DNA of 64,000 nucleotides from Niallia sp. Man26 (GTDB taxonomy: Bacteria > Bacillota > Bacilli > Bacillales > Cytobacillaceae), in contig NZ_CP095743.1 in NCBI RefSeq assembly GCF_022049065.2, positions 2,805,001 through 2,869,000 on the forward strand. Reading direction: 5' to 3'. The position numbers and the translations under genes were made by a program. The notes under the pieces were generated by a model. It was not told the DNA's origin, did not search any database, and saw only the letters and a list, made by a program, of their open reading frames with translations. Below, in pieces: positions 1 to 64,000 of the stretch. How positions within the stretch are numbered: position 1 is the first letter of the stretch; every line of letters starts with the position of its first letter.

Positions 1-2
1 CA

Positions 3-1298
3 TCAGTTAATGGTGACTTCTACAGCACAGGAGCGCATATACTTCCGCTACTGAAGGAAAGCAATTTCTATCAGGAAGATGTACCTGATCTTAAGCATGA
101 TAGTCAATTTATCAATATTGAGTTTGATAAAACACTCAGAGACCGAATTAACACAATCCTTGGAAATAACAACTTAACAGCAACTGTTTCAACAACAGAG
201 GATATAAAGTATCTTCCAAGTGTATTAAAGCAGGAAATAAGCTCTAAGGTGACTACAAATGTTACCGAAAGTGAGATTGCAAAGACAGAAACACAGCAAG
301 TCCCTCAATCTGTGCTAGGAGACTCCCTTGAGGAGCTGGAGGGCGGTTTCACGATTGACAGTAAAACTGGTCCAATTCAATTTAATAATACAGTACAAGT
401 TAATGGAGATGTTGTTATAAACAGCAGCAACTATCCAATTACATTTAACAAAGATCTTATCGTTAATGGTGATTTATATGTTGTCAGCAATAAGGATATA
501 TCCCTTCAAGCTGTCAAGACAGCGGGCAATCTTCATCTTATTAACTTTGACGGCAATGTCACAGTTGCGCAAGACATGGTGGCTGCCGGAAAAATCGTAA
601 TAGAGTCCAGCGCTGACAAAACGGTTAACACAGCAAACGGAGTGAAGCTGAATGGCGATATCTTCTCAGGAACAACACTCAGCATTCGCCCCCTTAATAC
701 AGAAATGGATTTAAACAGTAATATTATCAGTCTTGGTTCTTTTACAGTCAAGGGCGATGAAACAGGGGAATCTGAACAAGAAAATGACATTGTGCGCTTT
801 AATTCTGTTGTTTATTCGAATGCAGACAGCTTTATCTCCAACGTTAATATTATTGGCCTGCCATACACAAATAATTTAGGTAACGCAACGGAAGGGCAGC
901 TGATACTGCTTTCAAAAGACAGGCTTACGATTACAAGGATGAATGAATTTAACAATTATGCTGACATGAATGAGCCGAGCTATCCGTACTTGCCAATCGA
1001 GGAAATGAATATCAAGCCATTACAAGCATTTTTCTATACAGAAAGGGATGCAGAATTATATGGAGTAGGTTCGTTGTTTTATATTAAAGGAGGCATATTT
1101 GCCAGAGGTTCTCTTGAAATCAATGCGATCAGAGCGAACCGCTCATTTAAAGCAATCGAAAATGTTCCTGGGTCAACAGAAGGTTACATGTCCAGATTCA
1201 TTGTTGATTATGACCAAGACGTATTATTGCAAGGAATAGATGCATTGCCGATAGTTGACCGCTTGCAGATTATTCCTGATGATTTTGTTATTCAATAA
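3..1298 (+). CDS. C-terminal part of a surface/pilus-associated beta-rich protein (5' truncated by the window)
   Basis: The frame is open from the first bases of the window, so the true start lies upstream; a GTG at 249 is an internal codon with no ribosome site. The visible 431 residues are rich in Asn, Val, Ile, Thr and Ser with alternating hydrophobic residues and recurring VNGD-type turns (roughly residues 130-160), which suggests a repetitive beta-sheet or beta-helix extracellular protein. No LPXTG motif or C-terminal membrane segment is seen; the chain ends in DDFVIQ. It is convergent with the VWA-domain gene at 1377-4217, and both may serve the cell surface. In B. subtilis this side of folC carries comC, spoIIB and maf instead. 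The family is not recognised. Confidence 0.6.
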   Translation, partial: SVNGDFYSTGAHILPLLKESNFYQEDVPDLKHDSQFINIEFDKTLRDRINTILGNNNLTATVSTTEDIKYLPSVLKQEISSKVTTNVTESEIAKTETQQVPQSVLGDSLEELEGGFTIDSKTGPIQFNNTVQVNGDVVINSSNYPITFNKDLIVNGDLYVVSNKDISLQAVKTAGNLHLINFDGNVTVAQDMVAAGKIVIESSADKTVNTANGVKLNGDIFSGTTLSIRPLNTEMDLNSNIISLGSFTVKGDETGESEQENDIVRFNSVVYSNADSFISNVNIIGLPYTNNLGNATEGQLILLSKDRLTITRMNEFNNYADMNEPSYPYLPIEEMNIKPLQAFFYTERDAELYGVGSLFYIKGGIFARGSLEINAIRANRSFKAIENVPGSTEGYMSRFIVDYDQDVLLQGIDALPIVDRLQIIPDDFVIQ

Positions 1299-1306
1299 CC
1301 ATTCAA

Positions 1307-1332
1307 GGGTGCCCTATCTGGCACCCTTTTTA
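1307..1332 (+). terminator. Rho-independent terminator of the surface-protein gene
   Basis: A perfect 7-bp stem (GGGTGCC at 1307-1313 and GGCACCC at 1320-1326) with a 6-nt loop is followed by TTTTT. It lies 9 nt after the stop codon. Confidence 0.85.
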
Positions 1333-1340
1333 ATTCTACA

Positions 1341-1369
1341 AAAAAAGGGATGCTTACATTTAGCATCCC
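1341..1369 (-). terminator. Rho-independent terminator of the VWA gene
   Basis: GGGATGCT (1347-1354) pairs with AGCATCCC (1362-1369) around a 7-nt loop. The run of A at 1341-1346 becomes the U tract on the minus strand, just after the VWA stop codon. Confidence 0.85.
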
Positions 1370-1376
1370 TTCCTTA

Positions 1377-4217
1377 TTACCATTTACCGTCCGTGCTGTT
1401 TCCAGAACCGCCGTTATCACCATCGTCTGTACTAGTATCCTCCACAACTTCAATCAAGGTGGATGCACTTGGACTTGTGCTATCTCTTTGTTCTTCTGCA
1501 GTTGCTGTCACATTTGAATAACCGACTTCTTTCCCTTTCAAGTAGTATTCGCCATCTTTATGAATGACTTCTACTTTATCTGGCTGATCTGCTACAACAC
1601 TAATAATATCTTTGTCTGTTGCGTTGCTTGGGTTGAAGATTAAGTTATCTGTTACTGGCAGCTCTTCCCCAACCTCCACTTGGTAGGCTGGTTTCGTGAA
1701 TTTAATTTCATCAAGGGCAATATACGGGTCCGTAACTGTCACCGGAATTCTTACCTCAAGATTAGAACCGTCTTTTGTCTTCACAATCAGCTCTGTTTCC
1801 CCTGCCTTATTTCCATAAATGCTGTACTTTCCATCAAGGATACTAGCTATTGATGTGTCAGCAAGTTTAATATCCAAGTCTTTGTTTGTGGCATTTTCCG
1901 GGTTAAAGGTAACAGTGAAGTCAGTCGTGCTTCCTACGATAATATTTATAGGGTTAGGCGTAACCGAAATAGATTGTACTTTATCTTGTATTGTAATTGT
2001 CTTTGTGATTTCCTGGCTGTTAGCAAAACCACCTTCAGCCTTAACGTGAATCGTATTCTTGCCTGTCTTGTCTATTATGATTGCTTCAGTTGGATTAAAT
2101 TTAATCCAACCTGTTGTCTCCTTGCCATTGTCCACTTTATAGGAGTAGACAACATCATCTCCTGCAACTTTCTGGACAAGCCTTGCCTCTACCGTTTCTG
2201 ATGCTGTTTCGCCACTTCCATATTTATCGCCTGTAGACTTTCCGGTCAAATCATAATCTGGCGTGAAATACAGATAGGCTTTACTGTCATCATTATACGT
2301 GATTTCTATTGCCTGATTGTTCGTCCCTTCTTTAAAAACCATATCTTTCACAGGCTTATTTTCAAGTCCATAATCTTCCTTGAAATCAGCAGTGCTTGCT
2401 ATTTTCGTATTTGTTGCCTGATCTCTCTTTTCAATCGTTCCTGCAGCATCACCTGTGTATACATTCGCTGTGTTTTCTTTTAACTGTACCTTCATATTAA
2501 TCATTTGCGATGATGCTGGAATCGTTGTTTGACTGCTGTATGAAAAACGAGAATCAGTAAAATATAAATTGGCGATTGGCATCGTCATATTAGTGACCGC
2601 CCAATCTACTTTCAGCGGCAAGGAAGCCGTAATTTCTGAGGGCGTAAAGCTGCCTTTTGCGTAGTTTGCCACATCACTTAATGACATCACTGCATAGTTT
2701 TTACCATTCCTTGACTCTACCTTCACATTATCCTTAGGAATAACCGTAATCCCAGCTGGCAATGGCTGTTCAATAACTAAATTCTGTAATTTGCCGCTGA
2801 CAGTGCTGTTCACTAAATTAATAGGCTTTAAAGAATAATTGACATTAAAATAATTTGTTCTGTCATTAGAATTGCTAGTTTTGACTAAATTATTTAAGTC
2901 ATTCACTACTTTTGACAGTGTCATAGAGGACTGGAAGCCGGCAGGTGCATCATCTTTAACAACAATCGTTGCAGAGGTTGATTTCTCCTGAAGCTTTCCA
3001 TCTAGATCGGTATATTCAAGCTTAATATTATCAAAATTATATGTCCCTTTTTGACTGAATGTCAAAGGCAGTGACACATCAATCGGAGTCATAACATTTT
3101 GATTGATTGGGAACAATATGTCCTTTTTAATGATTATATTTCCTGAAGAATCCAATGTAGCATTGGCATTGTCTGCAAGTTTAACAGTATCCCCAAACTT
3201 AGCAATATTAATTTTAACAGTAGCCGTGATAGTTGGTGTGGATACCTTCTGTGATATATCTTCAAATATTTTCGCAATAGTATCTGTTGAAGCCTGCTGT
3301 GCTGTCACACCAGTCTTCTCTGATAACTTACTTAAATAGCTCATATCTACTTCACTATTTGTCCCAAAGCCGACGGAATACAGCTTAATGTTATTGGCAG
3401 CAAGTTCGTCGACCTCTTCATCAACATATGATTTAATGGCTGTTTGCACTGTTTTTAAGCTGTTGGAAACAACTGTCCCATTAGAACGGACAGCAGTCGC
3501 TGTATTATTTGTATAAACAGTGTATGTTACTGTATCCTGCACTTTTTTGTCATAGCAGAAGTACTTAGATTGACAAACTCTATCAGTAAATGTCTCTACG
3601 TTTTTAGAAGATGTCGGCTCTCCATCTGTCATAAAGATGATATACTTCTTCGCTTGGCTTGTTCCAGTTGTTAACATGCTCCTTGCTTTTTGGAAGGATT
3701 GTGTATAGTTTGTTCCGCCAACGGCAGAAAGCTCCTTCACTCGGTTGTTAATAGTCTGCAGGTTTGTTCTCACATTATCTGTCGTTGGCGTGGACACAAC
3801 CGGAAAACTTACAACCTTATCTGTTTCCACATCTGTAGAAAAAGGAATAAGAGAAAACCTGTCATTTTTATTAGGATCTTGGCTAAAGAAAGCCGCCGCT
3901 TCAGCCATGGCATTTTTTGCACTCAAAAACTTATACGGGCTTTTGCCTAGCTCATCCATGGAGCCTGATTTATCAAAAACAAATGCAACATCTATTGGAG
4001 AACGATTTGCATTTGTTGCCTTCCCCTCAGGAGTTAAACGAATATCTAAACTTCCCTGTGCCGAACTGTTTGCCGGTTTAACGATAACACTTTGAGATGG
4101 TGTCACTGTAAAATTAACTGTCGGCGCTGATGCAGCCGCATTTGCTTGGAAGGGTATCAACAGCAATGACAGTATTGACAATATAATAAACTTACTGAAA
4201 CGTAACGCTCTCCTCAT
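1377..4217 (-). CDS. Secreted von Willebrand factor A domain protein with two bacterial Ig-like domains
   Basis: The 946-residue product starts with a Sec signal peptide (basic MRR, hydrophobic core about 10-21, AxA-type cleavage near residue 27). A VWA domain follows with a complete MIDAS metal site: DKSGS at 82-86, a Thr in GGTN near 169 and TDGE at 197-200. The C-terminus holds two Big_2-like repeats (about 747-831 and 832-927) sharing the NPxNATxKD signature, then an acidic Gly/Ser tail. No sortase motif or membrane anchor is visible, so it is either released or bound non-covalently to the wall. Metal-dependent adhesion or matrix binding is inferred from the VWA family. The ATG is preceded by a GGAGTGGGG ribosome site. 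It is monocistronic with its own terminator. Confidence 0.8.
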   Translation of the reverse strand: MRRALRFSKFIILSILSLLLIPFQANAAASAPTVNFTVTPSQSVIVKPANSSAQGSLDIRLTPEGKATNANRSPIDVAFVFDKSGSMDELGKSPYKFLSAKNAMAEAAAFFSQDPNKNDRFSLIPFSTDVETDKVVSFPVVSTPTTDNVRTNLQTINNRVKELSAVGGTNYTQSFQKARSMLTTGTSQAKKYIIFMTDGEPTSSKNVETFTDRVCQSKYFCYDKKVQDTVTYTVYTNNTATAVRSNGTVVSNSLKTVQTAIKSYVDEEVDELAANNIKLYSVGFGTNSEVDMSYLSKLSEKTGVTAQQASTDTIAKIFEDISQKVSTPTITATVKINIAKFGDTVKLADNANATLDSSGNIIIKKDILFPINQNVMTPIDVSLPLTFSQKGTYNFDNIKLEYTDLDGKLQEKSTSATIVVKDDAPAGFQSSMTLSKVVNDLNNLVKTSNSNDRTNYFNVNYSLKPINLVNSTVSGKLQNLVIEQPLPAGITVIPKDNVKVESRNGKNYAVMSLSDVANYAKGSFTPSEITASLPLKVDWAVTNMTMPIANLYFTDSRFSYSSQTTIPASSQMINMKVQLKENTANVYTGDAAGTIEKRDQATNTKIASTADFKEDYGLENKPVKDMVFKEGTNNQAIEITYNDDSKAYLYFTPDYDLTGKSTGDKYGSGETASETVEARLVQKVAGDDVVYSYKVDNGKETTGWIKFNPTEAIIIDKTGKNTIHVKAEGGFANSQEITKTITIQDKVQSISVTPNPINIIVGSTTDFTVTFNPENATNKDLDIKLADTSIASILDGKYSIYGNKAGETELIVKTKDGSNLEVRIPVTVTDPYIALDEIKFTKPAYQVEVGEELPVTDNLIFNPSNATDKDIISVVADQPDKVEVIHKDGEYYLKGKEVGYSNVTATAEEQRDSTSPSASTLIEVVEDTSTDDGDNGGSGNSTDGKW

Positions 4218-4388
4218 TTCCCCACTCCGTTCTTACTACTGTTAAACTAGTATAATATCTTCATTATATCAAGGACTTTTGAACTAGGATAGTCTTTTCT
4301 GCTGGGAATATATTACGCTCTAGCCTCTTGTGTTATCGTCCTTTCCCCCTATTTTTTCAGCATGTTTCTCGTGTTACTAAATCTTTGC

Positions 4389-4426
4389 AAAAAAAAAAGA
4401 AACTGCTAAATCAATAGAAGTTCCTT
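4389..4426 (-). terminator. Terminator after the GGDEF gene
   Basis: An 11-bp arm pair (4397-4407 with 4416-4426, one mismatch and one G-U) is followed on the minus strand by a run of U from the A tract at 4389-4398. Confidence 0.7.
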
Positions 4427-4439
4427 TGCACTTTATGAG

Positions 4440-6164
4440 CTATTTCATATAACAAGCGACGCGATTCCTGCCTGCCCGCTTCGCCCCAACATACAGGGCT
4501 CTGTCAGCATGCCTTATCAGCGCCATTGCTTCATCAGCTTGTTCAGGAGCACATGCAAGTCCCAGTGATGCTGTGATGCTTACCTGCAATTCTTTTTGTT
4601 TTTCATCTATATTTTGTTTGATGAAAAACGGCCGGGTTTCAATCATTTTTCTTAAAAATTCTGCAAGCTCCTGTGCTTCCTCGATTTCCGTATTTTCAAG
4701 GAGAATCACAAACTCTTCTCCCCCGTATCTCGCTACCACTCCGTGTTTATCAATAAGCTTTGAGACTCTGTCTGCAAACTCTGTTAATATTTCATTTCCT
4801 GCTTGATGACCATACGTATCATTAATTGACTTAAAATGGTCAATATCAAGCATAATGACAGTTAAATTGTTAATAACATTATTGTTCATCTCTGTAAATT
4901 TTGCTGTTAAGTGCTTTTCGAAATAACGGTAATTGTATAGCTTTGTCAGCGCACAGCGCTCACTCTTTTCTTTCGTTTTTTCAAAGTATCGCGCATTATC
5001 AAGAGCAACTGCAAACTGGGTGCATAACAGATCCAATATCATCAGCTTTGTATGCGCGAATGCCTTTTTTTGCACGCTTCCTAGCAGCAAGATACCAATC
5101 ACACCATTGTTTTTGATGATTGGCATGCACAGCACACTTTCAATATAATCGGGCATAAAGCCTTTGTTAAGCTCTTCCCAATCTTTGCGCCTATGATAGA
5201 CAGCTGGTTTTTTTGCGGCAAGTACTCGGCCAATAATTCCCTCATTTTCCTTCAGTACATCGGAAAAAATCGGGAGCTTCTTCTGCTTCTCTACCCTGGC
5301 AATCGACTCTAGCTCATTTTTGCTGTTTACTTGATCCACATACACAACATCAACCTTCATCAATTCAAATATGCTGTCGATAAACAAATTGATTGTTTCC
5401 TTTACAAATAAGGCTTGTGACAGCTGATGTCCAATTTCGGCAATTTTTTTCAAATAGTCATTGATTGATTGGCTTGAATGATACAGTCTCAATACAACAG
5501 ACAGACAGATGAAAGGAATTCCTATCAAAACGAGAGCCATTAACCCAATATCCAAGTACATAATATACAGCGCGAAGCCGACAGGATATGTAATAAGCGT
5601 AGTGAAAAACTCCCACAAAACATCCTTCGTGAGAAAATTTACTTTTCTTTTATATACTAGACGGTCAATGCAAAAAATGAAAAGCGCATTCAGAACAAAA
5701 TAAATAAAAGGATAAAAAAGAATGAGCATAAAAGAGTCAAAGTGGAACAGAAGGTCCGCTCCATGGCTTCCGCCAAGACTGTAGTATATAATTCCGCTCA
5801 ATACAGAAACGAGAAAGAACATTGCTGAATTCATCGGCAGCCGGAATAATGATTTTTTATCGAGACGCATCTGCAGCATTAAGGTGAACAATGCTATTTG
5901 CACAAGCACTGTCTCGATAAATAAACCAAATATCAAGAAAACGGAGATCGTTGCCCACTGCAGGAAGAAAACAGGAGTTCCATTAATCATCATTGGCATG
6001 CTTGCAACGATTGCCATAAATATTAAAAACGCAAGGACATCACCATATTCCCCCGTAATGTCTGGTGGATAGAAGTGATATGTCAGCAATAAGCCAATAG
6101 GGATAAGCACTATCCAAATTGCCCATATTATTTTTTTAGTAGATGATTTAACCAAATGCTCCAC
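4440..6164 (-). CDS. Membrane-bound GAF-GGDEF diguanylate cyclase
   Basis: The 574-residue protein has about six to eight hydrophobic segments in residues 12-230, a GAF domain (about 240-400) and a C-terminal GGDEF domain (about 405-574). The signature reads RYGGEEF, with GGEEF at 481-485, an active-site variant that normally supports c-di-GMP synthesis from two GTP. Upstream, the substrate motif around LDIDHFKSINDTYGH is intact. The RxxD inhibitory site expected five residues before GGEEF is absent (DKHG occupies it), so classical product inhibition is unlikely. No EAL or HD-GYP domain is present. The N-terminal sensor type is not identified. The c-di-GMP riboswitch at about 51.9 kb shows that this cell reads the messenger. 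Confidence 0.85.
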   Translation of the reverse strand: MEHLVKSSTKKIIWAIWIVLIPIGLLLTYHFYPPDITGEYGDVLAFLIFMAIVASMPMMINGTPVFFLQWATISVFLIFGLFIETVLVQIALFTLMLQMRLDKKSLFRLPMNSAMFFLVSVLSGIIYYSLGGSHGADLLFHFDSFMLILFYPFIYFVLNALFIFCIDRLVYKRKVNFLTKDVLWEFFTTLITYPVGFALYIMYLDIGLMALVLIGIPFICLSVVLRLYHSSQSINDYLKKIAEIGHQLSQALFVKETINLFIDSIFELMKVDVVYVDQVNSKNELESIARVEKQKKLPIFSDVLKENEGIIGRVLAAKKPAVYHRRKDWEELNKGFMPDYIESVLCMPIIKNNGVIGILLLGSVQKKAFAHTKLMILDLLCTQFAVALDNARYFEKTKEKSERCALTKLYNYRYFEKHLTAKFTEMNNNVINNLTVIMLDIDHFKSINDTYGHQAGNEILTEFADRVSKLIDKHGVVARYGGEEFVILLENTEIEEAQELAEFLRKMIETRPFFIKQNIDEKQKELQVSITASLGLACAPEQADEAMALIRHADRALYVGAKRAGRNRVACYMK

Positions 6165-6310
6165 CTAATTTCTTTTCTAAAAAGATGCATTGCCTATTTG
6201 GCCTTTAACAGGCTATTATTTCATATTACGAAATTTCAAACTTTTTACCTATTAGTATTATACTATATTTTTTTATTGCAAAAATATATAAAAATTTGTA
6301 AAAAATTCTG

Positions 6311-7618
6311 TTACTTTCCTCCTAAATTTCGTTCTTTCCAAAAGGCAAGCACATTTGACAAGAAATACAAGGAGCCAGTGATGACCAGCAGCTCATCTTC
6401 ATGAAGTCTTTCGAGTTTTTCTGTAATTAATTTTTTCCAATCATCAGTAAAGCGTTTATTTGAATGACTGCTTTCTCTAAACAGCGCTTCAGCTGCTGCT
6501 GCGCGGGGAAAGTCAAAGCTTGTGAAAGTGATGTCAGAAGCTGCTTGTCCTAACTTTTCAATCATTTTATCTGTTTTCTTATCAGATAATGCAGCAAACA
6601 AAACACTCTTCTTCTTATCTTTGTATCTTGTTTCTAAGACATCAACTAACGCCTCAACACCTTCCTGATTATGTGCACCGTCTACAAGCACATACGGGTG
6701 TTTAGAGAGAATCTCCAATCTGCCTGCCCACCGTGCTTGAAGCAATCCTGTTCTGATATCTGCTTCACTCAAGTGTAAGCTGTCTTTAAGAAGCAATGCA
6801 GCCATAACGGCAAGAGCAGCATTTTCTGCTTGATGCTCTCCTAGCATGCCAATCTGCAAATGTAGAAATTTTGTTGCTGCTGTTTTAAAGGTGAAAACCT
6901 CTCCATCTTCATTCGATTGATAATCTTCCACCACAAAATGTTTGCCTAATAAATAGTAAGAAGCGTTTTCCTCTTTAGCTCTGCGTACAATTACTTCCTC
7001 TGATTCCTGTTGCTTGACTGCAGCAATTACCGGTGTGTTCTCTTTAATAATCCCAGCTTTTTCAAACGCAATTTCGCTGTATGTTTCTCCTAAAATAGCA
7101 GTATGGTCAAGACCGATACTTGTGATGACAGATAAGAGAGGTGTAATGATATTAGTAGAATCAAAACGACCACCTAAGCCGACTTCATACAGAACAACAT
7201 CTGGTTGATGGACAAATGCAAAATAATAAAGAGACATTGCTGTAATAATCTCAAATTCTGTCGGTCCGCCTAATTCGTCTTTATCCATTTCCATAACTAT
7301 CGGATAAAGAATATTAGCAAGCTCCTTAATTTCTTCGTCGGCAATCGGCACGCCATTGATGCTGATTCTTTCATTAAATTGTTCAATATATGGGGAAGTA
7401 AAGGTTCCAACTGTTAACCCGGCACTTTCCATTATATTGCGCAAATAGGCAACCGTTGAGCCTTTGCCATTTGTGCCGCCCACATGAACAGCTTTAATCT
7501 TTTTCTCTGGAAAACCAAGCTTCTCCATCATGATGTTCATTCTAGTGAGCCCAGGCTTAATTCCGAGCCTAAGCCGTCCATGTATCCACTTTAATGCCTC
7601 TTCATATGTCTGGAACAT
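6311..7618 (-). CDS. folC: Bifunctional folylpolyglutamate synthase / dihydrofolate synthase
   Basis: FolC adds L-glutamate to dihydropteroate or to reduced folates with ATP, in the cytosol. The 435-residue product shows the Mur-ligase-type P-loop GGTNGKGS, the FTSPYIEQFNERI region and the YEVGLGGRFDSTN stretch typical of the family, and the GAHNQEG motif of the C-terminal domain. A GTG lies nine bases upstream in frame, but it is part of the AGAGGTGG ribosome site, so the ATG at 7616-7618 was chosen. The gene lies 86 nt downstream of valS in the same direction, as in B. subtilis. Confidence 0.95.
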   Translation of the reverse strand: MFQTYEEALKWIHGRLRLGIKPGLTRMNIMMEKLGFPEKKIKAVHVGGTNGKGSTVAYLRNIMESAGLTVGTFTSPYIEQFNERISINGVPIADEEIKELANILYPIVMEMDKDELGGPTEFEIITAMSLYYFAFVHQPDVVLYEVGLGGRFDSTNIITPLLSVITSIGLDHTAILGETYSEIAFEKAGIIKENTPVIAAVKQQESEEVIVRRAKEENASYYLLGKHFVVEDYQSNEDGEVFTFKTAATKFLHLQIGMLGEHQAENAALAVMAALLLKDSLHLSEADIRTGLLQARWAGRLEILSKHPYVLVDGAHNQEGVEALVDVLETRYKDKKKSVLFAALSDKKTDKMIEKLGQAASDITFTSFDFPRAAAAEALFRESSHSNKRFTDDWKKLITEKLERLHEDELLVITGSLYFLSNVLAFWKERNLGGK

Positions 7619-7654
7619 AATTTCCACCTCTTCTTGGTTTATCTTTAAATAGGG

Positions 7655-7687
7655 AAGACGAACCCTATGTAGGATAGGGTTCGTCTT
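7655..7687 (-). terminator. Strong hairpin between valS and folC
   Basis: Two 14-bp perfectly complementary arms (7655-7668 and 7674-7687) enclose a 5-nt loop. The following minus-strand sequence is only moderately U-rich, so it may attenuate rather than fully separate folC from valS. Confidence 0.6.
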
Positions 7688-7704
7688 AGTTTAAAAGGGA
7701 GGTT

Positions 7705-10356
7705 TTAAGCATCGCCCTTAAGTTCTTTAATTCGAGCTTCTACTGTTGCTCTTTTTTGCAGATAGTCTTGCTCTTTTGCTTTTTCTTCATTGATGACTTT
7801 CTCTGGTGCTTTGCTTACAAACCCTTGATTGCTTAGCTTCTTCTGAACTCGGTCTACTTCTTTCGTCCATTTCTCAAGCTCTTTAGTAAGACGGGCAATT
7901 TCTTCCTCCATATTGATGAGGCCTTCAAGTGGCAGAATAATTTCCACACCTGTAATAACAGAAGTCATCGCTTTATCAGGAATAGCAATATCTGTTGCGA
8001 TTTCCAACTCTTCTGGATTACAGAAACGCTCAATATATGCTTTGTTGTCTTCCAATGTAGCTTTGATTGTATCATCTTGTGCTTTCAAGAGGATCTTAAT
8101 CTTCTTGCTCATTGGTGTATTTACTTCCGCACGGCTGTTTCTTACTGAACGGATAATTTCTACAAGCAGCTTCATATCGTTAGCAGCTTTATTATCTGTA
8201 AATGCTGGATTTACCTCCGGCCATGCTGCAGTTGTAATAGACTCACCTGCATGCGGCAAGTTCTGCCAGATTTCTTCTGTAATAAATGGCATGAAAGGAT
8301 GCAACAATCTCATTGTATTATCCAATACATATGCAAGAATAGAACGTGTTGTCAGCTTAGCAGCTTCGTCTTCGCCATAAAGCGGCAGCTTCGCCATCTC
8401 GATATACCAGTCACAGAAATCATCCCAGATGAAGTTGTAAAGGATGCGTCCTACTTCACCGAATTCATAGCGGTCAGACAGACGTGTCACTGTTTCGATT
8501 GTTTCGTTAAGACGTGTTAAAATCCATTTGTCTGCAACAGATTTTTCTCCAGACAAGTCAATTTCTTCATATGTTAAGCCGTTCATGTTCATTAAAGCAA
8601 AACGGGATGCATTCCAAATCTTGTTGGCGAAATTCCAAGTCGATTCTACCTTTTCCATGCTGAAGCGTAAGTCTTGGCCTGGCGAGCTGCCTGTTGACAA
8701 GAAGTAACGCAGGGAATCAGCACCATATTGTGCGATAACATCCATCGGATCAACACCGTTACCCAATGATTTACTCATTTTTCTGCCTTGCTCGTCACGA
8801 ACAAGTCCATGGATTAATACATCATTAAACGGTCTTTCGCCAGTGAACTCAAGCCCTTGGAAAATCATGCGGGAAACCCAGAAGAAAATGATGTCATAGC
8901 CAGTAACAAGTGCAGCTGTCGGATAATAACGCTTAAAGTCAGGAGCATCTGTGTCAGGCCAATCCAATGTAGAGAACGGCCATAAGGCAGAGCTGAACCA
9001 AGTGTCTAAAACATCTGTATCTTGCTCCCAGTTTTCAATGTCACTTGGAGCCTCGTGGTTTACATACACTTCGCCTGTTTCTTTATGATACCAAGCTGGA
9101 ATGCGATGACCCCACCACAGCTGACGAGAAATACACCAGTCGCGGATGTTTTCCATCCAGTGTAAATAAGTGTTTTCGAAGCGGTTCGGCACAAATTGTA
9201 CTTTCTCTTCTTCGTTGTTTTGCAAAGCAACAGCTGCATCTGCTAATGGCTGCATCTTAACGAACCATTGTGTGGACAAGTATGGCTCAACAACTGCGCC
9301 GCTGCGCTCAGAATGCCCAACTGAATGCATATGCTCTTCAATTTTAAACAGAACACCTTGCTCCTCAAGATCTTTAACGATTTGCTTGCGGCATTCAAAA
9401 CGATCCATGCCTTCATATTTACCGGCACGTTCATTCATCGTTCCATCCTCATTCATTACAAGGATGCGTTCTAGATTATGACGGTTACCTACTTCAAAGT
9501 CATTCGGGTCATGTGCTGGTGTCATTTTAACAGCGCCAGAACCGAAGTCCATTTCTACATAATCATCTGCCACAATCGGAATTTCTCTTCCAACGATCGG
9601 CAGAATTACTGTTTTTCCGATTAAATGCTGGTATCTTTCATCCTTTGGATGTACAGCAACACCAGAATCACCAAGCATCGTTTCCGGACGAGTAGTAGCA
9701 ACTTCAATATAGCCGGAGCCGTCAGCAAGCGGATATCTCATATGATAGAATGCACCTTGTACATCCTTGTAGATTACCTCAATATCTGACAGAGCCGTTT
9801 TTGTTGCCGGGTCCCAGTTAATGATATATTCACCACGGTAGATTAAACCTTTGTTATAAAGAGAAACGAATACTTCACGCACCGCTTTTGACAGCCCTTC
9901 ATCAAGAGTGAAGCGTTCCCTTGAATAGTCTAATCCAAGTCCAAGCTTTGACCACTGTTCACGAATATGACTTGCATATTCTTCTTTCCACTTCCATGTC
10001 TCTTCAACAAACTTTTCTCTTCCTAGATCATATCTGCTGACATTGTTTGCACGCAGTTTTTCTTCCACCTTTGCTTGTGTGGCAATCCCTGCATGGTCCA
10101 TTCCAGGCAGCCATAGAACATCATAGCCTTGCATTCTTTTCATTCTTGTTAAGATGTCTTGTAAAGTTGTATCCCAAGCATGACCTAAATGCAGCTTCCC
10201 TGTTACGTTTGGAGGCGGAATCACGATTGTATATGGCTGTTTTCCCTCATCTGACTTTGCCTCAAAAAATTTACCTTTCAGCCACCAGTCATAGCGTCCC
10301 TTTTCGATGGATTGGGGATCGTATTTAGTCGGCATTGATAACTCGTTTGTTTCCAT
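7705..10356 (-). CDS. valS: Valyl-tRNA synthetase
   Basis: ValS is a class I synthetase that charges tRNA-Val and edits misactivated Thr. The 883-residue product has the HIGH-type motif HLGH at 56-59 (within [13 protein letters not shown]), the CP1 editing domain, the KMSKS motif around residue 525 and the C-terminal coiled-coil arm (about 815-880, rich in Lys and Glu). An upstream ATG six bases away is only 3 nt from the AAGGAGG site; the ATG at 10354-10356 has 9-nt spacing and matches the usual METNE start. Expression is controlled by the T-box leader immediately upstream. Confidence 0.97.
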
Positions 10357-10404
10357 ACCCATTATCCTCCTTGTGAGAATTTTTTCAATACTTACATTTT
10401 GGCA

Positions 10405-10655
10405 AATAAAAAACTCCCTTCGTCATAAAAGGACGAAGGGAGTTTTTCGCGGTACCACCTTTTTTCCAATATAAAAATATTGGCTCTTTCAAAGATGATA
10501 TCGGATGCTGTCCGTCTTTCACTAATAAGCTTTCCCGTTCGCAAAAGAAGCTCGAGGGCTACCTTCCAATGTGTTGAATGGAAATCTTTCAGCATGTGAT
10601 TTCCTCTCTAAAAAACAACTGGCATTGTACTACTCCCTGTCATTGCCTTTTTTAT
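10405..10655 (-). promoter_or_regulatory. T-box riboswitch of valS (Val GUA specifier)
   Basis: The minus strand shows all main T-box parts. The AGTA bulge lies in stem I. A specifier loop lies between the AGGG/CCCT and CAATG/CATTG helices. The T-box element GGTGGTACCGCG is at 10448-10460, and a competing terminator is at 10412-10444. Within the loop GUA (10560-10562) sits four bases from the upper helix and is followed by a purine, the same geometry as the Leu codon in the ilvB leader. Uncharged tRNA-Val is expected to stabilise the antiterminator. Confidence 0.9.
10412..10444 (-). terminator. T-box terminator of the valS leader
   Basis: A 13-bp perfect stem (10412-10424 with 10432-10444) is followed on the minus strand by a U-rich stretch. 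It overlaps the antiterminator partner next to the T-box sequence. Confidence 0.9.
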
Positions 10656-10667
10656 TTATTTATATAG

Positions 10668-10697
10668 ATAATACCGAATAAAAGTTATTTTCGTCAA
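10668..10697 (-). promoter_or_regulatory. Candidate sigma-A promoter of valS
   Basis: TTGACG (10692-10697) and TATTAT (10668-10673) are separated by 18 nt, just upstream of the T-box leader. Confidence 0.5.
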
Positions 10698-10827
10698 TAA
10701 GGATAACCTTATTTTTTAAAATTTATACAAACTGGCCTTAAAAGCACAGCATAGTTAATTTGCAGTACTTAACAGGTTAACCGCGCCATATATTGATAGT
10801 AAGGTTAAAAAAGGAGGTTTGTGTTCC

Positions 10828-11019
10828 TTGAAAAAGAAGTTTAATCCCTACACATATCCACCATGGCTTAAAGGCGTCCGCAATGCATGTGCCCGTTTTA
10901 TTATACCTTTTTGCATCTTTCAGGCTGTCAGAACAATGCTTTTACCGACAACCTTTGATGTGCTGTTTTTATCTCTTTTAATCGTGCTGGCTTTGTCTAT
11001 TTATCTGGAAATTATTTAA
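10828..11019 (+). CDS. Small two-helix membrane protein of unknown function
   Basis: The 63-residue product begins MKKKFNPY and has hydrophobic stretches at about 25-40 and 44-61, predicting two membrane helices with a basic N-terminus inside. The TTG at 10828 lies 10 nt after an AAGGAGG site; an upstream TTG at 10819 is too close to it. It is the only plus-strand gene between valS and ysxE and converges on ysxE, sharing a bidirectional terminator. The family is not recognised. Confidence 0.65.
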   Translation: MKKKFNPYTYPPWLKGVRNACARFIIPFCIFQAVRTMLLPTTFDVLFLSLLIVLALSIYLEII

Positions 11020-11052
11020 GACCCAAGATGTTAAGAATCTTGGGTCTCTTTT
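11020..11052. terminator. Bidirectional terminator shared by the small membrane gene and ysxE
   Basis: GACCCAAGAT (11020-11029) pairs with ATCTTGGGTC (11037-11046) with no mismatch. It is followed by a U-rich tail on the plus strand; the stem overlaps the last codons of ysxE. Confidence 0.8.
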
Positions 11053-12077
11053 TGTGCTTCCTGCTGCGCTTTTTTTTCCCGCTCCATTTCGTCAATACGC
11101 ATGACAATATATTCGGTATTTTTCAGCAGCCAGTATTGCTTCAATAAGCTTTGTGCATATTTGCGCTCATTCTTTTTCTTATCGCTTTTATGGTATTTTT
11201 CACATATGCGGATTACAGGTCCAGGATGTGCTAAATAGCTCAAAAAAAGCAGCATCTCATCCGACTTGAGCGGATAATAATTGAAATAAGTATAAATCCA
11301 TTCTAAGCAATCATTATTCTGCTTCGGAGTGGTTTTCAGAGACCTAGCAATAAACGGAAGCAGGTCATGGCTTGGAGAGCCAAACTTGGCATTTTCAAAG
11401 TTAGTGAAATACCCATACCCTTTCTCGTCATATAAAAAATGTTCTGGCGAGATTTTCCCATGAATGATCGATACTCTTGCCTTCTCATCATCCTTTGTCT
11501 CTTCATACCATTCCTTCAGCTTCGTTTCCGAATATTTCAGCGCTTGCCTCACATCATGGTAATACATGCAGAACATCCATTGGAACGGTGACATATATTC
11601 TGTGTTTTCACACTCTTCAATATAGCCATCCAAAAATTCTTGTTCCTTTTCCAGCTCCAATAGCGTATTTTCATAATGCTCTTCCCGATCTTCCTTTTCA
11701 ATTTTCACTTCCTTAGAGGATAGGACATGCAGTCTTGCGAGCTCCCTGAACATTTGCTGATGCTTCTTGAAATAATTCTCCCGCTCTTCGTTCGGAAGCC
11801 ACGGCATTAAATAATAGAGCTTATGCTCATACAAGACTGCATACCTGCCATCGACTGTCGGATAAATCGGCACAATTCTGTTATATCCTTTTTGGTACAA
11901 TGTCCGAACGTGCCGGATAAAATCAGAGCCTTTATGGGGATCAATCGTTTTTAGTGCAAATGTGCCTTTGCTGGAATAAATTTTCACGATTCTGCCGAAC
12001 TCCTCCACAAAATGCGGCTCCACTCCGTATGGCTCTAAAATGGGTGTATATTTTTTAATCGTGTTTTTTTCACTCAT
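11031..12077 (-). CDS. ysxE: CotS-family spore coat kinase-like protein YsxE
   Basis: The 348-residue product belongs to the CotS/YsxE group of aminoglycoside-phosphotransferase-fold spore proteins. It has a GTFALK N-lobe Lys motif, a FRELARLHVLSS segment and a catalytic-loop-like IIHGKISPEHFLYD stretch in which the usual HGD is HGK, so kinase activity is doubtful. Position directly downstream of spoVID matches B. subtilis, where YsxE is a coat protein made in the mother cell. The ATG at 12075-12077 was chosen; a GTG twelve bases upstream has no better ribosome site. The start is the least certain part. Confidence 0.85.
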   Translation of the reverse strand: MSEKNTIKKYTPILEPYGVEPHFVEEFGRIVKIYSSKGTFALKTIDPHKGSDFIRHVRTLYQKGYNRIVPIYPTVDGRYAVLYEHKLYYLMPWLPNEERENYFKKHQQMFRELARLHVLSSKEVKIEKEDREEHYENTLLELEKEQEFLDGYIEECENTEYMSPFQWMFCMYYHDVRQALKYSETKLKEWYEETKDDEKARVSIIHGKISPEHFLYDEKGYGYFTNFENAKFGSPSHDLLPFIARSLKTTPKQNNDCLEWIYTYFNYYPLKSDEMLLFLSYLAHPGPVIRICEKYHKSDKKKNERKYAQSLLKQYWLLKNTEYIVMRIDEMEREKKAQQEAQKETQDS

Positions 12078-12176
12078 ATGCGCCCACACTTTCTTATTAG
12101 GAAAAAGAGATTGACTAACATCTCCTTACATGTTGATTCGGGGCCCGCTTTACCCTTTTATGTGCACCTACAAAAC

Positions 12177-13538
12177 TTACTTTTCAGCAATTTTACCTGG
12201 GATATATAAAACTTGCCCTTCTACAACATCCTGATTGACCTCAAGGTGGTTTTCCTTCAGCAGGTTATGAACATTAACATTATAACGTTCACTTAGCTTC
12301 TCAATCGTATCTCCCTGCTGAACAATAACTACCTTTACCTTTGTATGTGTTTCTTCTTCCTTACGGGCGAAGAACTCTGTAAAGGTCAATGATTTCTTTT
12401 TCGAGAAAATTCCTTTTTTCTTCTTCGGTCCATTATCATTCTCAGAAGAGGACTCTTCAGATTCATCCTTATCGTGTTCTGAGAATTCTGCTGTTGATTC
12501 ATCAAGCTTTTGCTCAGAAGATTCTGGAACAGGCTTATCGAAAACATCCTCTGCAGGGAATGTCTCTTCTGATCTAAACAAGGAAACCTTTACTTCAGGT
12601 TTATGGTCTGCAACAGGTTCAACAACAGCTGCTGGAGGCTCTTCTAATACTTCAGCCTCAGTGAATAAAGGTACATCTGTCGTCGTGTCCTCTTCCCAAT
12701 CATCGTCCTTTTGCGAAGGTGCTTTGCGGACTTCCAATTCAAACGGCTCATATTCCTCCAGACCAGACTCAGCGGAAATCCGTTCTTCCTCTTCCATCAA
12801 TGGACTGATTCTTTGAAACGGCTGTACTTCAATTTTAACAGGTTCTAATTCCTCTTCACTGTCCCTAAACACAGGCTCATTCTCAATCTCTTCAGCCCCA
12901 AAGTTTACATCTTCTCTGCTAGAGCCTGCAGAAAGCTCGATTTCTTCAGGCTGCTGCCTTTGTTCGTAGCCCCTTGTTAATGCTTCTAGTTCATCCTCTT
13001 GATTATTTTCCTGTTGAACAAATATCTGCTCTGCCTCTGTGCTCTCTTCTCTTGCCGGATAATGGGAAGTCCATTCATCCTCCTCAGTTTCCTCTTCTGA
13101 GGCTTGCTCTTCATTCGTTAAGCCTGCAATAGATAATTCTGCTGTAAGATTCAGACAGCTTCTTTCTGGGAAGACATAATCAAATGTTTCAATTTCAACT
13201 TCAATATCTTCGATGCTGCGAACGCGTGAGAATGGAATCGTAATGTCGACAGGGAAATGATGAAGAAACTCATTAACTCCTTCTTCCCTCTCCAAAACGG
13301 AATGAACTAACTTAGGAGCCTTAAATACCTCCTCTTCTTCTGGCTGATTTGTCTGTGTTCGATTGTATTCACCTGTCAATTCTAATGATCCTTGAATGGT
13401 AATATACTGATCGTTTTCTTGGATGGTTATATTCGGGTCTAGTGAAATAGACAGCAGATCCTCTACTTCCTGTCCTTTTTGAAACCAGACTGACTCTTCC
13501 AACGAAAACCGTAAGATAGACGAATTTTCTTGAGACAA
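12177..13538 (-). CDS. spoVID: Stage VI sporulation protein D, coat encasement factor
   Basis: SpoVID drives encasement of the forespore by the coat together with SpoIVA and SafA. The N-terminal domain (about 1-150) carries the SVEES/FQKGQEV and SLELTGEY blocks typical of the family. The middle is a long, very acidic low-complexity linker (about 155-390), and a LysM domain closes the protein (about 401-453, QQGDTIEKLSERYNV to LYIPGK). At 453 residues it is shorter than the roughly 575 of B. subtilis, the difference lying in the linker. TTG at 13536-13538 lies 5 nt after GGAGGAG; in-frame codons further upstream overlap that site. Confidence 0.92.
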   Translation of the reverse strand: MSQENSSILRFSLEESVWFQKGQEVEDLLSISLDPNITIQENDQYITIQGSLELTGEYNRTQTNQPEEEEVFKAPKLVHSVLEREEGVNEFLHHFPVDITIPFSRVRSIEDIEVEIETFDYVFPERSCLNLTAELSIAGLTNEEQASEEETEEDEWTSHYPAREESTEAEQIFVQQENNQEDELEALTRGYEQRQQPEEIELSAGSSREDVNFGAEEIENEPVFRDSEEELEPVKIEVQPFQRISPLMEEEERISAESGLEEYEPFELEVRKAPSQKDDDWEEDTTTDVPLFTEAEVLEEPPAAVVEPVADHKPEVKVSLFRSEETFPAEDVFDKPVPESSEQKLDESTAEFSEHDKDESEESSSENDNGPKKKKGIFSKKKSLTFTEFFARKEEETHTKVKVVIVQQGDTIEKLSERYNVNVHNLLKENHLEVNQDVVEGQVLYIPGKIAEK

Positions 13539-13654
13539 AGCGACTCCTCCCTTCATTCCTTTCACGTATAATCACTATGTCAATTACAATTTATGAACAG
13601 AAATGCCCTTTTATGAATATTTCTTTGTATAGAAAGTCTATGAATTTAAAAACA

Positions 13655-13693
13655 AAAAAATCCAAAGCGCCTGCAATAGCACTTTGGATTTTT
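13655..13693 (-). terminator. Terminator of the hem operon
   Basis: TCCAAAGCGC (13661-13670) pairs with GCACTTTGGA (13679-13688) with one G-U, followed on the minus strand by a U run from the A tract at 13654-13660. It lies 10 nt after the hemL stop. Confidence 0.8.
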
Positions 13694-13702
13694 ATGGATA
13701 AA

Positions 13703-14989
13703 TTATTTCAACTTAGAAAAAGCAATTTCTGCTGCTTTTATTGTGTGGTCAATATCTTCCTCGCTTAAAGCAGTTGATAGGAACAAACCTTCAAACTGAG
13801 ATGGCGGCAGGAATACACCTTGCTCGAGCATTTCATTATAAAATGCAGCAAAGTAATCTAGATTGGAAGTTTTCGCACTTTCATAATCAACTACCTCTTC
13901 GTTTGTGAAGAAGAAGCCAATCATAGAACCGGCACGATTAATTGTAAATGGAATCTCGTATTTTTCAGCCGCAGCCTTTAGGCCTGCTTCAAGCTTATCT
14001 GCTTTAAGAATGAAATCTTTATAGCTTTCAGGCGTCAATTGGGACAATGTCTCGTAGCCTGCTGTCATTGCCAGCGGATTACCTGATAATGTACCTGCTT
14101 GATAAATCGGTCCGCTTGGAGCAACTTGATTCATGATTTCTGCTTTTCCGCCGTACGCGCCAACTGGGAGTCCTCCGCCAATAACCTTGCCAAGGCAAGT
14201 AAGATCAGGCGTAATACCGAAATAGCCTTGGGCACAGCCATAGTCTACACGGAAGCCTGTCATAACCTCATCAAAAATCAGCAATGCGCCGTATTGTTCT
14301 GTTATTTCACGCAGCCCTTGCAGGAAGCCATCCTTTGGAGGCACTACGCCCATATTACCAGCTACTGGCTCTACGATGATGCCGGCGATGTCATCTCCAA
14401 AGGTTTCGAAGGCATACTTAATGCTTTCTAGGTCATTGTAGGCTACTGTAATAGTGTTTGCTGCAACTCCTTCTGGAACGCCTGGGCTGTCTGGCAAGCC
14501 TAGTGTTGCAACTCCTGAACCTGCTTTAATTAAAAGAGAGTCGCCATGGCCGTGGTAGCAGCCCTCAAACTTGATGATTTTATTTCGGCCAGTATAGCCT
14601 CTAGCCAGCCTGATTGCACTCATTGTCGCCTCAGTTCCTGAGGATACCATGCGGATGATTTCAATGCTTGGCACTCTTTCCTTAACTAGCTTAGCAAGCT
14701 CAGTCTCGATTAAAGTTGGTGCTCCAAAGCTTGTCCCCTGCTCTGCAACTTTTTTTATTCCTTCGACTACCTGATCATTGGCATGCCCTAAGATAAGGGG
14801 ACCCCATGACAGAACATAGTCAATGTATTCATTGCCATCAATATCGTAAATTTTTGAGCCTTTTCCTGAGTTCATAAACACAGGATTCCGCTTCACAGAT
14901 TTAAAGGCACGAACAGGGCTGTTTACCCCGCCTGGCATTAATTCGACTGCTTCTTTGTATGCTTTCTCTGACTTTTCATATGAACGCAT
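13703..14989 (-). CDS. hemL: Glutamate-1-semialdehyde 2,1-aminomutase
   Basis: HemL converts glutamate-1-semialdehyde to 5-aminolevulinate with PLP, the second step of the C5 haem route started by HemA. The 428-residue protein has the [11 protein letters not shown] start, the SSGTEA phosphate-binding loop near 116-121, FDEVMTGFR near 239-247 and the Schiff-base Lys268 in [12 protein letters not shown]. Length matches the family. It is the last gene of hemAXCDBL and follows hemB after 15 nt. Confidence 0.97.
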
Positions 14990-15004
14990 GCTATCCCTCT
15001 TTTC

Positions 15005-15982
15005 TTATTGTTCTTTCAACCAGCGAGCAACATCTTTCGCAAAATAAGTCATAATTAAATCTGCACCTGCACGCTTCATGCTTACCATCATTTCCATCAC
15101 GATTCTTTCTTCATCTATCCAGCCATTTTGTGCTGCAGCTTTAACCATGCTGTATTCTCCACTTACATTATAAATCACGATTGGCATTTTCAACGTGTTT
15201 TTCATATCACGGACAATATCCAAATATGGCATACCAGGCTTAACAATCATGAAATCCGCGCCTTCTTCCACATCTGATTCAGCTTCTCTCAAAGCTTCCA
15301 TACGGTTAGCAGGATCCATTTGATATGCTTTGCGGTCACCAAATTGCGGAGTGCTGTCAGCTGCTTCTCTGAATGGTCCGTAGAATGCAGATGAATATTT
15401 CACTCCGTATGACATGATTGGTGTATCTAAATAACCTGCTTCATCAAGACCTTTGCGAATCGCAGCGACAAAGCCGTCCATCATATTGGAAGGAGCGATA
15501 ATGTCTGCACCTGCTTCAGCCTGGCTTACAGCTGTTTTCACAAGCAACTCTAATGATTCATCATTCAAGACACGGCCGCTCTCGACAATGCCGCAATGTC
15601 CATGACTTGTATATTCACAAAGACAAGTATCCGCGATGATAACAATCTCCGGATAGTTACTCTTAATAAACCGAATTCCTTCTTGCACGATACCGTGATC
15701 ATGAAATGCCTGTGTTCCGCATTCATCCTTTTCTAACGGTATTCCAAACAAAAGCACTGATTTAATACCAAGGCTTTGCACCTCGTCCATTTCCTCTTTC
15801 AAGCGGTCAATCGACAGGTTATAGATACCTGGCATTGATGAGATTTCCCGCTTAATGTTTTCACCCTCAGCAATGAAAATTGGATAAATCAAATCATCTA
15901 CATGAACATGCGTTTCCCTTACTAATGCTCTCATACTTGCAGATTGACGAAGTCTGCGGTGACGTTTAAATTGTAATGACAT
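15005..15982 (-). CDS. hemB: Delta-aminolevulinic acid dehydratase (porphobilinogen synthase)
   Basis: HemB condenses two 5-aminolevulinate molecules to porphobilinogen. The 325-residue protein has the zinc-type active-site cysteines Cys120, Cys122 and Cys130 ([13 protein letters not shown]), so it is a Zn-dependent rather than Mg-only enzyme. The two catalytic lysines are Lys195 (SYGVKYSS) and Lys248 (MIVKPG). It lies between hemD and hemL in the haem operon with gaps of 12-15 nt. Confidence 0.97.
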
Positions 15983-15994
15983 GTTTGTTCTCCC

Positions 15995-16753
15995 CTATTC
16001 TGTTAAATATTGAACTAATTGCTCCAGCATGCTGTCTACTGTAAAATTGTCGGGAAAAATGTGAACATTTATTCCATTATCAGCTAGTTTTTTCTTTGTT
16101 ATCGGACCTATGCATCCGATGATGCAGTCCTTTATATAATCGTAAAGGTTGTATGTATGGACTATATCCATAAAATATTCCACTGTGGATGAACTTGTAA
16201 ACAAAAGCACATCCAAACTTCGCTTCTTTAAAGCCTCTACTAATAGAGTCTCGCTCTCCTTTGGAAAGTAAGTTTCATAAATGATTGCTTCCTCTGCCGC
16301 AATCCCTGCCGCACAGAGGCTTTTGTAAAGAACGTTTCTTGCTAAGCTGCCCTTTATAATAAGAACCTGTTCATTTTTTGCTACTTCCTTTGCGAATTCC
16401 TGAGCAAATGTTTCAGCAACAAACGAGGACGGAATAAAAGCAGCCTTATGGCCATATTTGGCTAATGTTTCGGCTGTTTTATCCCCAATTACCGCAATCT
16501 TATATAAAGAGTCTTTAAGCTCCATTGTTGAAAAAAAAGCGTTCACTCCATTGCTGCTTGTAAATACTAGCCAATCATAAACGCCTTCTTTAAGCTTTGC
16601 TTGCATATTACTAGCTAATGGGAGGCTGCGAAAGGCAAGTAACGGTATCTCGACAGGCGCGCCTCCCAATTGCTTAATTGTTGCAGAAAGTTCAGTAGCT
16701 TGTTTTTTCGCGCGGGGAACCAGAATGCTTTTGCCGTGCAGCGGCTTAAGCAT
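15995..16753 (-). CDS. hemD: Uroporphyrinogen-III synthase
   Basis: HemD closes hydroxymethylbilane with inversion of ring D. The 252-residue sequence is weakly conserved, as usual for this family, but shows the two-domain pattern with [13 protein letters not shown] near 66-78, [10 protein letters not shown] and the C-terminal [10 protein letters not shown] block. The ATG at 16751-16753 overlaps the end of hemC by 8 nt, which suggests translational coupling. Identity rests on both motifs and operon position. Confidence 0.93.
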
Positions 16754-17684
16754 CAATAATATTCTCTTCTTTCAGACGATCAATTAATTTCTTTGCTCCG
16801 CGCTCTGTAAGAATTTCTGCAGCCTGTTCACCGAGTTCTACAGGGTTTGTACCTGTCAGTACCTCTTTAAACACCGTTTTGCCATCTGGAGAGGTAACAA
16901 GGGCTGTCAATGTCAGCTCCTCGTTATTAACCATTGTGGCAAATCCGGCAATCGGAACTTGGCAGCCGCCATCCATTTTGTTTAAGAAGGCTCTTTCAGC
17001 ATAAACTGTTTTCGTCGTTTCCTCAGATGATAGCTTGCTTAATAATTCGAGCACTTCCTTATCATCTTCTCTGCATTCAATAGATAATGCACCTTGACCT
17101 ACTGCCGGCAAGCATGTTTCTGGATCAAGAAACTCTGTAACAACATCGCTTGTCCAGCCCATTCTCGCTAACCCTGCAGCTGCAAGAATAATTGCATCAT
17201 ATTCCTCTGTTTCCAGCTTCTTTAATCGTGTATCAATATTTCCACGAATCCATTTGATTTCCAAATCCGGTCTTACAGCTAACAGCTGGGCACCGCGTCT
17301 TAAGCTGCTTGTCCCAATAATAGCGCCTTCCTTCAAGTCCTTTAATGGAATATGGCCTTTTGAGATAAGCGCGTCGCGATGGTCCTCTCTTTCTGGAATA
17401 CAGCCGATTGTAAGTCCCGGTGGCAGTACTGCAGGCATATCTTTCATGCTGTGCACTGCGATGTCAATTTCCTTATCAAGCATCGCTTGCTCAATTTCTT
17501 TGACAAACAGTCCTTTTCCGCCAACCTTTGATAACGTAACATCAAGGACGACATCACCTTTTGTAACCATTTCCTTAATTTCAAATTCATATGACGGGTC
17601 TAATCTTTTCAGTTGATTAATAACCCATTTCGTTTGTGTTATCGCTAATTTGCTTCGTCTTGAACCGACAATAATTTTTCGCAT
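16746..17684 (-). CDS. hemC: Porphobilinogen deaminase (hydroxymethylbilane synthase)
   Basis: HemC polymerises four porphobilinogens into hydroxymethylbilane using a covalent dipyrromethane cofactor. The 312-residue protein starts with [11 protein letters not shown], carries the SMKDMP and TSSLRR substrate motifs, and has the cofactor-bearing Cys241 in DGGCQVPIA. It ends in an overlap with hemD. Confidence 0.97.
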
Positions 17685-17739
17685 AAGTATGCCTCCAGCT
17701 TCAACTTTTAGCCGCTTTTCGTCGGCTTATGTAGCTTTA

Positions 17740-18564
17740 TCACTTATAGTGAAACGTTGAAAAATTCCCTATTAAAAAGAAGTTAATCAACAATACTAAA
17801 AAACATGCAATATTAAAGAAAGCAATTCCTTTTCCTACTAGTTTGTGCGTTACCCTTATATATAAACAGCATCCGTAAATAAATAGGACTAAAAAGGAAC
17901 CAAGAATTTTCGGATCATACCAGATAAACCCTGGCGCTTGAACACTTGCCCATTGAATTCCCAGTATCAAGGAAATCAGCAATGTAGGCACACTGAACAC
18001 ATTAAACAAATAGGAGAGGTTTTCTAACCTCGATAAGTCGGGAATGCGCCGCAGCCTTTTTCCCCATGCTTTCTTTTTTAAAAGATTATATTGAACACAA
18101 TACAGTAAAGAAAAAATAAAAGATAATGAAAAGCCCCCGTACGCAAGCAACGCTGCCGTAATATGAATAAAAAGCAGCTCTGAAACAACTTGCTTGGCCA
18201 TTTCTGTTCCCTCGCTCATCGGCGCAAACGTATGGATGGCCATAATAATAAACCCAAGTACATTTGTAAAAAAGACAATAAAGTCTATTTTCAGCAGCTT
18301 GTTAATTAAAAGCGAAAAGGAAACTAAGACCCATGTGTAGAAATACAGTCCTTCCATAATAGTCAGCACCGGAAACCGTTTTGTCTGCATCATGTAAATA
18401 AACAGAAACGAAGTCTGCAGGAGCCAAACAACGGAAAGTAACCAGAAAGCTGCTCTATTGGCTTTCTGGTTATTATGCATAAAATCAAAAAAGTATAAGA
18501 GCACAGATATTGCATAAAGAATAATCGTTAATTCATGAAGTCTTGTCAAATAAGCATCTGTCAT
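17740..18564 (-). CDS. hemX: HemX, integral membrane protein controlling HemA level
   Basis: The 274-residue product is almost entirely hydrophobic with about eight predicted membrane helices and resembles the CcsA/cytochrome c assembly fold. In B. subtilis, HemX lowers the cellular amount of HemA by an unsettled mechanism; that role is carried over from the family. It sits second in the haem operon, about 100 nt after hemA. Confidence 0.9.
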   Translation of the reverse strand: MTDAYLTRLHELTIILYAISVLLYFFDFMHNNQKANRAAFWLLSVVWLLQTSFLFIYMMQTKRFPVLTIMEGLYFYTWVLVSFSLLINKLLKIDFIVFFTNVLGFIIMAIHTFAPMSEGTEMAKQVVSELLFIHITAALLAYGGFSLSFIFSLLYCVQYNLLKKKAWGKRLRRIPDLSRLENLSYLFNVFSVPTLLISLILGIQWASVQAPGFIWYDPKILGSFLVLFIYGCCLYIRVTHKLVGKGIAFFNIACFLVLLINFFLIGNFSTFHYK

Positions 18565-18666
18565 ATATGTGTTTCCCCTTTAACAATTAAGGCCTTGTGT
18601 AAAGATTGCTTCCATATACTATAATGCCAAAACTCTTATAAACAATCTAGCTTTCAGGTTGATTTT

Positions 18667-20007
18667 TTAACCTTGAAAGTTTGGCTGTAAAGTAGAAACT
18701 GTTTTCTTGTCTTCCTTCACAACTGTTGCTTGAGAATGGACATCCTGCTCTAAATTAAAAATTTTAACGAACAGCTCCATCGCCTTTTCCCGATCATCGG
18801 AAGAGGCAAGTTCTTTCGCATGAAGGATTGGATCCTTCAGCATTTGATTAATGATGCTTTTCGTATGTTTATTTAAGACTTTCTTATCACGGTCACTTAA
18901 ATGAGGCAGCTTTCTTTCAATGCTCTTCATCGTTTCTCCCTGGATTGCCAAAGCTTTATCGCGAAGGGCAGAAATCACTGGAACGATTCCTAATAAATGA
19001 AGCCATTCATTAAACTCTACAATTTCTGTTTCAATCATAAGCATGATTTTTGCTGCTTCTTTTTGACGCTCTTGAAGGTTTGCTTCCACAATCCCTTCCA
19101 AGTCATCTATATCATATAAAAACACACTATCCAACTCTGCTAGTGCAGGGTCTAAATCACGAGGAACAGCAATATCAACCATAAATAACGGTTTACCTTT
19201 GCGAATCTTTTCCACTGTATTCATCATACTTTTCGTAATGACAAACGAGCTTGCACCAGTAGAGCTGATAAGAATGTCAGCATCAATCAATGCACATTGA
19301 AGCTCACTCAATGACTTCGCCTGACCTTCAAACCGGTCTGCAAGGCTTTGTGCCTTTTCAAAAGTGCGGTTAATGACCGTCACGTTTTTAGCTCCATTGC
19401 TGTACAGGTTCTGAATTGCCAGCTCGCCCATCTTCCCCGCACCTAATATGAGTACATTTTTGTTCTCTAAAGTTCCGAAAATCTTTTTCGCCAATTCTAC
19501 AGCCGCATAGCTGACAGAAACTGCATTAGCACCGATATCTGTTTCTGTATGAGCCTTTTTCGCAAGCGTAATAGCTTGCTTGAACAACTGGTTAAAGACT
19601 GTGCCAGAAGACTGAATGGATTGGGCTTCTAGAAAACTTGCACGCACTTGCCCAAGAATTTGAGTTTCCCCTACCACCATAGAATTTAATCCGCACGCAA
19701 CTTGAAAAAGATGGTTCATAGCTCCATCCTGTTCGTATACAAATATATATGGACTGAATTCTGACTGGTCAATCTCAAACCATTCAGACAAAAATTCTTT
19801 TATATAATAACGACCAGTATGCAATTGGTCGACAACAGCATAAATTTCTGTACGATTGCAAGTAGAAATGATGATATTCTCTAATATGCTTTTTTTCTTT
19901 TGCAACTGACTCATTGCTTCCCCTATTTTCGAAGAGTCAAATGTTAACCGTTCTCTAATTTCTACTGGGGCCGTTTTATAATTTAGTCCAACCACAACTA
20001 TATGCAT
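18667..20007 (-). CDS. hemA: Glutamyl-tRNA reductase
   Basis: HemA reduces glutamyl-tRNA-Glu to glutamate-1-semialdehyde with NADPH, committing glutamate to haem. The 446-residue protein has the catalytic Cys50 in [20 protein letters not shown] near 116-125, the NADPH-binding [12 protein letters not shown] and the C-terminal dimerisation helices. The ATG at 20005-20007 lies behind GGGGGTGT and gives the standard MHIVVVG start; the frame stays open 33 nt upstream without a better start. It is the first gene of hemAXCDBL, with a PerR box upstream. Confidence 0.97.
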
Positions 20008-20055
20008 AAGTAAATGACACCCCCAAAGGATTTCAACCAAAAATCGATTCTTTAT

Positions 20056-20070
20056 TTATAATAATTCTAA
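20056..20070. promoter_or_regulatory. PerR box upstream of hemA
   Basis: TTATAATAATTCTAA matches the palindromic PerR consensus TTATAATnATTATAA at 14 of 15 positions. It lies 49 nt upstream of the hemA start. The B. subtilis hem operon is a known PerR target, so peroxide-inducible haem synthesis is expected here. Confidence 0.75.
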
Positions 20071-20352
20071 ACATGTACTTATTATAACAAAAAAACACTA
20101 ATTATGGGCAAGAAATATGCTTTTAATTGTGAACAAATTGTGAATTGATATGTTAACATATAGTATTATTGGCAAAGTCAGTTTTATACTATGTGTATTT
20201 ACTAGTAATAGTGTATGCCAAAATCATCTATTAAAACAGCTTTTTTTATTTTTTGCTGTTCAAAAAACAGCCTATCTAATACTATCTACTCAATGTACAG
20301 TAACAAAGATATCGGTTGTATTCAAGCTTGTATTACTGGAAACGGAGGAAAT

Positions 20353-20838
20353 ATGAAATCTTATAAATTATTTACTGGTGTTGTGCTAGTTGGATTCGGA
20401 TTATACTTTTTACTAAATGAATTAAATATGTCTCCATTCCCTGACTTTTATTCTTGGCCTACATTGCTAATCATCGTTGGCCTTGCCTTTTTATGTCAAG
20501 GCTTTATAGGCAAGGATCATGGCTCTATCTTGCCTGGGGTGATTTTAACAGGGTTTGGCCTTCACTTTCACCTTGTTAATAAACTGGCGATTTGGCCGGA
20601 TGATACGGGAACATTTTTATTGATTATCGCGTTAGGGTTTATTCTCTTCAATCAAAGAGCAGGTTCGGGCCTGGTAAATGGTGTGCTGTTTCTACTGTTG
20701 GCAGGCTTGCTGCTTTTTTACGAAGAAATAGTGGCTTCCATTACGTTCATCCATATCGGTGAAAGTACACTGAAATTCTTTACACCGCTTTTATTCCTGC
20801 TTATTGGCGGATATTTTCTGCTTTCGAAACGGAAATAA
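20353..20838 (+). CDS. ysxD: LiaI/LiaF-like membrane protein (YsxD position)
   Basis: The 161-residue product has about five hydrophobic segments with Gly-rich GVVLVGFGLYFLL-type helices, characteristic of the LiaI-LiaF-like transmembrane region. The ATG at 20353 is preceded by CGGAGGAA; the frame is open further upstream, but that part has no ribosome site and unprotein-like composition. The symbol rests on position between hemA and ysxC plus the hydrophobic profile. Function is unknown. It is divergent from hemA. Confidence 0.7.
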   Translation: MKSYKLFTGVVLVGFGLYFLLNELNMSPFPDFYSWPTLLIIVGLAFLCQGFIGKDHGSILPGVILTGFGLHFHLVNKLAIWPDDTGTFLLIIALGFILFNQRAGSGLVNGVLFLLLAGLLLFYEEIVASITFIHIGESTLKFFTPLLFLLIGGYFLLSKRK

Positions 20839-20842
20839 AGCA

Positions 20843-20872
20843 AAACAGATAGCTAAAGCTATCTGTTTTTTT
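20843..20872. terminator. Bidirectional terminator between ysxD and the RNase J gene
   Basis: An 11-bp perfect stem (20843-20853 with 20858-20868) with a 4-nt loop is followed by a U run on the plus strand and has an A-rich other side. Confidence 0.85.
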
Positions 20873-22541
20873 ATACTTCAATAATGATCGGCAGGATCAT
20901 CGGTTTTCTTTTCGTTTGATGGAAGATATACTGGCCTGCAGCTTTGCGCACTTCCTGCTTAATGGCACCCCATTGATTTTTACCTCTTGCGTCAATGCTC
21001 ATGACTGCTTCTTTAATAAGGCGGTTTACCTCCCGAAGGAGATCTTCGGCATCTCGTACGTATACAAAGCCTCTTGAAATAGTATCTGGCTCTGCAATCA
21101 GCTTTTTCTCATGCTTGCTCATTGTCAGCACGATTACAAGCATTCCATCCTCAGCAAGCTGCTTGCGGTCCCGAAGTACTACCTCGCCGACATCCCCTAC
21201 ACCAACACCATCAACATAGGTGTTGCCAGCATGGACATTTCTTGTAAATCTTGCTTTTTTATCTTGAATGTCGACAACGTCACCATTGCCGATAATAAAA
21301 GTGTTGCCTTCCTCTACACCGACTGATTCAGCAAGGCTACGGTGCTGGTTAAGCATTCTGTATTCACCGTGTATCGGGATGAAATAGTGCGGCCTCATCA
21401 ATGTCAGCATAAGCTTTAAATCTTCTTGATACCCATGTCCCGAAACATGCATGCCAGACATGCTGCCAGAACCGTAAATTACATTTGCTCCGATTGCAAA
21501 GAAGTTGTCCACAATTCGCGAAACATATCTTTCATTTCCTGGAATTGGACCGGCAGCAAAAATAACGGTATCACCGCGAAGCACTTCAACTCCCCGAAAA
21601 TTTCCAGTCGATAATCTGGCAAGTGCAGCTAATGGTTCTCCCTGACTGCCTGTACAAAGTATCGCGACCTTTTCTGGAGGGAATAGTTCAATCTGGTCCT
21701 GGTCGATTAACAGACCTTCTGGAACTTGTAAGTAGCCACGAGTCATCGCAACCTCCACGACATTAAGCATGCTTCTGCCAAGAAGAGCAAGCTTGCGATT
21801 TGTATCGATTGCTGCATCCACAACTTGCTGTACCCTGTTAATATTGGAAGCAAATGTTGACAAAATCACTTTTCTTTCTGCTTTTCGGAAGGCTTCAAGA
21901 ATATGGCTGCCTACTAATTGTTCAGATGGAGACAGGCCAGGCCGTTCAGCATTCGTGCTTTCAGATATAAGCAATAAAACTCCTTCTGAACCGATTTGAG
22001 CCATTTTATGTATATCTGAGTGTTCCTTATTCGCAGGGGTTAGATCGAACTTAAAGTCTCCCGTGTGCACAATATTTCCAAGTGGGGTACGAAATACGAT
22101 GCCTACACAATCAGGAATACTGTGATTCACCTTGAAAAATTCGGCTTTAATTTCGTCAAATGTTAATTGTGAGCTATTAGTAATCTCAATCAATTCTGTA
22201 TCCCCTGCAAGACCATGTTCCTTAAGCTTTAGTTCAATAAGGCCAAGAGTAAATTTTGTTCCATAAACAGGTACATTTAATTGTTTCAAAAAATAAGGGA
22301 TGCCGCCAATATGATCCTCATGACCATGTGTGACAATAAGTGCCTTCACTTTCTCCTTATTTTCTACTAAATAACTGATATCAGGGATTATTAAATCGAT
22401 TCCAAGCAGACTTTCATCAGGAAATTTGTTTCCGCAGTCAATTGCTAAGATTGTGTCCCCATATTCCAATACGTACATGTTTTTTCCAATTTCATTTAAA
22501 CCGCCTAAAGCAAATATGGATATTGGTTTCTCACTTGTCAC
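20871..22541 (-). CDS. Ribonuclease J-family metallo-beta-lactamase RNase
   Basis: The 556-residue product has the full RNase J layout: a metallo-beta-lactamase domain with HGHEDH at 72-77, a beta-CASP domain, and a C-terminal domain ending in RKPMILPIIIEV. The catalytic metal motif is intact, as in RNase J1 (J2 has HGHDEN). It resembles both J1 and J2 (STNAERPGLSPSE is J2-like), so it is probably a third paralogue. The GTG start lies 6 nt after AGGAGGAG. A terminator between ysxC and this gene implies its own promoter. In B. subtilis nothing lies between ysxD and ysxC. Confidence 0.85.
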   Translation of the reverse strand: MTSEKPISIFALGGLNEIGKNMYVLEYGDTILAIDCGNKFPDESLLGIDLIIPDISYLVENKEKVKALIVTHGHEDHIGGIPYFLKQLNVPVYGTKFTLGLIELKLKEHGLAGDTELIEITNSSQLTFDEIKAEFFKVNHSIPDCVGIVFRTPLGNIVHTGDFKFDLTPANKEHSDIHKMAQIGSEGVLLLISESTNAERPGLSPSEQLVGSHILEAFRKAERKVILSTFASNINRVQQVVDAAIDTNRKLALLGRSMLNVVEVAMTRGYLQVPEGLLIDQDQIELFPPEKVAILCTGSQGEPLAALARLSTGNFRGVEVLRGDTVIFAAGPIPGNERYVSRIVDNFFAIGANVIYGSGSMSGMHVSGHGYQEDLKLMLTLMRPHYFIPIHGEYRMLNQHRSLAESVGVEEGNTFIIGNGDVVDIQDKKARFTRNVHAGNTYVDGVGVGDVGEVVLRDRKQLAEDGMLVIVLTMSKHEKKLIAEPDTISRGFVYVRDAEDLLREVNRLIKEAVMSIDARGKNQWGAIKQEVRKAAGQYIFHQTKRKPMILPIIIEV

Positions 22542-22631
22542 AAGTTACTCCTCCTACTAAGCCATGATTTGCTAATAGCTTTTCCTGTTTCCGCCCTTTT
22601 TATTATCCTTCTGGTGATTTTCCCTTAAATA

Positions 22632-22664
22632 AAAAAGCCAAATCGTTGTCCGATTTGGCTTTTT
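22632..22664 (-). terminator. Terminator after ysxC
   Basis: A 14-bp perfect stem (22632-22645 with 22651-22664) with a 5-nt loop has U-rich ends in both directions. It lies six bases after the ysxC stop. Confidence 0.88.
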
Positions 22665-22670
22665 TGCATT

Positions 22671-23258
22671 TTAGTTTTTGGAAAGGTACTGCAGCAATGA
22701 CCAGACTTTATCTTTCCCTTCTCCTGTTTCACTTGAGAAGAGGATAAGATGATCGTCTTTGCTAAGATCTAAAGTTTCCCGTGTGACTTTTAAATGCTTT
22801 TGCCATTGGGATTTAGAAATTTTGTCTGCTTTTGTTGCAATGATTACTGCCGGTATACCATAATGTTTGAGAAACTCATACATCGTGACATCATCTGCAG
22901 TTGGGGCATGTCTAATGTCTGTAATCAAGACAACTGCTTTAAGCTGCTCTCTTGTCGTAAAATATGTTTCGAGCATCTTGCCCCATGCTTCCCGCTCCTT
23001 CTTGGATACTTTTGCGTATCCGTAGCCAGGAACGTCTACAAAGTGAAGCATTTCGTTAATTAAGTAAAAATTTAATGTCTGCGTTTTCCCTGGCTTGGAG
23101 GAAATACGAGCAAGCGCCTTTCTGCCAAGCATTTTATTAATAAAGGAAGACTTTCCTACATTTGATCTGCCAGCTAACGCGAATTCAGGTAAATCTGTTT
23201 CCGGGTATTGATGTGGCTTTACTGCACTAATTACTATTTCTGCACTATTTACTTTCAA
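22671..23258 (-). CDS. ysxC: Ribosome-biogenesis GTPase EngB/YsxC
   Basis: YsxC is an essential TRAFAC GTPase acting in 50S subunit assembly. The 195-residue protein shows G1 GRSNVGKSS at 30-38, G3 DVPGYG, G4 TKAD and the family block [12 protein letters not shown]. The TTG start shares bases with the lonA stop (TTGA), giving a 4-nt overlap and likely translational coupling, as in B. subtilis lonA-ysxC. Confidence 0.96.
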
Positions 23259-25582
23259 GAATTTACACTTCCGTTCAGAGCATGTTTTAACACTTCGTCC
23301 ACATGAGAAACAAGAATAAAATTCAGTTCCTCTCGGACACTTTCTGGTATATCATCTAAGTCTTTCTCATTATCCTTCGGAGCAATGATGGTCGTCAAGC
23401 CTGCACGATGGGCGCTGAGTGACTTTTCCTTCAAACCGCCAATTGGCAGAACTCTGCCGCGCAACGTTACTTCCCCTGTCATGCCTACTTCTCTTTTAAT
23501 CGGTCTACCAGACAGTGCGGAAACAAGAGCTGTCACCATCGTAATACCTGCGGACGGTCCATCTTTTGGCACCGCTCCTTCTGGGACGTGGATATGAATG
23601 TCATACTTCTCATGGAATTTCGAGTCAATGCCCAGCTCTTCCGCTTTAGAGCGAATATAGCTGAATGCTGCCTGTGCTGATTCCTTCATAACATCACCCA
23701 GTTTCCCTGTAAGGACAAGCTTACCTTTACCAGGAGCTAATGATACTTCTATTTGCAGCGTATCTCCGCCGACTGTCGTGTATGCAAGTCCTGTCGCAAC
23801 ACCAACTTGATCCTCAAGTTCTGCCTGACCATATCTAAAGATAGGCTTACCTAGAAATTCTACCACATTTTTGCTTGTTAAAATTACTTTTTTCTTTTCT
23901 TCTGATACAATCATTCTCGCTGTTTTGCGGCAAATCGTCGCGATTTGACGCTCCAAGCTTCTTACGCCTGCTTCTCGGGTATAATGGCGGACAATATTTT
24001 GAATGGCATCTTCCCTGATTTGCAGCTGTCCTTTTGTAAGTCCATGGTCTTTAATCTGTTTAAGCAGCAAATGATCTTTGGCAATATGGATTTTTTCCAG
24101 CTCTGTGTATCCGGAAATATTTATTATTTCCATACGGTCACGAAGCGGTCCTGGGATAGTTGCCAAATTATTAGCTGTTGCAATGAACATTACATTGGAA
24201 AGATCATAAGTTTCTTCAATATAATGATCGCTGAAGTTATGGTTTTGTTCTGGGTCTAGCACTTCCAGCATCGCAGAAGAAGGGTCTCCTCTAAAGTCGT
24301 TCGACATTTTATCGATTTCATCCAATAGGAATACTGGATTAATGGTTCCTGCCTTTTTCATCCCTTGAATGATGCGGCCAGGCATCGCCCCGACATATGT
24401 CCTTCTATGACCTCTAATCTCAGACTCGTCTCTGACTCCTCCGAGGGAGATGCGTACAAAGTTTCGGTTAAGAGATTTAGCAATGGAGCGTGCTAAGCTC
24501 GTTTTTCCGACTCCCGGAGGTCCTGCCAAGCAAAGGATTGGTCCTTTAAGGGAATTGGTTAAGCTTTGAACGGCCAAATATTCCAAAACCCGTTCCTTCA
24601 CCTTTTCAAGACCGTAGTGATCTTGATCAAGGATTTTTTCAGCTTTTATTATATTTAAATCATCTTCTGTCGCATTGCTCCACGGTAATGCTAAGAGCCA
24701 GTCAATATAATTTCGGATAACAGAGCTTTCTGCTGATGTAGACGGAATCTTTTCATAACGGTCTAATTCTTTCAGCGCTGCAGCCTTAACATGCTCAGGC
24801 ATTCCGGCCTGCTCTATCTTTTCGCTTAGTGTGCTGACTTCTCCGCTTTTTCCATCTTTATCGCCAAGCTCTTTTTGGATCGCTTTCATTTGCTCACGCA
24901 AATAGTATTCCTTTTGCGTTCTTTCCATGGATTTCTTCACACGCTGTCCTATTTTCTTTTCTAAGTTAAGGACTTCTTTTTCATTATGAATGATATCAAT
25001 CACATGATTCATGCGCTCTTTATTATCTAATGTTTCCAGAATCTGCTGTTTTTCCTTCAATTTAATCGGCAAGTGGGAGGCGATAATATCAGCCATTCTT
25101 CCCGGTTCCTCCATGTCAGAAACAGTTGCATACGTTTCACTGGAAATCTTTTTGGAGATTTTTATGTATTGCTCAAAGTACTGAAGCATTGTCCGCATTA
25201 ATGCCTCGTCCTCTACATCCTTAGAAGTGTTCTCTTCCATCACTTTAAGAGATGCGGCATAATAGCCGTCCTCTTCCGACAACTCCACTAATTCAGCACG
25301 CTTCAGACCTTCCACTAAGACACGAATTGTACCGTTAGGAAGCTTCAGCATTTGCTTGACCTTAGTCAGTGTTCCAACCTTGTATAAATCCTCCTCAGCA
25401 GGATCATCAATATCAATATCCTTTTGCATTGTTAGAAAAATCAGGTGGTCTTCCACCATTGCTTTTTCAAGTGCCTGCACCGACTTTTCTCTACCAACAT
25501 CCAAGTGTAATACCATTGTTGGATAAACAAGTAATCCTCGAAGCGGCAGGAGGGGTACTAATGTATTCTTTTTTTCCTCCAT
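23255..25582 (-). CDS. lonA: ATP-dependent Lon protease
   Basis: LonA degrades damaged and regulatory proteins in the cytosol. The 775-residue product has the N-terminal LON substrate-binding domain ([13 protein letters not shown]), a coiled-coil linker, the AAA+ Walker [10 protein letters not shown] and Walker [10 protein letters not shown], and the Ser-Lys protease dyad at Ser677 (PKDGPSAG) and Lys720. The ATG at 25580-25582 lies 7 nt after GGAGGTG; a longer frame upstream has no site. It is translationally coupled to ysxC. Confidence 0.97.
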
Positions 25583-25938
25583 GACGTTGCACCTCCAGCA
25601 TCGCATTTCATACTTTGTACAATTCTATCCTATTTAGGAAAAAGTGTCTATTAACTAGGGTTATTATAGGAAAAAAGGAAATAGAACTCACTTGCCCTCA
25701 TTATTTTTACTTAAGAATTGTAAGCATGCTTGCCGATGTTCTTGTATTCGTATTGAAATATTGCATGATTGTATAAGTTGTAAGTTACCACTCTTACTTA
25801 TGTCATAATGTTATTATTTTAACAAATGGGCTGTATTATGTCTCTTTTCTGTAAAAGAATTAGCAAACCTTCTGTCGCTTACATTATAAAGCATCTTTGC
25901 CTGCTGTTAAATTAATTGGCATTTACTCATATAAAAAA
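25583..25938. other. lonA-lonB intergenic region
   Basis: This AT-rich stretch should hold the lonA promoter. I saw no CtsR box, CIRCE or convincing promoter hexamer pair and no open reading frame of note. Confidence 0.4.
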
Positions 25939-25986
25939 AGCTCTGCACTTTTATTTGTTAGAATCAACAATTTTTAGTGCAGGGCT
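25933..25986 (-). terminator. Terminator after lonB
   Basis: AGCTCTGCACT (25939-25949) pairs with AGTGCAGGGCT (25976-25986) with one G-U; the A tract at 25933-25939 gives the U run on the minus strand. Confidence 0.75.
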
Positions 25987-25995
25987 ATTTATCAG

Positions 25996-27669
25996 TTATA
26001 CACTTTCCTTTTTAGATATATTAATCGAAGCAGGTATTGCTTCCTCGTTATCTGGAGCTTCTTTCAGCAAAGCAAGCTCCAGCACTTGATTAAACGATGC
26101 AACCGGGATAATCGTAATACCCGAAATCTCCTTGAGAACAGATTGCATATTCTCTTCAGGGATAATGACAGTGCTGACACCGGCTTTCTGTGCTGCTTTC
26201 ACTTTTGCAAACACACCGCCGACAGGCTTCACATTTCCATGGATGCTTATTTCGCCCGTCATTGCTACCTTTCTGTCAATCGGTTGTTTATAGATGGCTG
26301 AATAAATGCCTGCAGCCATTGAAATCCCTGCCGATGGACCATCTATTGGGACACCACCTGGAAAGTTGACGTGGATGTCATATTGGTCTGCTGGAACACC
26401 CATTGACCTTAGTACGGTTATGACATTTTCAATCGATCCTTTAGCCATGCTTTTCCGTCTTATTGATTTGCCTTGGCCGCCAATGCTTTCTTCTTCTACA
26501 ATTCCCGTAATATTGATAGAGCCTTTATCCTTTTCTGCAGGTATAGCAGTCACTTCTATTTCAAGGAGTGCCCCCATATTTGGACCATGTACTGCCAGGC
26601 CGTTGACTATACCGACGTGGGATACATCGTTTATCTTACGCTCCATTCTTGGAGAAAGCTGGCTAGAATGGATAACCCATTCTAATTCATCGTCTTTAAT
26701 GTATGTACGATCACCGCTTATCGCAAGGCCTGCTGATATTTGAATAATATTGACTGCTTCGCGCCCATTGCGTGCATATTCAGCCAATGTTTCTAAGCTT
26801 TTCTCGCTAATATCCAATCGCACTTTATCAGCGGCTTTTTTGCCGATTTTTACGACCTCGTCTGCTGTTAATTCACGGAAAAATACTTCCATACATCTGG
26901 AACGAATAGCAGGAGGAATTTCATTCGGTGTTCTTGTTGTCGCTCCAATCAGTCTAAAGTCTGCTGGAAGACCATTTTGGAAAATATCATGTATATGTGT
27001 TGGGATTTGGGTGTTTTCTTCATTGTAATACGCACTTTCAAGAAACACCTTTCTATCCTCCAGGACTTTGAGGAGCTTGTTCATTTGCGTTGGATGAAGT
27101 TCACCTATCTCATCAATAAATAGTACTCCTCCATGGGCATTCGTTACTGCACCTTGCTTAGGTTGAGGAATCCCAGCTTGTCCCATCGCTCCAGCCCCTT
27201 GGTATATTGGGTCATGAACTGATCCAATCAGCGGATCGGCAATACCTCTTTCATCAAATCTGGCAGTAGTTGCATCAAGCTCTACAAAAACAGAACTCTT
27301 TTTAAAAGGAGATTTTGAATTTCTTTTCGATTCTTCGAGCACAAGCCTCGCTGCAGCTGTCTTCCCGACTCCAGGCGGTCCATATATGATGACATGCTGC
27401 GGATTAGGACCACAAAGAGCAGCCTTCAATGCCTTGATGCCATCCTCTTGACCAACAATGTCTTCAAAGCTTGTCGGTCTAACCTTTTCCGATAACGGAG
27501 CTGTCAATGAGATAGAACGCATTTTTCTCAGTTGATCCATTTCCTTTTTTGATTCCCGATCAATTGATACTTTTTGTGTTCTTTGACTTTTTAAAAGGTT
27601 CCAAAAATACAGACCGATTATGATGCCAAAGAATAGTTGTACAAATAAAGCAATCTCTGTCCAACTCAT
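25996..27669 (-). CDS. lonB: Lon-like ATP-dependent protease LonB
   Basis: LonB is the sporulation-associated membrane-tethered Lon paralogue. The 557-residue protein has an N-terminal membrane helix (about 4-24), an AAA+ domain with [13 protein letters not shown] and LFIDEIGE, and a C-terminal Lon protease domain with the Ser motif IDGPSAGIS. It lacks the LON substrate domain present in LonA. The ATG at 27667-27669 follows GGAGG by 7 nt and gives the MSWTEIALF start; the longer frame upstream was rejected. In B. subtilis it is made in the forespore. Confidence 0.95.
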   Translation of the reverse strand: MSWTEIALFVQLFFGIIIGLYFWNLLKSQRTQKVSIDRESKKEMDQLRKMRSISLTAPLSEKVRPTSFEDIVGQEDGIKALKAALCGPNPQHVIIYGPPGVGKTAAARLVLEESKRNSKSPFKKSSVFVELDATTARFDERGIADPLIGSVHDPIYQGAGAMGQAGIPQPKQGAVTNAHGGVLFIDEIGELHPTQMNKLLKVLEDRKVFLESAYYNEENTQIPTHIHDIFQNGLPADFRLIGATTRTPNEIPPAIRSRCMEVFFRELTADEVVKIGKKAADKVRLDISEKSLETLAEYARNGREAVNIIQISAGLAISGDRTYIKDDELEWVIHSSQLSPRMERKINDVSHVGIVNGLAVHGPNMGALLEIEVTAIPAEKDKGSINITGIVEEESIGGQGKSIRRKSMAKGSIENVITVLRSMGVPADQYDIHVNFPGGVPIDGPSAGISMAAGIYSAIYKQPIDRKVAMTGEISIHGNVKPVGGVFAKVKAAQKAGVSTVIIPEENMQSVLKEISGITIIPVASFNQVLELALLKEAPDNEEAIPASINISKKESV

Positions 27670-27789
27670 ATTATTACCTCCTGAATTATATCTTGCTGAT
27701 AGGAAGTAGTATCTCCTTCCCAGAGTTGGAATAAACAAATTTTAATGGAAAAAATCACAGAATTGGTTAGATTATCTTAAAACAAACAA

Positions 27790-27826
27790 ATAAAGGGCTG
27801 GCATCCACGGAGGATTCCAGCCCTTA
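27790..27826 (-). terminator. Terminator after clpX
   Basis: AAGGGCTGG(C)ATCC (27793-27806) pairs with GGAT(T)CCAGCCCTT (27812-27825), with one mismatch. The minus-strand tail is U-rich. Confidence 0.75.
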
Positions 27827-27844
27827 AGTTACAGCTAACTGTTG

Positions 27845-29110
27845 TTATGCAGATGTTTTCGTTTCTTTATCAACAACTGTTCCGTCTTCTAATACAAGTT
27901 TCGGAGCAGCGTTATCCGCTACTGTTTCTTTTGTGATAATGCATTTGACGATATCTTCACGTGAAGGAAGGTCAAACATCACATCAAGCATAATGCCTTC
28001 AATGATGGAACGAAGTCCGCGGGCACCTGTTTTTCTTTCAATTGCTTTTTTCGCAATTTCCCTTAGGGCATCCTCTTCGAAGTCCAATTCAACATTATCT
28101 AGTTCAAGCATCTTTTTGTACTGTTTCACTAAAGCGTTTTTCGGCTTTGTCAGTATTTCTACAAGCGCCTCTTCATCAAGCTGTCCTAAGCTTGAGATAA
28201 CAGGAAGACGCCCGATGAATTCCGGAATAAGACCAAAACGAAGCAAGTCTTCTGGAAGTACTTTTGAAAGCAAGTCTTTGTCTTCCACTTCTTCCACTTT
28301 CGTTTCTCCGCCAAACCCAATTACCTTTTGACCAAGACGTCTTTTAATGATAGGCTCGATGCCATCAAATGCACCGCCGCAGATGAAAAGGATGTTTGTT
28401 GTATCAATTTGGATAAACTCCTGATGCGGATGTTTTCTCCCACCTTGAGGCGGAACACTTGCAACAGTTCCTTCAAGGATTTTCAACAATGCCTGCTGCA
28501 CACCTTCACCAGAAACATCTCTTGTAATAGACGGGTTTTCTGATTTGCGGGCCACTTTATCAATCTCATCGATATAGATGATTCCTTTTTCTGCTTTTTC
28601 CACATCATAATCAGCAGACTGGATTAGCTTTAAAAGAATGTTCTCGACATCTTCCCCAACATAACCAGCTTCTGTTAATGATGTTGCGTCAGCAATTGCG
28701 AATGGAACATTCAGAATTCTTGCCAGTGTTTGCGCCAAAAGCGTTTTACCGCTTCCTGTTGGCCCGATCATAGCAATATTACTCTTAGACAGTTCAACAT
28801 CATCAATTTTGCTGTTGGAATTGATACGTTTATAGTGGTTATATACGGCTACAGATAAGGATTTCTTTGCTTGCTCCTGTCCAATAACATACTCATCAAG
28901 TATATCGCGGATTTCTGCAGGCTTCGGAACATCCTTGAACTCCACTTCTTCTTCTGTTCCAAGCTCCTCTTCCACTATCTCTGTACATAATTCAATACAT
29001 TCATCACATATGTACACACCTGGTCCTGCAACAAGCTTGCGGACTTGGTCCTGTGTCTTTCCACAGAAGGAGCATTTTAATTGACCTTTTTCATCATTAA
29101 ATTTAAACAT
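27845..29110 (-). CDS. clpX: ClpX, ATPase subunit of ClpXP
   Basis: ClpX unfolds substrates and feeds them to ClpP. The 421-residue protein begins with the zinc-binding domain (Cys13, Cys16, Cys35, Cys38), followed by the AAA+ module with [20 protein letters not shown] and the sensor and pore motifs. Length matches the family. The ATG follows AGGGGTG. It is flanked by tig and lonB as in B. subtilis. Confidence 0.97.
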
Positions 29111-29475
29111 GTGTTCACCCCTTAAAACTCTTATATATATGTTTTACCGCACGGATTATAAAGTTAATCATCTATTTATCTTTTTTACAACAGTTATGTA
29201 TTGCATTGTACCACATTAGCGATTGTACAGGAAATGATACAGCTTGGATAAATCTATCCATGTAATCCATTGCGGTAAAACGTATGTACTTCTTTTAAGC
29301 ATAACCAGAATTGCCTGCTTTAAGTCTGGAAATATGCCACTCTTTTTATATGTATAAATTCCTGTACAAGAAAAGTGAGGGAATTAAAGTCTTGTGACTT
29401 TATTATATGTTGGTTATTACTAATATAAAACTAAGGCACGATACTTCGCGCCTTAGTTATTTTTATCTACTTCTA
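29111..29475. other. tig-clpX intergenic region with tig terminator
   Basis: A hairpin with 9-bp outer arms AACTAAGGC/GCCTTAGTT (29429-29437 and 29450-29458) should end the tig transcript. The remaining 300 bases upstream of clpX are AT-rich; only a weak promoter-like TACAAT near 29200 was seen. Confidence 0.55.
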
Positions 29476-30762
29476 TTATGCAACAGTTTTGCTGTTTTCT
29501 ACAAGGAAATCGATTGCTTTTCTGATTTTTAGATCCATTTGCAGATTCTCAACGCCGCCTAGTGCTTGTTTAATAGCATCTGTGCTCATGTTGTACATTT
29601 CTGCCATTTTATCTAGTTCAGCTGTAACTTCTTCTTCAGAAACGGAAATGTTTTCTGCATTTACGATAGCTTCTAGAGTCAAGTTAACGCGAACACGTTG
29701 TCCTGCATCTTCTTTCATTTGTTCTTTAAGTGCAGCTTCGTCTTGACCTGAGAATTGGAAGTAAAGGTCAAGGTTCATTCCTTGCATTTGCAAACGTTGT
29801 TCGAATTCGTTCATCATGCGGTCGATTTCTGTATCAACCATTGCAGATGGGATATCGATTGTAGCATTTGCAGCAGCTTTTTCCACTACAGTGTCACGAA
29901 CTGCATGTTCAGCTTGATGCTTTCTGTCAGCTTCAAGGCGAGTTTTGATTTTTTCTTTAAGCTCTGCTAATGTTTCTGCTTCAGCATCTACATCTTTAGC
30001 GAACTCATCATCTAATTCTGGAAGCTCTTTTCCTTTAATTTCATGAAGAGTTACTTTGAAAGTAGCAGGTTTTCCAGCTAGCTCAGCAGCATGATACTCT
30101 TCTGGGAATGATACTTCTACTTCTTTCTTTTCTCCAGCTGCAAGACCAACTAATTGCTCTTCGAAGCCTGGGATGAATTGGCCTGAACCAAGTTCTAATG
30201 AGAAGTTTTCAGCAGTGCCGCCTTCGAAAGCAACTCCGTCTTGGAAACCTTCAAAATCGATAACAACTGTATCGCCTAATTCAGCTTTCCCATCTTCTTT
30301 AACAACTAATTCAGCTTGTTTTTCTTGCAATGCTTTGATTTCAGCATCTACATCTTCATCTGTAACATTCGTGTCAACAGCTTCTACTTCTAGGCCTTTG
30401 TAATCACCTAAAGTAACTTCTGGTTTAACAGTTACAGTTGCTTTGAAGATAAGTGTTTTTCCTTTTTCGATTTGCTCTACATCGATTTCTGGACGATCAA
30501 CTGGCTCAATGCCTGTTTCATCGATTGCGTTAGCATAAGCTTCAGGCAATAGAATATCGATTGCATCTTGGTATAATGATTCAATACCGAAACGTTGTTC
30601 GAACATTCCACGAGGAATTTTCCCTTTACGGAATCCAGGAATATTAACTGTTTTTACTACTTTTTTGAATGCAAGGTCTAAACCTTCGTTTAGCTTTTCA
30701 GCATCCAATTCAATTGTTAGAACACCACGGTTCCCTTCTAATGCTTCCCATTTTGCTGACAT
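29476..30762 (-). CDS. tig: Trigger factor, ribosome-associated chaperone and peptidyl-prolyl isomerase
   Basis: Trigger factor binds ribosomal protein L23 at the exit tunnel and folds nascent chains. The 428-residue product has the ribosome-binding N-domain with the [12 protein letters not shown] signature (about 44-56), a central FKBP-type PPIase domain and a helical C-terminal chaperone domain. The ATG at 30760-30762 lies 10 nt after GGAGGG and gives [10 protein letters not shown]; seven upstream in-frame codons were rejected. Confidence 0.97.
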
Positions 30763-30917
30763 AACTATATTTCCCTCCAACAATCTATTCTACTTTTCAA
30801 TACTTCTAACAGTTGTTTAGATAGTACTTTTATTTTAATAGAGAATTTTGATACGAACATCTCCGAATAACTCGGCAGATGTCAGCTCTATATAACTAAA
30901 AGCAGGTATCTACTAAT

Positions 30918-30947
30918 GTTATACACGCTCGCATTTTAAGAATGCAA
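30918..30947 (-). promoter_or_regulatory. Candidate sigma-A promoter of tig
   Basis: TTGCAT (30942-30947) and TATAAC (30918-30923) are 18 nt apart in the ysoA-tig gap. Confidence 0.4.
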
Positions 30948-30990
30948 CCATTACATTATATCATACGTTCATGTTGTTTCAACATCCAAG

Positions 30991-32016
30991 CTACATATTA
31001 GGATAAGAAATTTCCTCTAATCTATTAATTAGCGCTTTTGCATCTTCCACTTCATCAAAAGAAACATGATAAAGAGTAGGTAAATCCTCTCCCATTTCAG
31101 CACCCATTCCATAGTACTCTTGAACGATAGAATGGTAGGCAGCTGCCCATACAGCACTCGTTTTCCCTTCAAGTGTGAACGGAAAAAGCAGGAAGAAGTG
31201 ACGTTCAAGCAATGCGTTAATATTCTCGAGCATTACTGGATTCTCATGCTCAAGTTGGTCTTTTAGAACACTCTTGATGTCAACAGCTTGCTTATGGAAA
31301 CGGATATCGTCCAAACTTTCAGGGACAACAGTCATCTCTCTGCCCAATTTCCTTATACATATCGGTTTGTCATACTCCTGCTCTTTCAGGATATTTAAAA
31401 GCATAGACTGGAAAAATGGGTTTGCTTCAAGATTTTCCAAGTATTCATTTATTTCATCTATGTATGGCCGTATATTTGCCTTCTCTAATTTGGCTGCAAG
31501 CAGCATCATCTCATTCTGATCATGAATGGCAGACAGTTCAAGCTTGTCTGTGCCTATGTCCTCAAATACATACTCCTCTTCAGCTGTGTCGCTTAATGCT
31601 GCCATCCTTCTGCTGAAATCGAGAAGTTTGGAGAAATGCTCCATTTTTCCGGCTGGGATATGTCCGTCCTCAAGCAGTATTTCAATAGTCGACACAATCT
31701 CATCATATTCATGGAGCTGAACAAGAATCATCATATATAGATCCAATACTTGCAGGTAATCGCCCTGCCCTTCCTCTAGCATGCTTTTCGCCATTAGTTT
31801 GGATTCCCGCAGCATGCCCAGCTCATAATAGCTTAAAACAAGCCCTGTTTTTATCTCACTGTTATCAGGATTGATTTCCATTGCCTTCTCTAAGAAGGAA
31901 ACAGCCTCCTGGAAATCTCTGTCTTGAACAGCTTCCAAACCTTTTTCTAAATAACGTTGGTCCAAATCAGGGAAAAGGATGATATTGCCTTTTTTGGTCA
32001 AATCCCGTTTCTTCAT
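30991..32016 (-). CDS. ysoA: TPR-repeat protein YsoA
   Basis: The 341-residue protein has tetratricopeptide-like repeats at the N-terminus (about 20-110, including FQEAVSFLEKAMEINPDNSE) and a less repetitive C-terminal half. It is predicted cytosolic. The symbol rests on length and on the position between leuD and tig, which matches B. subtilis. Its partner and function are unknown. Confidence 0.85.
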   Translation of the reverse strand: MKKRDLTKKGNIILFPDLDQRYLEKGLEAVQDRDFQEAVSFLEKAMEINPDNSEIKTGLVLSYYELGMLRESKLMAKSMLEEGQGDYLQVLDLYMMILVQLHEYDEIVSTIEILLEDGHIPAGKMEHFSKLLDFSRRMAALSDTAEEEYVFEDIGTDKLELSAIHDQNEMMLLAAKLEKANIRPYIDEINEYLENLEANPFFQSMLLNILKEQEYDKPICIRKLGREMTVVPESLDDIRFHKQAVDIKSVLKDQLEHENPVMLENINALLERHFFLLFPFTLEGKTSAVWAAAYHSIVQEYYGMGAEMGEDLPTLYHVSFDEVEDAKALINRLEEISYPNM

Positions 32017-32094
32017 GTCATAACACCCTAATTATTCTATTTTTTGCTAGTTTAGCATGGTTGCCGTTTTTATTGCAACATTGCCTAAAGATTC

Positions 32095-32151
32095 CAAAAA
32101 AGAAAAAGGAGCTTCCTGCGGTGTAAATACCTTGATTCTGCATGCAGCTCC
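32095..32151 (-). terminator. Terminator of the ilv-leu operon after leuD
   Basis: GGAGCT (32108-32113) pairs with AGCTCC (32146-32151) around a structured loop. On the minus strand a U-rich tail (TTTTTCTTTTTT) follows. Confidence 0.55.
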
Positions 32152-32196
32152 ATCTCTGCAATATCAAGCATCCACCGTTCGAAAACTCTTTTTCTG

Positions 32197-32799
32197 TTAT
32201 TTCGCTAATTCAAATGTATTAATGTTGTTTTCATATGCTGTAATACTATCCTCATACTGCAAAGTAATTTGGATTTCATCCCAGCCATTAATCAGCATTT
32301 TCTTCCAGTATGGATGAATGGAAAATTTAGCGGTAAAGCCGCTTTCATCCTCTACCTGTTCTGCTTCTAAATTTATATGAAGGGTATATGGCTGATGCGC
32401 TGCCGCCTTTAACAAGTATTCTACTTCACCTGCTTCGAGCACTATAGGCAGCATGCCGTTCTTCAAGCAATTCTGATAAAAAATATCGGCAAATGACGGT
32501 GCAATTACAGCTTGGAAGCCGTAGTCATTCAACGCCCATGGAGCATGCTCCCTAGAAGATCCGCAGCCGAAGTTCTTGTTTGCAACCAAAATAGTCGCCC
32601 CTTGATTTTCAGGGAAATTCAACTCAAATTCAGGATTCGGTTCACCATTTTCCTTATAACGCCAGTCAAAGAAAGCAAAGCGTCCAAATCCAGTTTTTTC
32701 AATTCTTTTTAAGAATTGTTTAGGGATGATTTGATCTGTGTCCACATTTACACGATCCATCGCCACGGCCTTTCCGGCCAATTTCTTAAAACCGCCCAT
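32197..32799 (-). CDS. leuD: 3-isopropylmalate dehydratase small subunit
   Basis: LeuD pairs with LeuC to isomerise 2-isopropylmalate to 3-isopropylmalate. The 200-residue protein has the swivel-domain motifs NVDTDQIIPKQFL and FGCGSSREHAPWAL. It follows leuC after 20 nt and is the last gene of the operon. Confidence 0.97.
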   Translation of the reverse strand: MGGFKKLAGKAVAMDRVNVDTDQIIPKQFLKRIEKTGFGRFAFFDWRYKENGEPNPEFELNFPENQGATILVANKNFGCGSSREHAPWALNDYGFQAVIAPSFADIFYQNCLKNGMLPIVLEAGEVEYLLKAAAHQPYTLHINLEAEQVEDESGFTAKFSIHPYWKKMLINGWDEIQITLQYEDSITAYENNINTFELAK

Positions 32800-32819
32800 G
32801 GGACGTCCCTCCTTTTTCC

Positions 32820-34226
32820 TTATACAAGTTCTGCTACATTGCCTTTTCTTATATCGACAAAACGTCCATTCAACGCTGCTGCCGCTGCCATTGCCGGACT
32901 GACCAGATGTGTTCTTGCTCCTGCTCCTTGTCGTCCTTCAAAATTACGGTTAGAGGTAGATGCGCAATGCTCTCCACTTGGGACAACATCATTATTCATA
33001 CTTAAGCACATACTGCAGCCTGCATCTCGCCATTCGAAGCCTGCTTCTGTAAAGATTTTATCCAGACCCTCTTCTTCTGCTTTCTTCTTTACTTGCTGTG
33101 AACCTGGTACGACTAATGCACGGACACCTGGATGCACCTTTTGACCGCTAATTACACTTGCTGCCTGACGTAGGTCTTCAATTCTAGAATTTGTGCAGGA
33201 GCCGATGAAAACATGCTGGATTGCAATATCTTTAATGTTTTGTCCTTCTTTAAGTCCCATATAGTGAAGGGCACTCTTTAAAGCACGGCGGTCTGTTTCA
33301 TCTGCAAAATCATTCTCTGTCGGGATTCTGTCATCAACTTTCGCTGTCATAGACGGGTTTGTTCCCCAGCTTACCATTGGTGCGATATCACTGCCGTCTA
33401 TTTCAATGACATGATCATAAACAGCATCTTCATCTGACACAATTTCCTCCCACGCTTTTACTGCCTCTTCAAAGTTTTCAGGAGCATATTTTCTGCCTCG
33501 CAAATAGCTGAATGTTGTTTCGTCCGGACAAACCAACCCAGCTCTTGCTCCGCCTTCAATGGACATATTGCAAATAGTCATTCTTTCTTCCATGCTTAAA
33601 TTTCTGATAACCTCACCAGTGTATTCAATAACATGACCTGTTCCAAAGTTCACTCCATGCTTGGAAAGAACATACAAAATGACATCCTTAGCGTTAACAC
33701 CTTCAGCCAATTTACCGTTCACTTCTACTTTTAGAGTTTTCGGCTTTGTTTGCCATAAAGTTTGTGTCGCCAATACATGCTCTACCTCACTTGTGCCAAT
33801 TCCGAATGCTAATGCACCGAATGCACCATGTGTTGATGTATGGCTGTCACCGCAAACAATCGTTTTTCCTGGCTGTGTAAGTCCTAACTCTGGACCAATG
33901 ACATGGACAATACCTTGTTCGGGACTCTCCAAGTTTGCCAAGGGAACATTAAATTCAAGGCAGTTCTTTTCCAATGTTGTCATTTGATTCAATGCTACTT
34001 CATCATCCACTTTAAAGCGATTGATTGTTGGAACATTATGGTCCATTGTAGCAAAGGTGCGATCTGGTCTGCGGACTTTGCGGTTTTTCATCCTAAGCCC
34101 TGAAAATGCCTGTGGTGATGTCACTTCATGCACTAAATGAAGATCGATGTACAGCAGATCCGGTTTTCCCTCTTCCCGATGAACAATATGCTTTTCCCAG
34201 ATTTTTTCAATAATGGACTTGCCCAT
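32820..34226 (-). CDS. leuC: 3-isopropylmalate dehydratase large subunit
   Basis: LeuC is the aconitase-type large subunit carrying a [4Fe-4S] cluster. The 468-residue sequence shows the cluster cysteines in [10 protein letters not shown] and [11 protein letters not shown], and the substrate motif [12 protein letters not shown]. The ATG lies behind GGGGAGG. Its length is normal. Confidence 0.97.
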
Positions 34227-34311
34227 TATGGTCCTCCCCTTTCTTTCGACTTTTTTCTTCTATATAATATTATCCTTTGTATCTCTCCAATTTTCTTACC
34301 ATTCTCTCTAT

Positions 34312-35412
34312 TTATCTTACTTCAACTGTTTGTAGGGTTTTGATAATTTCCGCTTTTACTTGCTCCACCATTTGTGAAGTAGTAAGCAATGTAGTATCTG
34401 CAGATAGAATATCCTTCGTCCGGTAGCCTTGTGTCAGCACTTGGTCTACTGCATCTTCGATAGCCTGCGCTTCCTGCTCCATATGAAAAGACAGACGGAG
34501 CATCATTGCTGCAGACAAGATGGTTGCCAAGGGATTAGCAATATTCTGTCCAGCGATATCCGGAGCCGAACCGTGAATTGGTTCATAAAGGGATGGACCA
34601 GCTTGTGAAATACTCGCAGATGCAAGCATTCCCAATGATCCTGTCAACACACTTGCCTCATCACTTAATATATCTCCAAACATATTTTCCGTGACTACTA
34701 CATCGAACTGTCTTGGATTGCTGATAAGCTGCATCGCTGCATTATCTACGAGCATATGCTCAAGCTTAATTTCAGGATATTTCGCTGCCATCTCATTCGC
34801 ACACTCTCTCCAAAGTCTGCTTGACTCTAGCACGTTTGCCTTATCAACAGAGGTAACCTTTTTAGATCTAGTTTTCGCTATTTCAAATGCCTTTTCTAAA
34901 ACGCGGTCAATTTCTTCTTTTGTATAAAGGAGTGTATCAACAGCTCCTGGTTCTCCGTTAATTGATCTTCTTTCACTAGGAGTACCAAAATAAATACCGC
35001 CAGTCAGTTCTCTAACCATAATTAAGTCAACATTTTCAATGACATCCTGGCGCAGCGGAGAAGCAGCTGCTAAACTCTCAAAATATTTAGTTGGTCTTAA
35101 ATTAGCAAAAAGGTTCAGCGCTTTCCTGATGCGAAGCAGACCTTGTTCTGGTCTTTGGGAAACAGGGAGATTATCCCACTTCGGACCACCAACTGCTCCA
35201 AGCATAATGGCATCACTAGATTTGCAGAGGGAAATCGTTGCGTCTGACAACGGAGTTCCTTCTTGTTCAAAGGCACAGCCGCCAATATTAGCATATTCAT
35301 ACTCAAATGAGTGACCAAATTTTTCTTCTATTACTTGCAAGACGTCAATTGCACCTTGGATGATCTCTGGTCCGATACCATCTCCCGGCAATACAGCAAT
35401 TTTCTTCTTCAT
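34312..35412 (-). CDS. leuB: 3-isopropylmalate dehydrogenase
   Basis: LeuB oxidatively decarboxylates 3-isopropylmalate with NAD+. The 366-residue protein has VLPGDGIGPEI at the N-terminus, the MVRELTGGIYFG loop, VDNAAMQL and the NAD-binding EPIHGSAPDIAGQ motif. It follows ilvC directly with 130 nt between; leuA, which lies there in B. subtilis, is missing. Confidence 0.97.
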   Translation of the reverse strand: MKKKIAVLPGDGIGPEIIQGAIDVLQVIEEKFGHSFEYEYANIGGCAFEQEGTPLSDATISLCKSSDAIMLGAVGGPKWDNLPVSQRPEQGLLRIRKALNLFANLRPTKYFESLAAASPLRQDVIENVDLIMVRELTGGIYFGTPSERRSINGEPGAVDTLLYTKEEIDRVLEKAFEIAKTRSKKVTSVDKANVLESSRLWRECANEMAAKYPEIKLEHMLVDNAAMQLISNPRQFDVVVTENMFGDILSDEASVLTGSLGMLASASISQAGPSLYEPIHGSAPDIAGQNIANPLATILSAAMMLRLSFHMEQEAQAIEDAVDQVLTQGYRTKDILSADTTLLTTSQMVEQVKAEIIKTLQTVEVR

Positions 35413-35468
35413 TTATTGCGACCTCCTAGCCCATGGATGAACAGCCAGTGTTTGTTTTTTTGTAGAGA

Positions 35469-35496
35469 ACGGTCCAGGGAATGAACCCTGCACCGT
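35469..35496 (-). other. Intercistronic hairpin between ilvC and leuB
   Basis: ACGGT-C-CAGGG (35469-35479) pairs with CCCTG-C-ACCGT (35486-35496), ten pairs interrupted by one C-C mismatch. No U tract follows on the minus strand, so it looks like an mRNA-processing or 3'-protecting element rather than a terminator. Confidence 0.55.
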
Positions 35497-35542
35497 CTTT
35501 GTTTATGCTCAACTTAAAGCAAAACCAGTATAAATTTAGGTT

Positions 35543-36607
<1,065 letters not shown>

Positions 36608-36611
36608 TTAA

Positions 36612-37130
36612 TTAAACAATAGAGTAATGGTTTCTTTGACTAGTGTTTTTCTGAGAACCACGAGGGAATGCTGTTGTTCCTGTTCTGGCAATTTCTTTAA
36701 TTCCATATGGTCTTATCAACTCAATGAATGCTTCAACCTTTGATGATTCGCCGGTTATCTGGATGACAAGGCTCTCTTTGCTCACATCAATTACAGATGC
36801 CCGGAAAGGTTCAATCAAGGAGTAAAGCTCATTTCGTGTTGAAGGCGTCGCAAGCACCTTAATTAGCGCAAGCTCCCTTTCAACGATAGCCTGGTCTGTA
36901 ATATCAACGACCTTTAAAATATCGACTTGTTTGTTGAGCTGTTTCGTCACCTGTTCAATGACTCCTTCACTATCAACATGCACAACACATGTGATTCTTG
37001 AGACGCCTTCCTGCTCTGTATGACCCACAGAAATACTTTCAATATTATAGTTTCTCTTCGAAAATAGATTAGTAATCCGGTTTAAAACACCTGATTTATT
37101 CAGCACTGTTAAACTGATTATTCTTTTCAT
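36612..37130 (-). CDS. ilvH: Acetolactate synthase small (regulatory) subunit
   Basis: IlvH gives acetolactate synthase full activity and valine feedback control. The 172-residue protein has an N-terminal ACT domain (about 4-78, with [23 protein letters not shown]) and a C-terminal IlvN-type domain. Its ATG overlaps the ilvB stop by 4 nt, which indicates translational coupling. Confidence 0.96.
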
Positions 37131-38842
37131 GGCTTCATCCCTACCATTTCGTGTAAACCTTTGCCTGGAGCAATCATTGGATAAACATTTTCATTTGGAT
37201 CAATGCGGAAGTCTAAAACAACCGGCTCCCTGTCATGAAGCACTTCATCCAATATCTTGTCAGCATCCTCCACATTCGAAATTTGATACCCTTTAATTCC
37301 ATATGCTTCAGCAAGCTTAACAAAGGATGGCTGAACTGATTCTTTACTGTGAGAGAATCGTGATTCATAAAAGAACTCCTGCCATTGTCTTACCATTCCT
37401 AATGCCTGGTTATTGAAAATGATAATTTTGATTGGCAAATTCAACTCCCTAATAAGAGCCAATTCCTGACTGCACATTTGAAAGCCGCCGTCACCGCTGA
37501 TTGAAAGGACTGTTGCATCCTTATCGGCAATTTGCGCGCCGATACTTGACGGCAATCCGAAGCCCATTGTTCCTAGTCCGCCTGAAGTTACCCATTTGTT
37601 AGGGTCTTTAAAGCGGTAGTACTGAGCTGCCCACATTTGATGCTGGCCAACATCTGTTGTTACAATTGCCTCGCCGTTTGTTTTCTCATGAAGAAGTTCA
37701 AGCACCTGCTGTGGTTTCAACTTGTCGGAATTTTCGTAATAATAAGGATAGTCTTTTTTCCAATTTTCAATCTTTTCTAACCAGTCTTTATGCTCGGATT
37801 GCTTACCATTTTGGCTGATCAGCTCTGTTAAAGCCTCTTTTGCATCTGCAACAACAGGTATTTTTGTCGGGATGATTTTGCCAATTTCAGCTGGATCAAT
37901 ATCAATATGGGCCTTGATTGCATTTGGTGCAAAATGCTGCAAGTTACCCGTTAAACGGTCATCAAATCTCGCACCGACATTTATGAGCAAGTCACACTCA
38001 TATAAAGCCATGTTTGCTGCATAACAGCCATGCATTCCACCCATTCCAACAAACAAGGAATTATCAGCAGGCAGCCCTCCTAAGCCAAGCAATGTGTGAA
38101 CAACCGGTATTTGCTGCTGCTCAGCATAGCTTTTTAGCTCTTCTGACGCCTTAGAAAAGATAACACCTGCGCCAGCTAGGATAACTGGTTTTTTTGCTGA
38201 ACTGACAGCCTCAGTCAGCTTTCGGATTTGCAGATAATTCGGCTTTGTTGTAGGCTGATAACCCGGCAAGTCCACTTCCTGCTCCCTCGGTTCCTCGGCC
38301 ACAGTTGCAGCAATGTCTTTCGGCACATCGATAAGCACTGGACCTGGTCTTCCGCTTGTTGCGATATAAAAAGCTTCCTTTACAATTTTCGGAATGTCTT
38401 CCAAGTTTCTGATTTGGCAATTATATTTTGTAATCGGTGTTGTTATCCCAAGAATATCTGCTTCTTGGAAAGCATCTGTCCCGATTACTCCTGTAGCTAC
38501 CTGTCCTGTAAAAACAACGAGTGGCAACGAATCCATCATTGCATCAGCAAGGCCTGTTACTATATTTGTAGCACCAGGTCCTGATGTAGCAATCACAACA
38601 CCTGGTTTTCCAGAGATACGTGCATAGCCTTCCGCTGCGTGTATTCCGCCTTGTTCATGTCTAGGAAGAACATGAAATATTTTCGAGTCATATATTTTGT
38701 CATAAATAGGAAGTACTGCTCCTCCTGGATAGCCAAAAATACATTCCACATTTTCTTTTTCCAAAGCTTGCAGCAAAAGATCTGCCCCAGTTAATGGCTT
38801 CGTTTTAGCCTTCGTCTCTTCAAAGGCGGTTTTCTGTATCAT
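37127..38842 (-). CDS. ilvB: Acetolactate synthase large (catalytic) subunit
   Basis: IlvB condenses two pyruvates, or pyruvate and 2-ketobutyrate, with thiamine diphosphate. The 571-residue protein has the catalytic-Glu region [12 protein letters not shown] to [14 protein letters not shown], the FAD-binding middle domain and the ThDP-Mg motif GDGGFQM to NN. The ATG at 38840-38842 lies 8 nt after AAGGAGG; the longer frame overlaps the leader. It is the first gene of ilvBHC-leuBCD, under a Leu T-box. Confidence 0.97.
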
Positions 38843-38934
38843 CAATATAACCTCCTTATTAAAGTGGTTCCTTTTCTCCAATGATCAAACAGCACGATTA
38901 CGATGTTACAACAGCTAAAATAGACCTATATCAT

Positions 38935-38993
38935 AAAAAAAGCCTTCACACCCCCAATGTATACTTTATAAGTAGACAAAGGGGTGAAAAGGC
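38935..38993 (-). terminator. T-box terminator of the ilv-leu leader
   Basis: A long GC-rich stem (38942-38955 with 38981-38993) is followed on the minus strand by seven U from the A tract at 38935-38941. Confidence 0.85.
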
Positions 38994-39240
38994 CATTTCA
39001 GCTTTCCACGGTACCACCCTCATTCATACATGAAACACATGTATGCACTCAATGAACAGTTCGTTCGTTTTTGGTAACGAGTGGCGTGTCACTCGGTCAG
39101 CTCTACTTCACTTTGTGTTTCAAGCTAACACTCAGAGGTGAGTTCATTTCTAATCGGCTTCACCGGTTCTCAGCAACCACCGGCTCTCTGTGGAATCCCA
39201 AAATTAGAAACTACTTATCCTCATCATCGTATTTTTCATT
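38935..39240 (-). promoter_or_regulatory. T-box riboswitch of the ilv-leu operon (Leu CUC specifier)
   Basis: The minus strand shows the AGTA bulge, the apical GGTG-containing stem I, and a specifier loop between TTTCTAAT/ATTAGAAA and GAGG/CCTC helices. In it CUC (39140-39142) is four bases from the upper helix and followed by A. The T-box element GGGTGGTACCGTGG is at 39006-39019, with a competing terminator after it. The Leu codon agrees with leucine-responsive control in B. subtilis. Confidence 0.92.
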
Positions 39241-39344
39241 ATCTTTTATTTAGGCTATTAGGATTTTTCTTAAACAGCATTTCAAATGGTTTCAACAAAG
39301 TTCAAAGCTGTATTTATCAGCTCCGTTTTGCTTTTGTTGAGGTT

Positions 39345-39373
39345 ATCTTACGCCGATTTGAAACAAGAGTCAA
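39345..39373 (-). promoter_or_regulatory. Sigma-A promoter of the ilv-leu operon
   Basis: TTGACT (39368-39373) and TAAGAT (39345-39350) are separated by exactly 17 nt, upstream of the T-box leader. Confidence 0.75.
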
Positions 39374-39420
39374 CACCCTTTTTAAGAATTGTTCGATAAT
39401 TCAAACAAAAAATAATACTC

Positions 39421-39434
39421 AGTAAACGCTTACA
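39421..39434 (-). promoter_or_regulatory. CcpA cre site upstream of ilvB
   Basis: TGTAAGCGTTTACT on the minus strand fits the cre consensus TGWAARCGYTWNCW at every position. It lies about 85-95 nt upstream of the predicted transcription start, the region where CcpA activates the B. subtilis ilv-leu operon. Confidence 0.75.
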
Positions 39435-39628
39435 ATATTGATAAATAAATGATGCCTGTACTTTGGAAAATTACAAAAAATTTTTTTATTCCGAATACTT
39501 TGTTCTATTCTTACTTATTCTTACTCTTCTTAGCCTGCCATTTTTGATTATGGAGAATTCATTATAATACGATAATGAGAGTGCTGTATATTATCTTGTC
39601 AGATTTCCTAACAGGTTTTTTACAAAAG

Positions 39629-39654
39629 AACCGCCCCCTCGGAGGAAAGCGGTT
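39629..39654 (-). terminator. Terminator after the YolD-like half gene
   Basis: AACCGC (39629-39634) pairs with GCGGTT (39649-39654), with further CCTC/GGGG pairing inside, followed on the minus strand by a U-rich tail. Confidence 0.7.
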
Positions 39655-39670
39655 GCAAAAATATGTGTAT

Positions 39671-39865
39671 TCAACCTGCTGTCGGTGTAATGTCATGTAT
39701 CCATGATAGCTTTATCTGCAGGATATTTTCCTTTTCATCTTTTAAGCCAATTGTCTGCTCATGCAGATTCAGCATTTCTACATTGCCTTTGCATGTCTGC
39801 AAAAGACCATTTTTATAGTAGTTAATGACTAGTTGACGATTTCTTGCCAGCTCCTTTAAGATCAT
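39671..39865 (-). CDS. Short YolD-like protein (C-terminal half only)
   Basis: The 64-residue product resembles the C-terminal beta-rich half of YolD proteins (INYYKNGLLQTCKGNV to IKLSWIHDI). It lacks the N-terminal RGxxKWxxM motif. The ATG follows AGGAGGAG by 5 nt, so it looks translated and not merely a fragment. YolD proteins usually accompany Y-family translesion polymerases, but none is present nearby. Assignment is by pattern only. Confidence 0.55.
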   Translation of the reverse strand: MILKELARNRQLVINYYKNGLLQTCKGNVEMLNLHEQTIGLKDEKENILQIKLSWIHDITPTAG

Positions 39866-40684
39866 TGCTTCTCCTCCTTTGCCTTATACTCCTATCTGTT
39901 TCATCTATTTTCACAAATAATTATCATAGTTAGAATTTACTATATGTATAGTATACACTAAAATTAGTAAGCGTTTGCAACTTTTTTATGAACAATTTGT
40001 GAACTTTTTTACAAAAACGATAGGGTTATATCTTCAATATATCCAATTCACCATTTCTTAACCGTTTACACTAGTTTATTTTTCCATTTTAACAATTATA
40101 GACGAAGCTCCTTTTTTAGGAAAACTAACAAATGATGTAACAAAAGCACTGCGTCATACAATATCTATCACCTCCACAGAAATTAGCAGTTTAAAGAGGA
40201 AAAGAATGCAAAGTTATATTGGAATAAGGATTTTAGAATTTCTTAAAGGATAGCTAATCAAGGAGTACTTTGCCTTGCTAATTAGTGCTTTCACTATAAA
40301 ATGACAACAGTAAAAACGATGAAATAATTAAATGAGGCCATAACTCCTATTACAGCTTTCACAAGTTTTCTGGTACGTTGGCCTTATACGATCAGCAAAT
40401 TAAACATGCGAATATTTTGTTGATTGCTTGAAGTGGAAAAAATAGTGTAGGAGTAGCACATGCGGTGACAGATTTCAGCTATTGCTGCAATCTTACTGAT
40501 TTAAAAAGGTTGGAATCGGCGAAACTTCTATTAAAACTTCTGCAATGTTATTTTGGAGAGGAAGTCGCTGTTATTCTCCTTGCATCACCTAGCGTAAATA
40601 TCCTTTTATCTTCACGTCGGCGTTGAGAAGATTAACCGGCATCCCGGATAGCAAGAAAACGTTAAATCCCTATTACAGGGTTTT
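39866..40684. other. 0.8 kb gene-poor region with a decayed-looking frame
   Basis: No intact gene is seen. On the plus strand one frame from about 40366 to the TGA at 40626 is broken only by a TGA at 40429-40431; the pieces read like ordinary protein (HKFSGTLALYDQQIKHAN and LKRLESAKLLLKLLQ). A plus-oriented terminator-like hairpin at 40665-40686 follows. A 15-codon frame with a ribosome-site-like AGAGGA begins at 40206. A pseudogene remnant is the simplest reading; the family is not identified. Confidence 0.4.
39966..39979 (-). promoter_or_regulatory. Possible second cre site
   Basis: TGCAAACGCTTACT on the minus strand fits the cre consensus with one mismatch (C at the third position). It lies about 100 nt upstream of the short YolD-like gene. 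Confidence 0.3.
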
Positions 40685-40686
40685 TT
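40665..40686 (+). terminator. Plus-oriented terminator-like hairpin
   Basis: A short stem CCCT/AGGG extended by A-U pairs is followed by six T on the plus strand. No intact plus-strand gene precedes it, which fits a remnant gene or a small RNA. Confidence 0.45.
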
Positions 40687-40906
40687 ATGCATTTTTCCTT
40701 CCTCTCATTCCTGGATAAGAAGCTGCGAGAATTGAATCCAGTTTAAAAATTCTAGGCTGTTTTCTGTGCAGACAAAAGGCTTTAATATAGTTACCCTTCA
40801 CTTCCCGAACAAGAATGGTCCTTTTAGAGAAGATTTCATTGCCGCTCATATAAATAATTTCAATTTCTTTGTTTTCCTTTAACGCTCTTTCCAATTGACG
40901 ATTCAT
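40685..40906 (-). CDS. Small WYL-like domain protein under LexA control
   Basis: The 73-residue protein matches a minimal WYL-type SH3 barrel: IEIIYMSGNEIFSKRTILVREVKGNYIKAFCLHR then RIFKLDSILAA. WYL domains are ligand-sensing modules in transcription factors and phage-defence regulators; alone, the function is unknown. The ATG lies 9 nt after AGGGAGTG. It is divergent from the YolD-like gene at 41022, and its promoter carries a LexA box in the spacer, so DNA-damage induction is expected. Confidence 0.65.
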   Translation of the reverse strand: MNRQLERALKENKEIEIIYMSGNEIFSKRTILVREVKGNYIKAFCLHRKQPRIFKLDSILAASYPGMRGRKNA

Positions 40907-40933
40907 CTAATAATTCACTCCCTTCTTGCATAT

Positions 40934-40962
40934 ATTATATACGAACAAACGTTCCAAATCAA
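40934..40962 (-). promoter_or_regulatory. SOS promoter of the WYL-like gene with LexA box
   Basis: On the minus strand TTGATT (40957-40962) and TATAAT (40934-40939) are 17 nt apart. The LexA-type CGAAC-N4-GTTC (40942-40954) fills the spacer. Confidence 0.8.
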
Positions 40963-40964
40963 CC

Positions 40965-40993
40965 TTGATAAAGAACATTTGTTCTGGTATATT
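40965..40993 (+). promoter_or_regulatory. SOS promoter of the YolD-like operon with LexA box
   Basis: TTGATA (40965-40970) and TATATT (40988-40993) are 17 nt apart. A perfect GAAC-N4-GTTC palindrome (40973-40984) lies in the spacer. Confidence 0.8.
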
Positions 40994-41021
40994 TTACTTA
41001 GAGCAAAAGGAGATGGATAAC

Positions 41022-41333
41022 TTGATTAAAGACAAAGGAAGAATGAAATGGACTGCAATGATTACTCGGCAACTGCCGGAAAAGGAGGATACTGAGAATA
41101 GCGCAGAAACAGACGGAGGTTTCCCAGCAGACATCGACATGCTCATACATGAAGCAATGGAGTATAACTGGACGCTTGAATACAAGCTAACATTCGCTGA
41201 CTCCATTCATTCGCTATATGGAACGACTGTTTTTATTGATTATCTAAAAAAAGAGCTGCGGATTAAGGATAAAGAGCATCATATTCATTTTGTGCCATTT
41301 GCTAGTCTCCTCTCAAGCAAGAGAGCGGAATAG
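41022..41333 (+). CDS. YolD-like family protein
   Basis: The 103-residue product begins with the YolD signature (KDKGRMKWTAM, about residues 3-13) and has the C-terminal beta segment with FVPFASLL. YolD proteins are SOS-induced partners of UvrX/YqjW-type Y-family polymerases in Bacillus plasmids, prophages and chromosomes. The TTG at 41022 lies 9 nt after AAGGAG; an ATG at 41013 abuts that site, and the longer frame from 40926 would place the LexA boxes inside the gene. It is followed 12 nt later by an unknown gene in the same operon. Confidence 0.7.
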   Translation: MIKDKGRMKWTAMITRQLPEKEDTENSAETDGGFPADIDMLIHEAMEYNWTLEYKLTFADSIHSLYGTTVFIDYLKKELRIKDKEHHIHFVPFASLLSSKRAE

Positions 41334-41345
41334 GAGATTAGGGAC

Positions 41346-41705
41346 ATGACAGCAATACTTGATTCAGATCGAAGATTAATCAGCCAATCCGTACATCTTG
41401 CCCTTGTATTATCTGTATTGGAATATGATCGCAAAAAAATAGAGGGTACTTCTTTTAAAATCAAAAATGTTTATTTGAATCTGATTGAACATACGATGCT
41501 GAAGGTGCAAGCCGACTTGAAAGTAATCAAGGAGGATATGAAAAGGAATCAATTGAGAGTACAACGGGGCAAAAATGACGGATTTGCTACAGAATATGAT
41601 TTTTACTGCAGGGGATATCATGAACTACACCGCTTTTATAATACAAACCTTAAGAATAATACACAGAAGCTGCTTATTTATTATTTGATGCGCAACAAAG
41701 AGTAA
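41346..41705 (+). CDS. Unknown 119-residue protein in the SOS operon
   Basis: This gene starts 12 nt after the YolD-like stop with an AGGAG site nearby, so it is almost certainly co-transcribed. The basic, probably helical protein (LISQSVHLALVLSVLEYDRKKIEG to KLLIYYLMRNKE) has no signal peptide or membrane segment. I do not recognise a family. Its place suggests a DNA-damage role, by context only. Confidence 0.6.
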   Translation: MTAILDSDRRLISQSVHLALVLSVLEYDRKKIEGTSFKIKNVYLNLIEHTMLKVQADLKVIKEDMKRNQLRVQRGKNDGFATEYDFYCRGYHELHRFYNTNLKNNTQKLLIYYLMRNKE

Positions 41706-41790
41706 AACTTGGCTGCGCATAGTTCAGGGGTTAATATGCCGATTATACGTTTGCTTATGCAACCCCTTTGAACATACAGGTTAATCTGAT

Positions 41791-42303
41791 TCATTTCCAT
41801 TCTTCGCTTAATATCGCATAATAGTATTCATCCCACCAGTTTTCCCCTGCCGGAATGCATTTTTTAAAATATCCTTCTCTGCGCATGCCAATCTTCTCCA
41901 TCACTTTAAAGGAAGCAATATTTTCTGGCTGACATGTGGCGATAATCCGATGAAGCTGCATATGTTCAAATCCGTATCCAATCATAGCCTTGGCCGCTTC
42001 TGAAGCATAGCCCTTGTTACAGTAATCAGGATGGAACACCCAGCCGATTTCATAGGTATGATCACCGAAGTACTTAAAAAAACCGAGATGACCAATCAGC
42101 TTATTTTCCACAGCTAATATGACAGGAAAATATTCAGCAGACTGACCTTGATTTTTCCGCACAAATTGTTTTGTTTTCTCTTCCGTCATCACATCTTCAG
42201 GGATATAATGCATTACATTACTGTTGGAAGTATAACGAATTACATCCTGCCAGTCATTATCGTTAAACTCGCGGATTAGCAGCCTAGATGTCTTTATTTT
42301 CAT
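41791..42303 (-). CDS. RimJ/RimL-type GNAT N-acetyltransferase
   Basis: The 170-residue protein fits the GNAT family acting on ribosomal or other amino groups: TSRLLIREFNDNDW at the start, GHLGFFKYF, EIGWVFHPDYCNKGYASEAAKAMIGYGF with the acetyl-CoA loop, and the NIASFKVMEKIGMRREG block. The inner ATG at 42301-42303 follows GGGGGGAA and gives the canonical MKIKTSRL start; an ATG 15 nt upstream is the alternative. The substrate is unknown. Confidence 0.85.
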   Translation of the reverse strand: MKIKTSRLLIREFNDNDWQDVIRYTSNSNVMHYIPEDVMTEEKTKQFVRKNQGQSAEYFPVILAVENKLIGHLGFFKYFGDHTYEIGWVFHPDYCNKGYASEAAKAMIGYGFEHMQLHRIIATCQPENIASFKVMEKIGMRREGYFKKCIPAGENWWDEYYYAILSEEWK

Positions 42304-42459
42304 GATTCCCCCCACCATTCTCTATAACTTTTAAAAAAGCTCTTGTCTATATATTCCATCTATATCTCTTATCCCCTGTTATAAATTCACAAAAAATAAT
42401 CAACAATAGATTAAAAAAATGAGTTCTAAGATAAATTTCCGCCCAATAAATAGGTTGAA

Positions 42460-42490
42460 TCAAAAGTCACTCATGATGAAGTGATTTTTT
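42460..42490. terminator. Terminator-like hairpin between the GNAT gene and a small plus-strand gene
   Basis: AAAGTCACT and AGTGATTTT form a nine-pair stem with one G-U, followed by T on the plus strand and a U-rich end on the minus strand. The transcript it ends is not clear. Confidence 0.4.
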
Positions 42491-42546
42491 ATTTTGAATA
42501 AGCCAAGCAGTACAGCACATAATCTAAACGGGAAGGAGTGACGCAA

Positions 42547-42789
42547 TTGGCTAAAAAAAAGGAACAGGTATTTCTTGTTGTTGTAATAGAAGGGTCTGTG
42601 ATTAAAAGAATTATGATTCTCGATATAATAGTCGGTTCTGGCATTTATTATGCCTTGCAATGGATGTGTTCGAGTATAATCATCAGCATGATTGGCAGTA
42701 TGGTTGGTACAGAAGGAATTAAAAAGGTGCAGAAGCAGCGAAAGAATCCTGATGTAAAGCTAGTACGAGTTTTAAAAACAGCGAAATAG
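42547..42789 (+). CDS. Small membrane protein of unknown function
   Basis: The 80-residue product has hydrophobic stretches at about 8-35 and 38-55 followed by a basic tail (KKVQKQRKNPDVKLVRVLK). The TTG at 42547 lies 8 nt after AAGGAG; a GTG at 42538 overlaps that site. No family is recognised. Confidence 0.55.
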   Translation: MAKKKEQVFLVVVIEGSVIKRIMILDIIVGSGIYYALQWMCSSIIISMIGSMVGTEGIKKVQKQRKNPDVKLVRVLKTAK

Positions 42790-42917
42790 ACTTCGATCGC
42801 CCCCCTGAACAATATTCCTCGTTATTTATGAGGTTCCCCTTTTAAGAATCGGACATGTTTCCTTAATCCCCAGACGGCATATAGTAACCTATAACGACTG
42901 CAAGGAGATGATTAATT

Positions 42918-43361
42918 GTGCATTTATACTATGACTATGCATCATTTCAACAGCGTAGCAAAGAGCTCGCCGCAAAAATTGCAAAGGCAATAGATGAGGA
43001 GTATGCCGCTATTCACTGTTACAAACAATTAGAATCATTAGCACCAACTAAACGAGAAAGAAAGATAATTAACGAGATACGCAGAGACGAAATCAACCAT
43101 TATAATATGTTCTCCTATATTTACACCGAGCTCACTGGTCAAAAGCACTCAGCTGCCATTACAGAAGCCTGCCCGCAAAATTATCATGCAGGAGTTAATT
43201 CTGCCTTTGTAGACGAACAAGAAGCTGTCGATTTTTATTTAGAAATCTCTGACAGCACAAATAATAATTTTATTAAAGAATCATTTAAAAGGGCAGCGAT
43301 GGATGAACAAAACCATGCTGTTTGGTTTTTGTATTTCTTGACAGCCTTATCCAAAAGATAA
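42918..43361 (+). CDS. Ferritin-like (rubrerythrin-type) protein, YhjR-like
   Basis: The 147-residue protein has the four-helix carboxylate pattern of ferritin-like proteins: EEYAAIHCYKQLE (about 27-39), RRDEINHYNMF, DEQEAVDFYLE and MDEQNHAVWFL, supplying Glu and His for a diiron site. It lacks the C-terminal rubredoxin domain of true rubrerythrins. The GTG start lies 10 nt after AAGGAG. YhjR of B. subtilis is similar in length and is associated with sporulation; the link is by resemblance only. Confidence 0.7.
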   Translation: MHLYYDYASFQQRSKELAAKIAKAIDEEYAAIHCYKQLESLAPTKRERKIINEIRRDEINHYNMFSYIYTELTGQKHSAAITEACPQNYHAGVNSAFVDEQEAVDFYLEISDSTNNNFIKESFKRAAMDEQNHAVWFLYFLTALSKR

Positions 43362-43389
43362 AAAAAGCACCCGATGGATGCTTTTTTTT
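43361..43389. terminator. Bidirectional terminator between the ferritin-like and permease genes
   Basis: AAAAAAGCA and TGCTTTTTT arms flank a short loop, giving U tracts on both strands at this convergent junction. Confidence 0.7.
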
Positions 43390-43395
43390 ATGAAA

Positions 43396-44652
43396 CTATT
43401 TTTTCACAGTTATTGGGGAAAAACTGCCGGAAACCTTCATCTTTTTATGCTTCTTATCATTTTCTAAAGTGTAAATTGACATAATTGTAATAACCAGTAC
43501 AACAACACTTAAAATATAATATGTATTTTGGTAGCCGATAGTGGAGTACATACCTCCTGCCACACTGGAAAAAACCATAATGGAAATTTGCTTCGCAAAA
43601 TTAAATGCTAGTAAATATACGGTAGCTGATAGTCTAATATCAAATACACCTGTTATATATTTAAAAATGGAAATTAACAATAATGGCATTTCAACAGCTG
43701 CAATTAAGCGCACAATCGATAGGGAAATAGGACCGATTGCAACAGCACTGCCAAAAATACGAATGAATGTTAATGCACCGAACAAGAGCAAACCATTTTT
43801 CGCACCAATCTTATTGATAAGAATCGGCATAAAAACCATGATGATTGCTTCAAGACCAATCTGCAGTGAAACAAGCTTGCTGAATACATTTGTTCCTTCA
43901 GCAGGTGTAGTAAAAAATTGCTTATAATAATTCGGAAACTGCTGGTCAAATACATCATACATGCATGCAGTACCGATGATGAAAAGCCCCAGCATCCAAA
44001 AGTTCCTTAGCTTAAATACAGAGAAAATGACTTCCTTCGTCAACGGCTCTGCCGCAGATTCCTTTGCTGCAAAAGATGCTGTTTTGTCGATCTTCGCCGT
44101 ATACAAAAGAATACTAAGAACAATTCCTGATAAGGATGCCACCCAAAAGATGCTGAAAGGATGTGCAATGAAAAGAAGCCCTGAGACGAAGGTAGCCGTT
44201 GCTCCAGCAACAGAACCAAACAGACGAGCACGTCCATATTCAAACTTATTAGCCCTGCTAGCCCTTTCTATGTATGATTCTATTACACCAACTCCGCCAT
44301 ATAATACAGAACTTAAATAAACGCTGCCAAGAAGTGCACCGGCAATTATATTTAAGTCTAATAAAGAAATAAATACATAACTGAAAAACGGACCCATAAA
44401 AATGGCTGCACCTGCCACTGTAGCAAACAAATGCTTTTTGAACACAAGCTTGTCCGACAAGATTCCAAAGAACGGCTGATACAGGAGTGCAACTAATGAC
44501 ATGGCAGAAAACACATAGCCAGATTCTGTAGCAGATAAACCTGCCTGCTCCTCAAGCCATATTGGTAAAAATGTAAAAACAGTCGCCCAAATAAAAAAGT
44601 AAAAGAAAAAGAGTCCACCGAAGTTCCAAAAGCTCTTTTGAGTTTGTATCAT
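43396..44652 (-). CDS. LacY-family oligosaccharide:H+ symporter (MFS)
   Basis: The 418-residue protein has about 12 membrane helices and opens with FWNFGGLFFFYFFIWATVFTFLPIWL, typical of the LacY/CscB/RafB group. Residues matching the LacY sugar site are visible: the Glu in YIERASRANKFEYGRAR (LacY Glu126 position) and the Arg of GRAR (Arg144 position). No glycosidase or kinase lies nearby, so the substrate is not known. It is expressed from a consensus promoter with two palindromic operators upstream, implying control by an unlinked repressor. Confidence 0.8.
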   Translation of the reverse strand: MIQTQKSFWNFGGLFFFYFFIWATVFTFLPIWLEEQAGLSATESGYVFSAMSLVALLYQPFFGILSDKLVFKKHLFATVAGAAIFMGPFFSYVFISLLDLNIIAGALLGSVYLSSVLYGGVGVIESYIERASRANKFEYGRARLFGSVAGATATFVSGLLFIAHPFSIFWVASLSGIVLSILLYTAKIDKTASFAAKESAAEPLTKEVIFSVFKLRNFWMLGLFIIGTACMYDVFDQQFPNYYKQFFTTPAEGTNVFSKLVSLQIGLEAIIMVFMPILINKIGAKNGLLLFGALTFIRIFGSAVAIGPISLSIVRLIAAVEMPLLLISIFKYITGVFDIRLSATVYLLAFNFAKQISIMVFSSVAGGMYSTIGYQNTYYILSVVVLVITIMSIYTLENDKKHKKMKVSGSFSPITVKK

Positions 44653-44798
44653 TTTTTTAACACTCCCATTTTTGTAAAACTATTAAATTATATACCTTTT
44701 CATAATAAGATAGACTTACACTGTGATTGCTAACATCTAAAAGTGTTCAAGCAATGTATTATTGAGCTTTTAATTATGAAAGGGCTTACTTTCTGAAG

Positions 44799-44827
44799 AT
44801 TATAGTACTAGTACGTACAATTGTCAA
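44799..44827 (-). promoter_or_regulatory. Consensus sigma-A promoter of the LacY-type permease
   Basis: On the minus strand TTGACA (44822-44827) and TATAAT (44799-44804), both perfect, are 17 nt apart. One operator copy fills the spacer. Confidence 0.88.
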
Positions 44828-44852
44828 ATTAAAATACATCTAGTACGTACTA
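44803..44852. promoter_or_regulatory. Twin palindromic operators CTAGTACGTAC
   Basis: CTAGTACGTAC occurs at 44808-44818 and 44840-44850, 32 bp apart (about three helical turns). The upstream copy extends to the full palindrome TAGTACGTACTA. One copy lies between -35 and -10, the other just upstream of -35, as expected for a repressor of TetR type or similar. Confidence 0.65.
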
Positions 44853-45008
44853 ATTTATTTAATTTTTATATGAATATTTTCATACATTTACCTACAAATT
44901 GCCTATGTTTAAATTTACCATTTTGTCTAGTTTTGTCGAAAGTATAGTCAAATAGAATCTATTTTAATAAAATGGTTTTTGTATTAGAGATATGAGGGGG
45001 AAAAAGTT

Positions 45009-45641
45009 TTGAAAAAGTTTTTTAAATTTGGTTGTTTAGGAATTATTGCACTTATTGTCCTAATTATTATCTTGGTAGTTGCATTTAGTGGTAATGACGA
45101 TAATGTATCTACTAAATCAAAGTCTGGTAGTTCAGAACAGGCATCTAGCGAAGAAAATACTAAGGAGTCTAAAGTAGGAACACGCTCCAATCCAGTAAAA
45201 CTAAACGAAGTTGCTACTATTGAAACTTCAACATATGATGATGAATCAAATAGCTATAATACTACAATTGATTTATCTGTCGAAAAGGTTATTCGTGGTG
45301 AAGAAGCACAGAGTCAACTAAAGAAAATGAATGAGTTTAACGAAGATGCTCCAGAAGGTTATGAATGGGTGCTTGTTGATGCTAAAGTGAAAGTAGCTGA
45401 TTCTGAGACAGAGGACTATCCTTTTTCAATTGACGGCATAATGTACTTTGATTTTGTAAGTGAAAGCGGAGATATTTATAGCGGTGATATAGTAGGTACT
45501 ACAGAACCTGATTTTTCTTTTGAAATGTATAAAGGAAATGAAAAACAAGGTTACATCGCTGGTCTTGTTAAAACTGGAGAAAAAGCAACTCTCCAATACG
45601 ACCCAATGGTAAGCAGTTCTGTATTCTTCAATTTACAATAA
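45009..45641 (+). CDS. Membrane-anchored DUF4352-like extracellular protein
   Basis: The 210-residue product has a short basic N-terminus, one strong membrane helix (about 9-27), a Ser/Lys/Glu-rich linker (about 29-57) and a beta-rich outer domain (about 58-210) with the GTRSNPVKLNEV to GYEWVLVDAKVKV pattern seen in DUF4352 proteins. It is probably an uncleaved N-terminal anchor with the domain outside. TTG at 45009 lies 8 nt after GAGGGGG. Base composition is more AT-rich than its neighbours, and the gene stands alone, which hints at acquisition. Confidence 0.65.
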   Translation: MKKFFKFGCLGIIALIVLIIILVVAFSGNDDNVSTKSKSGSSEQASSEENTKESKVGTRSNPVKLNEVATIETSTYDDESNSYNTTIDLSVEKVIRGEEAQSQLKKMNEFNEDAPEGYEWVLVDAKVKVADSETEDYPFSIDGIMYFDFVSESGDIYSGDIVGTTEPDFSFEMYKGNEKQGYIAGLVKTGEKATLQYDPMVSSSVFFNLQ

Positions 45642-45651
45642 ATAACCAAGC

Positions 45652-45680
45652 AGCCCCTCTCAAACGAGAGGGGCTTTTAA
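45652..45680 (+). terminator. Terminator of the DUF4352-like gene
   Basis: A 10-bp perfect stem (45652-45661 with 45666-45675) with a 4-nt loop is followed by TTT. Confidence 0.85.
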
Positions 45681-45884
45681 TCTATACTTTACTACCTCTT
45701 TAGATAGTCGTTAATCACAGAAAGGAGAAAAGAGATAACAAAATCCTAAAGCATAGTTATTATAGAAAGATTTTATAGCCTACTTTAGGATATAAATCAT
45801 TAAAATTGCATAGATGCTTCATAAGAAACTTTATCTTTTTTTAAAACTAAAATCACCATAAAAAAGAAATTAGAGTTTATAACA

Positions 45885-45920
45885 AAAAACCACTTACGAA
45901 AGAATTCATAAGTGGTTTTT
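45885..45920 (-). terminator. Terminator after tRNA-Arg
   Basis: AAAAACCACTTA (45885-45896) pairs with TAAGTGGTTTTT (45909-45920), a 12-bp stem just downstream of the tRNA on the minus strand. Confidence 0.8.
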
Positions 45921-45927
45921 GTTAGGA

Positions 45928-46001
45928 CGTCCCAGGAGAGATTCGAACTCCCGACCGTACGCTTAGAAGGCGTATGCTCTATCCGGCTGAGCTACTGGGA
46001 C
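45928..46001 (-). tRNA. tRNA-Arg (anticodon UCU)
   Basis: The 74-nt cloverleaf has a 7-bp acceptor stem GTCCCAG/CTGGGAC, a D-arm with AGCTCAG, an anticodon stem TACGC/GCGTA with loop CTTCTAA (anticodon TCT) and a T-arm with GTTCGAATC. CCA is not encoded. It reads AGA codons. Confidence 0.95.
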
Positions 46002-46136
46002 ATGGCTTTGAATATTTATTTAACGTCCTCATCAGGACAATATTTATTATATGTTCTAGGCGAAATAAAGTCAACATGTTTTTGAAAGTTTTTTTCCTGA
46101 AGAGGAAAATTATCTTTTTTCCTCTTCAGGAAGTTT

Positions 46137-46646
46137 TTACAGTGGGAACTCTGCTGTTAATTCAGAGAGCAGCCCTGAATTAAAATCGTATACTTCTGTT
46201 TTTAATGATTTATCTTCGACTGTGAGAATGACATATGTCTTTTCCATTCTTCCTCTTGGAAGACGAAGACTGCCTGGATTGATGAAGAGGACATCTTCAA
46301 TCATTTCCATGCCAAGGTAGTGGCTGTGGCCGAAGCAGGCAATTTGCGCGCCAACCTCTTTTGCTCTGTACAGCAATCTGCTGACAGATGATTTCACGCC
46401 ATAGAGGTGGCCGTGAACCATTAAAAGTTTTTTTCCGTTCACTTCTTGTATTGTTTCTTCTGGATATTTTGCGTAATAATCGCAGTTTCCTTGAACTACG
46501 ACATAGCCAGCGATGGCTTGGTCATCAGCTGGGAGCTCTGAGTCTCCGCAATGGAGAAACAGATCTGCTTCATCCTTATGCCTTTCCTTTAATTGCTGAA
46601 GCTCGTCCACAAGTCCATGGCTGTCACTGACGATTAGAACCTTCAT
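46137..46646 (-). CDS. ysnB: YfcE-type metallophosphoesterase YsnB
   Basis: The 169-residue protein is a small calcineurin-like phosphoesterase with the metal motifs SDSHG (7-11), HCGDSE, GNCD, HGH and FGHSH. The physiological phosphodiester substrate is not known. It follows ysnA after 15 nt in the B. subtilis order, and the ATG has AAGGAG upstream. Confidence 0.88.
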   Translation of the reverse strand: MKVLIVSDSHGLVDELQQLKERHKDEADLFLHCGDSELPADDQAIAGYVVVQGNCDYYAKYPEETIQEVNGKKLLMVHGHLYGVKSSVSRLLYRAKEVGAQIACFGHSHYLGMEMIEDVLFINPGSLRLPRGRMEKTYVILTVEDKSLKTEVYDFNSGLLSELTAEFPL

Positions 46647-46661
46647 TGTCCATTCCTCTCC

Positions 46662-47255
46662 TTAAAGAACATCTGACAGCTGTTCTTTTAGTTTTTTCAG
46701 TGCATTCGCTCTGTGGCTGATGCTGTTTTTCTTTTCTGGCGGCAATTCAGCCATTGCTTTCCCTTCTTCTTTTACAAAGAAAATTGGATCATAGCCAAAG
46801 CCGTATTCTCCTCTTTTTTCCTCTAAAATAACGCCTTCGCAAGTTCCTGTGAAGGTTTGTGTTCTGTTTTCCGGATTAGCAATAGCTAAGGTACAGCAAA
46901 AGCGTGCTGTTCGCTTTTCATGCGGAACTCCTTCTAATTCTCTTAGAACTTTATCCATATTTGCCTGGTCATTTTTCTGCTCCCCTGCATAGCGAGCAGA
47001 ATAGACACCTGGTCTGCCTTCTAATGCATCAACCATCAATCCGGAATCATCGGAAATAACGACCTTTCCTAACAGCTTAGACACTGTCTCTGCCTTTAAT
47101 ACCGCATTTTCCTCGAATGTAGTGCCTGTTTCTTCTACATCGTCTATTTCTGGGTAATCAAGCAATGTTTTGACAGAGTAGCCTAGTGGTTCAAACATTT
47201 CCACAAATTCTTTCGCTTTGCCTCGGTTTTTTGTTGCGATAATAACTTCTTTCAT
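46662..47255 (-). CDS. ysnA: Non-canonical purine NTP pyrophosphatase (dITP/XTP), Ham1 family
   Basis: The enzyme hydrolyses dITP, ITP and XTP to monophosphates, cleaning the nucleotide pool. The 197-residue sequence has the start [13 protein letters not shown], the TGTTFEENA and [24 protein letters not shown] blocks and the GFGYDPIF and SHRANAL motifs. The symbol follows the B. subtilis neighbour order (RdgB in E. coli). rph, which precedes it in B. subtilis, is absent. Confidence 0.93.
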
Positions 47256-47373
47256 TTTGCTCCCACTTCCTGCTGCGTTTTTTAATTATGTAACTCTTGA
47301 TTTTTCTTCTTACATTTTACTATCAAAAAATAGGACAGTCCAATCATATATGAAAAGTTCCTACAAACTAAAA

Positions 47374-47395
47374 AAGGCTGCATAAGCGCAGCCTT
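47374..47395 (-). terminator. Terminator of gerM
   Basis: AAGGCTGC (47374-47381) pairs with GCAGCCTT (47388-47395); the A tract before it gives U on the minus strand. Confidence 0.8.
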
Positions 47396-47399
47396 CTTA

Positions 47400-48464
47400 T
47401 TAGAAACTTCCAGTATTAACTTTTTCAGGACGAGACACTGGTTCTGTGAGGCTTTTTCCTTCCTCATTAACAAGGTCTTGTTCACCGTTCACCGTAATAG
47501 CGACACTTTCAATTCCTTCCTGTTCTGTCAGTGACAGCACTAAGGAATTTAACAGATCATCAGAAACAGTTTTTTCTTCTCCATCTGCGCTGTTATAAAT
47601 AGACTCATTGAAGTTTAATGTAACTTTTCCATCTGTGACAACAGGGTCATCCAACAGCGCTACATCTTGCTCCATAAATGTTGCCAAAGCAGATCCTGTT
47701 CCAGGGCCTTCCGCAAGCTCCCCTACTGCAGCAGCAATATTATTTTCTTCTGAATTGCTAACACGCTTTGTTACTGGAACATAGTAGTATTCGCCAGTCT
47801 CTCCGCCAACATAGTAAACCGTAAGCGGTTTTGTGTTTGTGATGTCGGCAACATCTTTCGTATCAATATTGATTCCGTCTGCTCTTGTCAAGGTACTTTG
47901 AAGCGGGGTTTTAGCTACAGGCATTTCTTTCAATTCTTTGCCATTAACTTGCAGTTTAACGGAATCAATTGTATCAAACTGAGTTAATGTCCATGTAACG
48001 GACTGCATAATTTTTGACTCATCACTTGCTTCGTAGTCATTAAACTCTTTTGAGAAATCAACTGTAGCAACTTTATCCTTAATATTAACACTAACACTTG
48101 TGCCAGCAGGAAGCACGCCTTGGAAGCCGTTTGGCAGCATTTCTGTGACAGGACCATCCTTCACTAAATACTCAAGGCTTTCCTTCGCAACACTGTTAGT
48201 TTTAGGGATATTTAAGGTTTGCGGAACAACAAATCCATCTTTATCGACTAAATAAAGCTCGATTGGCATGGAATCAGCTGCAGTTGCTTCTTCTCCAGCC
48301 TTGGCTGCCGTTTCCTCTGCCGCATTATCCGTATATGTAGTTTCTTGCGGCGGATCGACACTCTCTTTTCCACTATCTCCACCAAAAAGGCCACAGCCAG
48401 ATAGCATAACTGTTGATACGAATGCAGCAGACAAAATCGTTAGCTTTTTATTCTTAGACATCAT
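47400..48464 (-). CDS. gerM: GerM, sporulation lipoprotein with two GerMN domains
   Basis: GerM acts in engulfment and spore germination and helps localise the SpoIIIA-Q complex in B. subtilis. The 354-residue product has a lipoprotein signal with lipobox LSGC (Cys24), an acidic linker and two GerMN domains (about 60-195 and 205-335). Two adjacent ATG codons are possible starts behind AGGAGTG; the first is listed. Confidence 0.92.
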   Translation of the reverse strand: MMSKNKKLTILSAAFVSTVMLSGCGLFGGDSGKESVDPPQETTYTDNAAEETAAKAGEEATAADSMPIELYLVDKDGFVVPQTLNIPKTNSVAKESLEYLVKDGPVTEMLPNGFQGVLPAGTSVSVNIKDKVATVDFSKEFNDYEASDESKIMQSVTWTLTQFDTIDSVKLQVNGKELKEMPVAKTPLQSTLTRADGINIDTKDVADITNTKPLTVYYVGGETGEYYYVPVTKRVSNSEENNIAAAVGELAEGPGTGSALATFMEQDVALLDDPVVTDGKVTLNFNESIYNSADGEEKTVSDDLLNSLVLSLTEQEGIESVAITVNGEQDLVNEEGKSLTEPVSRPEKVNTGSF

Positions 48465-48552
48465 TAATCACTCCTAAGACAGTTTGTACTAATATGTATA
48501 CGAGCTATTTCTAAATTTAGACCGAGCTCTCCAAATTTTTTTTAATCCATAT

Positions 48553-48584
48553 AAAAAAGACTAAGCATAAGCTGCCTAGTCTTT
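48553..48584 (-). terminator. Terminator overlapping the racE stop codon
   Basis: AAAGACTA (48556-48563) pairs with TAGTCTTT (48577-48584), followed on the minus strand by a U run. Confidence 0.75.
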
Positions 48585-49380
48585 AGGAGAGTTTAATCGT
48601 CTCTACTGCTTCAATTTTCTGGTCGAGCCAATCTGATGCAATTCTTGCAAAGATATCGCTGGAACCTGTTGTATAAAACTCATGCTCGTTCTTTTCCTGG
48701 GGTGATGCCAGCTGTTCACTGTGAGCAAGAATTGTACTTACTTCCCGCGCTGTCTCAGCACCGGAGCTGATCACCTTAACCTTGTCCCCCATTTCCTCTC
48801 TTATCACTTTTTCTAAAAGAGGATAGTGTGTACAACCAAGAATCAGTGTGTCAATGTCACTGCCTTTAAAAGGAGCAAGCGTTTGTCTGACGATGCGTTT
48901 CGCTACCGGTCCATCGTACTCTCCGCTTTCCACAAGGGGAACGAATTTAGGGCATGCAAGACTTTCCGTGCGGACTTTTTTGTTTATTTGCTTAAGAGCC
49001 TTTTCATATGCTTTACTTTTCACCGTACCGATAGTTCCAATCATGCCTATATAATTGTTCCTCGTCACTTTAATCGCAGTTCTAGCTCCGGGAACAATCA
49101 CACCGATGACAGGAATGGACAGCTGCTCCTTTATTTCGTCAAGGGCAACAGCTGTTGCTGTATTACAGGCAATGACAAGCATCTTTATGTTTTTTTGCAA
49201 CAGAAATCTTGTCAATTCCCATGTGAATGCTTTTACTTCTTCTCCAGATCTTGGTCCATATGGACATCTTGCTGTATCACCTAAATAAATAATCTTTTCA
49301 TTTGGCAGCTGCCGCATGATTTCTTTTGCAACAGTCAAACCGCCAACTCCAGAATCTATAACACCTATTGGTCTATCCAA
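48583..49380 (-). CDS. racE: Glutamate racemase
   Basis: RacE supplies D-glutamate for peptidoglycan. The 265-residue protein has [13 protein letters not shown] at the start, the two catalytic cysteines in VIACNTATA and LGCTHYPLL, and [11 protein letters not shown] serves as the start behind GAGGCGG. It follows ysmB after 10 nt, the B. subtilis arrangement, so the two are likely one transcript. Confidence 0.95.
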
Positions 49381-49390
49381 ACTTACCGCC

Positions 49391-49849
49391 TCATTTTTCC
49401 CGCATTTCTTGATGTAGTCTAATAAAGTTGTCTTTCAAATGTCCAACTTCTTCTAATGAGTAATTACCCAACACTTCTTGTAAATACATTTGTCTTTTTT
49501 TGATTACTTCGTCAATCAGCCTTTTTCCTTCATCTAATAAATGGATGCGCACGACACGGCGGTCATTCGGGTCTTTGACACGCTGCACCAATTCGTTCTT
49601 TTCCATCCGATCTACTAAATCAGTCGTTGTGCTGAAGGCAAGATACATTTTATTAGATAATTCGCCGATTGTCATGTCCCCATCTTCAAAAAGCCATTGC
49701 AATGCAACAAATTGAGGCGGAGTAATCGTATAATTACTTAGGATTTCCCGACCCTTCTGCTTAATGATTCCAGAAATGTATCTCATATCTTTTTCAATGA
49801 TTGCTATCATATCTAAATACTCTTTTGAGTTTTTTTCTTCTACATTCAT
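49391..49849 (-). CDS. ysmB: MarR-family transcriptional regulator YsmB
   Basis: The 152-residue protein is a winged-helix MarR regulator: helix-turn-helix around [20 protein letters not shown] (about 64-83) and the wing with [15 protein letters not shown]. It probably dimerises and responds to an unknown ligand. The symbol rests on the position upstream of racE and on length. Confidence 0.88.
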
Positions 49850-50083
49850 TGCTACATCTCCTATTATCTGTCCAATTTATCTATCATCCTCATTACTTAA
49901 TAATAATTATAGTCTAGATTGGGCAAATCGTAAACGTATAGACTAAAATGCCTTTATATTGCTGTGACAACTAAAAAGAGGATTGAACAATACAAAATAT
50001 ATCTTTAAAAATGAATAATAAATAATTTTCTCTTATAGCCGAGATATCGAGTACCCTCCGCTCCACTCCGTTAAGGCCTTCAA

Positions 50084-50239
50084 TCATTTTATCCAACAGA
50101 AAAAAACCAAACTATTATGAGCAAGTTTCATTAGAATATCGCATAATAATTCCGGATTTGTTATTTTAAGTACTTTTGACACAGCTTCTTTTTGCAACTC
50201 ATTATGTATTCTTTCAGGTAAAACTTTGAAAGGTGACAT
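50084..50239 (-). pseudogene. 51-codon ORF remnant inside an inverted repeat near gerE
   Basis: The minus-strand frame from ATG at 50239 encodes MSPFKVLPERIHNELQKEAV and onward through SKVLKITNPELLCDILMKLA, then ends in an unnatural hydrophobic tail before TGA. The first 40 residues look like genuine helical protein, the end like a frameshift. No ribosome site is at proper distance. The start codon lies within the left arm of the repeat at 50228-50307. The origin is unknown; a truncated mobile gene is possible. Confidence 0.35.
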
Positions 50240-50307
50240 AAAAAGCCGTAAGTAATCCTTCCCATTGGTAGGATTCTTTTAGTCAGCTTTTTATAAAGTC
50301 ACCTTTC
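50228..50307. repeat. Nested inverted repeat downstream of gerE
   Basis: GAAAGGTGAC-ATAAAAAGC (50228-50246) pairs with GCTTTTTAT-AAA-GTCACCTTTC (50286-50307): 19 pairs with a 3-nt bulge. Inside, AATCCT (50254-50259) pairs with AGGATT (50270-50275). It ends seven bases from the gerE stop and can act as a terminator, but its length and nesting also resemble a MITE-like element. Confidence 0.6.
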
Positions 50308-50313
50308 GTTAGC

Positions 50314-50538
50314 TTATAGCTCTAGTTCTCCCATTCTTAGGAGTTCTACAACAGCCTGTGAACGCCCCTTAACGCCCAGCTTCTGCATCGCATTAGAAAT
50401 ATGGTTGCGAACTGTTTTTTCGCTGATGAACAAATCACTCGCGATTTCCTTGGTCGTTTTGTCTTGGACCAACAGTTCAAATACTTCTCTTTCCCTTTTT
50501 GTTAATAATGGCTTGTGAGTAAATTCATTCTCCTTCAA
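50314..50538 (-). CDS. gerE: GerE, late mother-cell sporulation regulator
   Basis: GerE is a LuxR-type DNA-binding protein that activates or represses sigma-K-dependent coat genes. The 74-residue sequence is nearly unchanged from the B. subtilis protein as remembered: LTKREREVFELLVQDKTTKEIA, then SEKTVRNHISNAMQKLGVKG. It is flanked by a coat-like cupin gene and lies 2 kb from the CotB-like cluster. Confidence 0.98.
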   Translation of the reverse strand: MKENEFTHKPLLTKREREVFELLVQDKTTKEIASDLFISEKTVRNHISNAMQKLGVKGRSQAVVELLRMGELEL

Positions 50539-50758
50539 GTAGTGTAACCCTCCTTGCCTTTGCCAGCTATGAACTATGGGATGGGTATATTTTATAGTCT
50601 GAATATATTATGTGGGGAAAAGCATTGGAGTGACTGTATATCCTTAAAATGGACGGCATTTTTTATCGTTTATACGCTTGATATACGCTTTCCCTTTAGT
50701 TCTGATTTTCCCTACAATTCGCAGGACAAGGCATTACTTTTCCAATCTATCGTGTCCT

Positions 50759-51394
50759 TTAATAACGGCCATTAGAATAATATGGCTGCTGCGTGCTGTA
50801 GGGATAATATCCGTGATTATAATAAGAAGTTTCATTATTTCGACTGTGCTGTGTTTGGACACATTCGTCTGTTGGTCCAATTACTATCGTTTCATTCTTT
50901 AATGGTGCAAGTATCTTTTTTAATTGGACTGGGTCGAGACAATACGTGTGAGCGAGCACTTCGACTGGTGTTTTTGTAAGGATATCAGAACCAAATATAT
51001 ATTCAGGGTACGGAGCGTCAAAGATGGCAAGCAGATGAGTTCTATCTTCAGAGGCTATTTCCCAATGCCACCAGCCTTGGGGTATGTTGGCTACTTGACC
51101 TGGTTTAATGGGAATATTGGATACTTTATTGGTAAATGGATTGATAAGTGAGACAACTGCAGATCCAGATATACAGTAGACAAGTTCTGCAGCGTTCTGA
51201 TGGTAATGAGGTTCGACAACTTTTTTGCTGCTCAAGTAAATATCTAATAAAGAAACCTCACCGAGAGTGTTTAACACATCCCTGCCTAGTCGGTTAATAT
51301 AATTATCAGCATTTCGAGTGTTTAGACGATTCCTATTAACGTCAGAAAAATAGCTGATATTAGGCTTTGTATAGTCCATATAGGAGGTTGGCAT
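50759..51394 (-). CDS. Cupin protein with Tyr-rich tail, probable spore-coat component
   Basis: The 211-residue protein has one cupin domain: motif 1 HYHQNAAELVYCISG (about 63-77) and motif 2 PQGWWHWEIA (about 105-114), giving a His/Glu metal site. The last 25 residues are rich in Tyr, Asn, Gln and Pro (NHGYYPYSTQQPYYSNGRY), as in cross-linked coat proteins. A sigma-K-type promoter lies upstream and gerE is the neighbour. No signal peptide is present, as usual for coat proteins. The catalytic reaction is unknown; oxalate decarboxylase-like activity cannot be assumed from a single cupin. Confidence 0.65.
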   Translation of the reverse strand: MPTSYMDYTKPNISYFSDVNRNRLNTRNADNYINRLGRDVLNTLGEVSLLDIYLSSKKVVEPHYHQNAAELVYCISGSAVVSLINPFTNKVSNIPIKPGQVANIPQGWWHWEIASEDRTHLLAIFDAPYPEYIFGSDILTKTPVEVLAHTYCLDPVQLKKILAPLKNETIVIGPTDECVQTQHSRNNETSYYNHGYYPYSTQQPYYSNGRY

Positions 51395-51432
51395 CGCATA
51401 CAGTCCCCATTTCTTGTTAAAGTGCTACAACG

Positions 51433-51459
51433 TATTGTATGAAAAATGGCAAAAAGCGT
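51433..51459 (-). promoter_or_regulatory. Candidate sigma-K promoter of the cupin gene
   Basis: On the minus strand CATACAATA (51433-51441) fits the sigma-K -10 CATAnnnTA, with the -35 AC at 51458-51459, 16 nt upstream. Confidence 0.6.
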
Positions 51460-51477
51460 GACACTCACCCTAATTTA

Positions 51478-51514
51478 TAAAAAAAGAAGGATACCGTAAA
51501 AGGCACCCTCCTTC
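51478..51514 (-). terminator. Terminator of the CheY-like gene
   Basis: AGAAGGA/TCCTTCT and TGCC/GGTA pairings form a bulged stem, followed on the minus strand by seven or more U. It lies directly after the stop codon. Confidence 0.75.
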
Positions 51515-51515
51515 T

Positions 51516-51872
51516 CTATGATATGTTATCTAACGTCAGCAGGAATCGTTCAAAATATGGCTTTACGATGAAATCCTTCGCACCATGCTTTAAAGCAGCT
51601 GTAACATTCCTGCTTTGTCCCATCGCGGAACAAATAATGATTCTTGCATCACAATCAAATTCCATAATCCTTTGCAATGCTGTCATCCCATCCATACAAT
51701 CCATCGTTAAATCGAGGATAAGGATGTCCGGCTTCAGCTCTTTGTATACCGATACAGCCTCACAGCCGTCAGATGCTTCCCCGATGACTTTGTATTTGCT
51801 GTTATTTAATAGATTTTTTATGTAAGTTCTCATAAATAAAGAGTCGTCTGCAATAACAACCCTGACTTCCAA
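51516..51872 (-). CDS. Stand-alone CheY-like response regulator under c-di-GMP control
   Basis: The 118-residue protein is a single receiver domain close in pattern to Bacillus CheY: acidic pair in IADDSLFMR, phosphoacceptor Asp in DILILDLTMD, Ser in IICSAMGQ and Lys in DFIVKPYF. No output domain follows. TTG at 51870-51872 lies 8 nt after AGGAG. The longer frame to 51965 runs through the riboswitch and was rejected. No kinase is nearby; a target in motility, chemotaxis or sporulation signalling is possible. It is preceded by a c-di-GMP-I riboswitch. Confidence 0.85.
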   Translation of the reverse strand: MEVRVVIADDSLFMRTYIKNLLNNSKYKVIGEASDGCEAVSVYKELKPDILILDLTMDCMDGMTALQRIMEFDCDARIIICSAMGQSRNVTAALKHGAKDFIVKPYFERFLLTLDNIS

Positions 51873-51879
51873 TGTTACC

Positions 51880-51917
51880 ACTCCTAATTCTAACTTTGGC
51901 AAACTTAAGAAAGGAGT
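51880..51917 (-). promoter_or_regulatory. Anti-SD/SD pair in the riboswitch expression platform
   Basis: The ribosome site AGGAGT (51880-51885 on the minus strand) is complementary to ACTCCT at 51912-51917, between aptamer and gene. A perfect 6-bp pairing could hide the ribosome site, suggesting translational control. Confidence 0.5.
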
Positions 51918-51945
51918 AATTTGTATGTATGCAGGACTTAAGATT

Positions 51946-52030
51946 CCTGGCAGCCCGGCTGCCATTGCTGTTGCTTTAGGCCCGTGGCTTTGCGTCTTTT
52001 ACTTTCGTAAAATTTGCCAATGATTTTATC
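51946..52030 (-). promoter_or_regulatory. Cyclic-di-GMP-I (GEMM) riboswitch
   Basis: The minus strand shows GGCAAA, then P2 capped by a GAAA tetraloop (TTTTACGAAAGTAAAA), then the invariant GACGCAAAGCC and GGGCCTAA, and the closing GGCAGCCGGGCTGCC (51949-51963). This order and these bases match the GEMM-I consensus, including the tetraloop that docks into the P3 receptor. It lies about 75 nt upstream of the CheY-like start. Confidence 0.88.
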
Positions 52031-52480
52031 ATAGCACAGTATTTTTCAACTATATAGTTGTTTTTATAAGGAAATGAAAGAACATAAACAGCTTGTTAAA
52101 TGAGCAACAAAAATCCTTTCACCTAAAAAAAAACTTGGAATACAATTAGACTATATCCCAGATTTTAATATGTATACTTGATTGCCTACTACCAATACGT
52201 ACAAAGTAAGGTCTATTTTTTATGAGATCCTTTCTTTTCATTACAGAATCCAACAATTCTATCTCCCAACCTTCCATTTTCTTTATTTCAAATATACCCC
52301 ACAAATTAATCATTTTCTTTTTTGGTTAATTGTATGATTTATTATAATTTTTGTTCGGAATTTTACTGATATCTATAAAAATATACGTTTGCCCTATATC
52401 TCGGCATTGCAATTATAAATATAATGCCTAATTAATACATGCACAAAAAAGAGTCATTTACATAAATAGGCAGGTAACAT
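52031..52480. other. Gap between the riboswitch and the CotB-like cluster
   Basis: This AT-rich stretch has no open frame of note. It must contain the minus-strand promoter for the riboswitch transcript; I could not single out convincing hexamers. Confidence 0.35.
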
Positions 52481-52483
52481 AGT

Positions 52484-52511
52484 ACATTGTCTTGCCCTGA
52501 CACATATCATA
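52484..52511 (+). promoter_or_regulatory. Candidate sigma-K promoter of the CotB-like cluster
   Basis: CATATCATA (52503-52511) fits CATAnnnTA and AC at 52484-52485 lies 17 nt upstream, the sigma-K spacing. The first CotB-like gene begins 33 nt downstream. Confidence 0.6.
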
Positions 52512-52543
52512 CATGGAAAACATAACTAGGAGGTTATTTGGAG

Positions 52544-53059
52544 ATGAATAAAGAAGTATTACAGACATTAGTAGGTAAAACAATTAAAGTGGATAGGGGA
52601 GGCCCTGAGTCTCGTATCGGGAAATTATTAGGAGTTAGCGAAGACCATTTCACTCTTCTTACTGAAGCAGATGGTGTCGTTTATTATTTAACACATCACA
52701 TCAAAAGCCTGACAGAGAACACAAAAAAGGGTCTTCCATTTGAACTTGAAATACCAGAATTATTCACATTTGTAACTGCTCCAACTCTTTTTGAAGTAAT
52801 GGAAAGCTTAAAATACAATTGGGTAAAAATCAATCGCGGTGGCAAAGAGTCAGTTGAAGGCGTATTGGATGACATTAACCTAGAGTATATCACAATCGTT
52901 CATAATGAAGAGATTATCAGAATTGCTACATTCCACATCCACAATATCAGCTATGGACTCAAAATTGAAAAACCAAAGAAAGATGAGTCTGAGAAACAAG
53001 AAGAAAATAAGAATGATAAGAAGGAAGAAAAAACAGAAGAAAAGGGCAGTGAAAAATAA
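52544..53059 (+). CDS. CotB-like spore coat protein 1
   Basis: The 171-residue protein carries two copies of the repeat found in CotB: IKVDRGGPESRIGKLLGV to YYLTHHIKSLTE (about 14-60) and VKINRGGKESVEGVL to RIATFHIHNISYG (about 87-137). The tail (about 140-171) is almost only Lys, Glu, Asn and Asp. Compared with B. subtilis CotB it lacks the Ser/Lys-rich C-terminal part. ATG at 52544 lies 10 nt after AGGAGG; a TTG six bases upstream is an alternative. It is the first of three consecutive CotB-like genes. Confidence 0.8.
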   Translation: MNKEVLQTLVGKTIKVDRGGPESRIGKLLGVSEDHFTLLTEADGVVYYLTHHIKSLTENTKKGLPFELEIPELFTFVTAPTLFEVMESLKYNWVKINRGGKESVEGVLDDINLEYITIVHNEEIIRIATFHIHNISYGLKIEKPKKDESEKQEENKNDKKEEKTEEKGSEK

Positions 53060-53070
53060 TCATTATGATT

Positions 53071-53095
53071 AGTCGCTTCTTTTATAGAAGCGACT
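53071..53095 (+). other. Intercistronic hairpin between CotB-like genes 1 and 2
   Basis: AGTCGCTTC (53071-53079) pairs perfectly with GAAGCGACT (53087-53095). No U tract follows, so partial termination or mRNA stabilisation is more likely than a full stop. Confidence 0.6.
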
Positions 53096-53116
53096 CTCAT
53101 TTAGGAGGTGGTTCTT

Positions 53117-54511
53117 ATGGGAGAATTCACTTTTTCCAATGCACTTGATAGACTGAAAAGATTCAAGATACGACTTTTCCTAAATAAAGATCAATATGTG
53201 GAAGGCACATTACTCGATGTAAAAGAGGATCATTTAATTCTAGAAACGAATGGAAACATCTACTATTTCGCATTAGACCAGATTCATGCTATTACAAAAA
53301 ATGCAAAAGACAATAATCCATTACCTTTAGAATTTCCACTTGAGACTAAAAAAGACTTAAATGAATTATTAGAGGAATTACGTTACAGTTGGGTGACCAT
53401 TACTTGCAACTCCAATCAGGTTTTTAAAGGGATGCTTAGTAAAGTGACCGACGACTTCTTAATTTTAATTAATAAGGAAGAACAAATGTATATTCTTAAA
53501 ACCTCTATCATTAATATCTTTAATGGCCTGCAAGAGGATAATAGTCCTTCTTCTAATCAGGAGCAGTCGTCTAATAAAGAAGATGATTCTTCACAAATCC
53601 GTATGGAAGAAGTAGCAGAAAACAGCGAATCATCTAAGGAAACTGCTGCTGATTATGATACAGGAACAAGAAATGATGCTGACTCCGAACACAGCACAGA
53701 ACCAGTTAAAAGTGAGGTCTACGATTTCAGCACAAACTCAGTTGAAGATACAGTTTCTGATTTCAACACAGATCCAGCTGAAGATGCGGTCTCTGCTTTC
53801 AACACGGAACCAGTTGCAGATACGGTCTCTGCTTTCAACACGGAACCAGCTGAAGATGCGGTCTCTGCTTTCAACACGGAACCAGCTGAAGATACGGTCT
53901 CTGCTTTCAACACGGAACCAGTTGCAGATGCGGTCTCTGCTTTCAACACGGAACCAGTTGCAGATGCGGTCTCTGCTTTCAACACGGAATCAGTTGCAGA
54001 TGCGGTCTCAGTCGAATCAGACCCTATCATAAGTGGTGTTCGTGAAACAAACAACGGCTATGCTGATTTGCCACCAAGAAAGAACAAGAAACAAGATAAT
54101 ACACTGCATGACTTTTTGACAAATGTTCTATCACAAAAATACAAAGGAAGTGCTGACACTTTGGAAAAATCTCCTAAAGCTGAAAGTGATCAAGTTTCTC
54201 CAAAGAAAGAAGTGAAACCGACGGAGAACAATACAGCAGCAGATAGTATCTTTAAGCATCCTCTTAATCCCTTAGGCTCTTCTTTAAGAAGCAAAAAAAG
54301 CCACACTGAACAAGAAAAGAAAAAGGAAGCGGAAGTTCAGGAAGTTCCTTTAAATACTACAAATAATACAAAAACAGATGTAAAAACACAGATAATCAAT
54401 GCAAAAGATCAAAAACTCGCACTGGAGAAGCAGTATTTTGCCTTAATGAAACATGCCGAATATATGTACAAGAAAATCAGAGAAGAACGACTAAAAAAAT
54501 CAAAGAAATGA
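53117..54511 (+). CDS. CotB-like spore coat protein 2 with a 12-residue repeat array
   Basis: The 464-residue protein starts with two CotB-type modules (about 8-55, IRLFLNKDQYVEGTLLDV to FALDQIHAITK; about 90-135). An acidic linker and nine tandem 12-residue units (consensus TEPVADAVSAFN) follow at about 194-301. The C-terminus is Lys-rich with a coiled-coil-like end (LEKQYFALMKHAEYMYKKIREERLKKSKK). ATG at 53117 lies 8 nt after AGGAGG; a GTG inside that site was rejected. The repeats suggest length variation between strains. Confidence 0.75.
   Translation: MGEFTFSNALDRLKRFKIRLFLNKDQYVEGTLLDVKEDHLILETNGNIYYFALDQIHAITKNAKDNNPLPLEFPLETKKDLNELLEELRYSWVTITCNSNQVFKGMLSKVTDDFLILINKEEQMYILKTSIINIFNGLQEDNSPSSNQEQSSNKEDDSSQIRMEEVAENSESSKETAADYDTGTRNDADSEHSTEPVKSEVYDFSTNSVEDTVSDFNTDPAEDAVSAFNTEPVADTVSAFNTEPAEDAVSAFNTEPAEDTVSAFNTEPVADAVSAFNTEPVADAVSAFNTESVADAVSVESDPIISGVRETNNGYADLPPRKNKKQDNTLHDFLTNVLSQKYKGSADTLEKSPKAESDQVSPKKEVKPTENNTAADSIFKHPLNPLGSSLRSKKSHTEQEKKKEAEVQEVPLNTTNNTKTDVKTQIINAKDQKLALEKQYFALMKHAEYMYKKIREERLKKSKK
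53696..54019 (+). repeat. Nine in-frame 36-bp tandem repeats
   Basis: Nine 36-bp units lie head to tail in CotB-like gene 2. The central six are nearly identical, differing mainly at the GTTGCA/GCTGAA and GCG/ACG codons; the first two and the last are degenerate. The pattern fits recent unequal crossover or slippage. Confidence 0.92.
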
Positions 54512-54554
54512 TGGGAGTATTTTAATTACTTGCTTTTTTTAAGGAAGTGAATAG

Positions 54555-55229
54555 ATGGATAGCATAAAAAAATTGCAAAATGAGTATGTAAAGGTTGAAA
54601 TATCAGGAAAAACTGTGTTTTCCGGAGTTCTCTTGGACAACGGCCTAGATATTATCGTGATAAATGATGGCGAAAAGTACCTTTATATTCCGCTTAACCA
54701 TGTCCATAATATAAAAAAATCGCTTAAAGGAGAATCGGAATTCACCATTGATACAACTGGCGGAGATTTGCCATTTCAAGATGCTAGTGAAAACATTTCA
54801 TATCGCAAAATCCTAAATAATGCGAAGGGGCAGTTTATAGAATTATTTGTCACAGGAAATAAGTCCATTCATGGCTATATTACTAATATTTTGAATGATT
54901 ATATTGTATTTTACTCACCAGTTTTTAAGACTATTTTCATTTCCATGCATCACATAAAATGGCTTATTCCCTATACTTCTAATTTAACACCCTATACTTT
55001 GAATAACGCAGATCTCCCCATTGTCCCCTCCACTATACCTTTAGCCCGCACTTTTGAAGAACAATTAAAAAAACATGCTGACCAATTACTTGTATTTGAT
55101 TTAGGAGATGCTCCTGACAAGATTGGTTTAGTAAAAAATATTTCCAACAATATTATAGAGATAATTACAGCCGAGGGTATACCTGTTTATTGGAAGCTAG
55201 CCCATTTAAAATCGGTTCACTTACCATAA
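54555..55229 (+). CDS. CotB-like spore coat protein 3
   Basis: The 224-residue protein has three diverged copies of the same small beta module: YVKVEISGKTVFSGVLLDN to YIPLNHVHNIKK (about 11-54), FIELFVTGNKSIHGYITNI to ISMHHIKWLIP (about 93-140) and a shorter C-terminal one (about 175-222). It lacks low-complexity tails. ATG follows AAGGAAGTG. It ends the cluster and is followed by a terminator. Confidence 0.65.
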   Translation: MDSIKKLQNEYVKVEISGKTVFSGVLLDNGLDIIVINDGEKYLYIPLNHVHNIKKSLKGESEFTIDTTGGDLPFQDASENISYRKILNNAKGQFIELFVTGNKSIHGYITNILNDYIVFYSPVFKTIFISMHHIKWLIPYTSNLTPYTLNNADLPIVPSTIPLARTFEEQLKKHADQLLVFDLGDAPDKIGLVKNISNNIIEIITAEGIPVYWKLAHLKSVHLP

Positions 55230-55241
55230 TAAAGACAACTA

Positions 55242-55268
55242 AAAAACATCTCAGGGAAGATGTTTTTC
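55242..55268 (+). terminator. Terminator of the CotB-like cluster
   Basis: AAAAACATCT (55242-55251) pairs with AGATGTTTTT (55258-55267), followed by a T-rich stretch. Confidence 0.75.
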
Positions 55269-55308
55269 TTTTGCCTTTCCTTTTATATTTTCTGTCTTTG
55301 ATGAAAAT

Positions 55309-55347
55309 AAAAAGGAGATGGCTTTTTTTCTCAGCCATCTCTTTTTT
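55309..55347. terminator. Terminator of the sdh operon
   Basis: GAGATGGCT (55315-55323) pairs with AGCCATCTC (55333-55341). A-rich and T-rich flanks give a U tract on the minus strand after sdhB and also on the plus strand. Confidence 0.8.
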
Positions 55348-55348
55348 A

Positions 55349-56110
55349 TTAAACACTATCACTGCCAAAAAAGCTCTTGAATGCTTCAAAGGTGGTATCT
55401 CTGTTCAATGCTGCAATGGAAGTGGTCAATGGAATTCCTTTTGGACAAGATTGAACACAGTTTTGGGAATTGCCGCAATTTGCAAGCCCTCCATCTCCCA
55501 TAATTTGTTCAAGGCGCTCTGACTTATTCATCGCTCCTGTCGGATGGGCATTAAAGAGACGCACTTGGGATAATGGAGCTGGTCCAATAAAATCCGATTT
55601 GCTGTTCACATTCGGGCAAGCTTCTAAGCAAACACCGCATGTCATGCATTTAGACAGTTCATATGCCCATTGTCTTTTCTTTTCAGGCATTCTCGGTCCT
55701 GGTCCAAGATCATAAGTACCATCGATTGGAATCCATGCCTTCACCTTTTTCAAGCTGTCAAACATGCGGGTTCTGTCGACCTGCAAGTCTCTGACAACTG
55801 GGAATGTGCGCATCGGTTCCAAGCGGATCGGCTGTTCAAGCTGGTCGACTAATGCTGTGCATGACTGTCTTGGTCTTCCGTTGATGACCATCGAACAAGC
55901 TCCGCATACTTCCTCCAGGCAGTTCATATCCCAGGAAATTGGAGTTGTTTTTTCCCCTTTGCTGTTGACTGGATTTCTTCGTATTTCCATTAGGGCAGAG
56001 ATAACATTCATGTTCGGTCTGTATGGCAATTTAAATTCTTCTGAATAGGGTGCTGAATCAGGATCATCTTGTCTTGTTATCAGAAATGTAACCGTACTTG
56101 CTTCCCCCAT
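55349..56110 (-). CDS. sdhB: Succinate dehydrogenase iron-sulfur subunit
   Basis: SdhB carries electrons from the flavoprotein to the cytochrome b subunit. The 253-residue protein has the [2Fe-2S] cysteines Cys64, Cys69, Cys72 and Cys84, followed by the CMTCGVCLEACP and NCVQSCPKG blocks for the [4Fe-4S] and [3Fe-4S] clusters. It starts one base after the sdhA stop. Confidence 0.97.
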   Translation of the reverse strand: MGEASTVTFLITRQDDPDSAPYSEEFKLPYRPNMNVISALMEIRRNPVNSKGEKTTPISWDMNCLEEVCGACSMVINGRPRQSCTALVDQLEQPIRLEPMRTFPVVRDLQVDRTRMFDSLKKVKAWIPIDGTYDLGPGPRMPEKKRQWAYELSKCMTCGVCLEACPNVNSKSDFIGPAPLSQVRLFNAHPTGAMNKSERLEQIMGDGGLANCGNSQNCVQSCPKGIPLTTSIAALNRDTTFEAFKSFFGSDSV

Positions 56111-56111
56111 C

Positions 56112-57875
56112 TTATTTCACTCCTTCTTTTTGTTTCGAATAATCCCGTTTTCTAGGCGTAATTAGTGATGTATCAACATCCTCATAATGGAATTGAGGTG
56201 CTTCACTTTCTGATACGAACTTTGCCATTGTTGTCTTCAAGAAGTCTTCATCATTTCTGTCTGGATAATCAGGTTTATAGTGAGCGCCGCGGCTTTCATT
56301 ACGGTTATATGCTCCAATTGTGATTACCCTTGCCAGCTGAAGCATATTTTGAAGCTGGCGTGTAAACACTGCTCCTTGATTGCTCCATTTCGCTGTATCA
56401 TTAATATTGATGTTTTTATAGCGCTCCAGCAATTCCTGGATTTTGTTATCTGTATCTTGAAGTTTGTCATTATAACGAACTACTGTTACGTTATCTGTCA
56501 TCCATTCCCCTAATTCCTTATGAAGCACATAGGCATTTTCCGTTCCGTCCAGCTTCATAATACTATCCCATTTTCCTTGTTCTTCTTTGACTGCTTGATC
56601 GTATAGGGTAGAGGATAGGTCTTCTGCACTTTTGCTCAAACCGTTAATGTATTTGACTGCATTCGGACCAACAACCATACCGCCGTAAATGGCAGACAGC
56701 AAGCTGTTCGCTCCTAACCGGTTTGCACCATGCTGAGAATAATCGCATTCCCCTGCAGCAAATAAGCCAGGGATGTTTGTCATTTGATCATAATCGACCC
56801 ATAATCCGCCCATTGAATAATGAACTGCCGGGAATATTTTCATTGGCACTTTTCGAGGATCATCGCCCATGAATTTTTCATATATTTCAATGATACCGCC
56901 GAGTTTTATGTCAAGCTCCTTCGGATTCTTGTGGGACAAGTCCAAATACACCATATTTTCTCCGTTGATGCCAAGCTTTTGGTCTACACAAACATGGAAG
57001 ATTTCCCTTGTCGCAATATCCCTTGGCACAAGATTGCCGTATGCAGGATATTTTTCTTCAAGGAAGTACCATGGTTTTCCATCTTTATAGGTCCAGACCC
57101 TTCCGCCTTCACCCCTTGCTGATTCACTCATCAGGCGGAGTTTATCATCGCCAGGAATAGCAGTTGGATGAATTTGGATGAACTCCCCGTTTGCATAGTA
57201 AGCGCCCTGTTGATAAGTGATGGCAGCGGCAGATCCTGTATTGATAACAGAGTTTGTCGATTTACCAAAGATGATACCAGGTCCGCCTGTTGCCATAATA
57301 ACAGCATCACCAGGGAAAGCTTTAATCTCCATTGTTTTTAAGTCTTGCGCTCTTATACCGCGGCAGACACCTTCGTCATCAAGGACTGCTCCAAGGAATT
57401 CCCAGCCCTCATATTTAACAACTAGTCCATCTACCTCGTATCGGCGTACTTGCTCATCCAATGCATACAAAAGCTGCTGTCCAGTCGTTGCTCCAGCGAA
57501 TGCTGTCCGGTGATACTGTGTTCCTCCAAAACGGCGGAAATCAAGAAGTCCTTCTGGTGTCCTGTTGAACATTACGCCCATGCGGTCCAACAAATGAATA
57601 ATCCCTGGTGCAGCTTCTGCCATCGCTTTAACTGGCGGCTGGTTTGCTAAGAAATCCCCGCCGTATACAGTATCATCAAAATGCTCCCAAGGAGAATCCC
57701 CTTCCCCTTTCGTGTTTACCGCACCGTTTATGCCGCCTTGTGCACAAACAGAATGGGAACGCTTGACTGGCACAAGGGAAAACAATTCGACAGGTGTCCC
57801 AGTTTCCGCTACTTTGATTGTGGCCATTAATCCTGCTAAACCACCGCCTACAATAATGACTTTCCCTTTACTCAT
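56112..57875 (-). CDS. sdhA: Succinate dehydrogenase flavoprotein subunit
   Basis: SdhA oxidises succinate to fumarate with covalently bound FAD. The 587-residue protein shows the dinucleotide fold VGGGLAGL (9-16), the flavin-linked His41 in RSHSVCAQGG, the HPTAIPGD and ESARGEGG substrate regions and the HGANRLGANSLL motif. It is the middle gene of sdhCAB. Confidence 0.97.
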   Translation of the reverse strand: MSKGKVIIVGGGLAGLMATIKVAETGTPVELFSLVPVKRSHSVCAQGGINGAVNTKGEGDSPWEHFDDTVYGGDFLANQPPVKAMAEAAPGIIHLLDRMGVMFNRTPEGLLDFRRFGGTQYHRTAFAGATTGQQLLYALDEQVRRYEVDGLVVKYEGWEFLGAVLDDEGVCRGIRAQDLKTMEIKAFPGDAVIMATGGPGIIFGKSTNSVINTGSAAAITYQQGAYYANGEFIQIHPTAIPGDDKLRLMSESARGEGGRVWTYKDGKPWYFLEEKYPAYGNLVPRDIATREIFHVCVDQKLGINGENMVYLDLSHKNPKELDIKLGGIIEIYEKFMGDDPRKVPMKIFPAVHYSMGGLWVDYDQMTNIPGLFAAGECDYSQHGANRLGANSLLSAIYGGMVVGPNAVKYINGLSKSAEDLSSTLYDQAVKEEQGKWDSIMKLDGTENAYVLHKELGEWMTDNVTVVRYNDKLQDTDNKIQELLERYKNININDTAKWSNQGAVFTRQLQNMLQLARVITIGAYNRNESRGAHYKPDYPDRNDEDFLKTTMAKFVSESEAPQFHYEDVDTSLITPRKRDYSKQKEGVK

Positions 57876-57917
57876 TTTATTCCACTCCCTTAATCTAGTG
57901 CTCTATCATTCTAGTTT

Positions 57918-58526
57918 CTATACAAAAGCTAACAGCGCTCGTACGCCGATTGTTGATAAGATAATGAAAATTCCAATCGTAACATATGTACTAATTCTTT
58001 GTGATTTAGGAGTAACTGTAATTCCCCAGCTGACACAGAATGACCATAACCCGTTAGAGAAATGGAATATAGTGGAGATTACACCAACTAAATAAAAGGC
58101 AAACATCCAAGGATTTCCTAAGATCTCCTCCATCATATTATAATTGACTTCTTTCCCCATTTGAGCAGCTACCCGTGTTTCCCAAACATGCCATACAATG
58201 AATATCAATGTTACAATTCCAGTAACCCTCTGGATATAAAACATCCAATTTCGGAAATATCCATATTTCTTCGTATTGTTCTTGGCTGTAAAAGCAATAT
58301 AAATACCGTATACAGCGTGATAAATAATTGGTAAAAAAATCACGAAAATTTCTAAAAAGTATCGGAACGGCAAATGCTCCATAAAGGCAGCTGCCTTATT
58401 AAATGATTCCGGTCCCTTTGTAGCAAAATGATTGACAACCAAATGCTGGATCAAAAATACACCGACTGGGATAACCCCCAGTAAAGAATGTAATCTTCTG
58501 AATAGAAACTCTCGATTTTTTGCCAT
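57918..58526 (-). CDS. sdhC: Succinate dehydrogenase cytochrome b558 subunit
   Basis: SdhC anchors the complex and holds two haems for electron transfer to menaquinone. The 202-residue protein has five membrane helices, and the four haem-ligand histidines known from B. subtilis are found at His28, His70, His113 and His155. The ATG follows AGGGGGG. Confidence 0.96.
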   Translation of the reverse strand: MAKNREFLFRRLHSLLGVIPVGVFLIQHLVVNHFATKGPESFNKAAAFMEHLPFRYFLEIFVIFLPIIYHAVYGIYIAFTAKNNTKKYGYFRNWMFYIQRVTGIVTLIFIVWHVWETRVAAQMGKEVNYNMMEEILGNPWMFAFYLVGVISTIFHFSNGLWSFCVSWGITVTPKSQRISTYVTIGIFIILSTIGVRALLAFV

Positions 58527-58612
58527 ACTTTTCCCCCCCTAATGATGAAATAGTTCTTTTTCCTCATAAAAGCGATTACAAGATAGAAAACTTACAATTC
58601 TGTGACAATTTC

Positions 58613-58641
58613 ATTGTACTCCCAATAAAAATCTCGGTCAA
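58613..58641 (-). promoter_or_regulatory. Sigma-A promoter of sdhCAB
   Basis: TTGACC (58636-58641) and TACAAT (58613-58618) are 17 nt apart, 87 nt upstream of sdhC. Confidence 0.75.
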
Positions 58642-59032
58642 GAAAACGGATACAATTATTCCAGATTTCTTTATCCTTTTTTATTATATGATTTTGCTCT
58701 TGGAAAAATTTCTACTTTATTTTACCGCATAGAAACTTTGGCCCTAAGGGAAAAATAATAGAAGCTGATAGAGCAGATGGCAGTAAGATTAAGCCTGCTT
58801 TTTCTCCTAGCTTTTTCCTGCTTGGCTTAAAGCTTTATATGATGTGTTATTTTGCCATACAGAACTAATAAAATAGACCTGATTTTCCTGTTATTATTCC
58901 CTTATCGCTATGTTTTTTTCTAGATTTTAAAGTATACTATTAAAGCGATATATTTTTTGTCGAAATTTACGATGCATTTAATGAATTTAATAACATATAT
59001 TTAATAGAATTGTAGAAAGAGGAGAGAGGCAA
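58642..59032. other. Divergent sdhC-yslB intergenic region
   Basis: Apart from the sdh promoter, this AT-rich region has only an imperfect hairpin around AAGCC/GGCTT (about 58791-58829) and no coding signal. The yslB promoter should lie near its right end but was not resolved. Confidence 0.35.
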
Positions 59033-59488
59033 TTGAGCGAGATTACAACAGAAGAAAGAATAACGAAAGTAGAGGAAGACTCTCTTACAGTACCTGCCTA
59101 TGGATACGAATTGCTGCGTGAAATTTTAATACCTGACTTGCTTGGAAGAGATACTCCGGATATCCTTTATTGGGCTGGCAAAAGAATTGCCCGAACTTTC
59201 CCCCTTGACCACTTGGAAGGAGCAGCTGCTTTTTTTGAAAAAGCAGGCTGGGGTCAGCTTGAAATCGTGAAAGCAAATAAAAATGAGATGGAATATAGCA
59301 TTACAAGTCCATTAATTGAACAAAGGCTGAAGGAAAAGGGCAAATGCACATTCCAGTTGGAAGCAGGCTACCTTGCACAGCAGCACGAACAATTAAAAGA
59401 AGTAGTTGCAGAAGCGTTTGAAGATCCAAAACGACGCGGCAAAAAAATTACTATCACTGTCCGCTGGGACAGCAAAGATCCTGTATAA
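59033..59488 (+). CDS. yslB: DUF2507 protein YslB
   Basis: The 151-residue protein matches the YslB family (VPAYGYELLREILIPDLLG, LYWAGKRIARTFPL, GAAAFFEKAGWG). It is predicted soluble and belongs to a V4R/BPL-like small-ligand fold group. TTG start behind a GGAGAGAGG site. Position between sdhC and lysC agrees with B. subtilis. Function is unknown. Confidence 0.9.
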   Translation: MSEITTEERITKVEEDSLTVPAYGYELLREILIPDLLGRDTPDILYWAGKRIARTFPLDHLEGAAAFFEKAGWGQLEIVKANKNEMEYSITSPLIEQRLKEKGKCTFQLEAGYLAQQHEQLKEVVAEAFEDPKRRGKKITITVRWDSKDPV

Positions 59489-59518
59489 AAAAAGGTCCTC
59501 TTTCTTGAGGACCTTTTT
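59489..59518. terminator. Bidirectional terminator between yslB and lysC
   Basis: AAAGGTCCTC (59491-59500) pairs with GAGGACCTTT (59507-59516) with U tracts on both sides at this convergent junction. Confidence 0.85.
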
Positions 59519-59525
59519 ATTGTTG

Positions 59526-60758
59526 TTATGCATTAATAACCGGTAAATTGCTCAAATCGAACGCATCATGAAGTGTTTCGACTGCTTTCACCATATTGCT
59601 TTTCTCAATAACAGTAGACACCTTAATTTCTGATGTGCTTACCATTTTTATCACAATATCTTGTTCTGCCAGCACTTTGAACATGTCTGCAGCAACACCT
59701 GGATTGGAAATCATGCCAGAGCCGACAATAGAGACTTTCGCAAGTCCTTGCTCTGACGCAACTCTATCATAACCAAGCACTGCTTTGTTTTCTTCAAGGA
59801 CCTTAACTGTTTCTCCCAAATCACTGTCCTTAATGGAGAAGGAAAGGTTCGTTCCTTTGCTTTCAGTCAAGCTTTGTATGATAATATCCACATTGATGTG
59901 ATGTGAAGCCAATGTAGAAAAGATAGTGGAAAGGCTAGTTAGCGGATCTTTCAGCCCAAACACCGTTACACTCGTAATATTATCTTCAAAAGCGACTCCG
60001 CGTACTACTAAATTTTGTTCCATTGATACTTCCTCCTCGATGATAGTTCCTTCTTCTTGTTCCATGCTTGAACGGACCACAAGCGGCATTTGATAGTTTT
60101 TCGCATATTCAACTGCTCGTGGATGCAATACCCCTGCGCCAAGGTTTGCCAATTCTAGCATTTCATCATATGAAATGGACAGCAGTTTTCTTGCTTCTTT
60201 TACAAAGCGCGGATCTGTCGTATATACACCTGTAACATCCGTATAAATATCGCATTTATCTGCCTTTAACGCAGCTGCTAGAGCTACCGCAGTCGTATCA
60301 GAACCGCCGCGGCCAAGTGTTGTAATGTCTCCGCCTTCTGTGATTCCTTGGAAGCCTGCGACAATGACAACCTTGCCATCCATCAGATGTTCTTCGATTC
60401 TCTCTGTTTTTATATTTAATATGCGGGCATTGCCATGGACTGCTTCTGTCTCCATGCCTGCCTGCCAGCCTGTAAACGAAATGGCATCTATATTCTTTTC
60501 ATTCAGAGCCATAGCAAGTAAACTGATTGTGATTTGTTCTCCTGTTGACAGGAGTACATCCATTTCTCGTTTGCTCGGCTTTTCTGTAATTTCACCAGCT
60601 AGTTTTACTAATGAATCCGTTGTTTTTCCCATTGCTGAAACGACGACAACGACGTCATTCCCACGATTTTTTTCTTCCATTACTCTTTCGGCAACATGTT
60701 TAATTCTTTCTGCACTACCGACAGATGTTCCGCCAAATTTTTGAACTACTAATCCCAC
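59526..60758 (-). CDS. lysC: Aspartokinase II, lysine-sensitive (alpha and internal beta subunit)
   Basis: LysC phosphorylates aspartate, the first step to lysine, diaminopimelate, methionine and threonine. The 410-residue alpha subunit has KFGGTS at 7-12, the STGEQ motif and two C-terminal ACT domains. An internal ATG at 60021-60023, 7 nt after GAGGAGGA, would yield a 165-residue ACT-only beta subunit, as known for B. subtilis. Expression is under the L-box upstream. Confidence 0.96.
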   Translation of the reverse strand: MGLVVQKFGGTSVGSAERIKHVAERVMEEKNRGNDVVVVVSAMGKTTDSLVKLAGEITEKPSKREMDVLLSTGEQITISLLAMALNEKNIDAISFTGWQAGMETEAVHGNARILNIKTERIEEHLMDGKVVIVAGFQGITEGGDITTLGRGGSDTTAVALAAALKADKCDIYTDVTGVYTTDPRFVKEARKLLSISYDEMLELANLGAGVLHPRAVEYAKNYQMPLVVRSSMEQEEGTIIEEEVSMEQNLVVRGVAFEDNITSVTVFGLKDPLTSLSTIFSTLASHHINVDIIIQSLTESKGTNLSFSIKDSDLGETVKVLEENKAVLGYDRVASEQGLAKVSIVGSGMISNPGVAADMFKVLAEQDIVIKMVSTSEIKVSTVIEKSNMVKAVETLHDAFDLSNLPVINA

Positions 60759-60820
60759 AGCTATTCCCTACCTTCTTTTCTCTTCTTAGAAGCTCTGTTC
60801 TATCACCTTTTTTTGCAAAC

Positions 60821-60849
60821 AAAAAAGGCAATGAGAACATCTCATTGCC
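60821..60849 (-). terminator. L-box terminator
   Basis: GGCAATGAGA (60827-60836) pairs with TCTCATTGCC (60840-60849), followed on the minus strand by six U. Confidence 0.88.
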
Positions 60850-61060
60850 GTGCAGGTAAATACATATAAATGTGCACAAACAGCGAGATAGCTCTCCAAA
60901 ACAGTTCCTTGTTTTGACAGTCTTACATTTATTCAATGCAAAACCAGCAAAGGAACGATGAGTTATCCCTTCACTTCGGCGATCTTCCCTTTCATAATTC
61001 TTCAATGAAGCTCATCCTTCTCCGAATTATTACTATTGAAGCTCGCACCTCTACCTTCAC
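60821..61060 (-). promoter_or_regulatory. Lysine riboswitch (L-box) of lysC
   Basis: The minus strand has AGGTAGAGGTGCGA at the 5' end (61041-61057), TGAAAGGGAAGATCGCCGAAG in the middle, and GAGAGCTATCTC closing the core (about 60885-60897), all L-box landmarks. A terminator at 60821-60849 follows. Lysine should favour termination. Confidence 0.9.
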
Positions 61061-61083
61061 TTATTAAGTTATAAGTTGCCATC

Positions 61084-61112
61084 ATTATAGCATATGGTTT
61101 TCAGCTTAACAA
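61084..61112 (-). promoter_or_regulatory. Sigma-A promoter of lysC
   Basis: TTGTTA (61107-61112) and a perfect TATAAT (61084-61089) are 17 nt apart, just upstream of the L-box. Confidence 0.75.
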
Positions 61113-61145
61113 CGCTATTTTTTATTTTTTTGCATAAAAATACAA

Positions 61146-62918
61146 TCAATCTTTTAATTTTTCAAGAAGCTCCTCTGCAACAGCAGCTGGAATTCCGATA
61201 TTTGTGAAGTCAGTAATCGATGCCTCTTTCATCTTTTTAACAGATCCAAATGTTTTTAACAGGAGCTTACGACGTTTTTCTCCAATCCCTGCAATGTCAT
61301 CAAGCATAGACTGGAAGGCATTTTTCGAGCGCACTTGACGATGAAAGGTAATCGCAAACCGATGGACTTCGTCTTGAATACGCTGCAGGAGATAGAACTC
61401 CTGGCTGTTTCGTGCCAGCGGTATAATTTCAAGCGGATTTCCGTAAAGCAGCTGGGAAGTTCTGTGCTTATCGTCTTTCGCCAAGCCTGCAACCGGAATA
61501 TCGAGTGCCAGTTCATCGAGGAGAATTTCTTTGACAGCCTCAATATGACCTTTCCCTCCATCAACAAGAATCAAATCTGGCATTGGCAGTCCATCTTTTA
61601 ATACGCGCTGATATCTTCTGCGCACAACCTCCCGCATCGATTCATAATCATCCGGTCCTTGAACTGACTTTATCTTATACTTCCTGTATTCCTTTTTCGC
61701 CGGTTTTCCGTCAACAAACACAATCATGGCCGAAACTGGGTTTGTTCCTTGAATATTACTGTTATCAAAGGCTTCAATTCTGTGCGGCGTGTAAATCCCC
61801 ATCTGGCTTCCTAAATTCTCTACTGCTTTGATTGTGCGCTCTTCGTCTCTGTCAATTAAAGCAAATTTTTCATGAAGAGCATTTTTGGCATTTTTATTTG
61901 CCAACAATACTAGGTCCTTTTTCTGACCTCTTTGCGGTTTAATCACTTTCACACCAAGAAGCTCTTCGACCATTTCCCCTTGAATGGAATCTGGTATTAA
62001 GATTTCTCTCGGTTTGAAATGATTAGCCTTTGAATAAAATTGTCCGAAATAGGTGAGCATCTCTTCTTCCGGCTCTTGATAAATTGGGAACATGCTAACA
62101 TCTCGCTCAATCAGCTTTCCTTGTCTGATGAAAAACACTTGGACACACATCCAGCCTTTGTCAACTGAATATCCAAAAACATCTCTGTCGACAAGGTCTG
62201 TCATCATCATTTTTTGCTTTTCCATCGTAGCTTCAATATTAGCAATCTGGTCTCTGTATTCTTTTGCCCGCTCAAAATCAAGCTCCTCAGCAGCAGCTGA
62301 CATTTTTGCTGTGAGCTCCTTTTTTATCTCCTTATAGCCGCCATTCAGAAACTTTGTAATCTCATCAACCATCTTGCGGTATTCTTCCTGAGGCACCTCA
62401 TTTACACATGGAGCAAGGCATTGTCCAAGATGATAATAAAGACATACTCTGTCTGGCAATGTAGTGCATTTACGAAGAGGATAAAGCCTGTCAAGGAGCT
62501 TTTTCGTTTCATTAGCGGCCTGTACGTTAGGGTATGGACCGAAGTATTTGCCTTTATCCTTTTTCACATTACGTGTCGTAATTAACCGGGGATGTCTTTC
62601 TGCTGTCAGCTTAATAAATGGATAACTTTTGTCGTCCTTAAGCATAATATTGTATTTCGGATCATGCTTTTTAATTAGATTAATCTCTAAGATAAGTGCT
62701 TCTATATTAGATGAAGTGATAATATATTCAAAGTCCTCTATTTCATTCACAAGCCGCAAGGTTTTCCCGTCATGCGAACCAGTGAAATAAGAGCGGACGC
62801 GGTTTTTAAGTACCTTTGCTTTCCCTACATAGATGATCGTTCCTTGTCTGTCTTTCATCAGGTAGCATCCTGGCTGGTCAGGCAAAAGCATCAGTTTGTT
62901 TTTTATTGTATCGTTCAT
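61146..62918 (-). CDS. uvrC: UvrABC excinuclease subunit C
   Basis: UvrC makes both incisions in nucleotide excision repair. The 590-residue protein has the GIY-YIG domain at the N-terminus (PGCYLMKD to [18 protein letters not shown]), a Cys-rich region, a UVR motif ([14 protein letters not shown]), the RNase H-like nuclease domain and helix-hairpin-helix motifs at the end ([14 protein letters not shown]). ATG at 62916-62918 lies 6 nt after GGGAGGG. No clear LexA box was seen upstream. Confidence 0.97.
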
Positions 62919-63073
62919 TGCAGTCCCTCCCTGAACGCACTTGTTTATACAGAACATAAGTACTATTATATATGATAGGGCAGAAGCTCGTTTTCAGCAA
63001 CTATGAGTGTGTGTAAGTTGGAGGAAGGGAATGAGGATTTTTCCAAAAGTCCAACTAAAAGCTGATTAAAGGC

Positions 63074-63106
63074 CAAAAAAAGAACCCTAGGAAGTCCCAG
63101 GGTTTT
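63074..63106 (-). terminator. Terminator after trxA
   Basis: AACCCT (63083-63088) pairs with AGGGTT (63099-63104), with GG/CC inside; the minus strand continues with seven U. Confidence 0.75.
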
Positions 63107-63117
63107 GTTTTTGAGTC

Positions 63118-63432
63118 TTAAACGTGTTTAGCCAATAGCTCAGAAAGAGCTTCTTTTGGTTGGAAACCAACAACTTTATCGACTACTTCGCCGTCTTTGA
63201 ATACCAACAATGTTGGGATGCTCATTACGCCGAATTTAGAAGCTGATTCTTGGTTTTCGTCAACATCGATTTTCACGATTTTAACTTTATCACCAATTTC
63301 TGAATCCAATTCTTCCAATACTGGTGCAATCATTTTACATGGTCCGCACCAAGGTGCCCAAAAATCTGCAAGGACTACGCCTGAACCTGTTTCTTCTGAA
63401 AAGTTTTGATCTGTTGCATGTGAAATTGCCAT
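63118..63432 (-). CDS. trxA: Thioredoxin
   Basis: TrxA reduces protein disulfides and supports ribonucleotide reductase. The 104-residue sequence has the active site WCGPC (Cys29, Cys32), the cis-Pro in SIPTLL and the usual length. The ATG follows AGAGGAGGC. It lies between etfA and uvrC as in B. subtilis. Confidence 0.98.
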
Positions 63433-63577
63433 TTATATATGCCTCCTCTTAGTGTTAAACCTGATAATATCCCAAAGTATACCACCGTTTTACTATTGAT
63501 GCTAATAATTTGTTTCGTCCATCATTTTTCCCATCTGTTCCTGCATCTATTCAGTCGTTTTGCCCACTTGACTTTCG

Positions 63578-64000
63578 TTATTGGCTGTCTTGAGATCTCA
63601 AGCCTTTCTCTAGTAATGGCAACACATCAAAAACATTCCCGACAATTCCATAATCTGATGCTTGAAAAATCGGTGCTTCTTCATCCTTGTTAATCGCAAT
63701 AATTATATCTGCTGACGTAATGCCGACTAGATGCTGGATAGCTCCTGAAATTCCACATGCGATATATATTTTTGGGGCGACTGTTTCTCCTGTCTGGCCA
63801 ATTTGATTGGATGCATCACACACGCCAAGTTCAACAGCCCCTCGTGACACGCCAACTTTACCTCCTAATGTCTCGGCAAGCTGTTTGACAAGAAGATAGC
63901 CACTTTCATTTCCAACACCTCTGCCTGCTGCAGCAATTATGTTGGCATTTGCCAGTTCTTCCTTGCCGCTGCTCTTTTTCTCAAGCCGGACAAGGGAAAA
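63578..64000 (-). CDS. etfA: Electron transfer flavoprotein alpha subunit (N-terminal part beyond the window)
   Basis: EtfA binds FAD and passes electrons from acyl-CoA dehydrogenases toward the quinone pool. The visible 140 C-terminal residues include the FAD domain motifs AAAGRGVGNES, GQTGETVAPKIYIACGISGAIQH and AINKDEEAPIFQASDYGIVG. The segment before GQTG reads ELGVCDASNQI, which departs from the usual DAGWIPHSYQV, so it may be a diverged paralogue. The frame is open to the window edge. Confidence 0.9.
   Translation of the reverse strand, partial: FSLVRLEKKSSGKEELANANIIAAAGRGVGNESGYLLVKQLAETLGGKVGVSRGAVELGVCDASNQIGQTGETVAPKIYIACGISGAIQHLVGITSADIIIAINKDEEAPIFQASDYGIVGNVFDVLPLLEKGLRSQDSQ

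Follow-up and report, generated by a model that had tools for sequence, protein, structure and literature searches.

A c-di-GMP-I (GEMM-I) riboswitch in the genome of Niallia sp. Man26 probably governs the translation of a stand-alone CheY paralogue, acting in our folding model as a kinetic OFF switch. The aptamer, its target gene, the recurrence of the pair in relatives, a covarying alternative helix and the complementarity of a strand to the Shine-Dalgarno (SD) sequence were all computed, starting from a stretch of 64,000 nucleotides of contig NZ_CP095743.1 (positions 2,805,001 to 2,869,000 of the forward strand, hereafter the window). A lone CheY under GEMM-I suggests a previously undescribed route from c-di-GMP to cell movement. 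Positions of the features discussed are given in Table 1.

Table 1. Features of the riboswitch-CheY locus (positions within the window)
Feature	Position	Strand	Remarks
c-di-GMP-I (GEMM-I) riboswitch aptamer	52028..51946	-	RF01051, 79.7 bits against a gathering score of 35
Candidate extended -10 promoter element, TGCTATGAT	52028..52036	-	Abuts the aptamer; by eye
Switching strand A, UUGGCAAAUUU (junction and 5' strand of P2)	52010..52020	-	11 contiguous bp with A'
GAAAG of the P2 loop, alternative partner of anti-SD CUUUC	52002..52006	-	Pairing probability 0.88 in RNA cut before the SD
Anti-SD strand	51908..51920	-	Predicted to form 13 pairs with the SD strand when the aptamer is folded
Anti-aptamer strand A', AAGUUUGCCAA	51896..51906	-	A:A' duplex, -12.7 kcal/mol
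SD strand, AGGAG at 51885-51881	51877..51891	-	Unpaired 0.02 with the aptamer formed, 0.74 in the A:A' model
Lone CheY-like single-domain response regulator, 118 aa, TTG start	51516..51872	-	PF00072, 90 bits
Terminator-like hairpin and T-run after the stop codon	51479..51515	-	By eye

A complete c-di-GMP-I aptamer in front of a lone cheY gene

The sequence-only reading of this locus had placed the landmarks of a GEMM-I aptamer on the minus strand, and all of them are present: GGCAAA, a P2 hairpin UUUUAC-GAAA-GUAAAA, GACGCAAAGCC, GGGCCUAA and GGCAGCC/GGGCUGCC. The Infernal search proposed with that reading, run with cmscan over the whole window, gave a significant and complete match to RF01051 (model positions 1-87 of 87, E 4.8e-14, zero non-standard pairs flagged), which was the best-of-clan model retained at the site, and the score was the same when the search was limited to 901 bases. 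With a covariance score above the gathering score over the full model, the aptamer is confirmed by sequence as a real c-di-GMP-I riboswitch. It lies in the 5' UTR of a gene on the same strand, the aptamer ending at 51946 and the TTG start of the lone cheY gene standing at 51872, a gap of 73 nt. Since the candidate -10 element adjoins the aptamer, the RNA would start a few bases 5' of GGCAAA; the element is absent from the list of our hexamer scan, and TGCTA-type motifs were seen by eye just 5' of GGCAAA in several relatives.

The only downstream gene encodes, as had been read from the sequence, a single receiver-domain protein, the PF00072 match covering residues 5-109 of 118 and the protein ending nine residues past it. 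AGGAG precedes the TTG start, and both are conserved in the closest relatives (L026, L027 and G012), whilst the upstream in-frame opening varies, so that the TTG is the likely start. An alternative ATG at 51965, in frame and inside the aptamer (149 aa), was rejected on account of this variability. The terminator-like hairpin behind the stop codon, which is absent from the scan list, probably makes this a one-gene transcript. The active site is intact at each of the six positions checked (D, D, D, S, F, K), and the protein thus combines the CheY residue set (acid pair, Asp, Ser/Thr, Phe/Tyr, Lys) with a single receiver domain; the closest solved chains are also CheY proteins (1tmy and 4iga). 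The gene stands alone, outside any fla/che operon and outside the 32-row clade of canonical CheY proteins described below, and the protein scores below the NCBIfam CheY equivalog cut-offs (CheY_Halo, 102.4 against 200 bits; PRK10610, 47.8 against 189 bits), those models belonging, judging by their names, to other lineages.

Besides the gene itself, the best match in its own genome is the CheY of the fla operon (50% identity), encoded between FliY-like and FliO-like ORFs (by eye), and two further CheY-like paralogues show 41% and 48% identity. The nearest species-named relative is Niallia taxi (L027, 84% protein identity). Given the match to the fla-operon CheY, an output in motility or chemotaxis is likely, and a Spo0F-type phosphorelay protein was set aside. 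The c-di-GMP-I riboswitch and its stand-alone CheY-like target thus stand as originally proposed, whilst the link drawn at the same time to phosphorelay signalling was too loose in view of that match.

An alternative helix between the aptamer and its platform

The energy of the A:A' helix in the window was matched by none of 500 shuffles. In most leaders A' (AAUUUGCC or AAGUUUGCC) is complementary to GGCAAAUU within the aptamer itself and is followed by the SD core at a distance of 6-19 nt (49 leaders), and a pyrimidine strand just 5' of A' is complementary to the SD. The shuffle test gave 0.026 or better in 16 of 20 leaders, L006, which does not precede CheY, being included; it failed in L029, L030, L032 and L071, and A' is missing in L032.

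As GGCAAA is invariant and the leaders were selected by TTGCC, which makes the core pairing present by choice, flanking positions were tested instead of the core. Pairing there was found in 12 of 13 leaders of a first set (p 0.014), in 47 of 49 leaders of a larger set (permutation mean 38.5) and, with the order-wide set, in 59 of 61 distinct leaders (permutation mean 48.1; none of 20,000 permutations reached 59), these permutations ignoring the kinship of the leaders. The pair types beside the invariant GGCAAA were G-U (37), A-U (14), U-A (6) and G-C (2). Matching of the anti-SD to its own rather than to a swapped SD fell short of significance on 12 loci (p 0.10), reached p 0.002 on 49 leaders and was equalled by none of 20,000 permutations on 61.

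The platform goes with a particular P2. Of 71 distinct aptamers whose P2 is the AU-rich one (UUUUAC/GUAAAA), 58 have TTTGCC within the 140 nt 3' of the aptamer, against 5 of 41 with another P2, three of these five having the same P2 or nearly so. An A' strand with an SD behind it is lacking in 10 of 86 aptamers with this P2, four of which precede CheY (L029, L169, L229 and L261). Four Niallia genomes hold orphan aptamers with the same P2 and no A' strand (L007, in the genome of the window, L237, L239 and L240); a search for ORFs with an SD-like motif gave none behind the last three, and L007 is followed only by short ORFs. In L071 (Aquisalibacillus) a terminator replaces the SD hairpin, and its loop UUCGGCGG is complementary to the 3' end of the aptamer, CCGCCGAA (by eye).

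Direction of control

We infer c-di-GMP as the ligand, an OFF sign, kinetic control and the flagellar motor as the output. In the absence of c-di-GMP, A' (AAGUUUGCCAA) would invade the aptamer as it emerges by pairing with A (UUGGCAAAUUU), the anti-SD CUUUC would pair with GAAAG of the P2 loop, and the ribosome site would be left open, so that CheY would be made. Were c-di-GMP bound before A' emerges, the aptamer would be locked and A' unable to pair, and the locked aptamer would lead to pairing of the anti-SD with the SD, turning translation off. The second messenger would then reduce the level of an additional CheY, whose most likely site of action is the flagellar switch.

Folding predictions for the window place the SD in the hidden state with the aptamer formed and mostly in the open state with A:A' forced (Table 1). 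In RNA ending 2-8 nt past A', before the SD, A:A' had a probability of 1.00 in the window; of 16 leaders, 15 gave 0.93 or more and L174 gave 0.24-0.34. In the larger set, 52 of 61 leaders gave 0.9 or more, and A:A' was not favoured in four of the 61 (L198, L260, L272 and L174). The anti-SD CUUUC paired with GAAAG at probabilities of 0.33-0.98 in the 13 of 16 leaders that could be scored, so that one strand can serve both folds. At full length, the free minimum of the window leader (-43.1 kcal/mol) hides the SD and the A:A' state lies 4.8 kcal/mol higher; A:A' coincides with the free minimum in just four of the 16 leaders (L028, L038, L047 and L178), and the ON state would therefore mostly need kinetic trapping. 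With A:A' imposed, 13 of 16 leaders had the SD unpaired at 0.47 or more, the others being L006 (0.39), L174 (0.11) and L038 (0.07).

The opposite sign would result if the free RNA folded into an H-type pseudoknot, with A:A' and anti-SD:SD together hiding the ribosome site, and if c-di-GMP, by removing strand A, left behind a hairpin too weak to keep it closed, so that the ligand turned translation on. The strands do follow each other in the order that such a pseudoknot demands (A, anti-SD, A', SD), the gap of 6-19 nt between A' and the SD core is in most of the 49 leaders enough to cross a helix of 8-11 bp, the length needed being a rule of thumb, and the SD is still paired in the A:A' model of L038 and L174. 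We nevertheless regard this arrangement as unlikely, given that the anti-SD:SD hairpin is predicted to be stable on its own (the SD of the window being 0.02 unpaired once the aptamer has formed), that the two helices compete wherever CUUUC pairs with GAAAG in the A:A' state (0.33-0.98), and that the terminator version of L071, judged by eye, can be read as OFF too.

On another reading this would be an ordinary GEMM-I riboswitch with nothing special in its platform, the alternative pairing being a by-product of common descent. The near-identical P2 of the leaders would allow for a single ancestor, and kinship is ignored by the permutations, but the stretch from the aptamer to A' is highly variable whilst A' is retained, four pair types occur at the flanking position, and the same platform stands before unrelated genes, all of which makes such a by-product improbable. 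As to the ligand, cGAMP aptamers differ at one specificity base, and the aptamer could in principle recognise a different cyclic dinucleotide (3',3'-cGAMP, the ligand of GEMM-Ib) or have lost binding; with RF01051 the best clan model at the site and 23 GGDEF hits in the genome, we give this hardly any credence.

Recurrence of the pairing and phylogeny of the CheY proteins

The sequence-only reading had proposed a comparison of the locus among relatives, and there the pairing of aptamer and lone CheY recurs. A protein scan of genome contigs yielded 80 loci, and an Rfam scan of 20 of these, chosen for their Bacillaceae-like titles, found RF01051 directly upstream on the same strand in 12 (L026-L032, L038, L045, L047, L060 and L071). 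The aptamer of L047, from Anoxybacillus vitaminiphilus, is barely above the gathering score (39.6 bits). A motif search of L034-L105 added L094 from Clostridium sp. LS (65.4 bits), whose leader also contains CUUUGCC (by eye). A profile (A1) of 13 riboswitch-linked proteins matched at 173 bits or more in 6 of 13 Niallia genomes and in 14 of 151 genomes of the family, the next match scoring 160.6 bits; the aptamer motif was present at all 14 family matches, only six of which are independent (G006, G012, G044, G049, G064 and G085), the other eight being members of A1. Among the lower-scoring CheY loci fetched, the motif, which misses degenerate aptamers, was present in 1 of 40 (L178) and absent in 39.

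Including the window, 32 lone CheY proteins are encoded directly under GEMM-I (31 further loci), and the motif check found an aptamer at none of 39 other CheY loci. The 32 riboswitch-linked rows and 41 others of our alignment give no rate, since 12 of the 32 (L198-L203, L223 and L225-L229) were found through the aptamer itself. For nine lone CheYs without an aptamer, there was no weak RF01051 match directly upstream either, up to an E of 1. One of these nine, L101 from Halalkalibacter hemicellulosilyticus, has a GEMM-I aptamer before an EAL gene (PF00563, 160.7 bits), with the lone cheY 36 nt further on (L101:2076-3342). Neighbouring genes in ten loci are mostly unlike between genera, L045 and L060 sharing one (by eye). 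In L261 RF01051 occurs twice on opposite strands, at 1491-1579 (+) before cheY and at 1160-1247 (-). L028 (JAGGRA010000056.1), labelled Pseudomonas sp. ISL-84, carries a Bacillaceae-like lone CheY and is probably a mislabelled record.

The tree of these proteins (73 rows, 32 of them riboswitch-linked, and 120 columns) has many unresolved forks. Canonical CheY and its relatives form a clade of 32 rows with zero riboswitch-linked members (support 100/99), the window protein falls within a clade of 16 rows which are all riboswitch-linked (98/87), and a second fully riboswitch-linked set comprises ten rows (100/99). The riboswitch label changes 6 times on the tree against a shuffled mean of 24.

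Changes in the phosphorylation pocket

The second acidic residue is lost in 11 of the 32 riboswitch-linked CheYs, being replaced by Arg in six, His in four and Ser in one, and in six of these 11 Glu also replaces the phospho-acceptor Asp. Counting either change, none was found in the nine riboswitch-free lone CheYs or in the 32 canonical and other CheYs; this contrast is biased, since ten variants were found via the aptamer whilst the aptamer-free rows came from similarity searches with mostly intact proteins, and sampling could have missed pocket variants without a riboswitch. The count leaves out the order-level CheYs found later, which by eye retain both acids with the exception of L262, the same gene as L228. 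Because ten of the 11 variants form one set and L047 lies elsewhere, there were probably two losses. In L047 the weak aptamer (39.6 bits) is accompanied by changes of both pocket acids (E and H), as if the two were decaying together.

An enteric CheY carrying D13K and Y106W is described, in the passage cited, as constitutively active and as mimicking CheY-P (PMC11528121), and by analogy we infer that a basic residue at the second acidic position may confer activity without phosphate. As the pocket is changed and the riboswitch kept in some relatives, phosphorylation need not be part of the output; the protein sequences suggest that in some lineages CheY is controlled by its amount instead. One can go further and suppose that across the Bacillaceae and neighbouring families a c-di-GMP riboswitch doses a second CheY, that dosage has replaced phosphorylation in some lineages (those with Arg, His or Ser for the second acid and, in one lineage, also Asp to Glu), and that these variants are permanently active motor regulators with c-di-GMP as their sole input. 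Taken as a whole this proposal is tentative and, in our view, rather doubtful; the pocket-variant lineages would then show a two-component regulator rewired from phosphorylation to dosage.

Relation to known systems

GEMM-I, its position before sinI (PMC4342826) and an 'off' riboswitch upstream of mcpA (PMC7793685) are already in print. In the excerpts cited, the Cd1 and pilM riboswitches follow a P-A-T-H scheme of alternative pairing between aptamer and platform (PMC9262584). The window locus resembles these and the RF01051 class in its complete aptamer, its 5' UTR position and its alternative aptamer-platform pairing; unlike Cd1 and pilM, which in those excerpts have terminator platforms, it has a strand that pairs with the 5' strand of the aptamer (GGCAAA and P2) and would hide or free the SD. 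The mcpA case of B. thuringiensis likewise combines, by the cited account, a chemotaxis gene with an OFF c-di-GMP riboswitch in Bacillus, but mcpA encodes a chemoreceptor and not a CheY. The (c-di-GMP)-sinI riboswitch of B. methanolicus, as cited, has counterparts in the three GEMM-I-SinI loci of the window genome, although sinI has no receiver domain; cheY is absent from the main text of PMC4342826, where two of four c-di-GMP riboswitch targets are given as of unknown function.

A response regulator gene under a c-di-GMP riboswitch is known from cmrRST of C. difficile (PMC12548384), but according to the cited portion this system differs from the window CheY in its OmpR-family regulators, a riboswitch that raises transcription and an invertible element. 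The CheY-like Cle proteins of Caulobacter are tied to c-di-GMP and to the flagellar motor, with a polar localisation independent of the potential phosphoryl acceptor (PMC5677366); as described there, their binding of c-di-GMP is direct and their C-terminus carries an arginine-rich extension, whereas the window CheY has no extension and would be controlled at the RNA level. A c-di-GMP riboswitch before a lone cheY was not found in the open-licence PMC literature, among the matches listed, subscription riboswitch work lying mostly outside it. The same applies, as weak evidence of absence among the matches listed, to the A' platform and to the pocket changes.

Whether a cell swims or settles is decided by c-di-GMP, and proteins acting on the motor are known among its effectors. 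With a CheY under riboswitch control there would be an RNA route to motor control, one that recurs in Gram-positive bacteria. A sequence search can pick out the platform, made of complements of GGCAAA and GAAAG, which indicates a small shared regulon with a protein of 61-73 aa among its members.

Other targets of the aptamer and genome context

The 5.7 Mb genome carries 13 GEMM-I aptamers, together with the GGDEF hits mentioned above, and Pfam was run on the genes behind ten of the other twelve (L007 and L013 were left out). SinI-type anti-repressors lie behind three of them (L004, L008 and L009; PF08671, 41.8-51.3 bits), so that the SinI/SinR biofilm switch may be under c-di-GMP control at several points. 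Chemotaxis is represented a second time among the targets in this genome, by the PAS and MCP-signal chemoreceptor gene downstream of the L002 aptamer. The remaining targets encode a ketoacyl-ACP synthase III-like protein (L003), a pyridoxal decarboxylase (L010), a fibronectin-III protein (L012) and a protein with a TSP3-repeat match below Pfam's cut-off (L011); the targets of L001 and L006 gave no Pfam family.

The P2 pattern was found in 54 of 193 genomes of the family, and the targets at 30 fetched loci were a lone CheY (8), the protein of 61-73 aa (18, one of which, L222, was read from stretch L254), a PAS protein (3) and no ORF (1); the one PAS target of the three that was tested combines PAS with GGDEF. 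Across the order the pattern occurred in 14 of 299 genomes, the window genome included. Outside that genome there are 14 order-wide sites, of which 10 precede a lone CheY and 4 the small protein; they fall in nine family codes, including that of the window genome, and RF01051 was confirmed at all 13 of the 14 that were scanned. The small protein, which gave no Pfam family for the two tested, often starts with MFYPT, mostly has CxC and CxxC motifs and occurs in several families of the order (L006 in the window genome, L194, L196, L204-L208, L210-L217 and L264-L267 among other loci).

Elsewhere in the window there are two T-box leaders and a lysine riboswitch, at 10426-10652, 38977-39236 and 60881-61061 (-), all above their gathering scores. 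A gene at 53108-54511 on the plus strand encodes a protein that matches DUF2642 close to its start and contains, by eye, repeats of the type AFNTEPVADAVS, over which a FAM47 match probably reflects composition.
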